A stretch of DNA of 64,000 nucleotides from Planctomyces sp. SH-PL14 (GCF_001610835.1 NZ_CP011270.1:3862001-3926000), one strand, 5' to 3'; shown: positions 1 through 64,000, counted from the stretch's first letter. Notes: generated by a model from the sequence alone, not told the origin. Made by a program: numbers and translations.

Positions 1-2
1 GC

Positions 3-443
3 TGGGCCGACGTCGATGCCCTGCTCGCGCCGCCAGCGACCGGCAAGGGGTTCCGGCTAGACGCGCAGGACGGGCGGAAGTTCGAGCTGACCCAGTCGGT
101 CGAGGAGTGGGGGACGCTGATCCAGACGATCATCGCCCGGGTGACGGCGGAGAAGCTGCCGGCGGCGCTGGAGGCCCTCGCCGCGGGTGAGACGCTGCGT
201 TTCCGGAACCTGGGGATTCGGCGGGAGGGGCTGAGCAACAAGGACAAGCAGATTAACTGGTCAGAGGTAACGGCCATGGTGCTGCTCGTCAAGCCGGGGG
301 CGAGCCTGTTGACCGTGCGGAAGAGCGGCTCCCTACTGAACTGGTGTTCGATGGACTTGCTTGAGATGCCCAACAACCAGCTTGTTTACGAACTGCTGGT
401 TCGGACGGCGCCGAAGCATCTGTTGAAGGAGGAGAAGGCTTAG
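3..443 (+). CDS. DUF6585-like protein, 3' part only
   Basis: This is the C-terminal part of a gene that begins before the window; the frame is open from base 3 to the stop at 441-443. The visible 146 residues include a pattern of the type FRNLGIRREGLSN followed by WSEV, in which a short 'rule' segment precedes a tryptophan and a beta-rich end. I associate this with DUF6585-type proteins, a family without a known reaction. No membrane segment lies in the visible part. The family call rests on pattern memory and could be wrong; that it is coding is well supported. Confidence 0.55.
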   Translation, partial: WADVDALLAPPATGKGFRLDAQDGRKFELTQSVEEWGTLIQTIIARVTAEKLPAALEALAAGETLRFRNLGIRREGLSNKDKQINWSEVTAMVLLVKPGASLLTVRKSGSLLNWCSMDLLEMPNNQLVYELLVRTAPKHLLKEEKA

Positions 444-673
444 CGAGTCGTGGGCCCGCATCAGGGGGACGGCGGAGTGGGTGATTTCGCAGGCCCCGCC
501 GGTCACTTCGCGCCTCATCGCGCCTCTGTCTCCTAGCGGGATGATGTTCGGCACAGTCAGCAAGTCATGTTGCGTTTGCCGCTTGTTGGGAGCAGACTGC
601 TGAGAGTGGGCCGACAACACCAAGCGTCGGCAGGGCCCGGCAACATCCCTGGATGCTTCACGAGGTGGGTAAC

Positions 674-1552
674 ATGGCGGTGAATCCTCGGTCTTCGCTT
701 TTGGTCGCCTTCGCATCCATCGCTCTGAGGGGGTCAGGTCTGTTCGGAGCCGATCCAACTCTCGAAAGAGTCGAAGAGCTCTTGATGGCCCCAGAACCCG
801 CCCGTTCACAGAGTCGATTGGTGACAACGGTGTTCGGCAGCATGGACGACTCTCAACTAGCCGACATCATCGTCAGCTCGGCCAGCCTTTCGTTGCGTCT
901 CCGGGCGGCCGAGGAGATCGCTTTGCATCGTGGGGACCCGCATGCCTGCGAGACGCTGCGTAAACTGATGGAGGACGTTCTCGATCTGCCGCTACCGTAT
1001 CGAGTAGATGATGCGATTCTGAGTGGGAACTTCCGCCCACAAGGTCCAGGCCTCCCAGCCCCGGAACCAACGCGGATCCGAGTGCACCAAGGGATCATTC
1101 CGACTGAAGTGAAGCGGGATGAATGGTCCGTGTCATTCGAGGCCGCCGGCCGTCTTGTCGTATCGACTGGACGGAATCGGCGCGAGGTCCAAACATCCTT
1201 TCAGCGACCGAATGTCGCAGCTGTCGAATCAGATGGCGGGATCATCGTGTGTGCACTCTACGACGCCAGTGGCGATTCGCCACCGCTCTGTCTGGCGTTC
1301 GAGAAGGCAACGGCAGATGAGATCTGGCGACACGAGTGCGTCGTCCCCTCCCGTGACCAATTCGTGGCTTTGAGGAACGATCTGGAGCTGGCCATTCACG
1401 GAGATCATGTCTACGTGTTTGGCACCTGCTCACTGAGGGTGTTCGTCGAGTGCCTCGACTTGTCGAACGGGAGCCATCTGGGAAGCTACCGCCTCCGGTC
1501 TCCGATGATGCCGTTGCCGAAGAGGCACCTCGTTCCGGCAGAAAGAGGCTAG
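674..1552 (+). CDS. Hypothetical exported protein with possible HEAT-like N-terminus
   Basis: I chose the ATG at 674 because a purine-rich GAGGTGGG lies just upstream and the protein then opens with a plausible signal peptide (MAVNPRSSLLVAFASIAL, then a small-residue region near residue 25). About 292 residues follow. The first 100 mature residues look helical, and the segment LRAAEEIALHRGDP resembles one helix pair of a HEAT-like repeat. The second half is beta-rich. An in-frame ATG at 653 is an alternative start. I do not recognise the family. It stands alone, with convergent neighbours downstream. Confidence 0.55.
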   Translation: MAVNPRSSLLVAFASIALRGSGLFGADPTLERVEELLMAPEPARSQSRLVTTVFGSMDDSQLADIIVSSASLSLRLRAAEEIALHRGDPHACETLRKLMEDVLDLPLPYRVDDAILSGNFRPQGPGLPAPEPTRIRVHQGIIPTEVKRDEWSVSFEAAGRLVVSTGRNRREVQTSFQRPNVAAVESDGGIIVCALYDASGDSPPLCLAFEKATADEIWRHECVVPSRDQFVALRNDLELAIHGDHVYVFGTCSLRVFVECLDLSNGSHLGSYRLRSPMMPLPKRHLVPAERG

Positions 1553-1729
1553 TCACGGCAACTCGTCCCGCTGCCCGTGTGGAACGCTATACGCTCCCCA
1601 TCCGGCACGGCAGACTGGAATGACGCAGGCCAGGAAGGCCGATTGCGACCTCCAGCAGGATGGCGCGGCATTTAAGCGGCCAAAGCATCCTCCCAACAGC
1701 GCTTGCCCTCACCGTCGAGGGAGGGCCGC

Positions 1730-3790
1730 TTACGCCGGTGCTGATTCCATGATCATTCGCAATAGGTCCAAACTGACCGGTTTGACCAGATGGTGGTCGA
1801 AGCCGGACTCCCGTGTGCGGCGACGGTCGCCCTCCTGCCCCCAGCCGGTAAGTGCGATGAGGCGGACGTTCGCAAGGGCCGGCAGCTGACGGACCCGCTG
1901 CGCGACTTCGAACCCGCTCATGCCCGGCATCCCGAGATCGAGGAGAATCACCCGGGGGCCGAAGGCTTCCACCATCCCCAGCGCCTCCTCTCCACTGTAG
2001 ACGGCGTGGGCATCACTCCCCAGCAACTGCAGCAGCGTGCAGAGGCTGGCGGCCGCGTCGCGGTTGTCGTCGACGATCAAGACTTTCTGCTGACGGGCCG
2101 CGCCGGCGGGACCTGGAGCCTGCGATCCTTCGGCCGGGGACGACGGCGCCTCGGATCGGGGGAGCCGCACGACAAACGTGCTCCCGCGTCCCTCGCCGTC
2201 ACTGAGAGCCTCGACGGTCCCCTTGTGAAGCGCGACAAGCCGGTCGACGAGAGCGAGGCCGATGCCGAGTCCCCCTTGGGACGCGTCCCGCTGGCGGCTG
2301 ACCTGCGAGAACATTTTGAGGACGTCCGGCAGTGACTCGGGCGGAATGCCGATCCCGTTGTCGCGGACGGTGATCGAGACCTCGCTCCCTTCTCCGGAGA
2401 CCGTCAACGCGATGCGGCCTCCCGGGTTCGTGAACTTGGCCGCGTTGTTCAGGAGGTTGGAGACCACCTGCGAGAGGCGGACCGGATCCCCTTCGACGGT
2501 CACCGGATGCCGCGGCACGGACACTACCAGTTCGTGCGCCGCGGCGTCGATCAGCGGCCGGCTGGTCTCGACGGCGCTGGCGACGATCGTTCCGATGTCG
2601 ACCGGCTGCAGCCGCAGATCGATCTTCCCCGTCGTTATCCGCGCAATCTCCAGCAGGTCGTCGACCAGGCGGACCATGTGGTGCACCTGGCGCTCCATCA
2701 TCTCCTGGAGCTCCACCGCAGACGGGTCGGCTGGCGGACGCAGACGCAGGATGTAGAGCGATGTCTGAATCGGAGCGAGCGGATTGCGAAGCTCATGAGC
2801 CAGAGTCGCGAGGAATTCATTTTTCTGCCGGTCCGCGGCGAGTAGCTCTCGTTCAATCCGCTTTTGTTCAGAGACGTCTCGCGCAATCTTGGAGGCTCCG
2901 ACGATCTCTCCTCGCGCGTTCCTGATAGGAGAGACTGTCAGGGAGATCTCAACGAGCGAGCCATCTTTTCGCCGGCGGACCGTTTCGAAGTGCCGGATGC
3001 GATCTCCCCGCCGGACCCGCGTGAGGATGTCATTTTCCTCAGCCAGCCGGTCCGGTGGGATCAGCATGGTGATCGACCGCCCGACAGCCTCCGAGGCGGG
3101 GTAGCCGAAGAGCTGCTCCGCCCCGGCGTTCCAGCTCTCTATGATGCCGTTGAGGTCCTTACTGACGATTGCGTCGTCTGAGCCTTCGACAATCGCCGCC
3201 AACCGCTGGTTGCTGGGCTCCAGGGCGTCGATCGAGCGGAGGATCTGGAAAGCGGACCCGGCGAACCGTCCCAAGGAAGCGAGCAACCTCGCATCCTCGC
3301 GATCGAACCGCCGGTCCTCGTCATGCGCGATCAGCCAGATGGTGCCGACGGGCTTTCCGTCGATGAAAAATGGCTCCAGGAGCGCTTCGCAAATGGGTGG
3401 ATCTACGGCAACGGAATAGTGGTAATGCCGCTCGGGATATCGGAACAGTTGCGCGGAGCGATGGGAGATCACGACTCCGCACGGACTGGCGTCGAAGGGG
3501 AGCCCTCCACCGGTTTTGGGGGCCCAAGCTCCAGCGATTGCGGGCCAGTGAAACATCTCCTGGTCAGAATCAGATGAGAGAAGGCTGAGACCGGCAGAGC
3601 CGGCTCCAAACACGTTCAGCGCGACTTCTACCAGTCGACGAAGAATCGTGGAGGGGGATGCCGCAAGTTCTCGGGCAAGCTCTTCGAGCGCGCTGCATTG
3701 CAATTGGAAGTCCGGCCCCCGTGACGGCCGCCGTTCCAGTTCCTCTGTGACGAGGACCGACTCCAAGGGCATTCGATTTGGTGTCAGCAC
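1730..3790 (-). CDS. GAF-PAS hybrid histidine kinase with C-terminal receiver
   Basis: The 686-residue protein has, in order, a GAF-like sensor (about residues 30-180), a PAS domain (about 205-325, with SWNAGAEQLFGYPASEAVG), a HisKA dimerisation domain whose phospho-acceptor histidine is in ATLAHELRNPLAPI (about 340), a HATPase_c domain (NLLNNAAKF, DNGIGIP, GGLGIGLAL) and a receiver domain (about 565-686) with VLIVDDN, phospho-acceptor aspartate in ILLDLGMPG, and the LVKPV lysine. There is no signal peptide or membrane segment, so it should sense cytoplasmic cues. The attached receiver and the lack of an adjacent output gene suggest phosphorelay to an unlinked partner. The input signal is unknown. 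Confidence 0.93.
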   Translation of the reverse strand: MLTPNRMPLESVLVTEELERRPSRGPDFQLQCSALEELARELAASPSTILRRLVEVALNVFGAGSAGLSLLSSDSDQEMFHWPAIAGAWAPKTGGGLPFDASPCGVVISHRSAQLFRYPERHYHYSVAVDPPICEALLEPFFIDGKPVGTIWLIAHDEDRRFDREDARLLASLGRFAGSAFQILRSIDALEPSNQRLAAIVEGSDDAIVSKDLNGIIESWNAGAEQLFGYPASEAVGRSITMLIPPDRLAEENDILTRVRRGDRIRHFETVRRRKDGSLVEISLTVSPIRNARGEIVGASKIARDVSEQKRIERELLAADRQKNEFLATLAHELRNPLAPIQTSLYILRLRPPADPSAVELQEMMERQVHHMVRLVDDLLEIARITTGKIDLRLQPVDIGTIVASAVETSRPLIDAAAHELVVSVPRHPVTVEGDPVRLSQVVSNLLNNAAKFTNPGGRIALTVSGEGSEVSITVRDNGIGIPPESLPDVLKMFSQVSRQRDASQGGLGIGLALVDRLVALHKGTVEALSDGEGRGSTFVVRLPRSEAPSSPAEGSQAPGPAGAARQQKVLIVDDNRDAAASLCTLLQLLGSDAHAVYSGEEALGMVEAFGPRVILLDLGMPGMSGFEVAQRVRQLPALANVRLIALTGWGQEGDRRRTRESGFDHHLVKPVSLDLLRMIMESAPA

Positions 3791-3988
3791 TATTCCCTCA
3801 TTGCACTGAGGGGGAAGAGTGCCAGTGCGTTCGGCACCAGTCTATGACTCCATCTCAAGTCTCGCCACACTGCTCGATGCCAACGAGTCGCGGTCCCGTC
3901 CCGCTCCCTCGTATCCACGCTCGCATTGGTCTCGGTTCCTGAAAACAGGCGGTCGCTTCCAGAGCGGAATGTAGCGTCGCCGATCGGC

Positions 3989-4219
3989 TTACTTTCCGCC
4001 CAGATGAGCGTAGAGCCACCCTACGATGTCATTTGCCAGGCGGAAGTTCTGCATGAGCCAACGGAGAGGGGCGTACACGAACTTGAAGGGCACCGAAAGT
4101 CCTTCAGGAACGTATCCCTTCTGGTAGAGCACGGCGATGACGACGAAGCCGCCGATGTAGACGATGATGAGCACGGCGGACCATGCGGCCCATCGTGCGA
4201 CTTTTCGTCCAGCCTGCAT
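3989..4219 (-). CDS. Small membrane protein, function unknown
   Basis: I start it at the ATG giving MQAGRKVARWAAW (76 residues), because upstream in-frame residues are low complexity and would overlap the next gene. One hydrophobic stretch, AVLIIVYIGGFVVIAVLY, spans the membrane. The rest is aromatic and basic (KFVYAPLRWLMQNFRL), suggesting an amphipathic second segment. A similar small protein (VYAPL plus W-rich end) is common near planctomycete secreted-protein loci, but I cannot name a function. Confidence 0.5.
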   Translation of the reverse strand: MQAGRKVARWAAWSAVLIIVYIGGFVVIAVLYQKGYVPEGLSVPFKFVYAPLRWLMQNFRLANDIVGWLYAHLGGK

Positions 4220-4253
4220 GCTGTTCCCCCGTTCGGACGCGGTCGCAGGATCG

Positions 4254-4499
4254 TCAGCTCCGTGACGCATCCAACGACGCCTCAGGGTCATCGGATAGCC
4301 GGATGACCTTCTCGATCTCGTCCGGACGCAGGTAGCTCAGCGTGATCTCGTTGCAGCGCCACACATTTCCGATGCATGGCTTGATACCCCACGCTTGGAG
4401 GTAGAGCTTCGCAGTCGTTGGGGTCAGCGGCTCCCCCTCACTGCGAGCGTTCTCAATGAAACGTTTCAGGTTCACTTTCACAAAAATCGGCGTTTCCAT
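4254..4499 (-). CDS. Small orphan protein of the 'YLRPDEIE' pair, copy 1
   Basis: An 81-residue soluble protein starting METPIFVKVNLKRF. It aligns without gaps over most of its length with the protein encoded at 6537-6755: both share VNLKR, ENA, GEPL, a YL-AW segment, a tryptophan-x-cysteine and SYLRPDEIE or AYLRPDEIE followed by VI. The shared tryptophans and cysteine and the conserved acidic end suggest a small folded domain rather than random reading frame. I start at the ATG at 4499 because similarity begins right after it. Function unknown; a matching DNA motif lies about 65-80 bases upstream of both genes. Confidence 0.6.
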   Translation of the reverse strand: METPIFVKVNLKRFIENARSEGEPLTPTTAKLYLQAWGIKPCIGNVWRCNEITLSYLRPDEIEKVIRLSDDPEASLDASRS

Positions 4500-4562
4500 C
4501 TTGCGACCTCGAGAGTGCAGTCGTGGTCCCAAGACGCCATTTTGTCCGGAAATCTGACTTGC

Positions 4563-4581
4563 TCGCAAGCGAAAATGCTCG
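4563..4581 (-). promoter_or_regulatory. Upstream motif shared with the paralogue at 6.5 kb
   Basis: On the plus strand the motif is TCGCAAGCGAAAATGCTCG. A nearly identical copy (17 of 19 bases) lies at 6807-6825. Each sits 50-80 bases upstream of the start codon of one member of the 'YLRPDEIE' pair. It may be a promoter or operator, or simply sequence conserved since a duplication. Confidence 0.35.
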
Positions 4582-4826
4582 ACGACGGAAGCAGGCTCGG
4601 CCGCCCGGTCCAACCCGTCTTCCGCTCCCGAGCGGCTGGAAAAAAGACAAGGTTGGGGGAGGAATCCGGCCGAGCTAGGGCGTAGCGACTGAGAGCCGCC
4701 TCCGACCTTGTGCAGCAGCGTTCGTACCTACCGATCCATGGGCGTTTTCGCGGACTCATACGTGAGGCTGTGCGGGCATGCACTTTGCCGGCGGAAATGG
4801 CATCATTGCCTACCAAGGAGCAAAAC

Positions 4827-5108
4827 ATGGCCACGCGCGAAGTCGCAGAGCAGAAGATCAACCGAGGGTTCGCAATTCATTTTGCCGTATACGCGATCGT
4901 CGTAGGTGCGTTGGCGTACATGAACCACACCCGCAACCCTGATAATTTGTGGGTGATGTGGGTAGCCGGAGGTTGGGGCCTAGGCGTGGTTCTTCATGCA
5001 ATCCTGGCATTCACCCCGGCGACGCGTGAGAAGGGCGTCCATAACGTGATGGAACGGCAGAACGAGCGCGAAGCACGCGGCGGTAACATGACCGACAAGA
5101 TGAGTTAG
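4827..5108 (+). CDS. 2TM domain-containing protein
   Basis: Starts at ATG 4827, preceded by AAGGAG at 4814-4819. The 93-residue product begins MATREVAEQKINRG, then has two hydrophobic helices: FAIHFAVYAIVVGALAYM and a second around VMWVAGGWGLGVVLHAIL, followed by a charged tail (ERQNEREARGG). This matches the layout of the 2TM domain family (histidine-kinase-linked or standalone small membrane proteins): basic lead, N-terminal helix rich in H and Y, an NP-type turn before helix two, and a WGxGxxxHA core. The molecular role of stand-alone members is not established. Confidence 0.75.
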   Translation: MATREVAEQKINRGFAIHFAVYAIVVGALAYMNHTRNPDNLWVMWVAGGWGLGVVLHAILAFTPATREKGVHNVMERQNEREARGGNMTDKMS

Positions 5109-5911
5109 CCTGCTCGGTAAGCAATCAATGTTCGCGACCACTGAATCGCGTTCTGAGTTCACAGCCGGAGCTTCAACTGTCCTGATTCGACGATCGCACT
5201 GGAAACCTCGTATCCAGCCAGGCACGTTGATCAGCCAGTTGAGGCTCTGGCTTGTTTTCTTGACGATGACAGCTTGGTCAAAAAGAACACCCGGGCAGGT
5301 CGGACGCCTAACCCGGGTGAGACGTGCGAGTGGCTGCCGGACCACTAGCACACTGCTCGACTTATAAGCAGATCGTGTGCCCCGCGACCCAGGAACAATC
5401 GGGGCGAATGTACTTCGCCCACCTGGGTGTGGAGCTGCAGGACTTTGGCCCTGCGAGTCTGCCGCCCGTCTCCTAGGCATCGCCACCTTTGGATGTGAAA
5501 ATCGATCGGGGCGGAAGCGGACATGAAGGCGGGCAAGCGCGACGCTGCCCCGACTCGATCATCCCCGAGCGATAACCAGAATTGGCAGGAACCGATCCGG
5601 AAAGTTCCTGACGGACACCCGCGTTGCTCAACCGACTTGAAGGCAAGTTAGAAAGGGCCAAGAAGAAGAACGCCCGGAGACGCCAGTAGGAGCGCGCCGG
5701 CATTCGTCTCATCCTCCTCGCCGTTATCCCCGGGCTACGCCAGTCTATCAGGATGGCCACCACAAGCATTCCGCGTGGCGCTTGAAAGTTCGCTCATCCG
5801 AGAGTCCGGAGTGGCACCCCCGACCTCGACAATTGGAGGTTCGTTGGATCAAGATGCGGCCCGACGCAGCTGAGTGCGTCTTCCGCAACCTGGTACCACG
5901 GGGCCGTGACG
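5109..5911 (+). other. Intergenic stretch without a supported gene
   Basis: About 800 bases. Open frames of 60-100 codons exist on both strands, but none has a convincing start, ribosome-binding site or recognisable composition. I see no tRNA or strong terminator. Confidence 0.5.
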
Positions 5912-6331
5912 ATGCGTGCTGTTCTGTCGATGGCGGTCGCTCTTTTCCTTGCTGGTGAGATCACCGCATTCGCTGCCGAAGAGGTCAAGGATCAGTTTGC
6001 CGCCGGATCCGTCTGGAACGGAGAGCTCCGTGTGGCTGGCAAGGAGGAGGCGGGGAAGGCGATCCTTACCGTCAGTGAGCGAATGGGCGAGTCATTCAAA
6101 GGTGAGTTCCTGGCCAAGAGTCCCGCAGGCAAGGTCGTTACGTTCCAGGTCAGCGGGACAGCGACGAACAAGGCTTCCGGCGCCGTGATCTTCGAGACGG
6201 AGAAGCAGGGTGTCTCTCAGTTGAAGATGCGTGGGAAGCTCACGAACAACGCGGTCAATCTCGTGTTCGTCGGCACGAGTCCGTTCGGCGGCAAGGGCGG
6301 TGGGGCGATCGTGCTGACTCCCAAACTGTAG
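5912..6331 (+). CDS. Small secreted beta-rich protein
   Basis: Starts at ATG 5912 (a GTG at 5906 is two codons upstream). The product of about 139 residues opens with a signal peptide: MRAVLSMAVALFLAGEITAFA with a plausible cleavage after AFA, before AEEVKDQF. The mature part alternates hydrophobic and polar residues (VWNGELRV, LTVSERMGESFKGEF, GTATNKASGAVIFETEK) and looks like a small beta-barrel or sandwich. It is probably periplasmic. I do not recognise a named domain. No operon partner. Confidence 0.6.
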   Translation: MRAVLSMAVALFLAGEITAFAAEEVKDQFAAGSVWNGELRVAGKEEAGKAILTVSERMGESFKGEFLAKSPAGKVVTFQVSGTATNKASGAVIFETEKQGVSQLKMRGKLTNNAVNLVFVGTSPFGGKGGGAIVLTPKL

Positions 6332-6536
6332 CTGGAAGTCGTTCTGCAGAAGATCAATGACCGGGGACGGGAACAGAGGCGGTCCTTCAACCTCGCCCCG
6401 GTTAGTTATCCCCGGGCCATTCGTCCAAAGCACTCGGCAGAGTGGTCCCTGCCCAAGCGTGAGAGCCAGCGGCTACCGGACCGAATCTGGCTCTCAGTGT
6501 CCGAGCTGAGTATCCAGAATCCCGCAGTTCTGCGGG

Positions 6537-6755
6537 TCAAAAGTAAATTACAGCTTCGATCTCGTCCGGCCGGAGATAGGCCAAAGAGTGATCGGTGCAC
6601 TGCCAGAGATCGTCTGGCAGCGGGACGAACTTCCACGCAAGCAGATACATCCGAGCTTGTTCGAGTGGCAGAGGCTCCCCGTCACGACCCGCGTTCTCGG
6701 CCAACCGCTTCAGGTTCACCTGCACGTAATACGTCGCCCGTTTCAATTCCAGCAT
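6537..6755 (-). CDS. Small orphan protein of the 'YLRPDEIE' pair, copy 2
   Basis: A 72-residue protein starting MLELKRATYYVQVNLKRL. It shares VNLKR, ENA, GEPLP, YLLAW, a W-x-C and AYLRPDEIEAVI with the protein at 4254-4499, and ends five residues after the last conserved motif, whereas copy 1 has a further 13 charged residues. GTG codons just upstream (giving VVK before the ATG) are alternative starts. The conserved block between two otherwise unrelated loci argues that both are real genes. Function unknown. Confidence 0.6.
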   Translation of the reverse strand: MLELKRATYYVQVNLKRLAENAGRDGEPLPLEQARMYLLAWKFVPLPDDLWQCTDHSLAYLRPDEIEAVIYF

Positions 6756-6806
6756 TTTCACCACAACACCTTCGATCGTCCGCGGTGAAGGAACACTGAC
6801 ATGGGG

Positions 6807-6825
6807 TCGCAATCGAAAATGCCCG
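6807..6825 (-). promoter_or_regulatory. Upstream motif shared with the paralogue at 4.25 kb
   Basis: TCGCAATCGAAAATGCCCG on the plus strand, matching 4563-4581 at 17 of 19 positions, and placed 52-70 bases upstream of the start at 6755. Promoter, operator or duplication remnant cannot be told apart from one genome window. Confidence 0.35.
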
Positions 6826-7103
6826 GAGACAGGAGCGGCAGCGAGGCAATCGAATCCCGTGGCTGCTCGACCGTCCCCAGGTGGAACACCAAAAGTGCCC
6901 GAGGCAGGAACTTGGGCTCGGCTAGGAAGCCACGCTCTACCGCTCTCGGGCCTTATCAGTATCCGCTGGCCGGGGGAATCCACAAGAAAATAACGACGCC
7001 CGGGGACAGGAACAGGGCGTGTAGGGCCAGCCACAGCTCCGCTCACCTTCCCCGGGCAACAGAGTGATAGCAGGACGAGATCCCCGCGGATATCGTTCCC
7101 CCC

Positions 7104-7340
7104 ATGAGTGATCCGTCGCGGGGCCTGCAGAATCTCAACGGTGCCGCACGTCTCGTCGCTGAGGCTGCGGCCAACCTTCGCACGATCGCCGACAAGGCTA
7201 CGCTAAGGCGGTTGCGTTTGATCCAAGTCGAACTGAAGCTGATCGAGGAACAGCAGCAGGCGAAACTCAGCCGGGCGACAGTAGCTGACAATCCCCCCTC
7301 GTCCGCCGCTGGAAAGGCGACCGACAACGCGAGCGAGTAA
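7104..7340 (+). CDS. Small helical hypothetical protein
   Basis: A 78-residue protein from ATG 7104 (MSDPSRGLQNLNGAA). The middle is strongly helical and amphipathic (LVAEAAANLRTIADKATL, then RLIQVELKLIEEQQQAKL), with a disordered Ser/Ala-rich tail. This could be a short coiled coil. No domain recognised and no clear operon partner. The codon use is ordinary for the window. Confidence 0.4.
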   Translation: MSDPSRGLQNLNGAARLVAEAAANLRTIADKATLRRLRLIQVELKLIEEQQQAKLSRATVADNPPSSAAGKATDNASE

Positions 7341-7512
7341 CAACGCTCGAGAACGGAAACGGTCGCGATGCAACACGATCTCGTGACTGCCCAACCGTCT
7401 CCAAGCGGAAAGAGACTGCGAAGCCCGGGGAGAGCCACCAGAGCGCTGCCGGGACAGTGCTCCCTCCTCCTCAGTGACATCCACCGGGCGAGGACAGCAT
7501 ACCGCCGACAGC

Positions 7513-7736
7513 TCACTCCGTCCCGATTCCCGCGGCCGTCAGGTCTTGGACGAATTCCGCGATCATACGGAGGCAGTCCTCCTCTTGTTCAACGCCTTCG
7601 ATCGTGGTGCGAATCTTGTCGGTGTGCCCGACAGCGTCCGACTGGACGACGAAGAGATAAGGGCCAATTTCGCGGTCCTTAAAGCTCTGGAGGCGCCAGT
7701 CGTTAAGGCGGAGATCTCATACGGGGTCGCAGTCAT
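7513..7736 (-). pseudogene. Small gene apparently broken by a frameshift
   Basis: Reading the minus strand from the TGA at 7513-7515 backwards gives about 67 residues of protein-like sequence (for example DREIGPYLFVVQSDAVGH and EQEEDCLRMIAEFVQDL), but the frame meets a stop with no ATG, GTG or TTG. A different frame has ATG at 7734-7736 giving MTATPYEIS. One missing base around 7708-7716 would join the two into a protein of about 75 residues. It is therefore a decayed gene, a sequencing error or, less likely, a programmed shift. Family not recognised. Confidence 0.35.
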
Positions 7737-8009
7737 GCCGGGAGGCGTCCCTTCCCGCGAGCGCCTAGATTCGCCCCCACCGAGCCGTGCAGATCACCGC
7801 ATACTCGGGCTGCGGTCAAAGAGCTGGTAACCGCTTTCAGACCACAAAGGATTACTGACCCCCGATCTTCTCGACGCCGACACGGCGATTTCGCGCGTGG
7901 CACCCAGATCACGTCTGGTGCGCGGTCAACCGCTTGGGAAGATGGGCGTTGGAAGCTGAGTCCTGCCGGTCCTTCCTTCCCGACCAATTGAGGGTCTGTG
8001 GGGTGGCCG

Positions 8010-8300
8010 ATGACAGGGCTTGTTCTGCTGTCCGACGAGGTCGCGCTGCTGAAGTTCGCTGCAACGCAGGGGGCCCTCCGCCGAACGGGTGAGACGCTCG
8101 GCCACGAGATCGCTTGTGATTTCTTCTGCCAGTCCGGTCTCGCCGATCTTGAAGGCGATCAGGTGCGACTCACAGCCTTCGGTCAACGCTTGGCACGCCG
8201 GCTCATCTCAACTTCGGCGGCTGGCACCGTATCCATTCCCCCGGCCCTTCTCGATGCACTGGGGCCGCAAGTTGTATTCACGCGTTCGCCGTGCATGTAA
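8010..8300 (+). CDS. Winged-helix-like small protein, family copy A
   Basis: Starts at ATG 8010 (MTGLVLLSDEVALLK), the point where similarity to its paralogues begins; an ATG four codons upstream is possible. Of its 96 residues the shared core is LVLLSDEVALLK, an E-A-C-x-F-F-C helix, a G-L turn, VRLTAFGQRLARRL and a G-T-V strand. Helix, helix, then a beta wing with RLT-x-x-G is typical of winged-helix domains, so DNA or protein binding is plausible, but this is inference. Paralogues lie at 8721-8984 and 11681-12004, with a diverged one at 9090-9434. Confidence 0.6.
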   Translation: MTGLVLLSDEVALLKFAATQGALRRTGETLGHEIACDFFCQSGLADLEGDQVRLTAFGQRLARRLISTSAAGTVSIPPALLDALGPQVVFTRSPCM

Positions 8301-8720
8301 TGGTCACGTGGGGGAATCGCTCTTCCTGGCTTGCCGTAGCGTGTTTGGGAACGGCGGCGAATCATGTGCTCCTCGGCTCGGCCATCTTCTCTCCGGCTGA
8401 GCCAACCGACGTTGAGACGCGGTCGCGAACAGGGCGCCGACGAAGTCGTATTCGAGTAACGAGGCCGAGCAGGATCGGACGGCCGTTGACAGCGTCATCG
8501 CGGCAAGCAATTGGACTCGAGTTGAACACCATTCGGAGCTCGCATCCGCCCTGATTTCTCAGCGACCGCGTTCCCGGGGAATTCCTGGTCTTCATGGAAC
8601 TCCTGGACTGAGGTTGATTCGCAAGTAGTCGATGGTCGGCGGTTCTCGAAGGATTGAGTCAAGTCGATACGGCCTGCCGGGTGCTGCGATCGAAATCGCG
8701 ATCAGCGAGGGAGTAGTTCG
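8301..8720 (+). other. Intergenic stretch between two paralogues
   Basis: About 420 bases between copies A and B of the winged-helix-like family. I see no further copy, no supported reading frame and no clear structure. Confidence 0.5.
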
Positions 8721-8984
8721 ATGCAGGACCTGGTGCTCTTGCCTGATGAAGTTGCGTTACTGAAACGGAGTGCGTTGCAGGGGGGGCTCTGCGGGACGCA
8801 CGGAGGTCTGTCCGAAGAGGCAGCTTTCGAATTCTTTTGTGAGCAGGGACTGGCGGAACTTCGGGCGAATGGCCTTCGTCTGACTTCCTGGGGCCGCCAG
8901 CTCGCCCGCGAGCTGACCGAAGACGGCAATGTCGGCGTAGTGCGACTTCGACCGTCCACGCTGGCTGCTTTCAGGGGCGGTTGA
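8721..8984 (+). CDS. Winged-helix-like small protein, family copy B
   Basis: The product is 87 residues from ATG 8721, preceded by GCGAGGGAGTAG as a probable ribosome-binding region. It starts MQDLVLLPDEVALLKRSALQ and keeps the family pattern: an acidic-aromatic helix (EAAFEFFCEQGLAEL), then LRLTSWGRQLARELTEDGN and a V-V strand. It is shorter than copy A at the C-terminus. A cysteine in FFC is conserved with copy A. The role is unknown; tandem retention suggests a lineage-specific expanded family. Confidence 0.6.
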   Translation: MQDLVLLPDEVALLKRSALQGGLCGTHGGLSEEAAFEFFCEQGLAELRANGLRLTSWGRQLARELTEDGNVGVVRLRPSTLAAFRGG

Positions 8985-9089
8985 CTCGCAGTGGCTGAGC
9001 GGACTTTCCCAGCGATGTTGGGGGAAAACCTGTTTGTGCCAAGCGCCGTCCGGTAGTGCCCATCGCTCGACGTCTTTCCCGCAGCGCCC

Positions 9090-9434
9090 GTGTCGGATGA
9101 CGAGAGAAAAAACGTGATCGCAGAAGACTGGGTGTTCTCAGACATCACATACGAGTTATTACAGGGGGCGGCGACCGCTGATGGAGTTCCAGTGCAGCGG
9201 CTCACGGTTCCAGAGGCTGCAGCTACATGGTGGTTGGCCCACCTCGGCTTGGTGCGTCTGGAGAAGGGGCGCGTCGTCGCGACAGATCGAGGGCAGGTCG
9301 TTTCACGTGCTGAGATGGAGCAGGTCCCAGGTGCTTCTCGCATACGGGTGAGGGCAGGATCCCTCTGGGCAACGAAGCTCTCGAGGCAATGGGCTGCGCT
9401 CGGGCCTGGCAATCGGATCCCGTGGGGAGGCTGA
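9090..9434 (+). CDS. Probable diverged member of the winged-helix-like family
   Basis: Starts with GTG at 9090 (MSDDERKNVIAEDWVF). The 114 residues lack the LVLLSDEV opening but keep the order of elements: a helix EAAATWWLAHLGLVRLE, a short strand, then VVATDRGQVVSR, which aligns with the LRLT-x-x-G-x-x-LAR wing of copies A and B. The tail is basic. It directly follows copy B, so a tandem duplication with fast divergence is plausible. Being a genuine family member is less certain than for the other three. Confidence 0.4.
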   Translation: MSDDERKNVIAEDWVFSDITYELLQGAATADGVPVQRLTVPEAAATWWLAHLGLVRLEKGRVVATDRGQVVSRAEMEQVPGASRIRVRAGSLWATKLSRQWAALGPGNRIPWGG

Positions 9435-9538
9435 CTGCCGTACAGGGGCGGCAGATGACAGATCGAATTCCACAACTCGCTAGATAACGGGAGGTCACTG
9501 AAGCGCGTTCACTAAACAACGATCGATACGTCCAATGC

Positions 9539-10375
9539 TCATAACCGTGCGAGCAGTTCGCGTTTCTTTGTCTGAAACTCCTCTTCCGTCAATGCACCGC
9601 TTTTGTGCAGCTTCGCCAGGCGTTCGATCGACGAGATTACGTCTTCCGAACCCGACCGCCTTTCCACCTTTGACTCCGTCTGTTCACGCGGGAGAGGTTC
9701 CGAGACTGCCTTCGCCGGGTAAAGCTGAGGCAGGCTGGCGATGTCGATCGGACCATGCTGGCTGCTGAATTTGATGGAACTGCCCCCGGACTGTTGTTGA
9801 GAAACCCCTCCGATCTGATGATCCAGCGTGTCGTACACCGAGACTTCTCCGCCGAGATCGAGGGCCAGCCGCCGCGGCCCTGCGAAGTAAGCGTACCGCA
9901 TGTTGTTCTGGGATCCCGTCGCGTTTGGCGTCCCCAACTCGTCGGGCCACCAGTTCTTGGATTGTGCCGCGGTGCCCTGAACAAAGAGATTTGATCTGCG
10001 GGCAGTGTTGCCCGCTGCTGCGGCTGTCGGAGCTGGGACGTCTCGCGTTGCTCGACTCGAAGATTGTGACTGACTCTGAGACTGGCTCATGGATGGGCTC
10101 TCTTCCGAAATTGGGGAGTCGTTGAGGAGGTCCGAGAGTTCCCGGCAAAGCGCATCCACCTTGGCTTTCAGGGCGTGATTGAACATGTCGCCAATCATCG
10201 TCATTCCGCCCCGCATCCATTGCCCGACCCCTCCCAGTTCGGCGATCGAGAACTGGGCCATCGTCCCGTTGCCCTGGACGACGGCTTCAAGCAACGTTGT
10301 CACTGCCTCGGCCGATACCTGATTCCGGCGGGCGATCTCTTGAATTCGTTTCCGTCCCTCAGGTGTCAGCTGCAT
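9539..10375 (-). CDS. SHOCT domain-containing protein
   Basis: I take ATG 10375 (MQLTPEGRKRIQEIARRNQ) as start, giving 278 residues; the upstream codons look non-coding. The N-terminal 60 residues are helical with EIARRNQVSAEAVTTLL, a helix-turn-helix-like run. A Ser/Gln-rich linker (SQSQSQSQSSSRA) follows, then a middle region (DLGGEVSVYDTLDHQIGG) and a C-terminal SHOCT motif: SIERLAKLHKSGALTEEEF then KKRELLARL. SHOCT is a short C-terminal oligomerisation or tethering motif. The middle region resembles planctomycete proteins of unknown role. It probably assembles into oligomers; no enzymatic residue is visible. Confidence 0.75.
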   Translation of the reverse strand: MQLTPEGRKRIQEIARRNQVSAEAVTTLLEAVVQGNGTMAQFSIAELGGVGQWMRGGMTMIGDMFNHALKAKVDALCRELSDLLNDSPISEESPSMSQSQSQSQSSSRATRDVPAPTAAAAGNTARRSNLFVQGTAAQSKNWWPDELGTPNATGSQNNMRYAYFAGPRRLALDLGGEVSVYDTLDHQIGGVSQQQSGGSSIKFSSQHGPIDIASLPQLYPAKAVSEPLPREQTESKVERRSGSEDVISSIERLAKLHKSGALTEEEFQTKKRELLARL

Positions 10376-10437
10376 GGTGCTCACATGTGCTTCGTCAGGA
10401 ATCCGTTGCCCCGCAAGTGACCTCATTGGTGAGCCCT

Positions 10438-11313
10438 TCAGCCGGCTCGCGTCTCACCGCCCAGAACGGTAAGAATCTCTCCGCTGATGTAGCTGGAGTC
10501 CGCCTGCGAAGCGAAGAACACGAACGCCGGCGCGACCTCTTCCGGTTGACCGGGACGCTTCATTGGCGTGTCGGCGCCATGCTTGGCAACTTTCTCCGGC
10601 GGCTTCGAGACCGGCTGAAGCGGAGTCCAGATCGGTCCCGGCGCGACGCAGTTCACCCTGATCCTTCGGTCAGCCAGGTTCTGAGCCAACGACTTCGTGA
10701 AGGCGTGGATCGCTCCCTTCGTCGAGGCGTAGTCGATCAGTTCCTTACTCCCCTCCAATCCTGTGATTGATCCGCAGTTGATGATGGCGGACCCGGGCGC
10801 CAGGTGAGGCAATGCCGCCTTGGCCATGTAGAAGTAACCGTGAATATTGGTCCGAAACGTCAGGTCCCACTCGTCATCCGAGATGTCCTCGAGCGACTTG
10901 TGCGTCTGCTGGTAGGCGGCGTTGTTGACGAGAATGTCGAGCTGTCCGAACTCCTGAACGGTCGTCTGGACGGCGGACCGGCAGAACGCCGCGTCCGTGA
11001 CATCGCCCGGAATCAGCAATCCTCTGCGGCCTTCCTTCTCGATGGCCGCCTTGGTTGTCTCGGCGTCGGACTGCTCGGGAGGGAGGTAGACGATCGCGAC
11101 GTTGGCCCCTTCGCGAGCAAAGAGGACGGCCACGGACCGGCCGATCCCGGAGTCGCCTCCCGTGATCAAGGCCGAAAGTCCCTCCAATTTGCCCGAGCCA
11201 CGATAGAGCGGCGCCTGGTAATGTGGCTGAGGCGTCATCGCGGAATCGAGTCCCGGTTTTGCCTGGGATTGCTCAGGAAGCGGGGACGCCGGTTGACGCT
11301 GTAGCTCGGTCAT
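10438..11313 (-). CDS. SDR family oxidoreductase (YghA-like)
   Basis: From ATG 11313 the protein is 291 residues (MTELQRQPASPLPEQSQ). It has a long proline-rich lead of about 40 residues, then the NAD(P)-binding TGGDSGIG, the NNAA motif, catalytic serine in INCGSITG, and the YASTK tyrosine-lysine pair, followed by the PGPIWTPL loop and a GEILTVLGG end. This length and the PxYxxPxYxGSGKLEG-type lead match the YghA/YhdF subfamily of general-stress short-chain dehydrogenases; the true substrate is unknown. It sits alone in its orientation, next to stress-associated genes. Confidence 0.9.
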   Translation of the reverse strand: MTELQRQPASPLPEQSQAKPGLDSAMTPQPHYQAPLYRGSGKLEGLSALITGGDSGIGRSVAVLFAREGANVAIVYLPPEQSDAETTKAAIEKEGRRGLLIPGDVTDAAFCRSAVQTTVQEFGQLDILVNNAAYQQTHKSLEDISDDEWDLTFRTNIHGYFYMAKAALPHLAPGSAIINCGSITGLEGSKELIDYASTKGAIHAFTKSLAQNLADRRIRVNCVAPGPIWTPLQPVSKPPEKVAKHGADTPMKRPGQPEEVAPAFVFFASQADSSYISGEILTVLGGETRAG

Positions 11314-11680
11314 AGCAATGGGGATCCAGATGAGTTGCTGTCGCAGCGACAGAAGGACCTCTGCCACGTAGCAGCCAGCATTCCCACCGCGCACGATCGC
11401 TACATTGCATCGTGAAGACGAACGGACTGATACCGTCATCCGCGTCCGGGAGAATCGGGAAGTCGATGCGTTACACTGCCACCACGCGACAAAGGTGAGC
11501 TCGACAATGGACCCCGGTGGCAGGCTTTGATCACCATTGTCCCCCTGGACCTTGGCCCCCATCGTCCGCGGTCTTCGCGAGTCCTTTAGGTTGGGTGGCG
11601 GCGCATCCCAAAGGTGCCCCTGGGCGAAGCACGGTTGGGGGAAAGTTGATCCGACGCATTCCATCCCGAAGCGCGCTGGA
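11314..11680 (+). other. Intergenic stretch without a supported gene
   Basis: About 370 bases between the SDR gene and copy C of the winged-helix-like family. It probably contains the SDR promoter. I see no reading frame or strong structure to report. Confidence 0.4.
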
Positions 11681-12004
11681 TCAGTTTTGTCTTTCCCCCA
11701 ATGACGTGCCCGTCAACGCACTGCCGCCTCCCAAATCGCTCTCGATTAGTCCCAAGACTTCCAGCTGCGACCTCTGGAGCCAGACAGTTCCGCTGGCGTC
11801 ATCCGCGATCAGCTTTCGCGCGACCCGGTGTCCGATGGGCGTCAGCCTCAAGGTCTGACCTTCTCGTCCTATCAGTCCTCGTGCACAGAGAGATTCACAA
11901 GCGAGTTCATAGCTGAATGGTCTGTCGTTGCCGGCTTTCACGCTCTGAAGCTCGGTCTGCTTCAAGAACAAAACTTCATCGGACAGCAGTACCAAGTCGT
12001 GCAT
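11681..12004 (-). CDS. Winged-helix-like small protein, family copy C
   Basis: The 107-residue protein starts MHDLVLLSDEVLFLKQ and shares with copies A and B the LVLLSDEV opening, an ELACESLCARGL helix and turn, TLRLTPIGHRVARKLIAD and GTVWLQRSQLEVLG. It lies on the opposite strand 2.7 kb from copy B, so the family has spread beyond tandem duplication. Its C-terminus has an extra 20 residues rich in Gly and Ser. No ligand site is evident. Confidence 0.6.
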   Translation of the reverse strand: MHDLVLLSDEVLFLKQTELQSVKAGNDRPFSYELACESLCARGLIGREGQTLRLTPIGHRVARKLIADDASGTVWLQRSQLEVLGLIESDLGGGSALTGTSLGERQN

Positions 12005-12285
12005 AAGTCCGCCCCAATCTCGCCAGTCCGTCGACTGCCATAACCAAGGTCAGTGCTACGTCACCCCGCCAGATTGATTCACCTCTGCGCCGTTGCAATG
12101 TCTTCTCTCTCCGTCGGCCATTGGATTGCGAGAAGACAAGAGTTTTCCCGAGGCCTCGCCCGGGCTCACCAAAGCTCTACGAGTGCTGAAGGCTCCGTGC
12201 GACCACGGTATGCTCGAGGAGCGACACGGGAATAGCACTTGCTCTCCGGCTACTGATCTGACGGTCAGTCTTTCGGAGGTTGGTG

Positions 12286-13953
12286 ATGTCCAGGATTTCT
12301 TGTTTTGCGGTTCTGCTTGCAGCTCAAGGTGCGGCGACGGCGGTCGCCCAACAAACGCCCCCACGACGTGCCCCGGTGGCACCACCGGCAACGAAGCAGT
12401 CCGCCAACAAGGTTCCCACAGCGTCACGGTCCGGACCGCAAGGGGCCAATCAGGAGCCCGCCGCTCGGCGGTCACAGCCTGTTCTTGCAACGACACCCGA
12501 GACTGGCAAAGGGCCGATGTCTGGGGATGTCGTTGAACGAGCTCAGACCGCCGGGCCGCCAGAGGGGACTCTTGTTGAACAACGGCAGCAGGAGGCGGAC
12601 CGTCCAGAGAAGTTCGATCCGAAGCATGCCCAGTCTGCCTCCCCTGCGTTCAAGGACCAGCCGAAAGCGGGGAAGATCACCGGGTTTGATTTCTTTCGCG
12701 ACCCGCTGAATGCCGACGAGCCGTTCACGCCGTTTGCGGACGTCATGAAGAAGGAGGCGGCCGGCAAGGATGCCGTGGTCAAGGCCCAGCGAGCTCTTCT
12801 CGGGACACGATACGACCTGACGCCGCGGCCTGATCCGGACGTCACGATGTCTCGCGGAAAAGCCGTCTTGAAGGGGCCGACGGCTAGGCTGACCAAAGGG
12901 CTGACGTGGGACGAACTGGGCAAGATGTCGCCGTCGGACATCCGGGAAAAAGGAGTCTTCCCCTATCCGGCACTTCCGCATCCGCTCCAGGTCAATGGCG
13001 GGCAGGTGTTTCCCCAGGTCCAGACCCGGATGTTCCCCCGGCTGGAGCGGTTCGATGTCGAGTTCGACCTCCCCGCAGAGTTCCTTCCGGAGTTCCCGCC
13101 CGCCATCTTCCTTCAGAACCGTCCGGAGCTGGGAGACGTCTCCCGCGGCCAAGTGGTCTCGATCAACAACTTCCGTGACCTCTTCAAGGACCTGCTGACG
13201 CCGGTCCAACTCGATGGCCTGCGGTTGCTCCTGACGCCAATGCCCCAGGAGGAGTTCAATCCGACTGACGATCGCAAGACCGTCCAGCCGAGCCTCGGCG
13301 TTGCCTGTTTCGACTGCCATGTGAACGGCCATACGACCGGGCAGTTCCACCTGACTCCCGATATCCGCCCGCAGGAACGGCGGTTCCGCCTCGACACGAC
13401 TAGCCTCCGTGGGATGTTCAATCAACAGATCCATGGCTCCAAGCGGAGCCTGCGGTCGGTCGAAGACTTCACGGAGTTCGAGCAGCGGACTGCCTACTTC
13501 AACGGCGATCCGATCCATGCCATGAAGAAGGGCTTCCAGGAGATTCCGCGGGTCTCCGTGCCGCACATGGCCCAGTTTCAGAACATGCTCGACTTTCCGC
13601 CCGCCCCTAAGCTCAATGTCCTCGGCCGGCTGAATCGCAAAGCCAGCGAACATGAGCGGCGGGGCGAGACCCTGTTCTTCGGCAAGGCGCAGTGCTCGGT
13701 CTGCCATCCGGCGCCGTTCTATCTCGATCATCAGATGCACGACCTGCATCTGGAGCGATTCCTGGCCGACGAACCGGGGGACGGACCGATCAAGTCGTTC
13801 ACGCTTCGCGGGATCAAGGACAGCCCGCCGTACCTGAAAGATGGACGGTGTCTCACGCTCGACGACACGGTCGAGTTTTTCAACCTTGTTCTCGAACTGG
13901 AACTCACGGCCGACGAGAAAGCGGATCTCGTCGCCTTCCTCAAGTGTCTCTAA
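12286..13953 (+). CDS. Di-heme c-type cytochrome, 'cytochrome B6'-annotated planctomycete family
   Basis: ATG 12286 is preceded by GGAGGT at 12275-12280. The 555-residue product opens with a signal peptide (MSRISCFAVLLAAQGAATAVAQ), then about 110 disordered Pro/Gln/Ala-rich residues. Two CxxCH heme sites follow: CFDCH near residue 342 and CSVCH near residue 469. Their wide spacing and the C-terminal LRGIKDSPPYLKDGR resemble di-heme peroxidase (MauG/CcpA-like) proteins. It is presumably periplasmic and handles electrons or peroxide; the donor and substrate are unknown. The DUF72 gene starts 11 bases downstream, so the two are probably co-transcribed. Confidence 0.8.
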   Translation: MSRISCFAVLLAAQGAATAVAQQTPPRRAPVAPPATKQSANKVPTASRSGPQGANQEPAARRSQPVLATTPETGKGPMSGDVVERAQTAGPPEGTLVEQRQQEADRPEKFDPKHAQSASPAFKDQPKAGKITGFDFFRDPLNADEPFTPFADVMKKEAAGKDAVVKAQRALLGTRYDLTPRPDPDVTMSRGKAVLKGPTARLTKGLTWDELGKMSPSDIREKGVFPYPALPHPLQVNGGQVFPQVQTRMFPRLERFDVEFDLPAEFLPEFPPAIFLQNRPELGDVSRGQVVSINNFRDLFKDLLTPVQLDGLRLLLTPMPQEEFNPTDDRKTVQPSLGVACFDCHVNGHTTGQFHLTPDIRPQERRFRLDTTSLRGMFNQQIHGSKRSLRSVEDFTEFEQRTAYFNGDPIHAMKKGFQEIPRVSVPHMAQFQNMLDFPPAPKLNVLGRLNRKASEHERRGETLFFGKAQCSVCHPAPFYLDHQMHDLHLERFLADEPGDGPIKSFTLRGIKDSPPYLKDGRCLTLDDTVEFFNLVLELELTADEKADLVAFLKCL

Positions 13954-13963
13954 GGCCATCAAC

Positions 13964-14785
13964 GTGGCTCGTCCTTCCTCAGCTCGGCGGACGGCAAGCG
14001 TTGCCCCCGGGCCCTCGCCCGGCTACAGCATTGATCCGTCCCTGACATTCTGGATCGGCTGTGCCGGGTGGAACATTCCGAAACAGCACGACGACCTGTT
14101 CCCTCGCGACGGGAGCCATCTCGCCCGCTACCAGCGGCAGTTCAACGCCGGCGAGATCAACTCGTCGTTCTATCGCTCGCATCGTCCGGCGACGTACCGA
14201 CGATGGGCTGATGACTCACCCGAGGAATTCCGCTTCGCCGTCAAAGCCCCGCGGACAGTCACGCATGAGCATCGCCTGAAGGGAGCCGACGACCTCCTGA
14301 AGGCGTTCCTCGGGGAAGTGGCCGAACTCGGCGAGCATCTCGGCCCGCTGCTATTCCAACTCCCTCCATCGTTGCGGTTCTCGCCATCGGACGTGGAAAA
14401 CTTTCTGGAACTCCTCCGTGGCTTGTTCTCGGGCGCCCTCGTCCTCGAGCCGCGGCACACCTCCTGGCTCGGCGAGGACGCTGCACATCTTCTGAGGCAG
14501 TACCGCGTGGCGATGGCCGCTGCCGATCCTCCCCTCGGCCCCGAGATCGCCCCCGCCGGCTCGTCGTCGCCGACGTACTACCGCCTGCACGGTCATCCCC
14601 GAATGTACTATTCGCCTTACTCCGAGGGGGACCTCGCTCGTCTGGCTCGCGACATGTTCGAGCACGCCGCTGGCGGGCACGACGTCTGGTGCATCTTCGA
14701 CAATACGGCCGACGGGGCGGCGCAGACCGATGCATTGACCATGCAGCGAATGCTCGCGGCCCGCAGATCGACACTGGGACGATAG
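13964..14785 (+). CDS. DUF72 domain-containing protein (YecE-like)
   Basis: I choose the GTG at 13964, ten bases after the preceding stop, giving 273 residues; the frame is open further upstream inside the cytochrome gene, but that part is a shadow. The family hallmarks are IGCAGWNIPK at the start, the INSSFYRSHRP segment, FRFAVKAPRTVTHEHRL, GPLLFQLPPSLRF, a YYRLHGHPRMYYSPYS core and CIFDNTADGAAQTDAL. DUF72 adopts a TIM-barrel fold related to endonuclease IV; its reaction is unknown. The Arg/Ser-rich N-terminal lead is typical of poorly fixed starts. Confidence 0.87.
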   Translation: MARPSSARRTASVAPGPSPGYSIDPSLTFWIGCAGWNIPKQHDDLFPRDGSHLARYQRQFNAGEINSSFYRSHRPATYRRWADDSPEEFRFAVKAPRTVTHEHRLKGADDLLKAFLGEVAELGEHLGPLLFQLPPSLRFSPSDVENFLELLRGLFSGALVLEPRHTSWLGEDAAHLLRQYRVAMAAADPPLGPEIAPAGSSSPTYYRLHGHPRMYYSPYSEGDLARLARDMFEHAAGGHDVWCIFDNTADGAAQTDALTMQRMLAARRSTLGR

Positions 14786-14840
14786 AGTGGACCACAGGGC
14801 CAGGTGGCGATGCCGCCCCAGAACGGACGCCGATCGATTG

Positions 14841-15752
14841 CTACCGTGGCTGATTGCCGCCCGTTCCATTGGTTCGTCCCGCGACGCCCGTCGCTTCGCT
14901 CGCCTGGTACAAAGCTCCATTCGGGTTGCGCGGCTTCTCGTCGTAGGTGAGATCGTCGACCCGCCCCGCAGACAAGCGGTCCGCGACACTGGGGATCAGT
15001 TTCGAAAGCGCCGTGCTCACGAGCGACATCGCTCCAACCTTCTTCTCCCGTGTCGGGTGCTCGGCGACGTGCAAGATCGCCTCGGCCACGTCCTGCGCCT
15101 GGATCATCGGATCGGGGAGCTTCGGCTCCTTGGGCATGTCGTTCTTCGCATGCTGAGGGAACGGCGTGTCGACGGCAGTCGGCTGGATCAACGTCACCGC
15201 AACGGGAAGCTTGTCGACCTCCTCGACTTCGACCCGCAGGACGTCGACGTACCCCTTGATGGCGTGTTTGGTCGCGACGTAGATGCTCATGAGCGGGGCG
15301 TAGGAATCGGAGACCTCGCTTCCGACCGTGATCAGCGCACCGCCACTGCTTTTCAGATGCGGAAGAGCGACGACGCAGCCGTTGACCGCTCCCCAGAAGT
15401 TGATATCGAACAGTCTCCGGGCATCCTCTTCGCGAAACGTGTCCGCGCGGCCGTACATCCCCAGGCCGGCGTTGTTGACCCACGTGTCGATCCGCCCGAA
15501 GGTCCTGATCGCCGTTTTGGCGAGGGCTTCTACCTGGCTGCGGTCGGAAACATCACACGGGACCGCGATCGCCCGGCCCCCCCGGCCCGTGATCCGCCCC
15601 GCGACGTGAAGAAGCGTCTTTTCGCTGCGGGCGGCGAGGACGACCGAAGCCCCCATCTCCGCGAGAAGTTCGGCGGTCGCCAGTCCGATCCCTGAAGACG
15701 CGCCGGTAATCACGACAACCTGATCCGCAATCTTCTTGAGCGTTGTCGACAT
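14841..15752 (-). CDS. SDR family oxidoreductase
   Basis: A 303-residue protein starting MSTTLKKIADQVVVITGASS. It shows the cofactor motif TGASSGIG, NNAG, a catalytic serine in VGSEVSDSYAP and the YVATK tyrosine and lysine. The C-terminal 60 residues are an extension (LSAGRVDDLTYDEKPRNPNG) seen in SDRs of stress clusters in many bacteria. It starts 27 bases after the stop of the alcohol-dehydrogenase remnant on the same strand, so the two formed an operon. An IS4-family element now interrupts the upstream gene, so this SDR may depend on an internal or IS-borne promoter. Confidence 0.9.
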   Translation of the reverse strand: MSTTLKKIADQVVVITGASSGIGLATAELLAEMGASVVLAARSEKTLLHVAGRITGRGGRAIAVPCDVSDRSQVEALAKTAIRTFGRIDTWVNNAGLGMYGRADTFREEDARRLFDINFWGAVNGCVVALPHLKSSGGALITVGSEVSDSYAPLMSIYVATKHAIKGYVDVLRVEVEEVDKLPVAVTLIQPTAVDTPFPQHAKNDMPKEPKLPDPMIQAQDVAEAILHVAEHPTREKKVGAMSLVSTALSKLIPSVADRLSAGRVDDLTYDEKPRNPNGALYQASEATGVAGRTNGTGGNQPR

Positions 15753-15779
15753 GAAGAAGAACTCCTTGGGAGGGGGCGA

Positions 15780-16810
15780 TCAGGGCTTCAGGACAACTTT
15801 GACACAGCCGTCTTTCTTATCGCGGAAGGTCTTGTAGGCGTCGGGCGCCTCGGACAGGGGCAACCGGTGCGTGATGATCGCCGACGGATCGATCTGGTCT
15901 TTCTCGATCCGCTCCAGGAGCGGCTGCAGGTAGCGGTGCACATGCGTCTGACCGGACTTCATCGTCAGGGCCTTGTTGACGAAGGCCCCCATCGGAACCT
16001 TGTCGAGTAGGCCCACATACACCCCCGGCACCGAGACGGTTCCTCCTTTTCGGCAGGCCATGATTGCCTGCCGCAGTACGGACGGCCGGTCGGTCGCCAG
16101 GCCGACCGCCGCCTTCGCGTTGTCGAGCACCGCCGGCCAGCTCCCCCACCCGTGGGCCTCCGCTCCGACGGCATCAATACACCGGTCCGGCCCGCGTCCC
16201 TTCGTCATCTCCTGCAGCCGGTCAAAGACGCTGGCATCGGTCTCGGTGAAGTCGATCGTCTCCGCTCGCCCCAGACGCCTCGCCATCTCCAGCCGCTCCG
16301 GAACGTGGTCGATGGCGATCACCCGCCCGGCTCCGAACAGCCAGGCGCTCTGAATGCAGAACTGCCCCACCGGCCCGCACCCCCAGACCGCGACGGTGTC
16401 GCCCGCCTCAATGTCGGCCTGCTCCGCTCCCATGTACCCGGTCGGGAAGATGTCGGTCAGGAACAGCACCTTCTCGTCGGGGATGTGGCTGGGCACCTTG
16501 AAGGCCCCGAAGTCCGCCAGGGGGACCCGGACGTATTCCGCCTGCCCTCCGGCGAATCCCCCGAGCATGTGGCTGTAGCCAAACAGTCCGCTGGGCGAAT
16601 GGCCCATCGCCTCCTCGGCGATCTTCTTGTTGGGGTTGGAGTTCTCGCAGCACGAGAACAGCGTCTTCTGGCAGAAGAAGCACGTCCCGCACGCCATCGT
16701 GAATGGGACGACGACCCGGTCCCCTTTGCTCAGCTTGCCGGCGGCGACGGTCCCGGTCTCGACCACCTCCCCCATGAACTCGTGCCCCAGGACGTCGCCG
16801 GACTCCATCG
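15780..16810 (-). pseudogene. Zinc alcohol dehydrogenase, 3' part, separated by IS insertion
   Basis: The protein sequence from [19 protein letters not shown] to the end carries GHE catalytic-zinc residues, the structural zinc cysteines in [15 protein letters not shown], and the NAD-binding [16 protein letters not shown]. It matches the glutathione-independent formaldehyde dehydrogenase-like group. The first 54 residues are missing here and occur at 18417-18576, on the other side of an IS4-family element; joining the parts across one copy of the 9-base duplication restores the natural order [16 protein letters not shown]. An internal start at ATG 16808 could still yield a truncated, probably inactive product lacking the first catalytic-zinc cysteine. 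Confidence 0.9.
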
Positions 16811-18416
16811 CTGTGTCCTACCCACAATCGTCGCGTGCCAGGGCGCGGCCTTCCAGCAGGTGCAGAAGCTTGGTTGCGCCACGTGACAGGGTGATCCAGC
16901 CAGGAAGGCCATCCCCCTTTCGTCCCAGGAACCCGCCCAGCATCGCCAGTCGGCGAGTGAACTCGTCGATCGTCCATCCGTCGAGTCGGGCCTTGGGGAA
17001 GTGGATCGCCGTGTATCGCCTGAGCATTTCGATCCATTCCCGCGGCGCCGCCCTTTCCGCCGGACGGTCCGGCTCCGTACGGGACAGGTTGCGGATCGTG
17101 AGCAGCCGTACGGCCGTCACGCACAGGACCGCCGTGATCCGCTCCAGACGTGAGGCCGACTGGTACTGCCGCTCTTCGACATGGCAGCCGCTCTTGAGCG
17201 CCTTGTGGTAGTCCTCGATCAACGGGCGGCGGGCGTAGTCCGTCGCCACCTGTCGGGCCTCGTCGGCGGTGCCAACGTCTTCTGACGTGAGCAGCACCCA
17301 CCTTAAGGGGGCAGCTCCCTTCGGAGGGCGGCGCTCCACGACTTCGACGGCGCTCATCCGGATCGCCGAAGGCGCCTGGGCTTTCGCCCAGGCGCTCATC
17401 GGGGACCGCCGCGGCATCTCGATCCGGGCCCAACGGAGTTCGACCGTCGCCGTGCGGGCCGGACGCTGCGCCTTGGCGACCACCTCCACCTCATACCCCG
17501 CCACGAAGCAGGCCTGAGAGAGCCAGGTCTCCAGGGGCGTCGTCGACGAGTCGGCAACCCCTTCCTTCGGCACGGGACGAATCTTTCGCCGCAACTGAGC
17601 GGCCCGGATGATCCACCCGGTTCCCAACAGCGCCGCCTGAGCGTAGACCTCGTAGTTGTCCGCTCCCCGATCGCACACATGAACCAGCCGTTCTCCCGCC
17701 GGGGCTGCGCCGACCTGGGCGATCAGGTTCCGCCAGACCTCCGATTCGCGGGGACGCTTCAGGCTCTGCTCGACCGTCTCCCGCTTGCCGTCCGGCCGCC
17801 GCGGCTTGCGCTGGCGGCAGAACAGGATCTGGCCTGCCAGTCCATGCACCTCCTGAGTCGCGGCGTCGATCTTGAGCGCCGTATGCAGGTGAAAGCCCTG
17901 CCGAAGACCGCTGCCCGTCAGTCCGAGGCCTTCCAGCGGCCGGTGCAGGTGTGTTAACGAGATCTCGGTCGTGTCATGGATCACCAGGGACCGGCCGGTC
18001 GTGGAGACCTTCTCACGCGTCTCCCGGCAATGCGGCTCGACGAGGGCCCCGAAGTGGACGTCGGCACAGTCCATGAATCGGTAGGCCCCCTTGCAGGATG
18101 ACCAGGTTCGCGTCTGGACAGGTGTGGTGGCCCCGGGATCAATCGCGACCGCCGCGGCGAATGAGATGAGGCGACGGTTGCGTCGTCGATCCCCCAGCTG
18201 ACACTGCCGAAACTGAGTTTCAGCCCATTCCGCGGGCGGAAGACAGAGGCTCTCCATATCGCCGATTCCAACCGGCCAAAGTGACCCGGAGTCCATGCCC
18301 CCGGTTCCGGCCTCCTATTCTCTCAAGGAGGCATGCCACACGGCCAGCCTGTCGCAAGACCTTGCGGGAACCATCACGCCTCCAGAGAAGCTCCCTGAAA
18401 TGTGGGTAAGACACAG
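16811..18416. mobile_element. IS4-family insertion sequence, about 1.6 kb
   Basis: Ends were read directly. The left end starts CTGTGTCCTACCCACA and the right end, read inward on the other strand, starts CTGTGTCTTACCCACA: 16-bp terminal inverted repeats with one mismatch. The element is flanked by ACTCCATCG at 16802-16810 and 18417-18425, a 9-base target duplication (10 if a shared G is counted). It carries one full-length transposase and has landed in an alcohol dehydrogenase gene. Near-identical ends, intact transposase and intact duplication indicate a recent insertion. Confidence 0.92.
16818..18296 (-). CDS. IS4-family transposase (Tn5-like, with N-terminal DNA-binding domain)
   Basis: 492 residues from ATG 18296; another ATG lies at residue 14. 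The N-terminus ([20 protein letters not shown]) is the Tn5-type DNA-binding domain. Catalytic acidic residues fall in [22 protein letters not shown] and the YREK signature [18 protein letters not shown], whose glutamate is the third acid. The gene fills the element almost end to end, its stop being 7 bases inside the left inverted repeat. It is intact, so it should be functional. Confidence 0.93.
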
Positions 18417-18576
18417 ACTCCATCGTGGGCATGTCGCCGTCGTAGAGATGCAGGTCGGATCCGCAGATGGCGGTCGAGGTGACCCGGATGATCGCATCCC
18501 GGGGATCCTCGATTTGGGGATCGGGCACGTTGTCGATTCGTACGTCTTCTTTGCCGTGCCAGCAGAGCGCCTTCAT
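18417..18576 (-). pseudogene. Zinc alcohol dehydrogenase, 5' part
   Basis: From ATG 18576 it reads [20 protein letters not shown] and on to [20 protein letters not shown], the canonical start of the family including the first catalytic-zinc cysteine (CGSD). Translation then runs into the insertion sequence and continues for a nonsense tail. The coding sequence resumes at 16810 leftwards. The promoter of the former ADH-SDR operon should lie upstream of 18576. Confidence 0.92.
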
Positions 18577-19001
18577 GAATGTCTCCCGGTTGCTGCCGCT
18601 CGAGCCCGGTTCCGGCTCGATGCCGTCTCCTGGTGCCGGAGGTTTCCCTGCCCGGTTGCAAACGCACGGCCGGCGCGGCGGTCGACGGTGTCGATTTCGA
18701 CGCCAGCGGCTCCGTCCAGAGAATCCCCGGCGGTCAGCCCATTGGAAGGACGGGAACTGCGGGCAGAATCGGCCTGGCCGTCAGACTGCGATGTGGACGC
18801 ACCTCGTCCGAACGGCATGCAGAGTGCTATCCTGACTCGGTCAGGATCATGAATCGCATAGCCCATCATCCTTCCTGCGGCATGGCCTGATCGACGAAGG
18901 AGCCCATTGGATCCAGCGCAAGGCCGCCGAGACCGTCACAGCGGAGATCATCCAGAACTGCTCCTCTTCACGCCACGGCGCAGCCAAACGTGCAACGGCA
19001 C
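18577..19001 (-). other. Intergenic stretch upstream of the broken dehydrogenase
   Basis: About 425 bases with no supported gene. It should hold the promoter of the dehydrogenase operon; I cannot place -35 and -10 boxes with any certainty. Confidence 0.4.
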
Positions 19002-19451
19002 CTAGGGCGTTGCCTGCACGGCTCCAGGGCGAGACGGTCGTTGGGGACGGTCGTCTCGCATCTCCCGGGCCTTGGCGGCGAGCCGCCGGTATTCGTCGCG
19101 AATCTCTTCGAGTTCCGACTCTTCGAGATCCTCGATGTCCATGAAGTTGTCGCGCGCGTCGGCGATGGACCGGAGGACTTCATCCAGCTTGAGATGGAGG
19201 GCCACAGTGTCCCGGTTCTGACTGTTCTGAATCAGGAACACCATCAGGAAGGTGACGATCGTTGTCCCGGTGTTGATCACGAGCTGCCACGTATCACTGA
19301 AACCGAAGATCGGTCCTGTAATGGCCCAGATCAAGACGATCGCTGACGCCGAGATGAACCCTCCTGGTTTCCCCGTCCAACACGCGGTGTTGTGTGCCGC
19401 GCGGCCGAACCAGGACTTGTGACTACTTGACTCTTGAGCGCAAGAACCCAT
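19002..19451 (-). CDS. Low-affinity iron permease family protein
   Basis: Starts at ATG 19451 ([16 protein letters not shown]), giving 149 residues. It has two membrane helices: [20 protein letters not shown] and [17 protein letters not shown], followed by [19 protein letters not shown] and an acidic helix ([13 protein letters not shown]). The [21 protein letters not shown]-type block and QNRD are the conserved signature of this family (Pfam low-affinity iron permease). Bacterial members are half the size of the yeast Fet4 proteins, and iron transport has not been shown for them. It sits with other stress-type genes. Confidence 0.88.
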
Positions 19452-19530
19452 GACGCATCCCCCCTTTTCCCAGCGTCCACTGCAGAACCGATTCCTTGTG
19501 ACGGAAACGTAACCCGTGTCTCGGGGCGGT

Positions 19531-19782
19531 TCAGCAGTCGCCTTGCCTGTCGGGCTTATCATTCTTGCCGGCGCCACGAAGATTCAGGGCAGCCAGAAGG
19601 ACTTGAAGCACGATTGTCGCGGGGGCCGAGGCGGTCCATCCCCAGACCGCCCACAGCACATTGCTCAGGAGAAAGATCCAAAAACCGATGGCACGTCGCC
19701 GAGCGGCTCGTGAAGCGGTGAGCCAGGCGCCGGCCACCGTTGCCAACATCGCTGGCCATTGGACCCAATCAAGCGAGGACAT
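19531..19782 (-). CDS. Small two-helix membrane protein
   Basis: 83 residues beginning [20 protein letters not shown]. Two hydrophobic segments, one at the N-terminus and one at [17 protein letters not shown], are followed by [17 protein letters not shown] and a charged tail. The arrangement W-P-x-M, an RRRAIGFW motif, and an NLRG-x-x-KN end is shared by small membrane proteins that I have seen near stress loci in proteobacteria. No transport activity can be claimed. Confidence 0.6.
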
Positions 19783-19910
19783 CGTGTTTCACGAGACGAA
19801 AGCCTCGATTTTGGGAGAGATATTTGGACAACGAATCGGTGGCGAAGCTGGCCCAAAGACTTGCGAGGAAAGTTCGCGACGCCGATTCGACATTCATTGC
19901 GAGGTGAGTG

Positions 19911-21344
19911 CTACCCTCCACATCGATCACAGTGACCGCAATCACCGGAACTAGCGGACCGTTCGAAATACTCCACGATCGAACGCCAGCGGCAGCGCTT
20001 CCCCTCGGCAAACGCTTGCATCTCTTCCTGACATCTTCGGTCGGCCTCCTCTTTCCGAACGAAGGCACAGGCGATCGCCTCGCATCGTTCTCGGGAGAGA
20101 TCGGAGACAATGAGCTGCCAGTGGGACGACCGGCGGCGCAGGACGCCTGCATTTTCCAGCAGCTTCAGGCAAAGCCGCGTCTTTGCCTTGGAGATCGGGG
20201 AGGCAGCCTCAAGACTGGCAGTTGTCGGGTTACCTCTATTGCGACAAGCGGTCTGCACGGCGTGATAGACGTTCACGAGATCCGAGTCGTCGGGGAAACG
20301 GTTGCCTCGAAAGAACCGTAGGAGCTTCCAATCAGACGGGCAGTAAAGAAGCGTACAGGCCGCAGGTTGCCCGTCACGTCCGGAGCGGCCAATCTCCTGA
20401 TAGTATGCCTCCAGAGTCGTCGGAACATGGAAGTGCGTAATCCAGCGAATGTCCGGCTTGTCGATGCCAAGCCCAAATGCGTTGGTGGCCACCACAACCT
20501 GGGCCTGGCCGCTCATGAACACGTCCTGTGCGGAATTCCGATCCCGGGCCGACATTCGACCGTGGTACCCTACTGAAGAGACTCCCTGAGCAATAAGCCC
20601 TGCCTTCAGATCGTCGACCGCACGGGTTGTCGCAACATACACAATCCCTTGGCCATCCCGTTTGGCTAGTTCGTGCATCGCGCGCTCCTTGTCAGTCGGC
20701 GTCTGAAAGTGTTTGACCTCCAGGAAGAGGTTGTCACGTCGGTAGCCTGTTTCGATGACTTGAGCTTCGGGAATTCCCAATTCCCGGATGATGTCGCCGA
20801 GTACCGTCTCAGTGGCACTGGCCGTCAGTGCCAGTACAGGCGGTCGTCCGATCGCTTTGAGTGCGGCTCCAAGTTCCATGTAGGCAGGTCGGAAGTCCTG
20901 TCCCCATGTGCTGATGCAATGGGCTTCGTCAACCACGAAAAGGTCAATCGACAATCGCTGCAGCAGGCTGAGGAATTGGGGCTCCTGCAATCGTTCGGGC
21001 GTCGTGTAGATGAACTCGACTTCACCGTTCTCGATCGCTTGAAGCGCTGCTTTGAGCTGCTTCTCACCGAGGGAGCTATTGACGGAGACTGCGTGCAGCC
21101 CCCGGGCGTTGAGCTTCTCCGTTTGATCTTTCATCAAAGCGATCAGCGGACTCACGACGACAGTCGTCCCTTCGAGTTCAATCGCCGGGAGTTGGAAGCA
21201 CAAGGACTTTCCCGATCCGGTCGGCATCACGACGACGACGTCGCGGCCGTTGAGAGCCGATTGAATCGCGGCCGCCTGGCCTGATCGAAAGTCGCTGAAT
21301 CCAAATTGCTCAGCAAGCAGTCTGAGCAACCGCTGATGCGTCAT
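19911..21344 (-). CDS. recQ: ATP-dependent DNA helicase RecQ, short form
   Basis: From ATG 21344 (MTHQRLLRLLAEQFG) the product is 477 residues. Superfamily II motifs are clear: Q-motif region FRSGQAAAIQSAL, Walker A MPTGSGKS, DEAH box VVDEAHCIS, ALTASAT, and motif VI QEIGRSGRDG. The RecQ zinc-binding cysteines appear near the end (CRWRSIVEYF, then CGHCDRCGG), and the protein stops there, so the winged-helix and HRDC domains of full-length RecQ (about 600 residues) are absent. It should unwind DNA 3' to 5' in recombination or fork repair. The short form resembles RecS-type paralogues; another full-length copy may exist elsewhere. Confidence 0.92.
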   Translation of the reverse strand: MTHQRLLRLLAEQFGFSDFRSGQAAAIQSALNGRDVVVVMPTGSGKSLCFQLPAIELEGTTVVVSPLIALMKDQTEKLNARGLHAVSVNSSLGEKQLKAALQAIENGEVEFIYTTPERLQEPQFLSLLQRLSIDLFVVDEAHCISTWGQDFRPAYMELGAALKAIGRPPVLALTASATETVLGDIIRELGIPEAQVIETGYRRDNLFLEVKHFQTPTDKERAMHELAKRDGQGIVYVATTRAVDDLKAGLIAQGVSSVGYHGRMSARDRNSAQDVFMSGQAQVVVATNAFGLGIDKPDIRWITHFHVPTTLEAYYQEIGRSGRDGQPAACTLLYCPSDWKLLRFFRGNRFPDDSDLVNVYHAVQTACRNRGNPTTASLEAASPISKAKTRLCLKLLENAGVLRRRSSHWQLIVSDLSRERCEAIACAFVRKEEADRRCQEEMQAFAEGKRCRWRSIVEYFERSASSGDCGHCDRCGG

Positions 21345-21487
21345 CTGAGCACCGCTATCCTTTGAATTGGCCAGCTGCGTTGAGACCGAACAACGGAGAC
21401 GATCGATGGGCAACTCGCGTTCCCGATTGAGCTGCTGCGAGATGGTGCCTTGTTCGGACGGAAGTGACGCAGACGTCTCTGACGTCG

Positions 21488-21742
21488 TTAGTCGCCTGGC
21501 CAGAGCGACCGCCCGACGTCCGTGTGCCTAATCGGCCATCGAGTCCATGCGACGCCGAATGGTCGCAGGAGAATTTCTGTCGCGTGTCCCTGTCGTATCG
21601 TGATCGACCGGCGGCGAACAAGTTGTCCTTCACTTGCGACCTCGACATGAGTCTCGCGTGATTCTGGCAGGGCCCCCATTTCCACGGAGAGAAGACGAAT
21701 CGCCGTCTCCGCGTGCAACAACTCAGCACTCCTCAACAGCAA
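21488..21742 (-). CDS. Possible small hypothetical protein, start uncertain
   Basis: With a TTG start at 21742 this frame gives 84 residues: LLRSAELLHAETAIRLLS, then HVEVASEGQLVRRRSITI and a basic end. The same frame stays open further upstream (PRNFETDAPYELL) but without an ATG. Composition and the alternation of hydrophobic residues look coding, yet no family is recognised and no ribosome-binding site is clear. Confidence 0.25.
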   Translation of the reverse strand: MLLRSAELLHAETAIRLLSVEMGALPESRETHVEVASEGQLVRRRSITIRQGHATEILLRPFGVAWTRWPIRHTDVGRSLWPGD

Positions 21743-21808
21743 TTCATAGGGTGCATCGGTCTCGAAGTTGCGTGGCCCGATCAGTACAGTTGAGAGGGAA
21801 CGGGTAAC

Positions 21809-22186
21809 ATGCAGACACTGTTGCGACAGATTCTTGGGGCGGTTCGATGTCTCGCGGGCGTTGGTGCTTTTCTCCTCGCTCTCGTGGTCTATGAGCGTTA
21901 CTCTCGCTTTGAATTGTCAGGTGGTCTTCCTTCAATTGCCACCTGGGAGTTGGCCGGCTTCCTCTGGCTCGGAAAATGGCCACTCGTCGGTCTGTTTACC
22001 TTGATCGGGACGCTGCTCCTTATGGTCGCCCCAGGGGGCATGCACTCTGCCCTGGACACCGGCCTGTCGTCTGCGGCTACCGCTGGGCCGGACAAGACAA
22101 TCGGTCTAACGACTCCCTTCGCAGCAAGTTTGCCTTCGCCGAACGTGCGTATTGATTCCAGTCCAGCGCGTTTACTCGGCTCCTAG
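21809..22186 (+). CDS. Small membrane protein
   Basis: 125 residues from ATG 21809. The N-terminal helix VRCLAGVGAFLLALVVYERY and a second at WPLVGLFTLIGTLLLMVAP span the membrane; the C-terminal 50 residues are Ser/Pro/Ala-rich and probably disordered. A weak purine-rich stretch (GAGAGGGAACGGG) precedes the start. I do not recognise the family; the hydrophobic pattern supports a real gene. Confidence 0.45.
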   Translation: MQTLLRQILGAVRCLAGVGAFLLALVVYERYSRFELSGGLPSIATWELAGFLWLGKWPLVGLFTLIGTLLLMVAPGGMHSALDTGLSSAATAGPDKTIGLTTPFAASLPSPNVRIDSSPARLLGS

Positions 22187-22550
22187 CCCCGTTTGCAAGT
22201 CGAGCAAGCCGGGTGAGATTTGAGGCGATCGGAGAGGGAAAAACACCACGGCTCTCTTTGGTCGGCGAGACCGGAGCGGTTCGTGCACGGGGGAGGGGGC
22301 TTGCGCGTTGAACGGAATTGGGAGCGAGCGGTGACGTTGATGCCTGGGTAGAGCGTAGGACTGCCATCCCGCCGATGGCTCGCCAATCAACTGACGTCTT
22401 GAAAGTTCGTCCGGAGGGCAGCTCGGTCCCGAAACATCGGTGAACAACGGGGGGGGCGTTTGCACTGACGGCCTTCACGCACGGCATGCCGAATGCTTCG
22501 GGGGTCGCCTGAGTCGAACCTCCGCGGCCATGCCTCGAACTATGCACGCT
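22187..22550 (+). other. Leader region of the glgE operon
   Basis: About 360 bases before the preferred glgE start. An in-frame extension back to 22440 is possible but is low in conserved sequence. The region should contain the operon promoter; I see no riboswitch-like structure I can support. Confidence 0.4.
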
Positions 22551-24572
22551 ATGCCTTCACTCGCCGCCAGGGCAGCCGAATTCCTTGATTTGCAGCAGGT
22601 GTCACCGAGTCGGGTGATCGTAACCGGCGTTTCGCCAGAGATCGACGGGGGGCGACAAGCCGCCAAGCGGATTCTTGGAGACCGAGTCACTGTTGAGGCA
22701 GACCTGCTGGTGGACTCCCATGATCTCCTGACAGGTGTTGTGAAGTACCGGCCCGCCGGCGATGTCCGATGGCGGGAAGCGAGGATGGCACCCCGCCCGA
22801 ATGACCGCTGGGCGGCCAGCTTCCAGGTCGAACGGCTCGGCTTCTATGAATTTACCGTGACTGCGTGGATCGACCGATTCACAACATGGCATCGCGGACT
22901 TATGAAGAAAGTCGAGGCGGGGCAGTCTGTCGGTTCGGAACTTCTTGAGGGGGCCGCTCTGGTCCACCGCGTTGGCCAACAGGCCCCCGGACAGGACGGT
23001 GACTGGCTTGTCCGTCACGCCGCGGAGCTAAAGGAGGGTTCCGAACCGGAACGGGTGACTGCCGCCGGAGATCCCGTGCTGACAATGCTGATGGCCCGGC
23101 ATGACCCTCGGATCGGGCGGCGAGAATACGACCAGGTCCTGCTGATCTGGGTTGATCGCCTGCGGGCGGAGTTTGGCGGATGGTATGAGGTCTTTCCCCG
23201 CTCCTGCTCCCCGGAGCCGAACCGTCACGGGACATTCCGGGATCTTGAGCAACGACTTCCCGATATCGCCCGCATGGGATTCGATGTCGTCTACCTTCCC
23301 CCCATTCATCCCATCGGTCGGACGCATCGAAAAGGACCGAACAACACCCTGACGGCCAATGAGAGTGATCCCGGAAGCCCTTGGGCGATCGGCGGGGCCG
23401 AAGGCGGACACCAGGCGATTCATCCCGAGCTCGGAACGCTTGAGGACTTCGACCGTCTGTTCACTGCGGCCGTTGGCCAGGGGATCGAGTTCGCTCTCGA
23501 TCTCGCGTTCCAGTGCTCGCCGGACCATCCGTATGTCCGCGACCACCCCGAGTGGTTCCGACATCGGCCCGACGGTTCGATCCAGTACGCCGAGAATCCG
23601 CCAAAGAAGTACCAGGACATCTATCCGCTCGACTTCGAATGCGCGGACTGGAAGGCACTGTGGTCGGAGCTTCTTCAGGTTGTCCAGTTTTGGATCGACC
23701 GCGGGATTCGCATCTTCCGCGTCGACAACCCGCACACGAAGCCGCTTCCTTTTTGGGAATGGCTGATCGCCGCGGTCCGTCAGCGAAACCCGGATGTCTT
23801 TTTCCTGGCCGAAGCCTTCACCCGCCCGAAGCTCATGAAGCAGCTGGCGAAGCTCGGATTCTCACAGTCCTATACCTACTTCACCTGGCGGAATTCCGCC
23901 TGGGAGCTGCGTGAGTATTTCACGGAGCTGACTCAGACCGAAGCTGCGGAATACCTCCGTCCGAACCTCTTCGCCAACACGCCGGACATCCTGCCGGAGT
24001 ATCTCCAGCACGGCGGTCCTGCGGCATTCCAGATTCGGCTGATCCTGGCGGCGACCCTGGGAGCAACTTACGGGATCTATGGGCCCCCTTTCGAAACTTT
24101 TCAGGCCGTTCCACGCCAAGGCAGCGAGGAGTACGTCGACAATGAGAAGTACGAAATTCGCCAATGGGATTGGAAAAGTCCGAACGTCTTTCGGGAACTG
24201 ATTGCCCTGGTCAATCGGATCCGCCGCGAAAATTCGGCCCTGCAGCGCAACGATCGGCTCCGTTTTCACGGGAGCGAGAACGATCACCTGCTCGTCTACA
24301 GCAAGACCAGTCAAGACCTGTCGAATATCGTGTTCGTCGTTGTCAGTGATGACCCACACCGCCCGCAGGCCGGTCGAATTCAGGTCCCTCTGACGGAATG
24401 GGGACTGAGCCCCGAAGACACCTTTCAGATGGAAGATCTCCTGACCGGAGCCCATTTCCTGTGGCGCGGCGAATGGAATGACGTGATTCTTGATCCATAT
24501 TCGACGGCGGCCCACATCTTGCGTCTCCGGCGAAAGATGCGAACCGAGCACGACTTCGACTACTTCGCCTGA
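22551..24572 (+). CDS. glgE: Alpha-1,4-glucan:maltose-1-phosphate maltosyltransferase
   Basis: GlgE adds maltosyl units from maltose-1-phosphate to the non-reducing end of alpha-1,4-glucan in the cytoplasm. I start at ATG 22551 (MPSLAARAAEF), giving 673 residues, the usual size; ATG 22530 is an alternative. The N-terminal beta domain (about 30-130) precedes a GH13 barrel: MGFDVVYLPPIHPIG, nucleophile D392 in IFRVDNPHTKPLPF, acid/base Glu in FFLAEAFTRP, and EKYEIRQWDW near the end. All catalytic residues are present. It is the first gene of a same-strand cluster with the TreS-maltokinase fusion (117 bases downstream) and glgB, the standard GlgE-pathway set. Confidence 0.95.
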   Translation: MPSLAARAAEFLDLQQVSPSRVIVTGVSPEIDGGRQAAKRILGDRVTVEADLLVDSHDLLTGVVKYRPAGDVRWREARMAPRPNDRWAASFQVERLGFYEFTVTAWIDRFTTWHRGLMKKVEAGQSVGSELLEGAALVHRVGQQAPGQDGDWLVRHAAELKEGSEPERVTAAGDPVLTMLMARHDPRIGRREYDQVLLIWVDRLRAEFGGWYEVFPRSCSPEPNRHGTFRDLEQRLPDIARMGFDVVYLPPIHPIGRTHRKGPNNTLTANESDPGSPWAIGGAEGGHQAIHPELGTLEDFDRLFTAAVGQGIEFALDLAFQCSPDHPYVRDHPEWFRHRPDGSIQYAENPPKKYQDIYPLDFECADWKALWSELLQVVQFWIDRGIRIFRVDNPHTKPLPFWEWLIAAVRQRNPDVFFLAEAFTRPKLMKQLAKLGFSQSYTYFTWRNSAWELREYFTELTQTEAAEYLRPNLFANTPDILPEYLQHGGPAAFQIRLILAATLGATYGIYGPPFETFQAVPRQGSEEYVDNEKYEIRQWDWKSPNVFRELIALVNRIRRENSALQRNDRLRFHGSENDHLLVYSKTSQDLSNIVFVVVSDDPHRPQAGRIQVPLTEWGLSPEDTFQMEDLLTGAHFLWRGEWNDVILDPYSTAAHILRLRRKMRTEHDFDYFA

Positions 24573-24688
24573 CACCTCCGGGCCACCTGCCCTTTTAGAC
24601 GCTGCGCGCGACGACCGACGCCGCGGACACACGCATAGGCCGGTGAACTCGTAAGCTGCCTCCTCCAGGGAGGCCAGGATGCCGTCCG

Positions 24689-27600
24689 ATGATCAAGTCC
24701 GTGGAACGATCGACTGCGACGGCCGCTCGCGACTGGCATCGACAAGCGGTCTTCTATGAAGTGCCTGTTCCGGCGTTCTTCGACTCCGATGGCGATGGTC
24801 GTGGAGACCTGAAAGGACTGGAAGAGAGGCTCGACTACATCGAGTCACTGGGCGTGACCGCTCTCTGGTTGTTGCCGATTTTTCGCTCTCCTGGCGAAGA
24901 CGACGGGTACGACGTCTCGGACTTTCGCTCGGTCGATCCTTCGCTGGGAACTCTGGAGGACTTTCGAAGGATCGTCTCCAAGCTGCATTCTCGAAATCTG
25001 CGGATCGTGCTTGAACTGCCGATCAACCGGACGTCGGTCGAGCACCCCTGGTTTCAACTGGCACGGAGGACGGAACCTGGCAGCCCATTCCGCGACTTCT
25101 ATGTATGGAGGCAGGAACCGGCCGATGCGGCCGCGAACATCTCGGACTCGGAGCGGGGAGCCGATCGATGGAGCTGGGACCTCGTCGCGCAGGCGTTTTA
25201 CCATCACCGCTTTTCCCGGGCGGAACCAGATCTCAATCTGGCCAGCGAATCGGTGCGGCGGGAGCTTGTTGACGTTTTGCGGTTCTGGGCCAGGCTTGGC
25301 GTTGACGGCTTCAGCTTGAGCGGAATGGGAGGCGCTCCGGCCACCCGAAGGGAGTCCACGTCAAATGGAGAATCCGACGAGAGACGCTTCGTTCAGAGTC
25401 TCGAAGAGGCCCTGAGACCCGAGTTTCCAGAGCTCCTGATCGTCGCACGCGGAGAGCGGTCGCCGGGAGATCCGTCGACTAACGAAGCAGCCAAGTCTCT
25501 TTCGCTGCGTCCCCAGCCGGAGTTCGCCGCCACGCTATTTCTCGCCCTGCGGCGTCAGGACCGGACTCCTCTGGTGGAGTTGTTCCATCCTCTTCCATCA
25601 GCGAATGAGCCGCGGCCCCTCGGACTCACCTGGCTGCGCGACCACGACGAAATGGCACTCAGCGTGGCGAGTGATGATGAGGAGGATTTTCTCGTTGAAT
25701 CGTACGCCCGCGATATGTCGCACAAAATCAGCGGCGGGATCGCCCGCCGACTGGCCCCGATGGTGAATCATGATCGGCGACAGATCGAGCTGCTGCTTTC
25801 GCTCCTCGTCGCATTGCCAGGCGTCCCATTGCTGTACTACGGGGACGAACTGGGGATGGGCGACCACCCGCGTCTCGGCGATCGCCGCGGAATCCGTACC
25901 CCATTTCCCTGGTCTGACGGTCCGAACGGCGGCTTCTCCGAGGCGAATGCAGAGCAACTCTCCACACCGCTCGTAGCGGACCCCGTTGGAGGCTTTCGCG
26001 CCGTCAATGCCGCTCGTCTCCGGCGCGATCCCTACTCACTCCTGGCATTCGTTCAGTCTCTGCTGAAGATTCGAGGAGCGTTTCCGCACCTGTCGGACGG
26101 CCCGCTGCAGGTCTTGAATTCTGGAACGGCGGAGGTTCTCGCATTCCAACGGAAGGCCGGCCCCTTCGCGGAGGCCGCGGGGGAGGGGGCTGACACATTG
26201 CTTGTGGCGGCCAATCTCTCCGGCTCCGCCCGGGCGTTCGATCTCGACCTAGCCGAGCACTCAGGACAAACGCCGACCGAGGTCTTTGGAAACGTCCGGT
26301 TTCCGTCCGTCGATCGAAACCCCTATCGGCTGACGTTGCCTCCCTACGGCGTTCTCTGGCTCCGTTTTCATTCTTCAGTGACGCGAGTGGAACCGACCCC
26401 GTCAGGAGGATCAACGAAGACGAATCCACCCAACGTCCCGCTCTGGACCGGAGAACCGACGCGAGACTGGAAACACCTTCTGGCAGGAGAACGCCGCTCT
26501 CTCCTTGAACAGGAGATCCTGCCGGCGGATCTTCCGAATCGCCGGTGGTTCGGAGCCAAGACGCGGCGGATCGAGCAAGTCCAGGTGGCCGACTGGTGGC
26601 CGCTTCCCGACACATCCGCCGTCATCCTGTTTGCCAGGGTCCGCTACCGAACCGGGCCGGATGACCTTTATCTCCTCCCGCTTTCGATCCTTCCCCCCTC
26701 GCGCCAGGAGAGAACCGCCGGCCCTCCACAGATCCCGGGAGCACCGCTCGCGCTGTTGTCAGACGGCTCATACGTTGTCGATGCTCTGACCGATCCAGTT
26801 GCGGCGCTCGCCTTCCTAAGGATGGTCGAGGAGAACACCGAGGCGGCGAGTGAAGCGGGCTCGGTGAGGGGGCGGCGCACGAACGCGTTTCCGGCCCTCC
26901 GCGACTCACGGAACCAGCCGCTTGTTCCCCGGAGAGGCCCAGAAACGTCGAGCAACTCCCTCGTGTTCTTCGGCCGGAAGCTGTTGCTCAAGATCTTTCG
27001 CCGCCTGGAAACGGGAATCAATCCAGATCTGGAAGTCGGGCGTTTCCTCACCGAGCGAGAGACGGGCGCCCGCGTTCCTCAGGTCGCGGGGGCGTTGGAG
27101 TATGTCGCCTCGGACGGGAACGGCTTGCGGACATTGGGAATCGTGCAGTCGCTGGTCTCGTCCCAGGGAGACGGCTGGAGCCACGCGCTTGCAGAACTCA
27201 AGCTCTACTATGCGAGGGCAGCGGACTTGGGCCCGCTTGACGATCAAGGGCTCCACGGCGAGGTGAGTCTGGTCGACCGCGCTTCCCGAACACCCCCCGC
27301 TCGGCTGGTGGAAGCGTTGGGGGGAGCGCTCGTTTCTGCATCCCAACTCGCCCTGAGAACCGCGGAGCTGCATCTCGCCTTGTCGGCCGATCGTTCCGAC
27401 TCGGACTTCTCTCCAGAACCCATGGGCCGGGAGGACGTCGCCCAGATCGCTCGTGAGATGCACCGTCAGTTCGAGCTGGGAAGGGACGCCCTGCAGCGGG
27501 TTCTCCCAAAGCTCCCGATGACGATCCGCACGCCGGCGGAGCGGCTGCTGAACGAGGGGCCGAGTGCGCTGGAGCAGCTGAAGGCGGCGGAGGTTCCTGA

Positions 27601-28108
27601 GGTCATTCCGGGGCAGAAGATTCGAATCCACGGGGACTTTCACCTGGGGCAGGTCCTCCGTGTCGGCGACGACTTCGTCCTGCTCGATTTCGAGGGAGAG
27701 CCGACCCGGACGGTGTCGGAACGTCGTGCCAAGTTCTCGCCAGTTCGAGACGTCGCCGGGATGCTTCGCTCCTATCACTATGCCGCCTATGCCGCGCTCT
27801 TCGACTTCGTGGACGGCAACTCAATGCTGCTGGACCGCCTCGTCCCATGGGCTGATGCCTGGCATCAATGGGTCGGCGCAGCGTTCGTCCAACGTTATCG
27901 CCACGAGATGAAAGGGAGTTCCGTCGTCCCCGCTGCCGACGCCGACTTTGCGCTCCTGCTCGACCGGTACATCCTGGCAAAGGGGCTCTACGAACTCGCG
28001 TACGAACTCAACAACCGTCCTGACTGGGTGCGAATCCCCCTGGGGGGCGTGAACCGTCTTCTGTTCCCTGATTCGGCTTCCCGGCCTCTTGAGATAACGA
28101 CACCATGA
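24689..28108 (+). CDS. TreS-maltokinase fusion; TreS half predicted catalytically inactive
   Basis: 1139 residues. The N-terminal half (about 15-590) is a trehalose-synthase GH13 domain: VFYEVPVPAFFDSDGDG, PDLNLASESV, LLYYGDELGMGD. Active-site changes are visible: the usual NHTS is NRTS (R114); the nucleophile Asp of GFRLD is Ser (GFSLS, S211); the acid/base Glu of LLAEAN is Arg (IVARG, R254). Only the third acid (RDHDE, D320) remains, and the loop between is shortened. The C-terminal half (about 600-1139) is maltokinase with NRRWFGAK, catalytic IHGDFHLGQVL (D983) and LLDFEGEPTR intact. It should make maltose-1-phosphate for GlgE, but probably cannot make maltose from trehalose. Stop overlaps glgB ATG by four bases. 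Confidence 0.93.
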   Translation: MIKSVERSTATAARDWHRQAVFYEVPVPAFFDSDGDGRGDLKGLEERLDYIESLGVTALWLLPIFRSPGEDDGYDVSDFRSVDPSLGTLEDFRRIVSKLHSRNLRIVLELPINRTSVEHPWFQLARRTEPGSPFRDFYVWRQEPADAAANISDSERGADRWSWDLVAQAFYHHRFSRAEPDLNLASESVRRELVDVLRFWARLGVDGFSLSGMGGAPATRRESTSNGESDERRFVQSLEEALRPEFPELLIVARGERSPGDPSTNEAAKSLSLRPQPEFAATLFLALRRQDRTPLVELFHPLPSANEPRPLGLTWLRDHDEMALSVASDDEEDFLVESYARDMSHKISGGIARRLAPMVNHDRRQIELLLSLLVALPGVPLLYYGDELGMGDHPRLGDRRGIRTPFPWSDGPNGGFSEANAEQLSTPLVADPVGGFRAVNAARLRRDPYSLLAFVQSLLKIRGAFPHLSDGPLQVLNSGTAEVLAFQRKAGPFAEAAGEGADTLLVAANLSGSARAFDLDLAEHSGQTPTEVFGNVRFPSVDRNPYRLTLPPYGVLWLRFHSSVTRVEPTPSGGSTKTNPPNVPLWTGEPTRDWKHLLAGERRSLLEQEILPADLPNRRWFGAKTRRIEQVQVADWWPLPDTSAVILFARVRYRTGPDDLYLLPLSILPPSRQERTAGPPQIPGAPLALLSDGSYVVDALTDPVAALAFLRMVEENTEAASEAGSVRGRRTNAFPALRDSRNQPLVPRRGPETSSNSLVFFGRKLLLKIFRRLETGINPDLEVGRFLTERETGARVPQVAGALEYVASDGNGLRTLGIVQSLVSSQGDGWSHALAELKLYYARAADLGPLDDQGLHGEVSLVDRASRTPPARLVEALGGALVSASQLALRTAELHLALSADRSDSDFSPEPMGREDVAQIAREMHRQFELGRDALQRVLPKLPMTIRTPAERLLNEGPSALEQLKAAEVPEVIPGQKIRIHGDFHLGQVLRVGDDFVLLDFEGEPTRTVSERRAKFSPVRDVAGMLRSYHYAAYAALFDFVDGNSMLLDRLVPWADAWHQWVGAAFVQRYRHEMKGSSVVPAADADFALLLDRYILAKGLYELAYELNNRPDWVRIPLGGVNRLLFPDSASRPLEITTP

Positions 28109-30069
28109 GCTGGCAGATCTGGAGCGACTTTGACTCGCATCTTTGGGCCGAAGGGACCCACATGCGGGCCTATGAAAAGCTTGGAGCGCATCCGGAAACG
28201 GTCGATGGACAGCCAAGTTGCCGATTCGCCGTCTGGGCGCCGAACGCGTCGAACGTTTCGGTGATCGGAGACTTCAACGGCTGGCAGCCTGGCCGCGATG
28301 AGCTGCAGCCGGTCCTAGGGAGCGGCGTGTGGCAGGGTCTTCTTCCCCGGGTCCGCACAGGGGCCCTCTACAAGTTTCACATTGTCTCGCGCCACGGGGA
28401 CTTTCGAGTCGACAAGGCCGATCCGTTTGCCTTCCAGGCCGAACTGCCACCGGGAACGGCATCGCGAGTTTGTGAGACAGGCCAGTTCGAATGGCATGAC
28501 GCCGAGTGGCGGCAATCGCGCGGTCTCCGCCAGGCGCCGACTGCTCCCATCTCCATTTACGAGGTTCATCTCGGTTCTTGGCGTCGCGGCCCGCAAGGGG
28601 AAACGCTGACCTACCGTCAATTGGCGCCCCTGCTGGCCGACTATATTCATGAGATGGGGTTCACGCACGTGGAGCTGATGCCGCTGGGGGAGCATCCCTT
28701 TGGCGGCTCCTGGGGCTATCAGACGATCGGATACTTCGCACCGACGAGCCGATATGGGGCTCCGGACGATCTCCGGACGCTGATCGATTTGCTCCATCAG
28801 CGGGGAATCGGCGTGCTGCTTGATTGGGTCCCCGCGCACTTCCCGCGCGACGAGCACGGTCTGGCCTACTTTGATGGCACGCACCTGTTCGAGGCTTCCG
28901 ATCCGCAGCGCCGATCACAGCCGGACTGGAATACGTTCATCTTTGATTACGGCAAACCGGAAGTCGTCAGCTTCCTGACTAGCAGCGCTCTGTTCTGGCT
29001 AGACCAGTTCCACATCGACGGGCTCCGCGTCGACGCGGTCGCTTCGATGCTGTACCTCGACTACTCGCGCGAGCCGGGCGAGTGGACCCCCAATCGACAG
29101 GGAGGACGGGAGAACCTGGAGGCGATCGAGTTCCTGCGGCATCTCAACCGGCAGGTATCGCAACACCACCCGGGAACGCTGGTCATAGCGGAGGAATCGA
29201 CCGCTTTCTCGGGAGTCTCTCGTTCCGTCGAGCAAGGAGGACTCGGCTTCAGCTACAAGTGGGACATGGGATGGATGCACGACACTCTCCGTTATGCCGC
29301 GGTCCAACCGGCGGCGCGGCGGGAGCACCATTCCGAGCTCACGTTCCGAATGAATTACGCCTTCAGCGAGCGCTTCGTCCTCCCGCTCTCGCACGACGAA
29401 GTTGTGTACGGGAAGGGATCGCTGCTCTCACGCATGCCGGGCGACGACTGGCAGAAGCGCGCCCATCTGCGACTCCTGTTCGGCTATCTCTTTACCCAGC
29501 CCGGCAAGAAGCTGCTCTTCATGGGAGGCGAGTTGGGACAGTGGGACGAGTGGAACCACGACGCCACCGTGTGCTGGGAGCTGTTGAACTCACCGGAGCA
29601 TCGCGGGCTCCAGCGATGGGTCCGTGATCTCAACACGTTCTATCGTGGTCAAACGGCGCTCCACGCGTTGGACACGGAGCCCGGCGGATTCGAGTGGATC
29701 GAAGCGCACGACGCGGCGCGCAGCATCATCGGCTACCTACGGAGACCGAGCCATGGGGACCCACTCTTGGTGCTTTTGAACTGGACTGCGGCAACGGTGC
29801 GGAACTACCGGATTGGGGTTCCCACCGGAGGGGACTGGACGGAGCTGCTGAACAGCGACGCGGCGCTGTACGGGGGGAGCGGTCAGGGGAACCTGGGAAC
29901 GGTCCACGCGGCACCGGTTCCGGCGCAGGGACGTCCCTACCTGCTCAGCGTCACTGTCCCTCCGTTGGCACTCACGATCTTCAGGCCGACCGGGGAACGA
30001 CCATGGGGCCCCAGCGGATTTCGCTCGGATCCACCAAGCGAGCCATCAGTTCCTCGACATGAATCCTGA
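28105..30069 (+). CDS. glgB: 1,4-alpha-glucan branching enzyme
   Basis: GlgB introduces alpha-1,6 branches into the glucan made by GlgE. The 654-residue protein has a CBM48 domain (CRFAVWAPNASNVSVIGDFN, about 40-130), a GH13 barrel with ELMPLGEHPFGGSWGYQ, nucleophile D310 in IDGLRVDAVASMLYLDYSR, acid/base Glu in LVIAEESTAF and stabilising Asp in LSHDEVVYGKGSL, and an all-beta C-terminus. All are intact. Its ATG overlaps the stop of the maltokinase fusion (ATGA), implying translational coupling. About 25 residues of unusual Pro/Ser-rich tail after LTIFRP lie antisense to the 3' end of the next, convergent gene. Confidence 0.96.
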   Translation: MSWQIWSDFDSHLWAEGTHMRAYEKLGAHPETVDGQPSCRFAVWAPNASNVSVIGDFNGWQPGRDELQPVLGSGVWQGLLPRVRTGALYKFHIVSRHGDFRVDKADPFAFQAELPPGTASRVCETGQFEWHDAEWRQSRGLRQAPTAPISIYEVHLGSWRRGPQGETLTYRQLAPLLADYIHEMGFTHVELMPLGEHPFGGSWGYQTIGYFAPTSRYGAPDDLRTLIDLLHQRGIGVLLDWVPAHFPRDEHGLAYFDGTHLFEASDPQRRSQPDWNTFIFDYGKPEVVSFLTSSALFWLDQFHIDGLRVDAVASMLYLDYSREPGEWTPNRQGGRENLEAIEFLRHLNRQVSQHHPGTLVIAEESTAFSGVSRSVEQGGLGFSYKWDMGWMHDTLRYAAVQPAARREHHSELTFRMNYAFSERFVLPLSHDEVVYGKGSLLSRMPGDDWQKRAHLRLLFGYLFTQPGKKLLFMGGELGQWDEWNHDATVCWELLNSPEHRGLQRWVRDLNTFYRGQTALHALDTEPGGFEWIEAHDAARSIIGYLRRPSHGDPLLVLLNWTAATVRNYRIGVPTGGDWTELLNSDAALYGGSGQGNLGTVHAAPVPAQGRPYLLSVTVPPLALTIFRPTGERPWGPSGFRSDPPSEPSVPRHES

Positions 30070-30454
30070 GCTGCGGCAGAGCGCTCTCCGGACCGGCGCA
30101 GTCGAGGTCATGGACGTGCCAGAACTCGACTTGGCCGACTGCCCCGGGGAATGAGCGTTGGAGGAGCGGGCGGTGCTCCGCCTCCTTCACCGCTACAACG
30201 ATCTGGGCCGCTGACAGGTCGTTCTCGGTAACCGGCATCGGAAAACGAAGCGGATTGGGAGCAGGGATACCGGCAGACCGGAGAGCCGCCAGGGTGTGCT
30301 GGGATATCGGCCCAGGATTTCGATCGTCGGGCGCGAGGCCACGTGACGTGGCCTGCCACACAAGCCCGTAGGCGGGCGCCAGGTGGTTGAACACAATTTC
30401 AGCGTAACGGCTCCGGTAATAGTTTCCGGTGCAGAGAAAGAGAATCTGATTCAC
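29981..30454 (-). CDS. Low-molecular-weight protein tyrosine phosphatase-like
   Basis: From the GTG at 30454 (VNQILFLCTGNYYRSRYAE) it has 157 residues, the family size. The phosphate loop C-x5-R is CTGNYYR, with Ser following; the canonical form has N-x-C-R-S, here N-Y-Y-R-S. The second acid region is HVHDLDCAG, where the usual DP is replaced, so general-acid catalysis is uncertain. It may dephosphorylate protein tyrosine or arginine, or act on an arsenate-type substrate. It converges on glgB and overlaps its 3' end by 89 bases. Longer upstream frames lack coding character. Confidence 0.82.
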   Translation of the reverse strand: MNQILFLCTGNYYRSRYAEIVFNHLAPAYGLVWQATSRGLAPDDRNPGPISQHTLAALRSAGIPAPNPLRFPMPVTENDLSAAQIVVAVKEAEHRPLLQRSFPGAVGQVEFWHVHDLDCAGPESALPQLRIHVEELMARLVDPSEIRWGPMVVPRSA

Positions 30455-30961
30455 AGCTACTGGTGCGGTCGAAGGCGAGGGACAAGGCGAACCGTCCGAT
30501 TCTAGACCGCCGGAGCGATTCTCTCCAAACCGTGTTTGCCGCCCCCCGGTTGAGACATCCGCAATGCCGCGTCGCTCGAAGTCGTCGCGAGACAAGGGGC
30601 TCCTGGGAGATCCACGCCCTCTGTCTGCTGGCGATGGTGTGAATTCGTCCGCTCGCTGGTCCGGAACCGCCCGCTTTCTTTTCGTTGACAACTCCATCAA
30701 TGAGAAACATTTGCGACCCGCGATCCGTTTCCAGGGTGCACAGAGCACCAGAATTGATCCGGCAGATGCCGGCAATCTCGCTCGGGTTAGGGGCGGAAGC
30801 CTGACCGAGCGTTTCTGCTTAGCCCACTCGGGGTGGCAGAAGAGTTGCAGCGGGCGGCCGAGCCTGCTCCTGGCCCCGGGAATTTCCTAGGTTGACGGCC
30901 CTCTAAGCCGGTTCAAAAATCCGACCGATTTCACTCTCAACAATCTGCCGGGGTTGACGAG
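30455..30961 (+). other. Intergenic stretch without a supported gene
   Basis: About 500 bases between divergently arranged genes, so it should carry promoters for both the phosphatase and the CsrA-like gene. No reading frame here has a recognisable product. Confidence 0.45.
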
Positions 30962-31219
30962 ATGTTGGTTTTCGCGCGCCGCGTCGGACAGGCATTTGCC
31001 ATCGATGATTCAACGGTTTTCCGTGTACTCGCCCTTGGCGAAGAAGAGGCGACGCTCCTTCGCACGGCCGGTGCAGGAACTCAAGCGGACGAGCTGACCA
31101 TTCGAACGAGCTCACTCGTGGAGATTGCGCCCGGAGTTCAGGCATTGCTCGTCTTGGATGGGTATGACGTGCCCCGCATCGGATTCGAGGCTGGCCCTGA
31201 CGTCCGGTCCGTCGCATAG
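30962..31219 (+). CDS. CsrA-like small protein (divergent)
   Basis: 85 residues from ATG 30962 (MLVFARRVGQAFAIDDSTVF). The opening matches CsrA (MLVLSRKVGEKI-IGDD then a V-V strand): M-L-V-x-x-R-R-V-G, a short turn, an acidic D-D, and a beta strand FRVLAL. After residue 35 the similarity fades: the CsrA GIEAP strand and RxE helix are replaced by TQADELTIRTSSLVEI and a further 25 residues. CsrA binds GGA-containing RNA and controls glycogen genes in other bacteria; here glgB lies 0.9 kb away. RNA binding is inference; the C-terminal RNA-contact residues are not recognisable. Confidence 0.5.
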   Translation: MLVFARRVGQAFAIDDSTVFRVLALGEEEATLLRTAGAGTQADELTIRTSSLVEIAPGVQALLVLDGYDVPRIGFEAGPDVRSVA

Positions 31220-32271
31220 ACGGCCGGGCGTTGACAGCGACTAAGACATTCGGACGGGAGAATCGCTTCTGAAGAGGGCTCCATGATCGGCCGTGCCTAG
31301 GCGACGAACCGGATCGTCCCCTGCATGATTGGGAGGACCCCTTTTTAGAGGAGACTGAGCCATGCAGCGAATCCCGTTTTCCCGTCATGCCACTGAAGCG
31401 GAGTTTGCAGCCGTCATGCAAATCGCTTCTTGCTTCAACGACGCGCAGTGGCGTGGCTACCCCGGAATGCGATTCAGTTCAATACTGGAGACTGGGACCC
31501 CGTCACTGGCATGATGACGGGCGATCCAGACCTCCGCAGGCCAAGGTTCCTCATCGATCAGGACATGGGGCACGCGGGCGACGTCACGCTGGGAGATGTG
31601 CATGACTTCGCAGATCCGCCCCCAGGCAGTACCTAAGGACCCATCCTCTGTCTGGGTTCGATACCGGCATTTCCCGGTCGCACGCACCTTCGAACAGACT
31701 GACCATCTCGTCGCCCGACGCTGCGACGGACCTTCGCCGTAACTGACCGCCTGGCTGTGACCACCGTCGTGAGATATTGGACGACGACCACCTGACCCGG
31801 CCTTCGGCGACTCCCCAGTACGATGTGCGTTGCTAGTCTTCCGAGGCAGTCGGCCAGTCGAAAAACGCTCGAGGCAGGGCGAAAGTATCTGACGTATGAC
31901 CGCCACTCTGCGGCACACCGGATAGAACTTGAGCTCCCCCTGGCTTCCTTGGACCGATGAGTTGAATCCCTGGTTGAAATCTCAGTCCACGGCACCGCCA
32001 CGCTCCGGCTCGAAGCCCCGTCGCATTCTTCCCGTTGATCGCGAGCGGCGCCTCGGTCGAGCTTTCGGCTCCAGGCAGTCCACACGGCGAGAATGGCCTA
32101 CGGGCGAGCACCGCAACCTTGCACGTCGCTGTCCCTTCGTACTCCTGGTGCGACATTTTCTGGCGGACGAGTGACGTCGCGACGGGCCTTGAATCTGACA
32201 GTAAACCCGCAACCCGTGCAATCTTCGCTACACTTCAAACTGGGACACGAAAACCCCGGGGGGGATACATC
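31220..32271 (+). other. 1-kb stretch of unclear content, with a possible 50-codon ORF
   Basis: A short frame at 31362-31514 (MQRIPFSRHATEAEFAAVMQ) has a fair ribosome-binding site (GAGGAG) but ends abruptly. Overlapping frames on both strands between 31430 and 31920 have protein-like patches, for example GDWDPVTGMMTGDPDLRR on the plus strand, yet none is complete. This could be a decayed gene region. I cannot assign a gene. Confidence 0.35.
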
Positions 32272-33438
32272 TTGGAGCCACATCTCTCACATGAGAGGCC
32301 CGGAGCTCTACGCTCTGCAACGATCCGGCATTTGCTGGAAGATGATGTCGATCACGCCGTGTTCGTCTTGGACGGCGACGGCATTGTAAGCGAGTGGGGA
32401 GCTGGAGCTCGACATCTATTTGGTTATCCCGAAGGGGAGATCGTCGGCAAGCCGTTCTCGACTCTGTTCACGCCAGAGGACGTGGTCCTTGGTATGGACC
32501 AGCAGGAGATCCGCGTGGCGGCTGAAGATGCAAGGTCAGAAGACGACCGATGGCACGTTCGGAAAGACGGCTCGCGTTTTTGGGCCAACGGCACGCTGAA
32601 GGCACTCCGGTCCGAGGATGGGAGCACAATCGGCTTCCTGAAGATCATCTGCAATCGCACTGAGAAAAAGATCCAGGCTGACGCACTGGAGAACCAGGTC
32701 GCCGCGCTCAACGCACTCAAAGATCGAACCACCGCTTTTATGGGGGCGTTGGCTCACGAACTCGGTAACACGTTCATCCCGCTCGGGCACGCTCTCCATC
32801 TCGTCAAGGAAGCGGTCTCCTCGAACGCGGACTTCGAGCACCTGCTGACCCTCGGTGAACGTCAGTTGGCGGTAGCGGGCCGACTCCTCAACGACCTTAA
32901 GGACGTGACCCGCATCGAATCGGGGAACCTCGAAATCCTGCAGATCGAGACGTGCGTCAACCATGTGGTCGAGCGTGCGGTCGCGGCAATGAATGAGGAG
33001 GCAAAGCGGCGCCACCAGTCACTTGAGCTGCTACTACCATCATCCCTTATCACAGTGGATGGCGACGCCACTCGGCTCCACCAGGTATTCACGAATCTCG
33101 TCGGCAATGCGTGCAAGTACACGCCCGATGGTGGAAAGATCTGGGTGAAGATCTCCACGGAGGGTAACCACGTCATTGTGAAGGTTCAGGATACTGGTGT
33201 GGGAATCAGCCGCGAGACACTGCCTAAGCTGTTCGAGATCTTCACTCAAGAAGAGTCCTCGCTTGGGCGATCGCAGGGCGGCTTGGGTATGGGCCTTTGG
33301 CTGGTGAAGAATCTGGTGACGCTGCACGGCGGAACGGTATCCGTTCGAAGCGACGGCAAAGGTCACGGGAGTGAGTTCTTTGTGTCGCTTCGAATCCGGC
33401 GGACCATTCCCTCGGTAGGCGGGGACGAGCCGCGATAG
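32272..33438 (+). CDS. PAS-domain sensor histidine kinase
   Basis: The frame is open from 32035; I prefer the TTG at 32272, which follows a GGGGGGGA stretch, because coding character begins there (388 residues). The PAS domain (about 25-140) contains VFVLDGDGIVSEWGAGARHL and VRKDGSRFWANGTL. HisKA has the phospho-acceptor in GALAHELGNTFIPLGHAL; note GN in place of the usual RN or RT. HATPase_c has NLVGNACKYTPDGGK, VQDTGVGIS and GGLGMGLWLVKNL. There is no membrane segment and no receiver or adjacent response regulator, so it is an orphan cytoplasmic kinase. Start uncertain. Confidence 0.88.
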   Translation: MEPHLSHERPGALRSATIRHLLEDDVDHAVFVLDGDGIVSEWGAGARHLFGYPEGEIVGKPFSTLFTPEDVVLGMDQQEIRVAAEDARSEDDRWHVRKDGSRFWANGTLKALRSEDGSTIGFLKIICNRTEKKIQADALENQVAALNALKDRTTAFMGALAHELGNTFIPLGHALHLVKEAVSSNADFEHLLTLGERQLAVAGRLLNDLKDVTRIESGNLEILQIETCVNHVVERAVAAMNEEAKRRHQSLELLLPSSLITVDGDATRLHQVFTNLVGNACKYTPDGGKIWVKISTEGNHVIVKVQDTGVGISRETLPKLFEIFTQEESSLGRSQGGLGMGLWLVKNLVTLHGGTVSVRSDGKGHGSEFFVSLRIRRTIPSVGGDEPR

Positions 33439-33605
33439 CGGGCGGAACGGCGGCGCAGCTCGCGCGTCTCGTGACGACCTCTGCAGTCCTCAGAATGGGT
33501 TTAACTTCAGTACTCCTCAAAGCGGCAACCGGCTCGCTATCTCAGTTGCGCATCGTCCAATTTATTTGGGGCTCAGAAGCCGCCAGGGGACTCCGTCGTT
33601 GCGAC

Positions 33606-34859
33606 TTAAACCGAGACCACAGACGGTCGGTTCGAAGTGCTGATCTGAGAGCAGAATTGCAGCACTGCATCGGCAAAGTGTTCGTGATGCTCGAAGAATC
33701 CGTAATGTTTGGCAGGATCCTGCGTCTGCGACGTCGAGGCGGAGATTCCTTGTGCGATGACATCGCTGGCAGACTTTGGAGTCACGGGGTCTTGCTTCCC
33801 GGCGACAACCATTGTCGGAATTCTGATCTCAGCGAGCGTTGCCTTCGCATCATACGCCAGCATCCCAAGACACCCGCGGGCGAGAACGGCCGGGGAGCTG
33901 ATGAGTGAGTAACGCGCGACAAAGTCCAACTTCGCGGCTGACTCCGTGCCCCCAAAGCCGCTCCACGCGATGGACCAATGGGTCGATCCGTTCAGGTAAC
34001 TGAGACAGTTCGAAAGCCACACGAGGGGTGACAGAACGATCTGCAAATAGAGCAGCGGCACGATCACCGGCCGCTCGATCGCTGTCAGCAACCCGCTCAA
34101 TGGCATGGTCCGAACGGGGTTTTTGTAGGTCGTGTGGACGAGGATCAGGCCGCTCACTCCCGCTCCCAGCATTTCGGGGAACAGCCGGCAGAACGTCAGG
34201 ATGGTCATGCCGCCGATGCTGTGTCCGATCAGCGTGACCGAAGCGGCTCCGCTGATGTCAATCACCGCTCTCAAGTCCCGAGCGAATTTCTCCAAGCTAT
34301 AGTCGTTGTTCGTCGGCCGTGTCGATCGTCCCGACCCTGGAAGGTCCCAGACCACAAGCCGAACAGCCGGGCACCGCTCACGCAAATAGGCCCACTCACG
34401 GCGATCGGTTCCCCAACCATGAGTCGCGACGACCGTCGGGCCGTCAGGAGGGCCGAAGGTTTCAATGAATAGCTCGGTGCCATCGTCCCGCTTAACACGA
34501 TGTGATTCGCCTCCAACCATCGTTGGGACCGATTGGCCGGTTGGGCGCCAGAGCCGCGGATTGATCCATGAGCCAGCGACCGATAGCAGGAGTAGCAGGC
34601 ATCCTGCGGTCAGGAGAGCAGTTTGTCGGTTCCATCCCGGCGTCCACCCCTTCGGAGGGCCCGGGGCGATCTCTCGCATCGGCATATCGGCATCGAGAAC
34701 CGTTCCTTCGACAACGCGCACCTGGGCCGGCGAATTGATGTCGCGATACCACTCGCGCAATGACCAGGCGGCCAAGCCCACAATGCTGAAGGCCAACATG
34801 AGCCGCAGCCAGACGAAGAGAACCGATGCAGGTGTTTGCACGACAACCTCCGTTGCCAC
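33606..34859 (-). CDS. Membrane-anchored alpha/beta hydrolase
   Basis: 417 residues from a GTG at 34859. Two N-terminal hydrophobic segments (VLFVWLRLMLAFSIVGLAAW and ALLTAGCLLLLLSVAG) anchor the protein. The alpha/beta-hydrolase domain follows: oxyanion region VVATHGWGTD, nucleophile Ser in TLIGHSIGGMTIL, Asp in GKQDPVTP, and catalytic His in FFEHHEHFAD. A lid region of about 75 residues (VLVHTTYKNPVRTMPL...) lies between strands 6 and 7. It is probably an esterase or lipase-like enzyme acting at the membrane; its substrate is unknown. Confidence 0.9.
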   Translation of the reverse strand: MATEVVVQTPASVLFVWLRLMLAFSIVGLAAWSLREWYRDINSPAQVRVVEGTVLDADMPMREIAPGPPKGWTPGWNRQTALLTAGCLLLLLSVAGSWINPRLWRPTGQSVPTMVGGESHRVKRDDGTELFIETFGPPDGPTVVATHGWGTDRREWAYLRERCPAVRLVVWDLPGSGRSTRPTNNDYSLEKFARDLRAVIDISGAASVTLIGHSIGGMTILTFCRLFPEMLGAGVSGLILVHTTYKNPVRTMPLSGLLTAIERPVIVPLLYLQIVLSPLVWLSNCLSYLNGSTHWSIAWSGFGGTESAAKLDFVARYSLISSPAVLARGCLGMLAYDAKATLAEIRIPTMVVAGKQDPVTPKSASDVIAQGISASTSQTQDPAKHYGFFEHHEHFADAVLQFCSQISTSNRPSVVSV

Positions 34860-35390
34860 TTGAACCAGGAACTGCCTTGCCGGAAAGCACGTCGCGTACC
34901 TGGCTGTGCTCGCAATCTATTCGAGACACAGCGATGTCCCGCCCTGCCCCCACCTTCTACGGCAGTTCGTAACCGTCGCTGGCACGAAAACCATGCAAGA
35001 GTCGAACCATGGGCTGTTGACTACCATATCGCTTTTATGATGGGGCGCGACGACCTGCCATTCAGGAAGCCACCGAGATTGAAGTCTATGACGAGCTGGC
35101 AAGTCGTCCGACGTGATTGTGCTCTCACCCTCGTGAGTCCACTGAAACCGCCGCACGTCGATATCTGGATTCGCTCCCGGAGATTCCCTGGGATTCGAGG
35201 ACGTTCTCGCGGTGTCATCGCCTTCTTGCGAGTCCACTGCTTGTAACCACCTATGCAGCGTCGACATCCACGCTTGAGGAAGTGCTGATGGTCCGGTGAC
35301 AGCAGGTTGCTGATTGGCGCGACGGGTATGGCGATTGCTTGCTCGCGAAGCATTGCTCCGTTCTGTGTTTACGATGAGGAAACTGTTGTC
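34860..35390 (+). other. Intergenic stretch without a supported gene
   Basis: About 530 bases between divergent genes. Several overlapping frames exist, but they look like noise. Promoters for both neighbours should lie here. Confidence 0.45.
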
Positions 35391-35879
35391 ATGTCGCTCG
35401 AAACTCTCGCCGACGCCTTCCACGACGAACTCCGTGACGTCCTGAGTGCTGAGAAGCAATTGGTAAAGGCTCTTCCCAAGATGGCGAAAGCTGCGAGCTC
35501 CGCGGAGCTTCGAGCCGCCTTCCAAAAGCATCATGAGGAAACGAAGGCGCAGGTGGAACGGGTCGAACAAGCTTTCGAGGAGACCGGCAAAGCGGCCCGC
35601 GCGAAAACCTGCGAGGCGATGGAAGGATTGCTGGCGGAGGCGGCCAGCATGATGGAGGAGGACGCCGCCCCCGAGGTCATGGATGCCGTATTGATCGCAT
35701 GCGCCCAGAAGGTCGAACACTACGAGATCGCCACCTATGGGACGTTGTGCACCTGGGCAAAGCAGCTCGGTTACAGGAATGCCCACAAGCTGCTGAAAGC
35801 GAATATGGCGGAGGAAGTCGCGACTGACGAAGCGCTGACTGGCCTGAGCGAAACCGTCAATTCGGAAGCAGACGCTTAA
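35391..35879 (+). CDS. YciE/YciF-type ferritin-like protein (DUF892)
   Basis: ATG 35391 is preceded by GAGGA. The 162 residues begin [20 protein letters not shown] and form the four-helix bundle of DUF892, with the conserved E-K-Q-L in helix 1 ([16 protein letters not shown]), [36 protein letters not shown] and the C-terminal [13 protein letters not shown] helix. Glutamates and histidines at the usual metal-site positions (E, EH-x-x-E) are present. Members are stress-induced and may bind di-iron; the reaction is not proved. It lies upstream of glgX, in the same orientation but 323 bases away. Confidence 0.92.
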
Positions 35880-36202
35880 GAAGCGGTTTCATCCGGTTCA
35901 TCCTTGGCTGGGCTGGCAACCGGGGGAGTCGTGTTACCGGCAGTATTCATGGGGCTAGCCGCCGCCCGGTCACGCCTCCCCTTCAGCTTCCATGGAACGT
36001 CCCGCCGTTGGAGCGATAGTGGGGCGTCCAGTCCGCTGTGTTGTTGACGCGGGGATAGATCACGCGAAGGCACAGTGACAAAGCAAGGGTGTCGGGCGTA
36101 TTCAAATGTTCGGATTACCTCAGTCCTGGTGTCAGGCACCAAGCAAAAATGGATGCTTCCGCGCCGGCCAGAAGCAGTAGGAGTTGCGAGGTGGAGTCGA
36201 CG
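35880..36202 (+). other. Intergenic stretch before glgX
   Basis: About 320 bases holding the probable glgX promoter. An in-frame upstream extension of glgX reaches 36089 but has no conserved sequence. Confidence 0.4.
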
Positions 36203-38449
36203 ATGCGAGTCTGGCGCGGGCGGCCTTATCCCCTGGGAGCGACCTGGGACGGTAACGGTGTCAACTTTGCGATCTTCTCGGAAAACGCCGAGGCGGTCGA
36301 TCTGTGCCTCTTTGACTCCGCGGACGCCACCGCTGAGTACCGCCGGATCCGGCTCACCGAGCGGAAGGATATGGTGTGGCACTGCTACCTGCCGGATGTC
36401 CGGCCGGGGCAGCTCTACGGCTATCGGATGCACGGCCCCTTCGATCCCGCGAACGGGCACCGCTTCAACTCGAACAAGGTCCTCCTCGATCCCTACGCCA
36501 AGGCGATCGGCCGCGACGTCCGCTGGGCCGACGAGCTGTTCGGCTACAAGTTCGACGACCCGAAGGCGGACCTCTCGATGGACGAGCGGGACAGCGCCCC
36601 TTTTGCGCCTCTCGGCCGCGTCATCGACACCGCCTTCACCTGGGGGGACGACCGCCCGCCGCGGACCCCCTGGCACGAAACCATCATCTACGAGGCCCAC
36701 GTCAAAGGCTTCAGCAAACTCAATCCGCACGTTCCGGAAGAGATCCGCGGGACGTATGCCGGTTTCGCCTCCGAGGCGGCGATCCAGTACCTCAAATCGC
36801 TCGGCGTGACCGCGGTCGAGTTCCTCCCGGTCTTCCACCGCCTGGACGACCGGCATCTTGTCGAAAAGGAGCTGACGAACTACTGGGGCTACAACACGCT
36901 GGCGTTCTTTGCCCCCGACACGCGGTACTCCTCGACCGGGACGTCCGACGAGACGATCCGCGAATTCAAGTCGATGGTCCGCACGCTCCACACCGCCGGG
37001 TTCGAGGTGATCCTCGACGTGGTCTACAACCACACCTGCGAGGGGAACCAGATGGGGCCGACCCTCTCCTGGCGGGGGATCGACAACGCCTCGTACTACC
37101 GGACCGCTCCGGACGCCCGGTACTACATGGACTTCACCGGTTGCGGCAACACCTTCCTGATGCGGCAGCCGCGGGTCCTGCAGTTCATCATGGACAGTCT
37201 CCGTTACTGGGTCACGGAGATGCATGTCGACGGGTTCCGCTTCGACCTTGCCAGCACCCTGGCCCGCGAGCTCTATGAAGTCGACCGCCTGGGGGCGTTC
37301 TTCGACATCATCCACCAGGACCCGATCCTCTCGCAGGTCAAGCTCATCGCCGAGCCGTGGGACCTGGGAGACGGCGGCTACCAGGTCGGCAACTTTCCCT
37401 CCCTCTGGTCGGAATGGAACGGGAAGTACCGCGACAACGTCCGCAAGTTCTGGAAGGGCGAAGGGGGAACGGCGAGCGAGTTCGCGACGCGGCTGTGCGG
37501 GTCCGCGGACCTCTACGAATGGAGCAGCCGCCGGCCGTATTCCAGCATCAACTTCATCACCTGTCACGACGGTTTCACGCTCAATGACCTGGTGAGTTAC
37601 AACGGCAAGCACAACGACGCCAACGGCGAGAACAACCGCGACGGCTCTGACAACAACATGAGCTGGAACTGCGGCGCGGAAGGGGCAACCGACGACGCCG
37701 CGATCAAGGCCCTTCGCGAGCGGCAGAAGCGGAACATGCTGGCGACGCTTCTGCTCTCCCAGGGGGTGCCGATGCTGCTGGCGGGGGACGAGATCGGCAA
37801 CACGCAGAGCGGCAACAACAACGCCTACTGCCACGACTCCGAGCTGACCTGGATCGACTGGAGCCTGACCGACTCGCAGAAGGAACTCCTGGCGTTCACG
37901 CAGAGCGTCATCGCCCTGCGGAAGATCAACCCGGTCTTTCAGCGTCAGAAGTTCTTCCAGGGGCGTTCGATCCGCGGCCAGGAACACCGCGACATCGCGT
38001 GGTACTCGCCCGACGGCCAGTCGATGACGGACGAGGCGTGGAACGCCGGCTTCGTGCAGTGCCTGGGCCTCTATCTCGACGGCGAGATGATCGGCGAGAT
38101 CGACGCCCACGGCGAACCGATCCGGGGCGAGAGCCTGCTGGTGCTGCTCAACGCCTACTACGACCGCCTCGATTTCACGCTCCCCGCCGTCACCGGCGCG
38201 TGCGGCTGGAAGACCCTCCTCGACACGAACAAGCTTCCCGAAGGGGACGAGCCGCTTCCAAGCGGCACGAAGTACATCCTGGGTGGCCGGTCCCTGGCAG
38301 TGCTGCGGCTGGTTCCGCCGCCGCAGGAACAGGAAGAGAAACGCGAGCCCGCGACCTATGTGGCGAGCGAAGTCATCGACAAGGTCCCGATTTTGCAGTC
38401 TGAACTGCCGCCGTCAGACACTCGCGGGGGGACCACAATTAATCAATAG
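36203..38449 (+). CDS. glgX: Glycogen debranching protein GlgX (isoamylase type)
   Basis: Start ATG 36203 (MRVWRGRPYPLGATWDG) is the family start; 748 residues. A CBM48-type domain (GVNFAIFSENAEAVDLCLFD) precedes the GH13 barrel with WGYNTLAFFAPDTRY, DVVYNHTCEGNQ, nucleophile D348 in VDGFRFDLASTLARE, acid/base Glu in LIAEPWDLGDGGYQ, and FITCHDGFTLNDLVSY. All catalytic residues are intact. It hydrolyses alpha-1,6 branches, probably after phosphorylase trimming. This is glucan degradation, complementing the GlgE-GlgB synthesis cluster 6 kb upstream. Codon use is very high GC3, unlike the small neighbours, suggesting strong expression. Confidence 0.96.
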   Translation: MRVWRGRPYPLGATWDGNGVNFAIFSENAEAVDLCLFDSADATAEYRRIRLTERKDMVWHCYLPDVRPGQLYGYRMHGPFDPANGHRFNSNKVLLDPYAKAIGRDVRWADELFGYKFDDPKADLSMDERDSAPFAPLGRVIDTAFTWGDDRPPRTPWHETIIYEAHVKGFSKLNPHVPEEIRGTYAGFASEAAIQYLKSLGVTAVEFLPVFHRLDDRHLVEKELTNYWGYNTLAFFAPDTRYSSTGTSDETIREFKSMVRTLHTAGFEVILDVVYNHTCEGNQMGPTLSWRGIDNASYYRTAPDARYYMDFTGCGNTFLMRQPRVLQFIMDSLRYWVTEMHVDGFRFDLASTLARELYEVDRLGAFFDIIHQDPILSQVKLIAEPWDLGDGGYQVGNFPSLWSEWNGKYRDNVRKFWKGEGGTASEFATRLCGSADLYEWSSRRPYSSINFITCHDGFTLNDLVSYNGKHNDANGENNRDGSDNNMSWNCGAEGATDDAAIKALRERQKRNMLATLLLSQGVPMLLAGDEIGNTQSGNNNAYCHDSELTWIDWSLTDSQKELLAFTQSVIALRKINPVFQRQKFFQGRSIRGQEHRDIAWYSPDGQSMTDEAWNAGFVQCLGLYLDGEMIGEIDAHGEPIRGESLLVLLNAYYDRLDFTLPAVTGACGWKTLLDTNKLPEGDEPLPSGTKYILGGRSLAVLRLVPPPQEQEEKREPATYVASEVIDKVPILQSELPPSDTRGGTTINQ

Positions 38450-38709
38450 TCGACTCAAGTCTCTCGCATGACCTCTGATGGCAGTTGAGTGGGAGGCATC
38501 AAATTGGGGCGTTGCTTGAACAAAACTGCGATCTGGACGTCCTCTCCGTAGCCGAGCACGGAAGTTCCGCTGTCTCCGCCGGCAAACCGTACGGGATGCC
38601 TTCGCTTCTGTGGGCGTGTGATCGGATTCGACGGGGATAAGCTGGCGCGCGGCTCATAGATTAGTTAGAGACGTACCCAAAACGTCGGTGTCGTGCCGTT
38701 GTTGAGCAG

Positions 38710-39030
38710 ATGGACAGAGTGACACAGGAGAATCCTTGGGAACTGAAATTGCCTTCAAGTGGGGTCGCGGTGGACCTCACCAAGTTTGGCTTATCCATTG
38801 ATGTCGTGTTTCCATTCGCCCAGGCAGTCACTGTGGCACTCCCTCTCACGCCCACCGTTTTTCGCGCTCCGAATGGCTTCATCGTGATCCGGCAACGGCA
38901 GTCCGGAATCGTTGCGACAGAGGTGGGAATCTTTGTCGCCCCTGAAGCCATAGACCAGCTGATCGCTGAGCTGCGAAGGGTGCAGAAAGAGTTGAACGAC
39001 GATCAGGGCACAGGAGCGTCCAGCTCGTGA
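38710..39030 (+). CDS. Hypothetical small protein
   Basis: 106 residues from ATG 38710. The middle alternates strands (LTKFGLSIDVVFPFAQAVTV, FIVIRQRQSGIVATEVGI) and ends with a helix (EAIDQLIAELRRVQKEL) and a polar tail. A small alpha/beta domain is plausible. No family recognised. The region right after it is a decayed transposase. Confidence 0.5.
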   Translation: MDRVTQENPWELKLPSSGVAVDLTKFGLSIDVVFPFAQAVTVALPLTPTVFRAPNGFIVIRQRQSGIVATEVGIFVAPEAIDQLIAELRRVQKELNDDQGTGASSS

Positions 39031-39088
39031 GCCGGCTAGCGCGCGATATGCCGTTTCGCAGGTCCTAGAGCCTTTTCACAATTCGTGT

Positions 39089-40015
39089 TCAGTAGCCGCA
39101 GTATCGGATGTAGTTCTGGCATTCGGACGGGGAGAAGCGGTCGAGGGCTTCTGCCAACGTCGTACACAGCGTCTCGAACGTCTTGGACGCCGCTTTGCGG
39201 AGCAGCGTCTTGAGCTTCGAGTACGCGTTCTCGATGGGGTTCAGGTCCGGTGAGTACGGAGGGAGATACAACAGCTTCGCTCCCGTCTGATGGACCAGTC
39301 TCTCGATCCGTTCATCCTTGTGAGGAGCGACATTGTCCAGGATGACGCATTCCCCCCGCTTGAGCGTCGGAGCCAGGGACTGCTCGACCCACGCGGCAAA
39401 GGCATCTCCCGTCATCGCTCCCTCCAAGACGAGCGGAGCGGAGAGTCCAGTGGTCCGGACGGCGCACAGGAACGTGAACGTCTTCCAGTGACTGAGCGGC
39501 TGATGGTCGACGACACGCTGCGAAGTCTCTCCCCACCCAGACATCCGCAACAGGCCCGTCTGGACGGCCGTCTCGTCCAGGAACACCAGCCGCTCGGCCG
39601 GAATCCGTTTCCGCAACAGAATGTCCCACCAACGACGACGCCGCCGAACATCCGGCCGCAGTTGCTCAGCGGCGTACAGGACTTTTTTTGAGGGTGATTC
39701 CCCACCGCTGGAGGGCCGTCCACAACGTCGCCAGGCAACCAGGCAGCTTGAGTTGAGTTCGGAGTTCTTCCAGGGTCGCTCCCGGAGTCGCTCGAATCGC
39801 CTGGAGGATCCGAACGCGGTGCTCTTCGAGCTTCAACTTGGGCCCGGTCTTTCCCGAGCGGGGTTTGAGCGTTCCCGTGTTCCGACGAAGAGCCAGGAGT
39901 TTGAACACGGTTCTGGTGGTGACGGAGAAAACCTCAGCCTATTTGGCGGGCGGGTCTCCGGCATCGCAGGCAGTCACGATTCTGGCCGCAGATCCATCGA
40001 GAGCGGGACGGGCAT
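39089..40015 (-). pseudogene. Decayed IS630-family transposase
   Basis: Three reading-frame pieces on the minus strand add up to one IS630 transposase. From the right: ATG 40015 gives MPVPLSMDLR, then a missing base; the next frame reads RIVTACDAGDPPAK, an in-frame TAG, and AEVFSVTTRTVFKL (helix-turn-helix), running to 39666; finally, after a run of seven A, a third frame from about 39690 has the DDE core FLDETAV, VILDNVAPHK and YLPPYSPDLNPIENAYSKLK, ending RYCGY. The A7 run could permit slippage, but the early frameshift and stop make it dead. No right-hand inverted repeat was found. Confidence 0.85.
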
Positions 40016-40151
40016 GGTGGTCCCAGACGTCCAGGTCCTTGACGATTCCTTCTATCGAGTGTGTTGTCTCCGTCACGCATCCGTCGTGCCGTGTCGGAAA
40101 GTGCTCGTTACAATGCCGCAAGTACAACATCGTCCTCGGCGTTGAAACCCT

Positions 40152-41237
40152 ATGCCCGCTCGCACGAATCGCTTTCAGGAAATCGTCGGCTTCTTTATGC
40201 GGATCAAGTATCCGAACGCGAAGATTTCGATGTCCGAGATGGCCGTCTCAGAGTGCGAGGAACTCTCCGACTACGACAGGGAAATCGACTTCGTCGTCAG
40301 AACCACGGAGGGTGAGAAGACGATTCGGAGAGCAGTTGAGGCGACCGGCGCAGCTTCAGCCCTCCATGTGAAAAACTTCGATTCGTTTTTGGCGAAGTAC
40401 TGGGGGCCATGTCGGCTTGAAAACATCGATCATGTCGTCTTGGTGACTCGGGAGGGGTATAGCAAGCATGTCAGAGACAAGGTGGCCGCAACGAACCGGA
40501 AAAGGGCCACGTCGATTACCCTGCTCACTTTGGACGGTGCCATCGAAACCGACTGGGCCAAAGTCTCGAACGGAACTGCAACGAGAACAGGGCCAATGCG
40601 GATCGAGCACATCCGAGTTGACGTCCCCATCGCCGGTGAAACGGAAGTCGATCCCGGTCGTATTAGAACCGTCAACACGAGGACCGGGATACTGACTGGG
40701 ACACTGAGGCATTACCTCGCTCGCGCTTTGCCCGTGGTCCTTTCATCTCAGAGGCATGTCGTTCGACAGCTATACGCGAACGCGCATAGCTCCCCAACAG
40801 GCGAAGGACGTGTCCTCATCCTGGCGAACCTAGAACATGTCGGTTTCGTTTCGACCAAGGGAATTCACGCCCTCCCCCGAGCTTGGGTCACGCTACATAC
40901 TCAGATCGACTCCGGATCGGCTGAGATTCGTGAGTGCGTACTTTCCGCTCCGGATGGCAATCAGGACCAGCTTGCATATCTGGAGATGAACGTCGGTAGG
41001 AACATGCTCCGGATTGCGATCCCGAAGTCCGATGGACCTCCACCGGCGATTCATCTGAAGCTTCCGGATTCCCTCCGTAGTCTTGCTGCGTCCTGCAAAT
41101 GTGGAAGCGGAAAACGCGAATGCGACTGCTGCCGCCCAAGCCTGGATCGGTCTCTTCTCAACACCACGTGGTCGGCCAGGGTGAACACCAGTAGCCATGA
41201 TCCTCTCCGGTGGAACAAGCATCACAAATCGAGCTGA
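40152..41237 (+). CDS. PD-(D/E)XK nuclease-fold-like protein
   Basis: 361 residues from ATG 40152 (MPARTNRFQEIVGFFMRIKY). The N-terminal 140 residues follow a pattern I associate with restriction-endonuclease-fold proteins: MPARTN-x-FQ-x-x-x, DREIDFVVRTTEG with a candidate metal-binding Asp, then RRAVEATGAAS, where the E-x-K is E-x-T, and FLAKYWGPCRLENIDHVVLV. The changed third residue suggests weak or no catalysis. The rest (residues 150-361) is beta-rich with a cysteine-rich patch CKCGSGKRECDCC near 310-325 that may bind zinc. It is next to an IS remnant in an accessory region, so a defence role is possible but unproved. Confidence 0.5.
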   Translation: MPARTNRFQEIVGFFMRIKYPNAKISMSEMAVSECEELSDYDREIDFVVRTTEGEKTIRRAVEATGAASALHVKNFDSFLAKYWGPCRLENIDHVVLVTREGYSKHVRDKVAATNRKRATSITLLTLDGAIETDWAKVSNGTATRTGPMRIEHIRVDVPIAGETEVDPGRIRTVNTRTGILTGTLRHYLARALPVVLSSQRHVVRQLYANAHSSPTGEGRVLILANLEHVGFVSTKGIHALPRAWVTLHTQIDSGSAEIRECVLSAPDGNQDQLAYLEMNVGRNMLRIAIPKSDGPPPAIHLKLPDSLRSLAASCKCGSGKRECDCCRPSLDRSLLNTTWSARVNTSSHDPLRWNKHHKSS

Positions 41238-41323
41238 CTCCACGACTCTTTGCATGGCATTCGTAAGTCTCCTGTCCCCCCGGGCCTGGGTTTTCGGCTT
41301 GAACCGGAGGCAATAGAATCAGG

Positions 41324-41521
41324 ATGCCATTCGTCCTCCGGACTATCGCATGGTTCTTGATCCTTGGAGGCCTCGCGACCGAGTTTGTTGCGATCTTCGC
41401 AATGTCGTGGTATCGGCTCCGACGTTCATTGCCTGGCACGCCCCTCAATTTCCAGACCGCAGGCTGGTTCGCATTCTACGTCGGTGTCGGCCTATTAATT
41501 GTTGCCAACGCGTTCGGATAG
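41324..41521 (+). CDS. Small two-helix membrane protein
   Basis: 65 residues from ATG 41324. Helices MPFVLRTIAWFLILGGLATE and GWFAFYVGVGLLIVANAFG flank a basic loop (WYRLRRSLPGTPLNF). The clean hydrophobic pattern supports a real gene. Its stop lies 17 bases before the left copy of the tRNA-derived repeat. Function unknown. Confidence 0.55.
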   Translation: MPFVLRTIAWFLILGGLATEFVAIFAMSWYRLRRSLPGTPLNFQTAGWFAFYVGVGLLIVANAFG

Positions 41522-41537
41522 CCTCGATCACGTCTCA

Positions 41538-41608
41538 GCCCGCAAATGAGAAGGCCCTTCGACGTTCTCAACGAAGGGCTTATCGTTCCATCGAGTCGGG
41601 GTGACAGG
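41538..41608 (+). repeat. Left copy of 71-bp repeat (tRNA-Pro-like 3' end plus terminator)
   Basis: The segment matches 56815-56885 in the same orientation at 66 of 71 positions by eye. Read on the minus strand it begins CCTGTCACCCCGACT, resembling the 3' end of tRNA-Pro, then runs into a hairpin of the tRNA terminator. The two copies bracket 15.3 kb, so this is a candidate attachment-site remnant (attL). Confidence 0.6.
41554..41579 (-). terminator. Hairpin terminator within left repeat
   Basis: GCCCTTCG, a 10-base loop and CGAAGGGC form an 8-bp perfect stem. On the minus strand CTTCTCATTT follows. It would have ended the tRNA transcript and still lies downstream of the small gene ending at 41521. 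Confidence 0.55.
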
Positions 41609-41770
41609 GCGCCAATAGAACAGTTCTGGGTCGCCGTCAGTTACTTCGATCCAGTCATTCTCTCCGAATGATGGTCCGTTCCGCCGCTGTCAAATGAGGT
41701 GGAGAGCTCAGCTCTGAGCTCGGTATCGAGTCGGGCGGCGGGCCGACTGAAACGCGACCAGCACTCTTCT

Positions 41771-43078
41771 TCAGACCGTGCGTTCTTCGTCGAGTCGTCC
41801 TTGCATCGACCAACAAGTGCGGATGCGGCAACCGCCCAGCGGACTTTCCAAGACCACAGCCGTGCCCCTGTGATTTGTGAGGATTCTTTTGACCAGCGCG
41901 AGTCCCAGACCCGCCCCGCGGTCGGTCTCGTTCAGCCGGACGAACGGCTCGAACACCCGTTCGCGATCGGGTTTGGAGATGCCTGGGCCGTCGTCATCGA
42001 CATCGATCGTCGTTTCCGTGGCCGAGACGCGGGCATCAACCTGGACCTGCCGCTGGCTGAAGCGTCCGGCGTTCGCCAGCAGGTTGCTGAGGACCCGCAT
42101 CAGTCCGTTGCGGTCCGCCACCATCCGCACATTGCCGCGTGTCAGCTCGGGCCCGATCCGGAACTCCGTCGCGCGGCAGGTGAGGGATGCTTTTTCGATG
42201 AGCTCCTCGACCAGGGGGAGCAGTTCGACGCTCTCCGCCTCCGGCTGCGGGACGCCGGTCTCCAGGCGGACGTACTGCAGCAGCTCACCGACGGTGTCGT
42301 CGAGGTCCTGGGCCGCGGCGTCGAGCGACTGGAGCCGCGCGTCCCGCTCGGAATCGCTGTGCGCCGTGCGGATCAGATCGATGGCGAAGTGGATGCGGGA
42401 GAGGGGCGTTCGCAGTTCGTGCGAGACTGCCTGGAGCAGTTCGCGCTGTGTCCGGAGCAGCGCTTCGGTGCGGGCCGCCATGTCGTTGAAGGCCCGCGCG
42501 AGAGTCCGGGCGGAATCAGTCTGATGAACATCGACGCGGGCCGCCAGGTTGCCGTCGGCGATCTCAACCGCCGTCTGCTCCATGAGACGGAGCTGCCGGG
42601 CCAGGGGTCGCAGCAGGCTCGCGATCGCAATCGCCACGAGTAGCAGGACGGCCCCGATGGCGATCAGCATGTCGGTCTCGATTGTCCCGTCTCCGACCGG
42701 AACCGGCCCGAACTGGAGGGAGCCGGCGTCGCCGTTCCCGTCCCGGCCCAGCGGCGTCAGCACCGACAGCGTCCCCCCGTCCGAGACCACGAGATCGTCG
42801 CCGCGGGAGAGCCATTCCCGCACGATCGCCGTGGTCTTCTCGTCCGAAAGGTTCTGGATCGGATAGGGGAACCGCCGCCGCAAGAGCTCCACCGTGGCGT
42901 CGGCGGAGCCCCCCTGGAGTGACTTTCTCGCCAGACTGACGCCACCGCCCAGGGCTCTCTCGGTGATGCCGTCAAAGTCCGTGTCCATGCGGTACTTGCA
43001 GGCGAAGACCGTGATGCACAGCGCCAAGAACAGGAGCGCGATCACGCTGACGTAGAAGCGGATGAACAGACGGGTCAT
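41771..43078 (-). CDS. RstB-like membrane sensor histidine kinase
   Basis: Start ATG 43078 (MTRLFIRFYVSVIALLFLAL), 435 residues. Topology is a classic membrane kinase: helix 1 at residues 7-25, a periplasmic domain of about 110 residues, helix 2 at MLIAIGAVLLLVAIAIASLL, then HAMP (LRLMEQTAVEIADGNLAARV). HisKA carries AVSHELRTPLSRIHF. HATPase_c shows NLLANAGRFS, VDDDGPGIS, and GAGLGLALVKRIL. The ATG overlaps the stop of the regulator gene (ATGA), so both are co-translated. The periplasmic stimulus is unknown. Confidence 0.95.
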   Translation of the reverse strand: MTRLFIRFYVSVIALLFLALCITVFACKYRMDTDFDGITERALGGGVSLARKSLQGGSADATVELLRRRFPYPIQNLSDEKTTAIVREWLSRGDDLVVSDGGTLSVLTPLGRDGNGDAGSLQFGPVPVGDGTIETDMLIAIGAVLLLVAIAIASLLRPLARQLRLMEQTAVEIADGNLAARVDVHQTDSARTLARAFNDMAARTEALLRTQRELLQAVSHELRTPLSRIHFAIDLIRTAHSDSERDARLQSLDAAAQDLDDTVGELLQYVRLETGVPQPEAESVELLPLVEELIEKASLTCRATEFRIGPELTRGNVRMVADRNGLMRVLSNLLANAGRFSQRQVQVDARVSATETTIDVDDDGPGISKPDRERVFEPFVRLNETDRGAGLGLALVKRILTNHRGTAVVLESPLGGCRIRTCWSMQGRLDEERTV

Positions 43079-43767
43079 TGGTGCACCGACAACAGGTAAC
43101 CGGTGTTGCGGATCGACTTGATCCGCTGCGGATCGACCGGGTCGTCCCCCAGCTTCTTCCGCAACCGCGAGACCCGCAGGTCGATCGAACGGTCCAGCCC
43201 GTCGTACTCGACGCCGTGGATCCGCAGGTAGATGTCGCCGCGGCTGACGACCTGGCCGACGTTCTCGGCGAGCAGCCACAGGAGATCGAACTCCGCGGAG
43301 GTGAGCCGGATCTCCTGTCCGCTCATCTGGACGGTCCGGCGCCCGGCATCGATCGCCATCGCCCCGATCGCGATGCGGTTGCCCCCCTGCGGCATGGCGG
43401 AGGCCGCGCTGCGGCGGAGGTGGGCCCGCAGCCGCGCCAGCAGGACCCGCGGCCGCACGGGCTTGGCGAGATAGTCATCCGCCCCCACCTCCAGCCCCAC
43501 GACCTCGTCCACCTCGTCTCCCCGCGCGGTGAGGATCAGGATCGGGCCCTTGAAATCGGAGCGAACGGTCCGGCAGAGCGTGAGCCCGTCGAGGCCGGGA
43601 AGGTTGACGTCCAGGATCAACAGGTCGTGCGGCTCCGCGCGAATCCGTTCCGCCGCCCGGTCGCCGCGGGCTTCGATCGTCACGGAAAAGCCGTGCGGCG
43701 CCAGAAAGTCCGCCACCATCGAGGCGAGTTCCGAGTCATCCTCGACGAGCAGAATGCGCCATTCCAT
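43075..43767 (-). CDS. OmpR/RstA-type response regulator
   Basis: 230 residues. Receiver domain: ILLVEDDSELASM, phospho-acceptor Asp in LLILDVNLPGLDG, LTARGDEVDEVVGLEVGADDYLAKPV. The C-terminal winged helix contains LTSAEFDLLWLLAENVGQVVSR and SIDLRVSRLRKKLGDDP plus the end RIKSIRNTGYLL. It is a DNA-binding transcription factor controlled by the kinase encoded next to it. It sits divergently from the giant RHS gene, whose start is 423 bases away, so it could control that gene; this is inference. Confidence 0.96.
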   Translation of the reverse strand: MEWRILLVEDDSELASMVADFLAPHGFSVTIEARGDRAAERIRAEPHDLLILDVNLPGLDGLTLCRTVRSDFKGPILILTARGDEVDEVVGLEVGADDYLAKPVRPRVLLARLRAHLRRSAASAMPQGGNRIAIGAMAIDAGRRTVQMSGQEIRLTSAEFDLLWLLAENVGQVVSRGDIYLRIHGVEYDGLDRSIDLRVSRLRKKLGDDPVDPQRIKSIRNTGYLLSVHQ

Positions 43768-44189
43768 GGGAGACGATCGGCAGGGACGAGTGAAGACGCG
43801 GCGCGGATGTACCGCGGCGCGCGACGGAAGGAAGTCGTCATCTCGATACGGGCGAGACAGGACGGAGGAGGCGGGACGGACGAGATCGTGCAGACGACCG
43901 CACGGCCCCTCATTTTAGGAGTGAGAGAGATGGCGTCGAGACGGCTCTCCCGACTGGATACAGACGGATACACAACGAGACGCATTCCGAATTGAGCCAC
44001 CTCTCCGGCACGCATACGTTCCGAATGTGGCACGGAGGCACAGCGGCCTCCTCGCCACGGTACCGGCTTCCCTTCGCCGCGTTGACGCCTTCGCCATCGC
44101 GACGGCCCGGTCCCCGGACACGCTCCGCGGGCCGCAAGCGCCGCGCTCAACGGATGCTGAGTGCCGGAATCCCTCCAAGGACGGACCGA
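43768..44189. other. Divergent promoter region
   Basis: About 420 bases between the response regulator and the RHS-type gene. The RHS frame is open through most of it, but the lead sequence (Arg/Ser/Pro-rich) looks non-coding. Promoters for both directions should lie here. Confidence 0.45.
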
Positions 44190-47100
44190 ATGACTTCTCC
44201 TTTGCCACGCTCTTCGCCCAGGCTCGGCCCGGTGCCGAGGCGGATCTCCGTCTGGAGCGTCGTCGGCGCCGCGCTCGTGCTGGCGGGCTGCGCGTCCCTG
44301 CGGGAAACGGCTGCCGGCGGCGACCGCGAGCGGAGCCCGGGAGTTGCGATCCCTGACATTGAGTCGATCGAAGAGGCCGACGAGCAGGGCGCCCTGGGAG
44401 CGATCCCGACGCGGAGCGCCGTGGCGGAGACCGACGGATCGTCTGCCTCCACCGACCTGCCCGACTTCGGCCACTCGCCCGAGTCGACGGAAGAGACAAC
44501 GGAAGAGACGGAGCCGGGCGACGACGCTCCGCCCGATTCGGTCGCGTTCGGCGGAAACGATGGGCCGCTGGCCTCCCCAGGCCAGGAGCCAGGGCCTCTC
44601 GTCGGGCCCGGCGAGCCGGGACCGTTCTCTCTTCGCTGGCTCCGGAATCCCTTCGCTCCATATCACCCGGCACCCGTACCCCAACGAGGCGGCTTCTTCG
44701 ACCCCATGGACCAGCTCACCGACTCCGACGGCAGACCGCCAGGCATCGACGGCCCCGATGGGCCTGGCGGTCCCGGTGGCCCGGATGGCGGTCCGGACGG
44801 CGGTCCTCCGGGGGGCTTTGGCGGCCAGGACGAGCCGGGCTACGCCGCGACCTGGTACCCCTCGGCGGCAGTCGCCGGACAAGGGACCGAACTGGGGGTC
44901 TTCCATCAGCGGCTGGGAGTCGACGTCCCACTCTGGTTCCAGGGGGCCGACGCCCTGATGATGAGCCTCAGCGTCGACGAAACGCACTTCTCCGGCCGCG
45001 CGACGTTGCCGGACACCCAGCGGGCGTTCCCCTCCGACCTCTGGAATATCCAGGTCGGCTTGAAGCACATCCACCAGTACGCCAACGGCTGGACCAGCAT
45101 GCTGATGTTCGACGTCGGCTCGGCCAGCGACAAACCGTTCCAGGCCGTTCGCGACGTCAGCGTCCAGCTCGGCGGGTTCCTGATCATCCCGGCCAGGAAC
45201 GAGCGGGACTCCTGGATGCTCGGCGTCCTGTACTCGCCGCTCGGCTCCCCCAGCTTTCCAATCCCGCTGATTTCCTATCACTGGAAGCCCTCCGACACGT
45301 TCGAGATGAACATCGGCCTCCCGTCCAACCTCAAGTGGCAGGCGACCGACCGGCTCAGCTTCGACCTCTCCTACTTTCCGATCCTGAGCATCGACGCCCT
45401 GGCGACCTACAAGCTGACCGAGCAGCTCCATCTCTACGGCGGATATCAGAACATCTCCCGCTCCTGGTTCCTGGCCGACCGCGTGCACAGGAACGACCAG
45501 TTCTTCGCCAACGAACGGCGGCTGAGCTACGACGACCGGGGCCGGGTCGTCGAGCAGGTCCAGAACTACCAGGAGTCTCTCAGTTCCAGCAGTAGTTCCT
45601 CAGGCGGTGGCTGCAGCGGTTCGGACGACATCAATGTGACAGTCCAGACGAGCTACAACGCCGACGGGAACGTCGCGACCCTGACGGCGGTGAACAGCCA
45701 AACGGGAAACCAGGTGACGACATACGTCTACGGGACCACGCTTGACACGTCGGACATCGCCACGAGCATGCTCAAGCGGAAGGAGATCTATCCCGACTCG
45801 GAGGATGACGACGACGTCATCACGTTCCGGTACAACCGCCAGTCCCAGGTGACGACCCGCACCGATCAGAACGGCACGGTCCATGCCTACGACTACGACC
45901 GCCAGGGCCGGATGGTCCAAGATCGGGTGACAACTCTGGGAGCTGGCGTCGACGGAGCGGTCCGGCGGATCGGAACCACCTACGACATCCGAGGCCTCCG
46001 GCACAAGATCACGAGTTACGACAACCCAACGGTCGGGGCCGGAACGGTCTTGAACGAGGTGCTCTCCGAGTACAATGACTTCAGTCAGCTTGTGACGGAG
46101 TACCAGGCTCACGAGGGAGCAGTGAACACCTCGACAACACCGAATGTCCAGTACAGCTACGCCAACGGTTCGAACAACACGATCCGGCCGCTGACGCTGG
46201 TCTATCCGAATGGTCGGACGCTGACCTACGACTACGGGGCGGCCAACGAGATGTCCGACGCCGCTTCGCGGATCGAGGCGATCGTCGATGACGACGACAC
46301 GCGGCTGGTCGAGTACAGCTACCTCGGCCGAGGGACGTTCGTGGTGGCGGATGACACGGAACCGCAGGTGAAGTGGACGCTGGTCGACCTCGATGGGGAC
46401 GACGACCCCGACACCGGTGACATCTACTCCGGTCTCGACCGATTTGGGCGAGTGAAAGACAACCGGTGGTACAACTACGACGCCGAAGAGGACGTCGACC
46501 GGCTGCAATACGGGTATGACCGGGCATCAAACCGTCTGTGGCGGAAAAACCTGGCCGCAACCGCTCTCGGGAAGGAGTTCGACGAACTCTACAGCTACGA
46601 TGGGACCCATCGCCTGAAGGACATGGGACGCGGCCTGCTCAACGGGACGAACACGGCTCTGACGAGCCAGACGTTCGCGCAGTGCTGGACGCTCGACACG
46701 ACGGGCAACTGGTCGGGCATGAAGGAGGCCGACACGGGCGGAGCTTGGACGTTGGAGCAGACCCGCACAGCGAGCGAGGTGAACGAGATCACCGGCATCA
46801 CCAACACGGTCGGGAGCGCCTGGGCACAAGCGGTGTACGACCGGGCGGGGAGTATGACCGAGATGCCCCAGCCGAAGACGCCGACGGACGCCTACCAGGC
46901 GACGTATGACGCCTGGAATCGCATGACCAAGATCGCCGACGATGAGGAGGTTGTCAGCGAGTACCAGTACGACGGACGGCGGTTCAGGATTGTGACAATC
47001 GAGGCTCCCGAAATGCCTCCCTCCTCTTCCAGTTCCAGCCTACCCGCCTACATCACCCGGCACGCATATTTCACGGCTCGATGGCAGTCGATCGAAGAGC

Positions 47101-48089
47101 GAGTCGAGCCATTCACAACAGCCGTCCGACACCACGTGTGGAGCATTCAGTACATTGACGCACTAATCCTGCAAGACTTCGGCGACAACGGCGCTGAGAC
47201 ATTTGCGGAACGGCTATATGGAAGCCAAAGCGTGGAGTGGGACACATGCGGCTTGTTTGACGCCACAGGCGAGGTTCGAGAGCGGTTTGCATATTGCCAG
47301 TACGGATCTATCGACGTATTGACTCCTGAATTTGCCCCTCGTCTATTTTTGCAACCAAGCTGGAATACTCTTTTTCGAGGCTATTCTTTAGACCGCATTA
47401 CCGACCTATACAGTGTACGGCACCGCAACTATTCCACAGCATTAGGGGGGTGGCTGCAGCGAGACCCTCTGACATACACAGATGGGACCTCACTTTATCG
47501 TGCATATTTTGTCCCCTCGGACGTCGACCCATTCGGATTGGCAAAAAACATATGCACACGAGCCACGACCCCTACAGAGGGGGCATGGGGTTCTTTTCGT
47601 TCCGTGGGAGCGACAGGCACAGTGCAATTGGCGGGTGTTGTTGATCGCCCTGGGGTTTTGACCCAAGGAGAAGCTGCTGCCACACAGATCGGTTGCGTCG
47701 CAGAGAGAAAGGTTACCGCCGAGTACATTTGTCATCCTTGCTGCTGGAGGACTCCACCGAAGGGCAATCGGGTGACTCTTACCCGCATGCAGCACTCACG
47801 AATGTATCCTATTGCCGTTGGTCTGGAAGCTGACATCTTTGTTGAAGGAGCGTCAGTCGGAATACCTGTGCCTGGGTTGCCACAAGGAGTGCCAGGCCCC
47901 GGTATAACAGTTTTTGAGCACTTTGCAGACAGAGGCCAGATTAACGCCGACGCAAAATGTGGCACAGTGAACAAAGGGATTATTGTGCCACTTGAGCCCA
48001 CACTGCAGTTGCTTCCGGGCACAATGAGTTGCACCGCGGGAAGTGACAACCTAACACCCGAATATCCGGCAATGGAGATCCCTCAGTAG
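44190..48089 (+). CDS. Chimeric lipoprotein/DUF6268-like barrel/RHS-repeat protein
   Basis: From ATG 44190 there are 1299 residues. The start is a lipoprotein signal: basic lead, VWSVVGAALVLAGCAS with the lipid-attachment Cys. Residues about 30-200 are Pro/Gly/Asp-rich. A beta-barrel-like region follows (YAATWYPSAAVAGQGTELGV to LHLYGGYQNISRSWF), similar to DUF6268 outer-membrane proteins, but it stops abruptly at FFANERRL (near 45525) and continues directly as RHS: SYDDRGRVVEQVQNY and YD-repeats (FRYNRQSQVTTRTDQNG). The core ends RHRNYSTALGGWLQRDP and DVDPFGLA (47540), followed by a 183-residue tip. GC drops after about 47.0 kb. Join by recombination is the simplest view; a chimeric assembly is possible. 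Confidence 0.8.
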   Translation: MTSPLPRSSPRLGPVPRRISVWSVVGAALVLAGCASLRETAAGGDRERSPGVAIPDIESIEEADEQGALGAIPTRSAVAETDGSSASTDLPDFGHSPESTEETTEETEPGDDAPPDSVAFGGNDGPLASPGQEPGPLVGPGEPGPFSLRWLRNPFAPYHPAPVPQRGGFFDPMDQLTDSDGRPPGIDGPDGPGGPGGPDGGPDGGPPGGFGGQDEPGYAATWYPSAAVAGQGTELGVFHQRLGVDVPLWFQGADALMMSLSVDETHFSGRATLPDTQRAFPSDLWNIQVGLKHIHQYANGWTSMLMFDVGSASDKPFQAVRDVSVQLGGFLIIPARNERDSWMLGVLYSPLGSPSFPIPLISYHWKPSDTFEMNIGLPSNLKWQATDRLSFDLSYFPILSIDALATYKLTEQLHLYGGYQNISRSWFLADRVHRNDQFFANERRLSYDDRGRVVEQVQNYQESLSSSSSSSGGGCSGSDDINVTVQTSYNADGNVATLTAVNSQTGNQVTTYVYGTTLDTSDIATSMLKRKEIYPDSEDDDDVITFRYNRQSQVTTRTDQNGTVHAYDYDRQGRMVQDRVTTLGAGVDGAVRRIGTTYDIRGLRHKITSYDNPTVGAGTVLNEVLSEYNDFSQLVTEYQAHEGAVNTSTTPNVQYSYANGSNNTIRPLTLVYPNGRTLTYDYGAANEMSDAASRIEAIVDDDDTRLVEYSYLGRGTFVVADDTEPQVKWTLVDLDGDDDPDTGDIYSGLDRFGRVKDNRWYNYDAEEDVDRLQYGYDRASNRLWRKNLAATALGKEFDELYSYDGTHRLKDMGRGLLNGTNTALTSQTFAQCWTLDTTGNWSGMKEADTGGAWTLEQTRTASEVNEITGITNTVGSAWAQAVYDRAGSMTEMPQPKTPTDAYQATYDAWNRMTKIADDEEVVSEYQYDGRRFRIVTIEAPEMPPSSSSSSLPAYITRHAYFTARWQSIEERVEPFTTAVRHHVWSIQYIDALILQDFGDNGAETFAERLYGSQSVEWDTCGLFDATGEVRERFAYCQYGSIDVLTPEFAPRLFLQPSWNTLFRGYSLDRITDLYSVRHRNYSTALGGWLQRDPLTYTDGTSLYRAYFVPSDVDPFGLAKNICTRATTPTEGAWGSFRSVGATGTVQLAGVVDRPGVLTQGEAAATQIGCVAERKVTAEYICHPCCWRTPPKGNRVTLTRMQHSRMYPIAVGLEADIFVEGASVGIPVPGLPQGVPGPGITVFEHFADRGQINADAKCGTVNKGIIVPLEPTLQLLPGTMSCTAGSDNLTPEYPAMEIPQ

Positions 48090-48127
48090 TGATTTGTGCA
48101 CAAGCCCCATTTGAGCAGGAGCAGGGT

Positions 48128-48349
48128 ATGCGGCAACGAACACGTGTGATTCTAAAAGTTGCGTGTTGGACATTCTTGGTCACCGTTGCCTACGTCCTTA
48201 GTATAGGCCCTGTGTATTGGCTCGGGTTTCGGGGTTTTTTTGGCAAAGGAGCCATATGGTGGCCGTCAGTGTTTTACTACCCGCTCTGGGCAATTAAAAA
48301 TCATACATGGCAACAATGGTTAAAATGGTACGTGCATGTTGGCATGTGA
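48128..48349 (+). CDS. Small membrane protein downstream of RHS gene, candidate immunity factor
   Basis: 73 residues from ATG 48128 (MRQRTRVILKVACWTFLVTV), 38 bases after the RHS stop and with AGGAGCAGGG upstream. One or two hydrophobic helices (VACWTFLVTVAYVLSIGPVY, then WPSVFYYPLWAI) and many tryptophans. It shares the lower GC of the RHS tip, so the two moved or evolved together. By position it could be the immunity protein to an RHS C-terminal toxin, but small membrane proteins also follow non-toxic RHS genes. Confidence 0.5.
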   Translation: MRQRTRVILKVACWTFLVTVAYVLSIGPVYWLGFRGFFGKGAIWWPSVFYYPLWAIKNHTWQQWLKWYVHVGM

Positions 48350-48742
48350 CAGTGAATCGCCAGCGATCTTGTCGGGTACGCGTCATTGTGAGGGCATGTC
48401 ATCGGTCGGCCGAGTGGCCGAGGCGGAAGACGCTGGTAATGCTCCAGAGGGCCGTAAGGGAAATTTATCGGAAATGAGACGCAAAGGATTTGGCAAACCG
48501 ATGCAATTTCAGCGGGCGTGAGCGACGCGTCCCGAAGGCATCATGAAAAGTACGGCGATGGATGATACCCTTTCTGAAGGGAGCGTGATCAGCATGCGAA
48601 CCGATCAAGAACTGTCGTCGCTCTTTTTCTGCCACCGGGGTTAGTTGGGTGGTTTCCTCCCTCGTATCCGTTCACAGGCCTCGACTGACAGCATGGCGTC
48701 TGATTCGCCAACTAACGCGGAGACCGACGTCCGGATCAACGG
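48350..48742 (+). other. Intergenic stretch, partly an out-of-frame N-terminus of the next gene
   Basis: About 390 bases. From 48693 a different frame reads MASDSPTNAETDVRIN, which could be the lost N-terminus of the SufU-like gene. The part 48395-48500 resembles tRNA-Leu in composition but lacks a T-arm and was rejected. Confidence 0.4.
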
Positions 48743-49117
48743 TTGTTGGACCACGCCCGCTCTCCATTTCATCATGGGCCGCTCCCCACCGCGACCCATT
48801 CGTCGTGGGAATGGAACCCGGTGTGTGGCGATGAAGTGCATCTCCAGTTGAGGATCGATCCGGATGGAATGGTTTCTGCTGCACATTTCGAGGGCCGGGG
48901 CTGCGTTGTCAGCCAAGCGAGCGCATCGATGCTTTGCGAGATGATTCAGGGGCAGGCCGTTTTCGATTTGCAGAAGCTCGATGAACAGCGGGTGATACAG
49001 GAGATCGGCATTCCCCTCTCTCCTGTCCGGAGAAACTGCGCTCTGCTGGCTCACCGTGCCCTCCTCTCCTTACTGGCTTCCCTTCGCGAAGGATCGACTT
49101 CAAACGATGCTCAGTGA
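48743..49117 (+). CDS. SufU/IscU-like Fe-S scaffold protein, N-terminus short or frameshifted
   Basis: With the TTG at 48743 the product is 124 residues: LLDHARSPFHHGPLP, NPVCGDEVHLQLRI, HFEGRGCVVSQASASML, MIQGQ and RRNCALLAHRAL. The three scaffold cysteines (CGD, GC-V, and the late C) and the CGD aspartate are present, as needed to assemble and pass Fe-S clusters. The usual first 15-20 residues are missing; an out-of-frame MASDSPTNAETDVR just upstream suggests a one-base frameshift. Its 3' end overlaps the next gene's start by 11 bases. Confidence 0.72.
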   Translation: MLDHARSPFHHGPLPTATHSSWEWNPVCGDEVHLQLRIDPDGMVSAAHFEGRGCVVSQASASMLCEMIQGQAVFDLQKLDEQRVIQEIGIPLSPVRRNCALLAHRALLSLLASLREGSTSNDAQ

Positions 49118-50405
49118 GATTTGCGTCATTGGATTTCCGTCCCGCGTCGGGGGAGCGGATACAGAACTGGACCACCAGATCCGCGCCTGGCAGGCGTTGG
49201 ACGTCAAGGTCCATCTCATCCATACGGGGCCAGTCGACGACAACCTCCGTTCCATGAAGATGGAGGACCGTGGCTGCGTGATCCATGCCCCCTGCGACTG
49301 GGGGGCGTGTCGCGGAATGCACGTCATTTCGTACTGCAACGGCGAGTTTCTCAAGCACCTGGAAACGATCCGCCGGTTCGCGAAATCGACGACATTCGTC
49401 AACTGCATGACCTGGCTGTTCGACGCCGAGAAGGAAGCCCACCGCAAAGGGCTGATTGACTGTTTCCTCTACCAGACCGACCACGCCCGCGAGAAGGTCC
49501 AGAACGACCTGAAGGGGATCAACGAGAGGTTCCGCTGGCAGAAGGTCCGCCCCTACTTCCACCTGGACGATTTTCCCTACCACGCGGACCGCCCCGACGA
49601 CCGCTTCCGGTTTGCCCGCGTCTCCCGGGACGACCCCGGCAAGTTCCACCCGTCTCAGATGTGGGTATATGAAACGATGGTCGCTCCCGTCCTCAAAGAA
49701 GGGGTGATCCTGGGGATCAACGACCGGATCCGGGAGAAAATCGGCAAAGAACCGAACTGGATCAAAGGGATTCCCGCTGGCGGTGCACCGGCTCAGGAGG
49801 TGTACCGGATGGCACACTGCGTCATCCAGATGGCCGAGACCTACGAAAACCTTCCCCGCGTCGGCTTCGAGGCGATGGCGAGCGGCTGCGTCCTGATCGT
49901 CGACGACCGCGGCGGATGGCGGGAGGAAGTTCTCCACGGCCAGACGGGGTTCCTCTGCGGCAATGAGCGAGAGTTCGCTTACTACGCCTCGCGAGCCGCA
50001 TTCGAGCGGGCGGAGCGCCGCCAGATGGCGGAGCGAGCGCGGACTTGGCTGGAAGAGCAATGGGGAATGGAGCAAGCGAAGTTAGGCTGGTCCGAGTTTT
50101 TCTCGATGCTTGAGTCTCTTTGGCCGCAAGGAATCTATGCCTCTCCCCTTTGTTTCATGTCTGTGCCCCACGTACCGTCGGCCGAGGCTGCTGCAGAATG
50201 CCGTTGCCTGCTTTCTTGCCCAAGACTACCCGTCCGCTTGCCGCGAACTGCTGATTTTGGACGACGCAGACCAACTACCGGACAGCTCCGGCGAAGGATG
50301 GGCGATTGTCGCCCTCAAACGCCGCTTCCGCTCGCTCCCGGAAAAATTCAACACCTTGGCCGGTCTGGCGCGCGGAGAGATTCTCGTCGTCTGGGAGGAC
50401 GATGA
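49107..50405 (+). CDS. Glycosyltransferase (GT4-like) with overlong C-terminus
   Basis: From ATG 49107 (MLSEICVIGFPSRVGGADTE), 432 residues. N-terminal half: GGADTELDHQIRAWQAL typical of GT-B acceptor domains. Second half: VYRMAHCVIQMAETYENLPRVGFEAMASGCVLIV with the E-x7-E motif and GWREEVLHGQTGFLC, as in GT4 sugar-nucleotide binding. After FSMLESLWPQGIY (about 50137) the frame continues 89 residues that are out-of-frame readings of the next gene, Arg/Pro-rich and not protein-like. The natural stop was probably lost. It likely adds a sugar to a surface polysaccharide. Confidence 0.82.
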   Translation: MLSEICVIGFPSRVGGADTELDHQIRAWQALDVKVHLIHTGPVDDNLRSMKMEDRGCVIHAPCDWGACRGMHVISYCNGEFLKHLETIRRFAKSTTFVNCMTWLFDAEKEAHRKGLIDCFLYQTDHAREKVQNDLKGINERFRWQKVRPYFHLDDFPYHADRPDDRFRFARVSRDDPGKFHPSQMWVYETMVAPVLKEGVILGINDRIREKIGKEPNWIKGIPAGGAPAQEVYRMAHCVIQMAETYENLPRVGFEAMASGCVLIVDDRGGWREEVLHGQTGFLCGNEREFAYYASRAAFERAERRQMAERARTWLEEQWGMEQAKLGWSEFFSMLESLWPQGIYASPLCFMSVPHVPSAEAAAECRCLLSCPRLPVRLPRTADFGRRRPTTGQLRRRMGDCRPQTPLPLAPGKIQHLGRSGARRDSRRLGGR

Positions 50406-50937
50406 TATCTACCTGCCGTGGCATGTTTCCTCGCATGTGCGGGCCTTGTCTACGGCGAGTCTTTCGAAACCCTCGCGCGTCCGAAGCCTGTATACCGGTT
50501 CGCTGCGTGAAGAGCCGGCGTCGGGGCGATTCCACGGATCGATTGCCTTTACCCGAGCCGCGTTTGAATTGGCAGGTGGTTGGCCGATCACTCGTCGCGG
50601 GGATTTTGACATCCAGTTTCTGAAGCGTCTCGATTCGCTTGGGCAAACCGTAGACCCCTGCAAACTCTCGACGCCGTCGTACGTGTTTCGCTGGGGAAGC
50701 ACACAGAGTTACCACGGCCAGGCATTCATGGCCGGACCACGGGATCCGACATGGTACGACCGCTGCGAGGCGCAGGGGCATGACTTGCAAGGGGCATCGT
50801 TCACCCCGAATTTTGACGAAGAGACTCGGGGCATTCTGAACCAAGTCCATGGTGAGACTCTGGTCGCCGCAAACGATTCACTATTGCAACCTTTGGACGA
50901 CCGTATAGTGAAGAATCTTAACTCTGTCGACCCGTGA
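50137..50937 (+). CDS. Glycosyltransferase family 2-like protein
   Basis: 266 residues from ATG 50137 (MPLPFVSCLCPTYRRPRLLQ). GT-A hallmarks: start of the Rossmann half with P-T-Y-x-R-P, ELLILDDADQL, and the DxD-like ILVVWEDDDIYLPWHVSSHV. Then FTRAAFELAGGWP-x-x-RRGDFDIQF as acceptor-side. It starts inside the preceding gene's frame, overlapping by 269 bases. It probably transfers a sugar in the same surface-glycan pathway as its neighbours. Confidence 0.85.
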   Translation: MPLPFVSCLCPTYRRPRLLQNAVACFLAQDYPSACRELLILDDADQLPDSSGEGWAIVALKRRFRSLPEKFNTLAGLARGEILVVWEDDDIYLPWHVSSHVRALSTASLSKPSRVRSLYTGSLREEPASGRFHGSIAFTRAAFELAGGWPITRRGDFDIQFLKRLDSLGQTVDPCKLSTPSYVFRWGSTQSYHGQAFMAGPRDPTWYDRCEAQGHDLQGASFTPNFDEETRGILNQVHGETLVAANDSLLQPLDDRIVKNLNSVDP

Positions 50938-50946
50938 GGCCGAGGG

Positions 50947-51609
50947 ATGATTCCGACGAGAGACGCAGGCCCATCATTTATGAGGCGATCGAGAATCGAG
51001 CGAGAATTGTTGATCATAGGGCATCCTCGATCGGGAACAGGGTACATGGCCAGGCTTCTGGGAACGCTTGGGCTTGATGTCGGCCACGAAGAAATGCACG
51101 AGCATGGCATCTCCTCTTGGATGTTCGCGGCGACAACCGACGGTGTGCCCTTTTCTACCGATGGAACCGCTCGGGCTCAGTTCGACTTTCGCCACGTCAT
51201 CCATGTTGTGCGTGATCCACTGCGAGTGATTTCTTCGACCGTTTTTACAGAGCTTCCAAACCGGAAAGTCTTCGGCTACATGCGCCGCTTCATCGCTCTG
51301 GGATCTTCGGGCGGCCGGATTGAACAAGCGTGCCGGTCCTATCTCGGCTGGAACAAGCTGATCGAGTCGCAGTCGCCCGACATTCGAGTGCAAGTTGAAA
51401 TGGCGCCTGACGTGCTTCCGGAGTTCCTTCGAAAAGCCGGCGTGGAAATCGTGCCATCGGCCGTCCGTGAGCTTCCGCCAACGAACTACAATTCTCGCCC
51501 GCATCCGTCACTCTCCGGTAGCAAAATACGATCCGCAATTCCTCAAGAACTTTGGGAGGAATTGGTCGAGTATGCCCGCATGATCGGATACGAGATTACC
51601 GCCGATTGA
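50947..51609 (+). CDS. Sulfotransferase-like protein
   Basis: 220 residues from ATG 50947; an internal ATG at residue 12 is also possible. It has the 5'-phosphosulfate loop IIGHPRSGTGYMARLLGTLG and the 3'-phosphate region HVIHVVRDPLRVISSTVF, the two conserved PAPS-binding sites. Sulfation of a glycan or lipid is a common role in planctomycetes. It starts 9 bases after the GT2 stop, so it is in the same operon. C-terminal residues (ELVEYARMIGYEI) match the family helix. Confidence 0.85.
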   Translation: MIPTRDAGPSFMRRSRIERELLIIGHPRSGTGYMARLLGTLGLDVGHEEMHEHGISSWMFAATTDGVPFSTDGTARAQFDFRHVIHVVRDPLRVISSTVFTELPNRKVFGYMRRFIALGSSGGRIEQACRSYLGWNKLIESQSPDIRVQVEMAPDVLPEFLRKAGVEIVPSAVRELPPTNYNSRPHPSLSGSKIRSAIPQELWEELVEYARMIGYEITAD

Positions 51610-51656
51610 CCGGCACTTTCGTCGTTCGCTTGTCCGACAACTGTGAGCTGTAGTCT

Positions 51657-52343
51657 ATGGCGACGGCACCAATCCCCTGCTTCATCACCAACCGAGATCT
51701 GCTGACGACTCCTCAGGACATGGTGGAGCGGCTCAAAGAATGCGATTGCGTTGGAGAGATCGTCATCCTGGATTGTGGATCGACATATCCTCCACTGAAG
51801 GAGTGGTACGCTTCCTGTCCCGTGAGAGTCGAGTTTCTTTCAAACTTGGGCAGCCAGGCGCTTTGGCGGTGGGGAGGTTTTCCTGGAAACGGCTTTTACT
51901 TCGAGTCCGACTCCGATCTGGATCTTTCAGACGTTCCCAAAGATTTCTTGCTTCGACTGATGGAAGGGTTCGCCAAGTATCCCCATGTCAAGAAGGCTGG
52001 GCTCTCACTTCGAATCGATGACCTGCCGGATGACTTTCCTCTCAAGAAGCATGTCGTCAATCACGAAAGACAGTTTTGGTCCAAGCCGTTGGATGAGTTT
52101 TGGTTCGAGGCTGACATCGACACGACCGCCGCTTTGTACCGAGGGGGCACAGGTTGGGGCGGATATGGTCCCTCGCTCCGGTCGGCACCTCCATACACCG
52201 CCCGGCACGTCCCGTGGTACATGTCCGCAGAAGCGGCGAACGGTTGCCCGGACTGGTGCTGGTACTTGGCGAATCACGATCAACGGATGACACATTGGAG
52301 TGGTATTTTGCGACGGATCACTGGTCCGAACGGACAAACCTGA
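51657..52343 (+). CDS. Glycosyltransferase-like protein (GT-A, hypothetical family)
   Basis: 228 residues from ATG 51657 (MATAPIPCFITNRDLLTTPQ). A repeated-sheet start VGEIVILDCGSTYPPLKEWY resembles GT-A enzymes, and the acidic FESDSDLDLSDVPKDFL offers a D-x-D metal site. Then SAEAANGCPDWCWYLANHDQ and SGILRRI. It follows the sulfotransferase by 47 bases, so it is probably the last gene of the glycan cluster. The specific transfer is unknown. Confidence 0.7.
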   Translation: MATAPIPCFITNRDLLTTPQDMVERLKECDCVGEIVILDCGSTYPPLKEWYASCPVRVEFLSNLGSQALWRWGGFPGNGFYFESDSDLDLSDVPKDFLLRLMEGFAKYPHVKKAGLSLRIDDLPDDFPLKKHVVNHERQFWSKPLDEFWFEADIDTTAALYRGGTGWGGYGPSLRSAPPYTARHVPWYMSAEAANGCPDWCWYLANHDQRMTHWSGILRRITGPNGQT

Positions 52344-52751
52344 CTGTCGCTTGCCCCCCTTTCCGTGTTTTCGAGGAAAGCGCGGGCAACAATCTCATCC
52401 CAATCACCTCCAGCCCCGAACGGCAGGGCTCCTCTCTGCTGAAGCTGTTGGCGGCGCAGTCGTCCGCACGTGCCGGTAAAGCTGTTTGTTTCACTCGTGG
52501 GTCTGGCCGTCTCCGTCCGTCGCGTATAGGGCTCGCAACCGGGGTTCCCTGTACGCGACGGACGGAGACGGTCCAAACGACGCAGAGATTTCCCTCTCAG
52601 CATTGGTTCCGCCTTCTGTTGCGGGAAGAGCGGGCTTCTGGACACGTCGCCCCCGGGTCCTGCTTTATCTCGCGGCACGCGGCATGCTTTCCGAATGACC
52701 ACCGATGGCGCAGGAGGTTTTTCATCTGCCATACGTGAAAGGATTACACCG
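52344..52751 (+). other. Spacer with large hairpin upstream of mobile module
   Basis: About 400 bases between the glycan cluster and the mobile module. It contains the 25-bp-arm inverted repeat listed separately. No supported gene. Confidence 0.5.
52507..52571. repeat. 25-bp-arm inverted repeat, 15-base loop
   Basis: The left arm 52507-52531 begins CCGTCTCCGTCCGTCGCG and the right arm 52547-52571 ends CGCGACGGACGGAGACGG, complementary over 25 positions with one mismatch (T over G). Such a perfect stem is much stronger than a typical terminator and has no T-run after it. It lies 1.3 kb upstream of a replication-initiator gene, so it could be an origin or processing hairpin. Confidence 0.8.
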
Positions 52752-53798
52752 ATGGGCAAATCGCCGTCGAAGAAGTTGCAAGGGATCGGTACCGATCCGG
52801 TCGCCAAGCCGCTCCAAGAGCGAGCGTCCCGAAAGATCGTCGACGAGTCGATCGAGCACTGGGAGCGGCGGGTCTGGAAGAAGGGGGTTCCTGAGATCGT
52901 GACCGTGCTCGCGAAGGCCTTCGCCTACATGGCGGAGGACTACTTCAAGTTCTTCCAGATTCAGCGTGAAGGGCACTTCCACCAGCTTCGCACGTTCACG
53001 ACTTCCGAATGGGAGTCCCTCTACCTGAACCCGAACAGGGCCGGACGCTTTGTCCGCCGGAAGTGTGGTCGGTCAGTTCGCTCACTGCGCACTCTGCAGG
53101 TGGGCGTCCGGTGGTTCCTCCATCGCTGGAACCAACTCAATGCTCTCAATCGCATGGTGTTCCTGTTTCGCCTCATGACAGACAAAGCGCGGCACCTCGC
53201 CAGCTTGGAGACATGGGGGCTCCCCCTGCGGGTCGAGTTCCAGAAAGGGCTGCGCGAGATCGACGCCGACGACGGCAGTGGGTTCGAGCATCTCGACCGA
53301 GCCGAATCTCAGTTCTTCGTAACAGTTTGGCTTCCGTCGATGCTGCTCCTCGGCAAGTGTCCGGCGAAGCTGTACGAGCTGGCAGCGGCGGGGGAGCTGT
53401 CGGCTGCCTGTGAACTGCTCCGGCTCGATCCGTTCGCTGTCCAATTGCCGGTGGTCGAGCACTTCTACCGGGAACTTCTCCGAGAGAATAACCCGGCCAG
53501 GTTGGAGGCGTTCCGGCTCGCGCAGACTGAGTCTGTCGACCTGCCCAGCGGGCGAGCCAAGTTCAAGGAACAGTTCGCCGCCAAAGTGATCGCCCTCTCC
53601 CAACGCTGGTGCGAGATCGTCGGTGATTCCAAGGCGTGTCTCGATCCCGTCGACCTGTGGAACCTCTTCGATCTGATCGCCAAGGAACGGGGAAGAGGGA
53701 ACGACTCCGTGGATCTGAAGAACTACGAGACGTTCCGCAAACATGTGCGGGACAGTGAGATCGAGCTATCGACAGAAGGCTGGGACATTTTCCGCTGA
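52752..53798 (+). CDS. Hypothetical protein of the mobile module
   Basis: 348 residues from ATG 52752 (MGKSPSKKLQGIGTDPVAKP). Basic at the start, then helical with aromatic clusters (VGVRWFLHRWNQLNALNRMV) and a long helical C-terminus (FRLAQTESVDLPSGRAKF). It lies 47 bases upstream of the replication-initiator gene in the same orientation, which suggests a joint role, for example accessory DNA binding. No domain recognised. Confidence 0.7.
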   Translation: MGKSPSKKLQGIGTDPVAKPLQERASRKIVDESIEHWERRVWKKGVPEIVTVLAKAFAYMAEDYFKFFQIQREGHFHQLRTFTTSEWESLYLNPNRAGRFVRRKCGRSVRSLRTLQVGVRWFLHRWNQLNALNRMVFLFRLMTDKARHLASLETWGLPLRVEFQKGLREIDADDGSGFEHLDRAESQFFVTVWLPSMLLLGKCPAKLYELAAAGELSAACELLRLDPFAVQLPVVEHFYRELLRENNPARLEAFRLAQTESVDLPSGRAKFKEQFAAKVIALSQRWCEIVGDSKACLDPVDLWNLFDLIAKERGRGNDSVDLKNYETFRKHVRDSEIELSTEGWDIFR

Positions 53799-53845
53799 TT
53801 CTTGTCCCGGGCTAAGTGGCGGGAGCAGGGCACGCTCCCGCCACG

Positions 53846-55201
53846 ATGGCAAACGAAAAGAAGAGAGCGAGGTCCGAGACCCCGACGCCGGGGGAATGCT
53901 TCCACGTCGCCGCGTCCGGTGAGGAGCGACGAGCGTCCAAGCGAGGAGCGAGCGAGCCGGTCGCGGCGAGCCTGTGGGACTATCCGGCTGGTAGAAGCCC
54001 CAGTAACACCTACCCCCAGAGTAGTCAGGGGACATCGGGGCTGGTACCTCTGGCCGGTCGTCTTGGCTCGTTCGTCTCCGGGGGATTGGACTGGTTTGAG
54101 GGCTCATTCTCAGTCTCCTTCGATCCCATCACCCGAAGTCGCCTGATTCGGGAACTCGACGCGGTCAAGGCCCGTTGCCAGGAAACCGGCGTCCCAGACG
54201 AGTATGTCCGATTGCTGGGATGCGTCGATGTCCGAGTGCATCGGCTGGGAATCAACCGCGGCGGAGAGCGGGGAACTCACTACGCCTATCAGATCTCCTA
54301 CGCCGGGATCACGATCGGCCTGGGCGATTGGAACGCCGAGGAACGTCAGGCCGACAACCTGTTCGTTCGGATGACGGGCGAAACCTGTCTCCTCAAGGGG
54401 GCCTGGCAGGGTTACGACCTCGTTCGCGAACTGGTTCAGCAGCTCAGCGGAAGGATTCTCCGAGAGCGTTTGACGCGCGTCGATCTCTGTCTCGACGTTA
54501 CCAATGTCGCAGCCGCCGAACTTCAGCATTTGGTCGAAGCGGGTCACTTCATCACACGGTTCAAGGCGGTTCATCCACAGACCGAGCTGGTGGCCGGCCG
54601 GAGAACCGGATTCACCGCCGGGAAGAGTCCCCAGCGTCTCATCTGCTACGACAAGCTCCACGAGCAACGGAACTCGTACAACGACTTGTACCGCCAGACA
54701 CTGATCACGAGGCGATACGGGGGTGTCGAACCGGAACATGCTCTTCGCCTGGAAGCCCAGTGCAGCCGGGCTTTCCTGCTGGAGAAGGGAATCGACTCGC
54801 CGGCGGACTTGCGAGTCAAAGCCTCCCACCTCTTCCATCACGTCTGCACAGACAAGTTCCGGATTACGGATCGGCCAGTCGACCGGGCTTCCAAGAACCA
54901 GTCCCGGGCCGCGATGCACGACCTGTGGACAGCGCTGGTCACAGCCGGGGAAGTGGTCTTTGGCAAGATCGACGGCGAGCTGATTCCCGTCGACCGGTCA
55001 CTCATCAGTCCTATTCGGGTCTTCAAGCAAGGATTCGGATGCTTCGTCTCCGGCTTCAAGCAGATGGGGGTGCCGATCACCCGCCGGGCCGAGTTGGTAA
55101 GGCATGTCGTGAAGGCCGTCGACGGTGTGATGGACTCATCCGAGAAGTGGGCCGATTTCTTTGACGAGTATCGCTTGTTGCTGGAGGAGTGCAGCACATG
55201 A
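53846..55201 (+). CDS. Replication initiation factor domain protein (Rep_trans)
   Basis: 451 residues from ATG 53846 (MANEKKRARSETPTPGECFH). The first 80 residues are disordered. The Rep_trans core follows: FVSGGLDWFEGSFSVSFD, LERLTRVDLCLDVTNV in the form ILRERLTRVDLCLDVT, RLICYDKLHE, and HALRLEAQCSRAFLL. Rep_trans proteins nick and join DNA at a rolling-circle origin in plasmids, phage and conjugative transposons. The catalytic tyrosine is not placed with confidence; candidates lie in the ICYDKLHE region. Its stop overlaps the next ATG (ATGA). Confidence 0.85.
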   Translation: MANEKKRARSETPTPGECFHVAASGEERRASKRGASEPVAASLWDYPAGRSPSNTYPQSSQGTSGLVPLAGRLGSFVSGGLDWFEGSFSVSFDPITRSRLIRELDAVKARCQETGVPDEYVRLLGCVDVRVHRLGINRGGERGTHYAYQISYAGITIGLGDWNAEERQADNLFVRMTGETCLLKGAWQGYDLVRELVQQLSGRILRERLTRVDLCLDVTNVAAAELQHLVEAGHFITRFKAVHPQTELVAGRRTGFTAGKSPQRLICYDKLHEQRNSYNDLYRQTLITRRYGGVEPEHALRLEAQCSRAFLLEKGIDSPADLRVKASHLFHHVCTDKFRITDRPVDRASKNQSRAAMHDLWTALVTAGEVVFGKIDGELIPVDRSLISPIRVFKQGFGCFVSGFKQMGVPITRRAELVRHVVKAVDGVMDSSEKWADFFDEYRLLLEECST

Positions 55202-55404
55202 GCGCCACGCCTTCGCCTTCTCCGTCGGCTGCTGTTCCGATGCCCGCGGGCGCTCCCTCCTGGGTGACTGCGGATCTCATTGCCCACACTCTGCGAGTCT
55301 GGCAACGGTACTACGCCGAACCGTTGAAGCCGGAGGACGCCCTGGCGATGATCCTGGGTGTAACAGAACTGAATCGGGTCATCAGTGAAGGGTCTGGAGC
55401 ATGA
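55198..55404 (+). CDS. Small hypothetical protein between Rep and recombinase
   Basis: 68 residues from ATG 55198 (MSATPSPSPSAAVPMPAG), with four-base ATGA overlaps to both neighbours. The N-terminus is Pro/Ser-rich; the C-terminus WVTADLIAHTLRVWQRYYAE and LAMILGVTELNRV is a compact helical segment, like a small DNA-binding or recombination accessory protein. The exact tandem overlaps show it belongs to the module. Confidence 0.75.
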   Translation: MSATPSPSPSAAVPMPAGAPSWVTADLIAHTLRVWQRYYAEPLKPEDALAMILGVTELNRVISEGSGA

Positions 55405-56891
55405 AGCGTTTCGTCGCACTGGCACGGGTCAGCAGTCGCGAACAGGAACGGGAGGGGTTTTCGCTCGAGGTCCAGGAGGAGGCGCTCCGTCGGTACGCCC
55501 TTCAGCATGGAGGCGAGATCGTCCGGTTTTTCAAGATCGCTGAGACAGCCAGCAAGACCGATGAGCGGAAAGCGTTTCGCGAGTTGGTCCGGTACGCGAA
55601 GCAGAACGCCCCGGGCCTCGACGGGCTCTTGTTCTACAAGGTCGACCGAGCGGCGCGGAACCTGTTCGACTATGTCGAGCTCGAACGGCTCGAATCTGAG
55701 TACAACGTCCCGTTCATCTCAGTCAGCCAGCCGACGGAGAACACTCCGTCTGGCCGAATGATGCGGCGGACGATGGCCAATATGGCCAGCTTCTACACCG
55801 AGCAGCAGTCGGTGGATGTCCGGGAAGGACTCGCCCGGCGGGTGCAAGAAGGCTGGTTCGTCGGGAAAGCTCCGTACGGTTACCGGAACGTCCGCAAGGA
55901 CGGCCGCAGCGTCGTTGAGGTCGATCCACACGCGGCCGACAACATCCGGCGGATGTTCCACCTCTACGCCTACGAGCCGCTGACGCTCGACAAGCTCATC
56001 GATCGTCTGACCGAGGAGGGCCGAGTCTACCGCCTGCCGGCGATGCCGTTCGCCAAAGGCTCGGTCCACAACATCCTCCGCGACCGGGCCTACATCGGAG
56101 AGGTCGAGTTCCGGGGCAATTGGTATCCGGGGAAGCAGGAGCCAATCGTCGACCGTGGAACCTGGGATCGAGTTCAGGCCATCGTCCGCGGCTGCGTCTA
56201 TCACAGCCACGAGATGACCTACGCAGGCGAGTTCATGACGTGTGGTCATTGCGGACACCCGATCACGGGCGAGCGGAAGACGCGTCAGACAAAGAACGGC
56301 ACGCGGGAGTACGTTTACTACCGTTGCTCGCGATACACCGCCGTAGGTCACCCCCGCACGCGGGTACCCGAAGCCGAGTTCGACCGGCAGATCCTTGAGC
56401 TCTTCCGCCGGATGAAGATTCAGGATCCGGAGGTCGTCGAATGGTTCCGCGCCGTGCTGCGGTCGCAGTCCAAGGACGCCCAGGAGGAGAGCCAAGCGCA
56501 GAACTCTGAACTCCAGCGCCAGCGAACGCTCCTCATCACTCAGCAGAGCCGTCTCATCGACATGCGGATCGCAGAGGAGATCGATCAAGAGACGTTCGCC
56601 CGGAAGCAGACTGAGCTACGCGACCGACTGGCTTCGATCACACTGCAGCTGGAGGTCGTCGACCGGTCGCGATCGGAACTGGCCGACTTGGCGGTGAAAG
56701 TGTTTGAACTTTCGCAAACGCTGTCTGAGAAGTGGCTTACAGCGGACTACGCGACGAAGCGGCGAATTCTCGAAATCGTCTGTTTGAACTGCCGCCTCGA
56801 TAGCGGAAGTCTTTGCCCGCAAATGAGAAAGCCCTTCGACGTTCTCGCCGAAGGGCTTCTCGTTCCATCAAGTCGGGGTGACAGGATTTGA
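55401..56891 (+). CDS. Large serine recombinase
   Basis: 496 residues. The resolvase domain begins MKRFVALARVSSREQE with catalytic serine (S11 or S12) and includes LLFYKVDRAARNLFDYVELE and TANMASFYTEQQSVDVREGL-type active-site arginines. The recombinase domain follows (GKAPYGYRNV, YIGEVEFRGNWYPGKQEP), then a zinc ribbon (TCGHCGHPITGERK to YRCSRY) and a coiled-coil helix. It should integrate and excise DNA by serine chemistry. The last 25 codons, from LCPQMRKPF to RGDRI, are encoded within the tRNA-derived repeat. Confidence 0.95.
   Translation: MKRFVALARVSSREQEREGFSLEVQEEALRRYALQHGGEIVRFFKIAETASKTDERKAFRELVRYAKQNAPGLDGLLFYKVDRAARNLFDYVELERLESEYNVPFISVSQPTENTPSGRMMRRTMANMASFYTEQQSVDVREGLARRVQEGWFVGKAPYGYRNVRKDGRSVVEVDPHAADNIRRMFHLYAYEPLTLDKLIDRLTEEGRVYRLPAMPFAKGSVHNILRDRAYIGEVEFRGNWYPGKQEPIVDRGTWDRVQAIVRGCVYHSHEMTYAGEFMTCGHCGHPITGERKTRQTKNGTREYVYYRCSRYTAVGHPRTRVPEAEFDRQILELFRRMKIQDPEVVEWFRAVLRSQSKDAQEESQAQNSELQRQRTLLITQQSRLIDMRIAEEIDQETFARKQTELRDRLASITLQLEVVDRSRSELADLAVKVFELSQTLSEKWLTADYATKRRILEIVCLNCRLDSGSLCPQMRKPFDVLAEGLLVPSSRGDRI
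56815..56885 (+). repeat. Right copy of 71-bp repeat (tRNA-Pro-like 3' end plus terminator)
   Basis: Matches 41538-41608 with five differences. Here the tRNA-like part extends further: read on the minus strand GTTCAAATCCTGTCACCCCGA, the T-loop and acceptor of tRNA-Pro; sequence beyond it does not fold into a tRNA. It is a candidate attR, and its coding strand forms the serine recombinase C-terminus. Confidence 0.6.
56831..56856 (-). terminator. Hairpin terminator within right repeat
   Basis: GCCCTTCG, 10-base loop, CGAAGGGC; extended by one A-T pair here. On the minus strand TTCTCATTTG follows, a tRNA-style terminator. It could also end transcripts of the convergent tyrosine-recombinase gene. 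Confidence 0.55.
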
Positions 56892-56937
56892 ACTTGCGGG
56901 ACAGATCGGGGCGCGACGATCTCCGGTCCCGCACGCG

Positions 56938-58461
56938 TCAATCCGATAACGCTAGTAAGAATTGGCTCTCCAACCACTTCAGACCTCTCGTCAGCAACGT
57001 TGTAGGAACGGTGGTGTAGTGCCGATCCGACATCGACTTTGGCGCGTGGTCGAGGAAGACTGCCTCGATGCCATTGAACTCAGCGTTGTCTCGCAGAAGT
57101 GAGGCGCTGGTTTTCTTCAGGCTCTTGAAGTCCCCGGTTTGCCCGAGGGATTTCCGAAGGCGTTCGAAGGCGACGCGGATCGGATCCCGTCGAACGAGCT
57201 TGCCGTTCCTGAGTTCCTCGCCTCGAAGAGTCTTCCCATTCGAGGAAAGCAGCAAATGGTTCGGATCGTCAGATCGTAGCTTCTTCAAGAAGCTGAGCGT
57301 GATGCCCCACAGCTTGTACGTGACCGTGGGAACCCGCTCGAAGTGGATGGTCTTTCCTCGCTTGCGAGTCAGTGTTCCGGCGTCCCAATCGACGCTCTCA
57401 GGCTTCAGCGTGCTGATGTCAACCTGCGTCATTCCGCAATTCAGGGCCAGGAGGATGTAAAGCTTCAGGTCCTCGGGAGCCGCTGCGAACAGTTCGCGGA
57501 TCTGTTCCACAGTGTAGGTTTTGATGACGGGCGGTTCCCGAGTGATCCGCAGAGCCCGGGACGTCAAGTTCTTCGGGAGCTGGGTAAGAACGTCTGTCTC
57601 GTGGAGCCAGCGAATGAACATCTTCGCCGTCTTGAAGATGTCCGCCGCATATGTCTTCGTGAAGCGTTTTCCTTCGCAGTCCTGCAGCAACGCCTGATGG
57701 AGATCATCGACATGCTTGCCCCCGACTGTCGAAGTATCAAGGCCTGGGCCGAGCTTTCTCTGCATGTACTGCAAGTGCCGGCGGATGTTGTCGGCAGCTG
57801 TGGGAGTGATCCCCGACTCACGCCGCTTGATGACGTATCTGTCGACGAATGCCTTCAAGGTGGACTCGGGAGGCGTCTCTTGCGCGGGCTGGACGCTGGC
57901 GGCGGCGAGGCGATCCTTCCAGATCACACTGCTGATGTACCTCTCGACAATTCGTTCCAGTTCCTCTTCGCGATCCTCGGCAACGCCCAGTTCGTCAACG
58001 AGATCGACTGCAGTTGAGCGCGCAACCTTGGCCACATCGGACTGGGCGAGCGGTGCCTGGATCTGACCAATCCGCAGCCCAAATCGACGAACTGGGTAAT
58101 CTGTCCGCCTGCTGACTCCCGGTGGCTTCCGGCTGTTCATTCGCCGATGGAGGTCATCGATCTTTGCCGCAGCGACAATCGCTGCCGATTGGTCTTCCAC
58201 CGTTCGTGCGGCAAGAAGAACTCGCTCCCACTCCGCGATGGCTCGTTCGTACTCCGCTCGATGTGGTTTTTCGAATGCCATGTGAGCGTCAATCAGTAGC
58301 TTCTGACGCTCAAAGTCCGCCAAGGCCTTGGAGTAGGCCTCCGCGTCAGACTTTCCATTCCCTCCATCGAAGTACAGGATCCGCCCCTTGTACATCTTCT
58401 TCCATCGCCCACGTCGTGCCGCTCCAGTCTGCCACGTCAGCTTGAATCTCTTTCGTGCCAT
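56938..58461 (-). CDS. Tyrosine-type site-specific integrase, atypical active site
   Basis: From ATG 58461 (MARKRFKLTWQTGAARRGRW) 507 residues; longer upstream frames are rejected. An N-terminal arm-binding-like basic region, a core-binding SAM-like domain (LKAFVDRYVIKRRESGITPT), and a catalytic domain. Box I reads LALNCGMTQVDISTL, with T where the first Arg usually stands. The beta-hairpin lysine may be in KRGKTIHFE. The usual H-x-L-R is SLKKTSASLL (no His or Arg), but LDHAPKSMSDRHYTTV keeps His and the nucleophile Tyr. Its stop lies 52 bases from the right tRNA-derived repeat, typical for an integrase next to its att site. Confidence 0.88.
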   Translation of the reverse strand: MARKRFKLTWQTGAARRGRWKKMYKGRILYFDGGNGKSDAEAYSKALADFERQKLLIDAHMAFEKPHRAEYERAIAEWERVLLAARTVEDQSAAIVAAAKIDDLHRRMNSRKPPGVSRRTDYPVRRFGLRIGQIQAPLAQSDVAKVARSTAVDLVDELGVAEDREEELERIVERYISSVIWKDRLAAASVQPAQETPPESTLKAFVDRYVIKRRESGITPTAADNIRRHLQYMQRKLGPGLDTSTVGGKHVDDLHQALLQDCEGKRFTKTYAADIFKTAKMFIRWLHETDVLTQLPKNLTSRALRITREPPVIKTYTVEQIRELFAAAPEDLKLYILLALNCGMTQVDISTLKPESVDWDAGTLTRKRGKTIHFERVPTVTYKLWGITLSFLKKLRSDDPNHLLLSSNGKTLRGEELRNGKLVRRDPIRVAFERLRKSLGQTGDFKSLKKTSASLLRDNAEFNGIEAVFLDHAPKSMSDRHYTTVPTTLLTRGLKWLESQFLLALSD

Positions 58462-58716
58462 CTCCCCGTGTTCCCCAGCGCGAATTGATACAAAACTCGG
58501 ATACAATTCTTCGCAGGAAGTGCCAGCTTCTGTATCACTGACCTCAAGAATCCCTGACGATTTTTGCATTTCGCACGCCGTTGGCGTGCCCTGCTTCGGA
58601 CGGCCCGCTGCCGGGGGCTGCGGATTTCTTTTTCGCCGATGCGGCCGCTGTTGGCCGTTCTTCGAGCGGGTGTGCCCATCGGAAGACGACATCGCACTGA
58701 ACAGAACAGCCCGCTT

Positions 58717-59616
58717 TCAGAACTGGAATGTGACCGTTCCGCCCGGGCCGGTCAGGAATTCGAACTCATCGTCGCGCCAGCCCCGTGGGGGATGGGGCTT
58801 GAGGATGCTGCCGATGAAGGCCGAACGGGAGACCTTGAACCGGGCGTCGCCGGGACCGGAACGCCGGTTTCCTTCCGCCGTCGTCGAGAGCGTGACCTGG
58901 TAACGCGAATCGGTCGCCACGACGTAGACCTCGATGGCGTTCATCGGAAACGTATTCTTCACGCCGAAGGAACTCGACGGGAACGGGATCCGGATCTGGG
59001 CGGTGCCGGAACGCTTTCCCTGAACCAGCGCGCTCGGGAAGTCGAGCGACGTGCTGGGGAGCAGGATCCCATCGGGGCGGGAGATCCCATCCCTGTCCTT
59101 GTAGGAGTAGACCACGAACTGCAGTGGCTGCAGCGAGTCCCCCGCATCGACGACTTCGTAGTCGACCGCCAGCAGCTTGTCCCCGGAGTAGTTGCTGGGA
59201 TTGGGAACCTCCCGCGGCTGCGAGAGCCGGATCCAGGGGTCGGAATAGCGTCGGCGGTACGGCAGGAGGAAGGTGGCCGGGCCCACGGTCTGGATGATCG
59301 TCTCCCCCTCATGGTCGCCGAACAGGTTCTCACGCGGGCCGCCGGGCGCGACGGGCCAGCGGCGGGGTGTCGCCCGGGGACGAACAACGGCCGGCTCGGG
59401 CTTTTCCGCGGGGGTTCCTTCGGCCCGGATCACGACGGGAGCGGGCGGGGGTGCGGAAACCGGACCCGGCTGCCGGAGCCACTGCACCAGTCCGCCGATG
59501 ACCACAATCGCGACGACAATTCCCAGTCCGAGCCAGCTGTTCCCCCCCGACCGGGAGCCGGAGCGGGAACGGGTGGTGGAAGAGGAACTGCGGCGCTTCC
59601 GGGTCTCACGGCTCAT
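58717..59616 (-). CDS. Hypothetical membrane-anchored protein
   Basis: From ATG 59616 (MSRETRKRRSSSSTTRSRSG), 299 residues. A basic Ser-rich cytoplasmic start, a single helix LGLGIVVAIVVIGGLVQWL, a Pro-rich linker, then a beta-rich extracytoplasmic domain (ENLFGDHEGETIIQTVG to FEFLTGPGGTVTFQF). It looks like a core planctomycete protein; no reaction can be assigned. It marks the return to ordinary chromosome beyond the accessory region. Confidence 0.7.
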   Translation of the reverse strand: MSRETRKRRSSSSTTRSRSGSRSGGNSWLGLGIVVAIVVIGGLVQWLRQPGPVSAPPPAPVVIRAEGTPAEKPEPAVVRPRATPRRWPVAPGGPRENLFGDHEGETIIQTVGPATFLLPYRRRYSDPWIRLSQPREVPNPSNYSGDKLLAVDYEVVDAGDSLQPLQFVVYSYKDRDGISRPDGILLPSTSLDFPSALVQGKRSGTAQIRIPFPSSSFGVKNTFPMNAIEVYVVATDSRYQVTLSTTAEGNRRSGPGDARFKVSRSAFIGSILKPHPPRGWRDDEFEFLTGPGGTVTFQF

Positions 59617-59822
59617 GGGAACTCGCGACAGACGAGGCGGCTGGACGGGTGCGAGGGGACGGAAGGAAGGGTTGCTGTCGCGCGAGCATCCGGAACGACC
59701 GCGATCGAGTCGCCGCTCCATCGCGGAAGGGGGCACGGTCGTCGACGAGTCCCAACCGGTGGCTGAGGGCGGTATAGTGTAGCGGTTTCTTGTCGCCGGT
59801 TTTCTCTTAGCGCGAGTTTCAT

Positions 59823-60350
59823 GTGTCCCGACTGAACACCCTGTGTTGCCTGCTGTTCCTCGCCGCCTGGGGATGCGAAAAGCCCGTCTCGCCCCCGCCC
59901 CCTCCTCCGCCGCCCCCCGAGCCGGTGGCGGCCGCTCCCGCCGCGCCGATGCCGCCGGCCGAGCCGGCCAAGGTGATTCCCGACATCCCGTGGCGGATGG
60001 TCGACAAGAACAAGGCGATGGCCGAGAACCCCAAGCTGACGGAGGCGGAGAACAAGATCGTCGTCGGCGATCCGGTGACCGTGGCCGGGAGCGCCTACTT
60101 CACCGCGATCTCGCAGTTCACGATCACCGCCCTCAAGCACGACATCGACCTCTGGAAGGTCCAGAACGACGACAAGAACCCGACGTTCGAGGTCTTCAAC
60201 GGCATGCTCAAGATGCACAACGTGCCGCTGAAAGGCCTCAAGCCGTGGCAGACTTATGCCTACGACGAGAAGGATGGCACGATCACGATCTTGTCCGATC
60301 CGGATGTGAAGGCTGAGGCGTACAAGAAGGTGGGGCTGCCGGTGGAGTAA
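59823..60350 (+). CDS. Small lipoprotein, hypothetical
   Basis: GTG start at 59823 (MSRLNTLCCLLFLAAWGCEK), 175 residues. Lipobox LAAWGC is a good lipoprotein signal. A Pro-rich linker follows (PPPPPPPPPEP, MPPAEPAK), then a helical-beta domain (ITALKHDIDLWKVQNDDKNP, PLKGLKPWQTYAYDEKDGTI). Probably anchored in the outer or inner membrane. Function unknown. Confidence 0.75.
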   Translation: MSRLNTLCCLLFLAAWGCEKPVSPPPPPPPPPEPVAAAPAAPMPPAEPAKVIPDIPWRMVDKNKAMAENPKLTEAENKIVVGDPVTVAGSAYFTAISQFTITALKHDIDLWKVQNDDKNPTFEVFNGMLKMHNVPLKGLKPWQTYAYDEKDGTITILSDPDVKAEAYKKVGLPVE

Positions 60351-60432
60351 ACGCCGGGAATCGCCCGCCTCATGAAGCTGTTCCGTCTGGAGCAGCCACA
60401 TCACTTCCAAGGGGCGGACGATCCTGAGCAGC

Positions 60433-60975
60433 GTGACTCTCTTCCGCGAAGTGGCTCTCGCCCAGTGCGTCCGCCGCCTGTTGAAAGGGGTGCGTACAGG
60501 GGATGTCGTTTCTCCGCCTCCTTTGGTTTTCGAGAACGGTCGAGCCAGCTTTGGCGGCGAGCCGGCGGACTTTTACGCCGTTGGAAGCGACCTCGAGTTC
60601 TTCGTTCCCCAGGTGGTCTGCGAGATCCACCCGGAGTTCGGCCCGCGGCCCTTCGACGGTGTGTTCTGCTACGAGATGAGGAAGACGGCCCCGCTGCAGT
60701 TGTCCTACATCGGTTCGGTGATCTTCATCGACAGTCAGCGGCTCGCGGCTTTCCATACGGAACTGCGGGTCGCCCGGCATGCCGATCTCGTCGACTGGTG
60801 CCTCTGCCGCGTGGGCGAAGTCGACTCGCGCGGACACATGAAGGACTACGACTACCACTCCGGTCCCACGGCGAAGATTGCCCAGACCATTATCAATGCC
60901 GGACCACAGATGCGGTGGCGGTGGTCGGTCGAGTATGGCGAGCGGCAACCGTCGAGCGTGTCGGAGGAGTCGTAG
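60433..60975 (+). CDS. Hypothetical protein
   Basis: 180 residues with a GTG start at 60433 (MTLFREVALAQCVRRLLKGV). Mixed alpha/beta: VFENGRASFGGEPADFYAVG, DLEFFVPQVVCEIHPEFGP, FCYEMRKTAPLQLSYIG and a cysteine-containing CLCRVGEV. It reads as a soluble enzyme-like fold, but I recognise no motif. It converges closely with the downstream PIG-L gene, ending 8 bases before its stop. Confidence 0.6.
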   Translation: MTLFREVALAQCVRRLLKGVRTGDVVSPPPLVFENGRASFGGEPADFYAVGSDLEFFVPQVVCEIHPEFGPRPFDGVFCYEMRKTAPLQLSYIGSVIFIDSQRLAAFHTELRVARHADLVDWCLCRVGEVDSRGHMKDYDYHSGPTAKIAQTIINAGPQMRWRWSVEYGERQPSSVSEES

Positions 60976-60983
60976 CCGCGTCC

Positions 60984-61805
60984 TCAGAAGAACGGGAAGA
61001 GCGTCCTGGCGTTCGCTTCGGTGAGGGGTGAGCCGTACTCGCAGGGCTCGAAGGCCTCGACGTAGCGGATCGCTTTCCCGCGCTCGGAGCCGTAGGTCTT
61101 TACGAGCAGGTCACGGTACAGGTCCGCCATCGGGGCGATCCGTTTGCGGAACTCGCGGCCGAGGTAGGCCTTTCGCTCCGCCGGATCGGTCGGGAGCGGC
61201 TCGCTGAAGAAGCCGGTGTAGGGGAGCCACTCGTAGAACTGCGAGACGTGGCAGTCCATGGCGTCGACCATCTGGTCGAGGACCGGCTCGACGTCGACGA
61301 CGACGAGGGGGGAGAACGGGTAGGGCCGCTGGAAGTGGTCCGCGAGGTAGGCGATGACCGGGTTGCGGCGGAGGGCTTTGACCTCAGGGACGATGGGCGG
61401 GACGGTCACCATGTAGGCGGCGTCGCAGACGAGCTGGGACGTGGCGCGGTGATCCGGGTGGTAGTCGTTGGGGCGGTGGGTGAGGATCAGGTCCGGGTCG
61501 TAGCCGCGGATGAGGGCGATCATTTCGAAGCGGGCTTCCACGGTGGGTTGGAGGTAGCCGTCGCGGAAGCGGAGGACGTCGTAGGAGATGCCGAAGACGT
61601 TGCCGGCGTTGGCGGCTTCCTGTCGGCGGCGGGTGGCGAGGGGTTCGCCGCTCATTTCGTGGTGGCCGGATTCGCCGTTGGTGACGCTGATCCAGCGGAC
61701 GTCGTGGCCGAGTTTGCGATAGAGGGCGGTGACGCCGCCGGCTTTGAGGTCGCAGTCGTCGGGGTGGGCGCCGATGATGAGGATCTTGAGTCGCGAAGCA
61801 GGCAT
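60984..61805 (-). CDS. PIG-L family deacetylase
   Basis: From ATG 61805 (MPASRLKILIIGAHPDDCDL), 273 residues. The zinc site H-P-D-D appears in IIGAHPDDCDLKAGG and the second histidine in ILTHRPNDYHPDHRATSQL. Members remove acetyl groups from GlcNAc-type substrates (GlcNAc-inositol, bacillithiol precursors) or unknown sugars. A long upstream frame is not coding. The substrate is not predicted; planctomycetes carry many such enzymes. Confidence 0.93.
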   Translation of the reverse strand: MPASRLKILIIGAHPDDCDLKAGGVTALYRKLGHDVRWISVTNGESGHHEMSGEPLATRRRQEAANAGNVFGISYDVLRFRDGYLQPTVEARFEMIALIRGYDPDLILTHRPNDYHPDHRATSQLVCDAAYMVTVPPIVPEVKALRRNPVIAYLADHFQRPYPFSPLVVVDVEPVLDQMVDAMDCHVSQFYEWLPYTGFFSEPLPTDPAERKAYLGREFRKRIAPMADLYRDLLVKTYGSERGKAIRYVEAFEPCEYGSPLTEANARTLFPFF

Positions 61806-61909
61806 GTCTGGCGGGGATGATGTGGGGGGGAGCGAATGAAGCCGAGCGACCGGGTCCGATCCGCGGAGGGAAGCGAGCGCATTATTGGGGATGAAGAGAA
61901 GGAGTGAAA

Positions 61910-61975
61910 GCCGGGTCCAGGGGGTACCCCTGGTGGGGAGTGCAGAGGGGCAACGCCCCTTTGCCCGCCGGAGGC
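61910..61975 (+). repeat. GC-rich dispersed-type repeat, copy one
   Basis: Begins GCCGGGTCCAGGGGG, contains internal palindromes (GGGGTACCCC and a GAGGGGC-AAC-GCCCCTT stem) and ends TGCCCGCCGGAGGC. A shorter, inverted version starts GCCTCCGGCGGCAAGGGG at 62114. This type of unit looks like a repetitive extragenic palindrome; I recall similar GGTCCAGGGGG-type units in other planctomycetes. Confidence 0.5.
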
Positions 61976-62113
61976 CCGTCTCGTAGGGGCCTCTCTGAAG
62001 GAGCACATGCCCAGGCGCAGACAACGTGTCGGATGCCAGGCCGAGCGGTGAGTCCTCAACGCCGGTACCACAAAGGGCTCGTCCGTTGCCTACCACGGTT
62101 CCTCACAGGAGTG

Positions 62114-62151
62114 CCTCCGGCGGCAAGGGGTTACCCCCCTTGACCCCGGCG
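62114..62151 (-). repeat. GC-rich dispersed-type repeat, inverted partial copy
   Basis: On the minus strand it reads GCCGGGGTCAAGGGGGG, then GTAACCCC and TTGCCGCCGGAGGC, the same outer blocks as the copy at 61910-61975 with the central stem missing. It could form a large hairpin with it. Confidence 0.45.
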
Positions 62152-62273
62152 GCCGTAGCACGTTGGGTTTGAGGTGGCACAGCCGTGCCGGCAGGCGCAC
62201 GGTTTGATTTGACCCACCGACCGACCACAATCGCACGGACACCCCCATCCGCCCTCCCCGGCTGACACGGTTC

Positions 62274-63293
62274 ATGGCTGAGAAACGCGACTTCGACGAC
62301 TTCCTCGAAAAGTTCCACCGCCACCGCGAGGTCATGGTCGAGGAACTCGGCAAGGTCGTCGTCGGCCAGGAAGCGGTCGTCGAACAGATCTTCGCCGCCA
62401 TCTTCACCGGCGGACACTGCCTCCTCGTCGGCGTCCCCGGACTCGCCAAAACCCTCGTCGTCAGCACGATCGCCAAGATCCTCGACGTCCAGTTTCGACG
62501 CATTCAGTTCACCCCCGATCTGATGCCCTCCGACATCACCGGGACGAACGTCCTCGAAGAGTCCGACACCGGCAAACGGGAATTCCGCTTCGTCAACGGC
62601 CCGGTCTTCACCAACATCCTCCTGGCCGACGAAATCAACCGGACCCCGCCCAAGACCCAGGCCGCACTCCTCCAGTCCATGCAGGAACGCGAAGTCACCG
62701 TCGGCGGCGTCACCTACGCCCTCCCGGAACCGTTCTTCGTCATCGCCACCCAGAACCCCATCGAGCAGGAAGGGACCTACCCCCTCCCGGAAGCCCAGCT
62801 CGACCGGTTCATGTTCAACATCAAGGTTGACTACCCCAAGCTCGAAGAAGAGGAACGCATCCTCGCCTCGACGACGAGCGGCGAGCGACCCGAAGTCCGC
62901 AAGGTCCTCTCATCCAAAGCGATCCTGTACCTGCAGAAGCAGATCAACCAGATCGAGGTCGGCCCGCTGACCATCAACTACATCGCCCGGCTGGTCCGCG
63001 CCACCCGCCCCGGCGACGGAACGGCTCCCGCCTTCGTGAAAGAACTGATCGACTGGGGAGCGGGCCCCCGAGCCGGACAATACCTCATCCACGGAGCCCG
63101 GGCCTTCGCCGCGATGGATGGCCGGGCCGCGGTGTCGTTCGAGGACGTCCGCCGCGTGGCGATCCCGGTCCTCCGGCACCGCATCGCCCCGAACTTCCAG
63201 GCCCAGGCCGAAGGGAACTCGAGCGACGACATCATCCGCCGCCTCCTCGAAGCGGTCCCCGAACCCTCCGTCCCGAAGTACGAACGCCGGTAG
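62274..63293 (+). CDS. MoxR family AAA ATPase
   Basis: 339 residues from ATG 62274. Walker A in LVGVPGLAKTLVVST, Walker B in ILLADEINRTPPKTQAALLQ, sensor-1 in FVIATQNPIEQEGTYPLPEA, and LDRFMFNIKVDYP are the standard MoxR set, followed by the lid domain (RAFAAMDGRAAVSFEDV, LRHRIAPNF). MoxR proteins act as chaperones, often activating vWA-domain partners encoded next to them; here the next visible gene is an acyl-CoA synthetase after a repeat, so the usual partner is not adjacent. Confidence 0.96.
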   Translation: MAEKRDFDDFLEKFHRHREVMVEELGKVVVGQEAVVEQIFAAIFTGGHCLLVGVPGLAKTLVVSTIAKILDVQFRRIQFTPDLMPSDITGTNVLEESDTGKREFRFVNGPVFTNILLADEINRTPPKTQAALLQSMQEREVTVGGVTYALPEPFFVIATQNPIEQEGTYPLPEAQLDRFMFNIKVDYPKLEEEERILASTTSGERPEVRKVLSSKAILYLQKQINQIEVGPLTINYIARLVRATRPGDGTAPAFVKELIDWGAGPRAGQYLIHGARAFAAMDGRAAVSFEDVRRVAIPVLRHRIAPNFQAQAEGNSSDDIIRRLLEAVPEPSVPKYERR

Positions 63294-63304
63294 ACCAAAA
63301 AAGA

Positions 63305-63409
63305 GTTAAACACCAAGACACCAAGGCGGCACCAAGGACACAAAGGGGTTTTATCCGCGTGATCAGGCCTTGGTGCTCTTTGTGACTTCTTGGTGCCTTG
63401 GTGTTTAAC
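63305..63409. repeat. CACCAAG-type imperfect inverted repeat
   Basis: From GTTAAACACCAAGACACCAA to the mirror end TTGGTGCCTTGGTGTTTAAC, with about 40-base arms that pair imperfectly and a central TTTTATCCGCGTGATCAGG. Internally it repeats CACCAAG. It follows the MoxR stop by 11 bases and may serve as a bidirectional terminator. I recall similar units in other planctomycetes. Confidence 0.7.
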
Positions 63410-63484
63410 GAATGGCCCCCAACTGGAGAGGGGACCGGCGTAGAATGAGGCAGAGGTTGTCCTGACGCGCCCCGAGGGACCGCC

Positions 63485-64000
63485 ATGAGCGACCCGTCGT
63501 CCGTTTCCACTCTCTCCCCGGCCGAGGCTCCCTGGGTGGAGGGGCTCACGATCGATCTGGTCCTGCGACGGACCGCCGCGGACCATCCGGATCACGATGC
63601 CGTGGTCTTTGTTCACTCGGGAGAACGATGGACGTGGCGGGCCTTCGAACGAGTGGTCGATGAGGCGGCGCGGGGGCTCGTTTCCCTGGGACTGCAGCGG
63701 GGCGACCACTTCGGCGTGTGGGCTTCGAACGTTCCCGAGTGGGTCATTCTCCAGTTCGCTGCGGCGCGGGCCGGGGTGGTGCTTGTCACGGTCAATCCCG
63801 CTTATCGGACGCGCGAGTTGGAGTTCGCACTGGCTCAGTCGGAGGTCCGGGGGCTGGCACTCATCGGCCGGTTCAAGACGTCGGACTTCGTGGCGATGCT
63901 CGATGAGATCGACCCGGCGCTGCGTGGTTCGCCCGCCGCGGGGATTCGGAGCGCGAAGCTGCCTCGGCTGTCGTGGCTGATCGGGCTCCGCGGGGCGGAG
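63485..64000 (+). CDS. AMP-dependent acyl-CoA synthetase, 5' part
   Basis: Starts at ATG 63485 and stays open to the window end, 172 residues. It begins MSDPSSVSTLSPAEAPWVEG, then LVLRRTAADHPDHDAVVF, TWRAFERVVDEAARGLVSLG, GDHFGVWASNVPEWVILQFA, and VNPAYRTRELEFALAQSE, all typical of the N-terminal half of the medium/long-chain fatty-acid or propionyl/acetyl-CoA ligase family. The AMP-binding signature lies beyond the window, so the substrate cannot be narrowed. Confidence 0.93.
   Translation, partial: MSDPSSVSTLSPAEAPWVEGLTIDLVLRRTAADHPDHDAVVFVHSGERWTWRAFERVVDEAARGLVSLGLQRGDHFGVWASNVPEWVILQFAAARAGVVLVTVNPAYRTRELEFALAQSEVRGLALIGRFKTSDFVAMLDEIDPALRGSPAAGIRSAKLPRLSWLIGLRGAE

Follow-up and report, generated by a model that had tools for sequence, protein, structure and literature searches.

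The DNA analyzed here, referred to below as the window, is a stretch of 64,000 nucleotides from Planctomyces sp. SH-PL14. It contains an element of ∼4.48 kb at positions 52415–56897, its extent being set by homology with two other copies in the same genome. The element consists, in order, of a left block, a hairpin, ORF1, Rep, SMALL, SREC and a 3′ fragment of a tRNA-Pro gene. The features, in window coordinates, are as follows:

52415–52504, + strand: left-end block (CCCCGAACGGCAGGGCTCC ... GGCGGCGCAGTCGTCCG), where homology with the two other copies starts
52505–52573, + strand: conserved hairpin with 27-bp arms and loop CTCGCAACCGGGGTT, the sole strong hairpin in the window, with an identical core in three copies and covariation
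52752–53798, + strand: ORF1, predicted all-helical protein of 348 aa, with homologues directly upstream of Rep elsewhere
53846–55201, + strand: Rep, Rep_trans-type rolling-circle replication initiator of 451 aa, from PF02486 (E = 6.5e-4), invariant motifs and fold
55198–55404, + strand: SMALL, 68 aa, putative recombinase partner (candidate directionality factor), overlapping the start of SREC by 4 bp at most homologous loci
55401–56891, + strand: SREC, large serine recombinase of 496 aa (PF00239, PF07508, PF13408), whose homologues end at tRNA genes
56825–56861, + strand: palindrome GAGAAAGCCCTTCG...CGAAGGGCTTCTC (GCCCTTCGACGTnCTCGnCGAAGGGC) in the last SREC codons, near-identical in DNA among homologues across genera
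56873–56897, − strand: tRNA-Pro 3′-end fragment, the right end of the element, matching the intact tRNA-Pro(CGG) at C1:2846286

A previous reading of the sequence alone (the sequence-only reading) had described a hairpin, an uncharacterized gene, a Rep_trans gene, a small ORF and a serine recombinase, the last three joined by ATGA overlaps. All of these are present. Both the Rep/SMALL and SMALL/SREC junctions are exact ATGA overlaps, and the hairpin arms comprise 27 pairs when G-T pairs are counted. The two enzymes named, a Rep_trans initiator and a serine recombinase, are borne out by the motifs, predicted fold and three SREC domains described below, and the proposal of a mobile element by the three copies in the genome and a gene set that recurs in three other planctomycetes. 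No conjugation or coupling-protein genes were found in the window element, again as stated by that reading; related elements with SMALL and SREC do carry some. The interval it gave, 52507–55404, was too short, since homology with the two genomic copies spans 52415 to ∼56897, and it overlooked four things: the targeting of tRNA genes, the piece of tRNA gene that closes the element on the right, both sister copies and the relatives bearing conjugation genes.

All four frames of the element are open in the window copy. The palindrome at 56825–56861 is nearly identical in DNA between genera whose SREC proteins share 58–73%, and it may be terminator-like or a recombination site. The minus strand encodes a neighboring tyrosine integrase at 56938–58692; as a candidate for the element's recombinase it was dismissed, since it lies outside the homology common to the three copies. 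About 11 kb to the left of the element, at window positions ∼41528–41608, is a remnant of the C-terminal end of a recombinase of the SREC family (E 2.7e-6).

Rep matches the Pfam Rep_trans family (PF02486) with 19.8 bits (E = 6.5e-4), which is below the cut-off of 29.6 bits, and 11 of 29 Rep relatives match at E ≤ 0.01. Residues D213, D217, Y268, K270, R301 and E303 are invariant in these 29 relatives. The conserved motifs R211-x-D213, Y268-D-K270-x2-E273 and R301-x-E303 are those by which Rep_trans proteins are recognized (RxD, YxKxxE and an acidic metal site; PMC5714925). In the predicted model of Rep (pLDDT 84) Y268 falls within the strand 263–269, placing the predicted catalytic tyrosine on a β-strand, and the only significant matches in the PDB are 4cij, 4cwc and 4cwe, all pT181-type initiators. 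Because of the invariant motifs and a predicted fold that matches only these initiators, we consider Rep a genuine Rep_trans initiator by sequence and model, despite the sub-cut-off Pfam score. Relatives of Rep occur in 27 of 397 genomes. A search of phage, plasmid and viral-contig records gave no match, nor did a first scan of genome contigs with Rep alone. ORF1 had no match in Pfam, NCBIfam or PHROG; its AF2 model is all-helical and weak (pLDDT 64), and a fold search of the PDB with it found no match. In G219 and G270 a homologue of ORF1 immediately precedes Rep, and weaker homologues do so in L070, L071 and L143.

SREC is a large serine recombinase, with Resolvase, Recombinase and zinc-ribbon domains (PF00239, PF07508 and PF13408) all above cut-off and an invariant RVS catalytic motif. 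Of 198 planctomycete genomes, 38 have homologues of SREC at E ≤ 1e-60. Among the 79 homologous loci with enough sequence, the recombinase frame runs into an intact, oppositely oriented tRNA gene in 56 (46 Pro, 6 Ala and 4 Ser). Most of the other 23 loci have a tRNA fragment that is broken after ∼24 nt, in the T-arm, or after ∼41 nt, in the anticodon loop (...GTCCCGAA); the fragments of the two sister copies (L009 and L010) and of L023 break at the ∼41-nt point. At most homologous loci SMALL lies before SREC and the two overlap by 4 bp. Many of the larger elements, 29 loci in all, contain TrwC relaxase or coupling-protein genes. By sequence, SMALL and SREC thus form a planctomycete integration module that is used by planctomycete ICEs and IMEs as well. 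Comparison of the occupied site in G270 with a related empty site in its sibling G317 reveals an insert of ∼9.7 kb at the 3′-end of tRNA-Ala, with AAGTGGAGG at both ends. A direct repeat of ∼20 bp is likewise found at the ends of L132. No direct repeat of the tRNA end was found at the far end of the element in the other loci examined or at the copies in the window genome. Homologues of SREC also occur in records labelled Synechococcus, Cyanobacteria, Bacteroidales, Alphaproteobacteria, Anaerolineales and Acidobacteria (L253, L257, L270, L280, L300 and L307), which may reflect transfer or mis-binned contigs.

The host genome is closed (8.44 Mb) and holds three copies of the element with common ends, the sister copies lying at C1:1.475 Mb (L009) and C1:2.749 Mb (L010). 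L009 has stops in rep, and its recombinase gene is split by an IS-like insert of 2.5 kb with 35-bp inverted repeats; in L010, part of rep is deleted and a stop interrupts the recombinase. Both sister copies are therefore dead, which leaves the window copy as the sole intact one. The dN/dS ratio between copies is 0.05–0.26, and thus the copies diverged under purifying selection; they are therefore probably separate arrivals or old working copies rather than recent duplicates. The sister copies carry 41 bp of the tRNA-Pro gene at their ends, compared with 25 bp in the window copy, and they share 14 bp beyond the left start of homology with it. Only tRNA fragments, and no intact tRNA gene, lie beside any of the three copies, and the intact tRNA-Pro(CGG) of the genome is unoccupied. 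No consistent core, core dinucleotide or direct repeat flanking the three copies was found at their ends. Elsewhere in the genome, recombinase tails adjoin intact tRNA-Pro(TGG) at C1:5507144 (L024) and tRNA-Pro(GGG) at C1:1373.3 kb (L032), and by sequence are probable scars of former insertions.

These properties raise the question of whether the window copy is itself the inactive relic of an old tRNA island that a chromosome rearrangement has relocated, its frames having stayed open by chance. It lies away from a tRNA gene with a fragment of only 25 bp, and its sisters are broken by stops, deletion and an IS. We nevertheless regard this explanation as unlikely: all four frames of the window copy are open, and its divergence from the sister copies bears the mark of purifying selection.

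The arms of the hairpin occupy 52505–52531 and 52547–52573 and enclose a loop of 15 nt. It is the only hairpin that scores ≥15 in the whole 64-kb window. A core of 29 nt is identical in all three copies while the flanks have strongly diverged, so a chance hairpin is excluded. A covariance model was built from the window hairpin, its two sisters and L072, without the hairpins of inovirus prophages. It matched nine places in the 8.44-Mb genome, all in Rep- or inovirus-type elements or islands: the three copies of the element, another Rep element, at 4.372 Mb (L013), whose integrase is of the tyrosine type, two inovirus prophages at 7.150 and 7.172 Mb that both encode Rep and a Zot-family ATPase, and three islands akin to those prophages. 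None of 20 control loci matched, and an Rfam search returned no match. In a scan of 297 genomes at E ≤ 1e-5, the hairpin was found beyond its own genome only in seven genomes of one genus. There a related left block with a fixed left boundary precedes it, and in 6 of the 10 loci with enough sequence a Rep gene follows 0.6–0.9 kb downstream in the same orientation; the remaining four have none. The expectation of the sequence-only reading that a hairpin would be found near Rep in other genomes is thus upheld for these six loci. Across 14 distinct hairpins, compensatory changes occur at 19 of 26 stem positions and the apex GGGCTC...GGGGTTCCC is largely kept. Two elements with the full gene set differ in this respect, G270 being without a long hairpin and G219 having one of a different type, which speaks against a strict requirement for the hairpin.

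Several related observations were made in these scans. The left block and hairpin stand alone, as a unit of ∼173 bp with the same left boundary, at L224, L227, L230, L232 and L235; L227 has two such blocks 1.6 kb apart and L230 two copies 728 bp apart. Rep is absent nearby in four of these loci, and L230 is cut by a contig end. The solo copies are possibly non-autonomous elements or remnants. A second class of hairpins (class A, GCCCCTTCCGCCTTCGCCGTCGCG...), found near Rep at seven loci, was tried as part of the window-hairpin family; many identical copies in some of the 297 genomes indicate that it is not Rep-specific, and it was not counted as support. In G073, G079, G168 and G228, each genome has numerous near-identical copies of a different hairpin with 30-bp arms (GCCCCTTCCGCCTTCGCCGTCGC...), some of them near Rep genes. 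In the host genome, inovirus-like prophages and islands with arrays of diverged ∼100-aa genes lie at 0.88–0.90 and 7.15–7.20 Mb (L012, L014 and L156–L158). The genes of these prophages include a Zot-family ATPase, Rep and a ParB-like gene, the Zot-type gene being present in L012 and L014.

The sequence-only reading had taken the hairpin to be an origin nicked by Rep, which is probably wrong. Such a double-strand origin, bound and nicked by Rep in the way that RepC of pT181 acts on its origin hairpin, would agree with the position of the hairpin, which precedes rep in the same orientation both in the window and in six elements of the other genus, with a conserved apical loop, and with the nicking of hairpin-exposed sites by Rep_trans proteins (PMC5714925). 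An origin and the specificity of its Rep are, however, expected to diverge jointly, and here hairpins are 89–100% identical between elements whose Reps share only 31–37% (L225/L228, L226/L229 and L228/L229). The apex is also shared with the inovirus prophages, whose Rep is 21% identical, and this hairpin is missing from G219 and G270, which have all four genes. We therefore consider a double-strand origin to be quite unlikely.

A site recognized by the host, or by a helper common to several elements, is not expected to track the divergence of Rep, and the hairpin fits recognition of this kind. By its sequence, it is more likely a single-strand origin or another shared ssDNA site than a Rep-specific nick origin. 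A single-strand origin, which requires host enzymes only (PMC5714925), is our tentative choice, because the hairpin is conserved across divergent Reps while an origin read by Rep should follow Rep; its orientation relative to rep is also constant. A role as a packaging or other helper signal appears improbable. The latter role belongs to a reading of the element as a satellite of filamentous phages, which would replicate by its own Rep and share a packaging signal with the co-resident inovirus prophages. Two resident prophages (Zot-family ATPase, related Rep) do have a hairpin whose apex is the same, detected although their own sequences had not gone into the model, and the element is small (4.5 kb) and without coat genes. 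The outer stems are nevertheless unlike those of the inovirus hairpin, Rep is without a match in the phage collection or viral contigs, and the hairpin is present in a genus without a demonstrated hairpin-bearing inovirus, all of which makes a satellite a doubtful proposition. In its broadest form, in which the hairpin block would be a cis-acting signal for ssDNA handling or packaging common to planctomycete inoviruses and small Rep elements, the latter being tRNA-integrating filamentous-phage satellites with exchangeable serine and tyrosine recombinases and relatives with antiviral defence genes, the proposal is similarly improbable; if true, the solo hairpin blocks would be its non-autonomous followers. 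That Rep is a transposase acting by rolling-circle transposition, IS91- or Helitron-like, from a fixed left end with SREC secondary, is very unlikely: a fixed left boundary with unrelated flanks, solo left-end and hairpin copies in the other genus and three copies at unrelated sites are in its favor, but the fold and motifs of Rep are those of Rep_trans and not HUH, the right ends are likewise fixed, at the tRNA fragment, and most SREC relatives end at tRNA genes, which requires site-specific recombination.

Taken together, the element is probably a small integrating rolling-circle replicon of a planctomycete host, comparable to an integrated rolling-circle plasmid. We infer the following cycle. 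SREC, probably with SMALL as cofactor, would excise the element as a circle and insert this circle at the 3′ part of a tRNA gene. The tRNA would stay intact, the recombinase end of the element supplying the 3′ part that the circular form carries, so that the tRNA is restored upon insertion. The predicted circle junction is SREC end-AAG-TCGGGG...GGTCCCGAA (the 3′ half of tRNA-Pro) joined to TGGCCGTTTTTGCTCCCGAGCGG or CCCCGAACGGCAGGG. In the circular state Rep would nick an origin and begin rolling-circle replication, and the displaced single strand would be converted to duplex DNA, or processed in some other way, at the conserved hairpin close to the left end. Evidence against an integrating replicon consists of the position of the copies away from intact tRNA genes, the lack of a consistent core or direct repeat at their ends, the free tRNA-Pro(CGG), the lack of a Rep match in phage, plasmid and viral records, the deviating hairpin situation in G270 and G219, the hairpins found alone and the two dead copies.

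We also compared the element with known systems. The Rep_trans/MobT IMEs and ICEs of Firmicutes, namely Tn916, ICEBs1 and the streptococcal IMEs, are likewise integrated and have their own recombinase and a Rep_trans-type initiator, which in known cases can act in replication and/or transfer; some of these IMEs have serine recombinases (PMC5704250, PMC6499999). By analogy, Rep could act as a relaxase in a MobT-like role. The window element differs in its phylum, its distant Rep, the lack of a coupling-protein or conjugation gene, and tRNA targeting by a serine recombinase; in the review of such elements, tRNA genes are the targets of tyrosine integrases, and IMEs with site-specific serine recombinases disrupt genes. 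With the pT181-family rolling-circle plasmids it shares the initiator motifs, the predicted fold (4cij, 4cwc and 4cwe) and a plasmid-sized unit; unlike them it is integrated, with a recombinase and a tRNA attachment segment, and the Pfam score of its Rep is sub-cut-off. The AICEs of actinomycetes (pSAM2 type) are integrated at tRNA genes and replicate by a rolling circle after excision, using tyrosine integrases and an FtsK-like transfer protein. The window element has no tyrosine integrase, and no FtsK/SpoIIIE-like transfer protein, as expected of an AICE, was found among its four frames. Planctomycete MobF ICEs and IMEs use the same SMALL-SREC module at tRNA 3′-ends but have TrwC relaxase and/or T4CP genes where the window element has ORF1 and Rep. 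Filamentous phages and their satellites (CTXphi, RS1 and TLC) resemble it in a Rep_trans initiator (CTXphi; PMC5714925) and have an ssDNA life cycle, and the hairpin apex is common to the element and the resident inovirus prophages. In contrast to these phages, the element is without coat genes, a domain search of 52415–56897 found no Zot-type gene, the mark of an inovirus prophage, and it has its own serine recombinase instead of relying on host XerCD.

The same gene set recurs in other planctomycetes. ORF1-Rep-SMALL-SREC lies flush with tRNA-Ala in G219 and G270, which belong to two genera, and a Phycisphaerae MAG (L303) has Rep-SMALL-SREC next to tRNA-Pro. Relatives of Rep are more often followed by a tyrosine integrase, or lie within inovirus-like prophages, and several of the tyrosine integrase ORFs next to them likewise extend into tRNA genes. 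A tree of Rep sequences pairs the window Rep with that of a tyrosine-type element (97/96) and the G270 Rep with another (100/99). Since serine and tyrosine types stand side by side, the recombinase module has been exchanged at least twice. By sequence, the new aspects of the element are a serine recombinase family at tRNA genes, the exchange of modules and a hairpin common to inoviruses; overall it resembles the Rep_trans IMEs of Firmicutes. Across planctomycetes, members of this recombinase family end directly at tRNA-Pro, -Ala and -Ser genes, while in the literature searched it is tyrosine integrases, and not serine recombinases, that target tRNA genes. One replication module is combined with exchanged recombinases, and a covarying DNA hairpin links small Rep elements to filamentous prophages of the same genome. 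For planctomycete genetics, the element offers a candidate small replicon and tRNA-targeting serine recombinases with predictable sites.

The large genes next to Rep-integrase elements of other planctomycetes are for the most part defence-like (L139:10300–14490, L064:5252–8047, L065:11112–15410, L069:2749–7089, L073:2509–7143, L225:929–2873 and L228:420–2777). They include metallophosphoesterase-NACHT-LRR, MmeI type IIG, TmtA, TIR, SIR2-kinase and Cap4-like genes, and eight of nine tested proteins beside such elements matched a PADLOC model.
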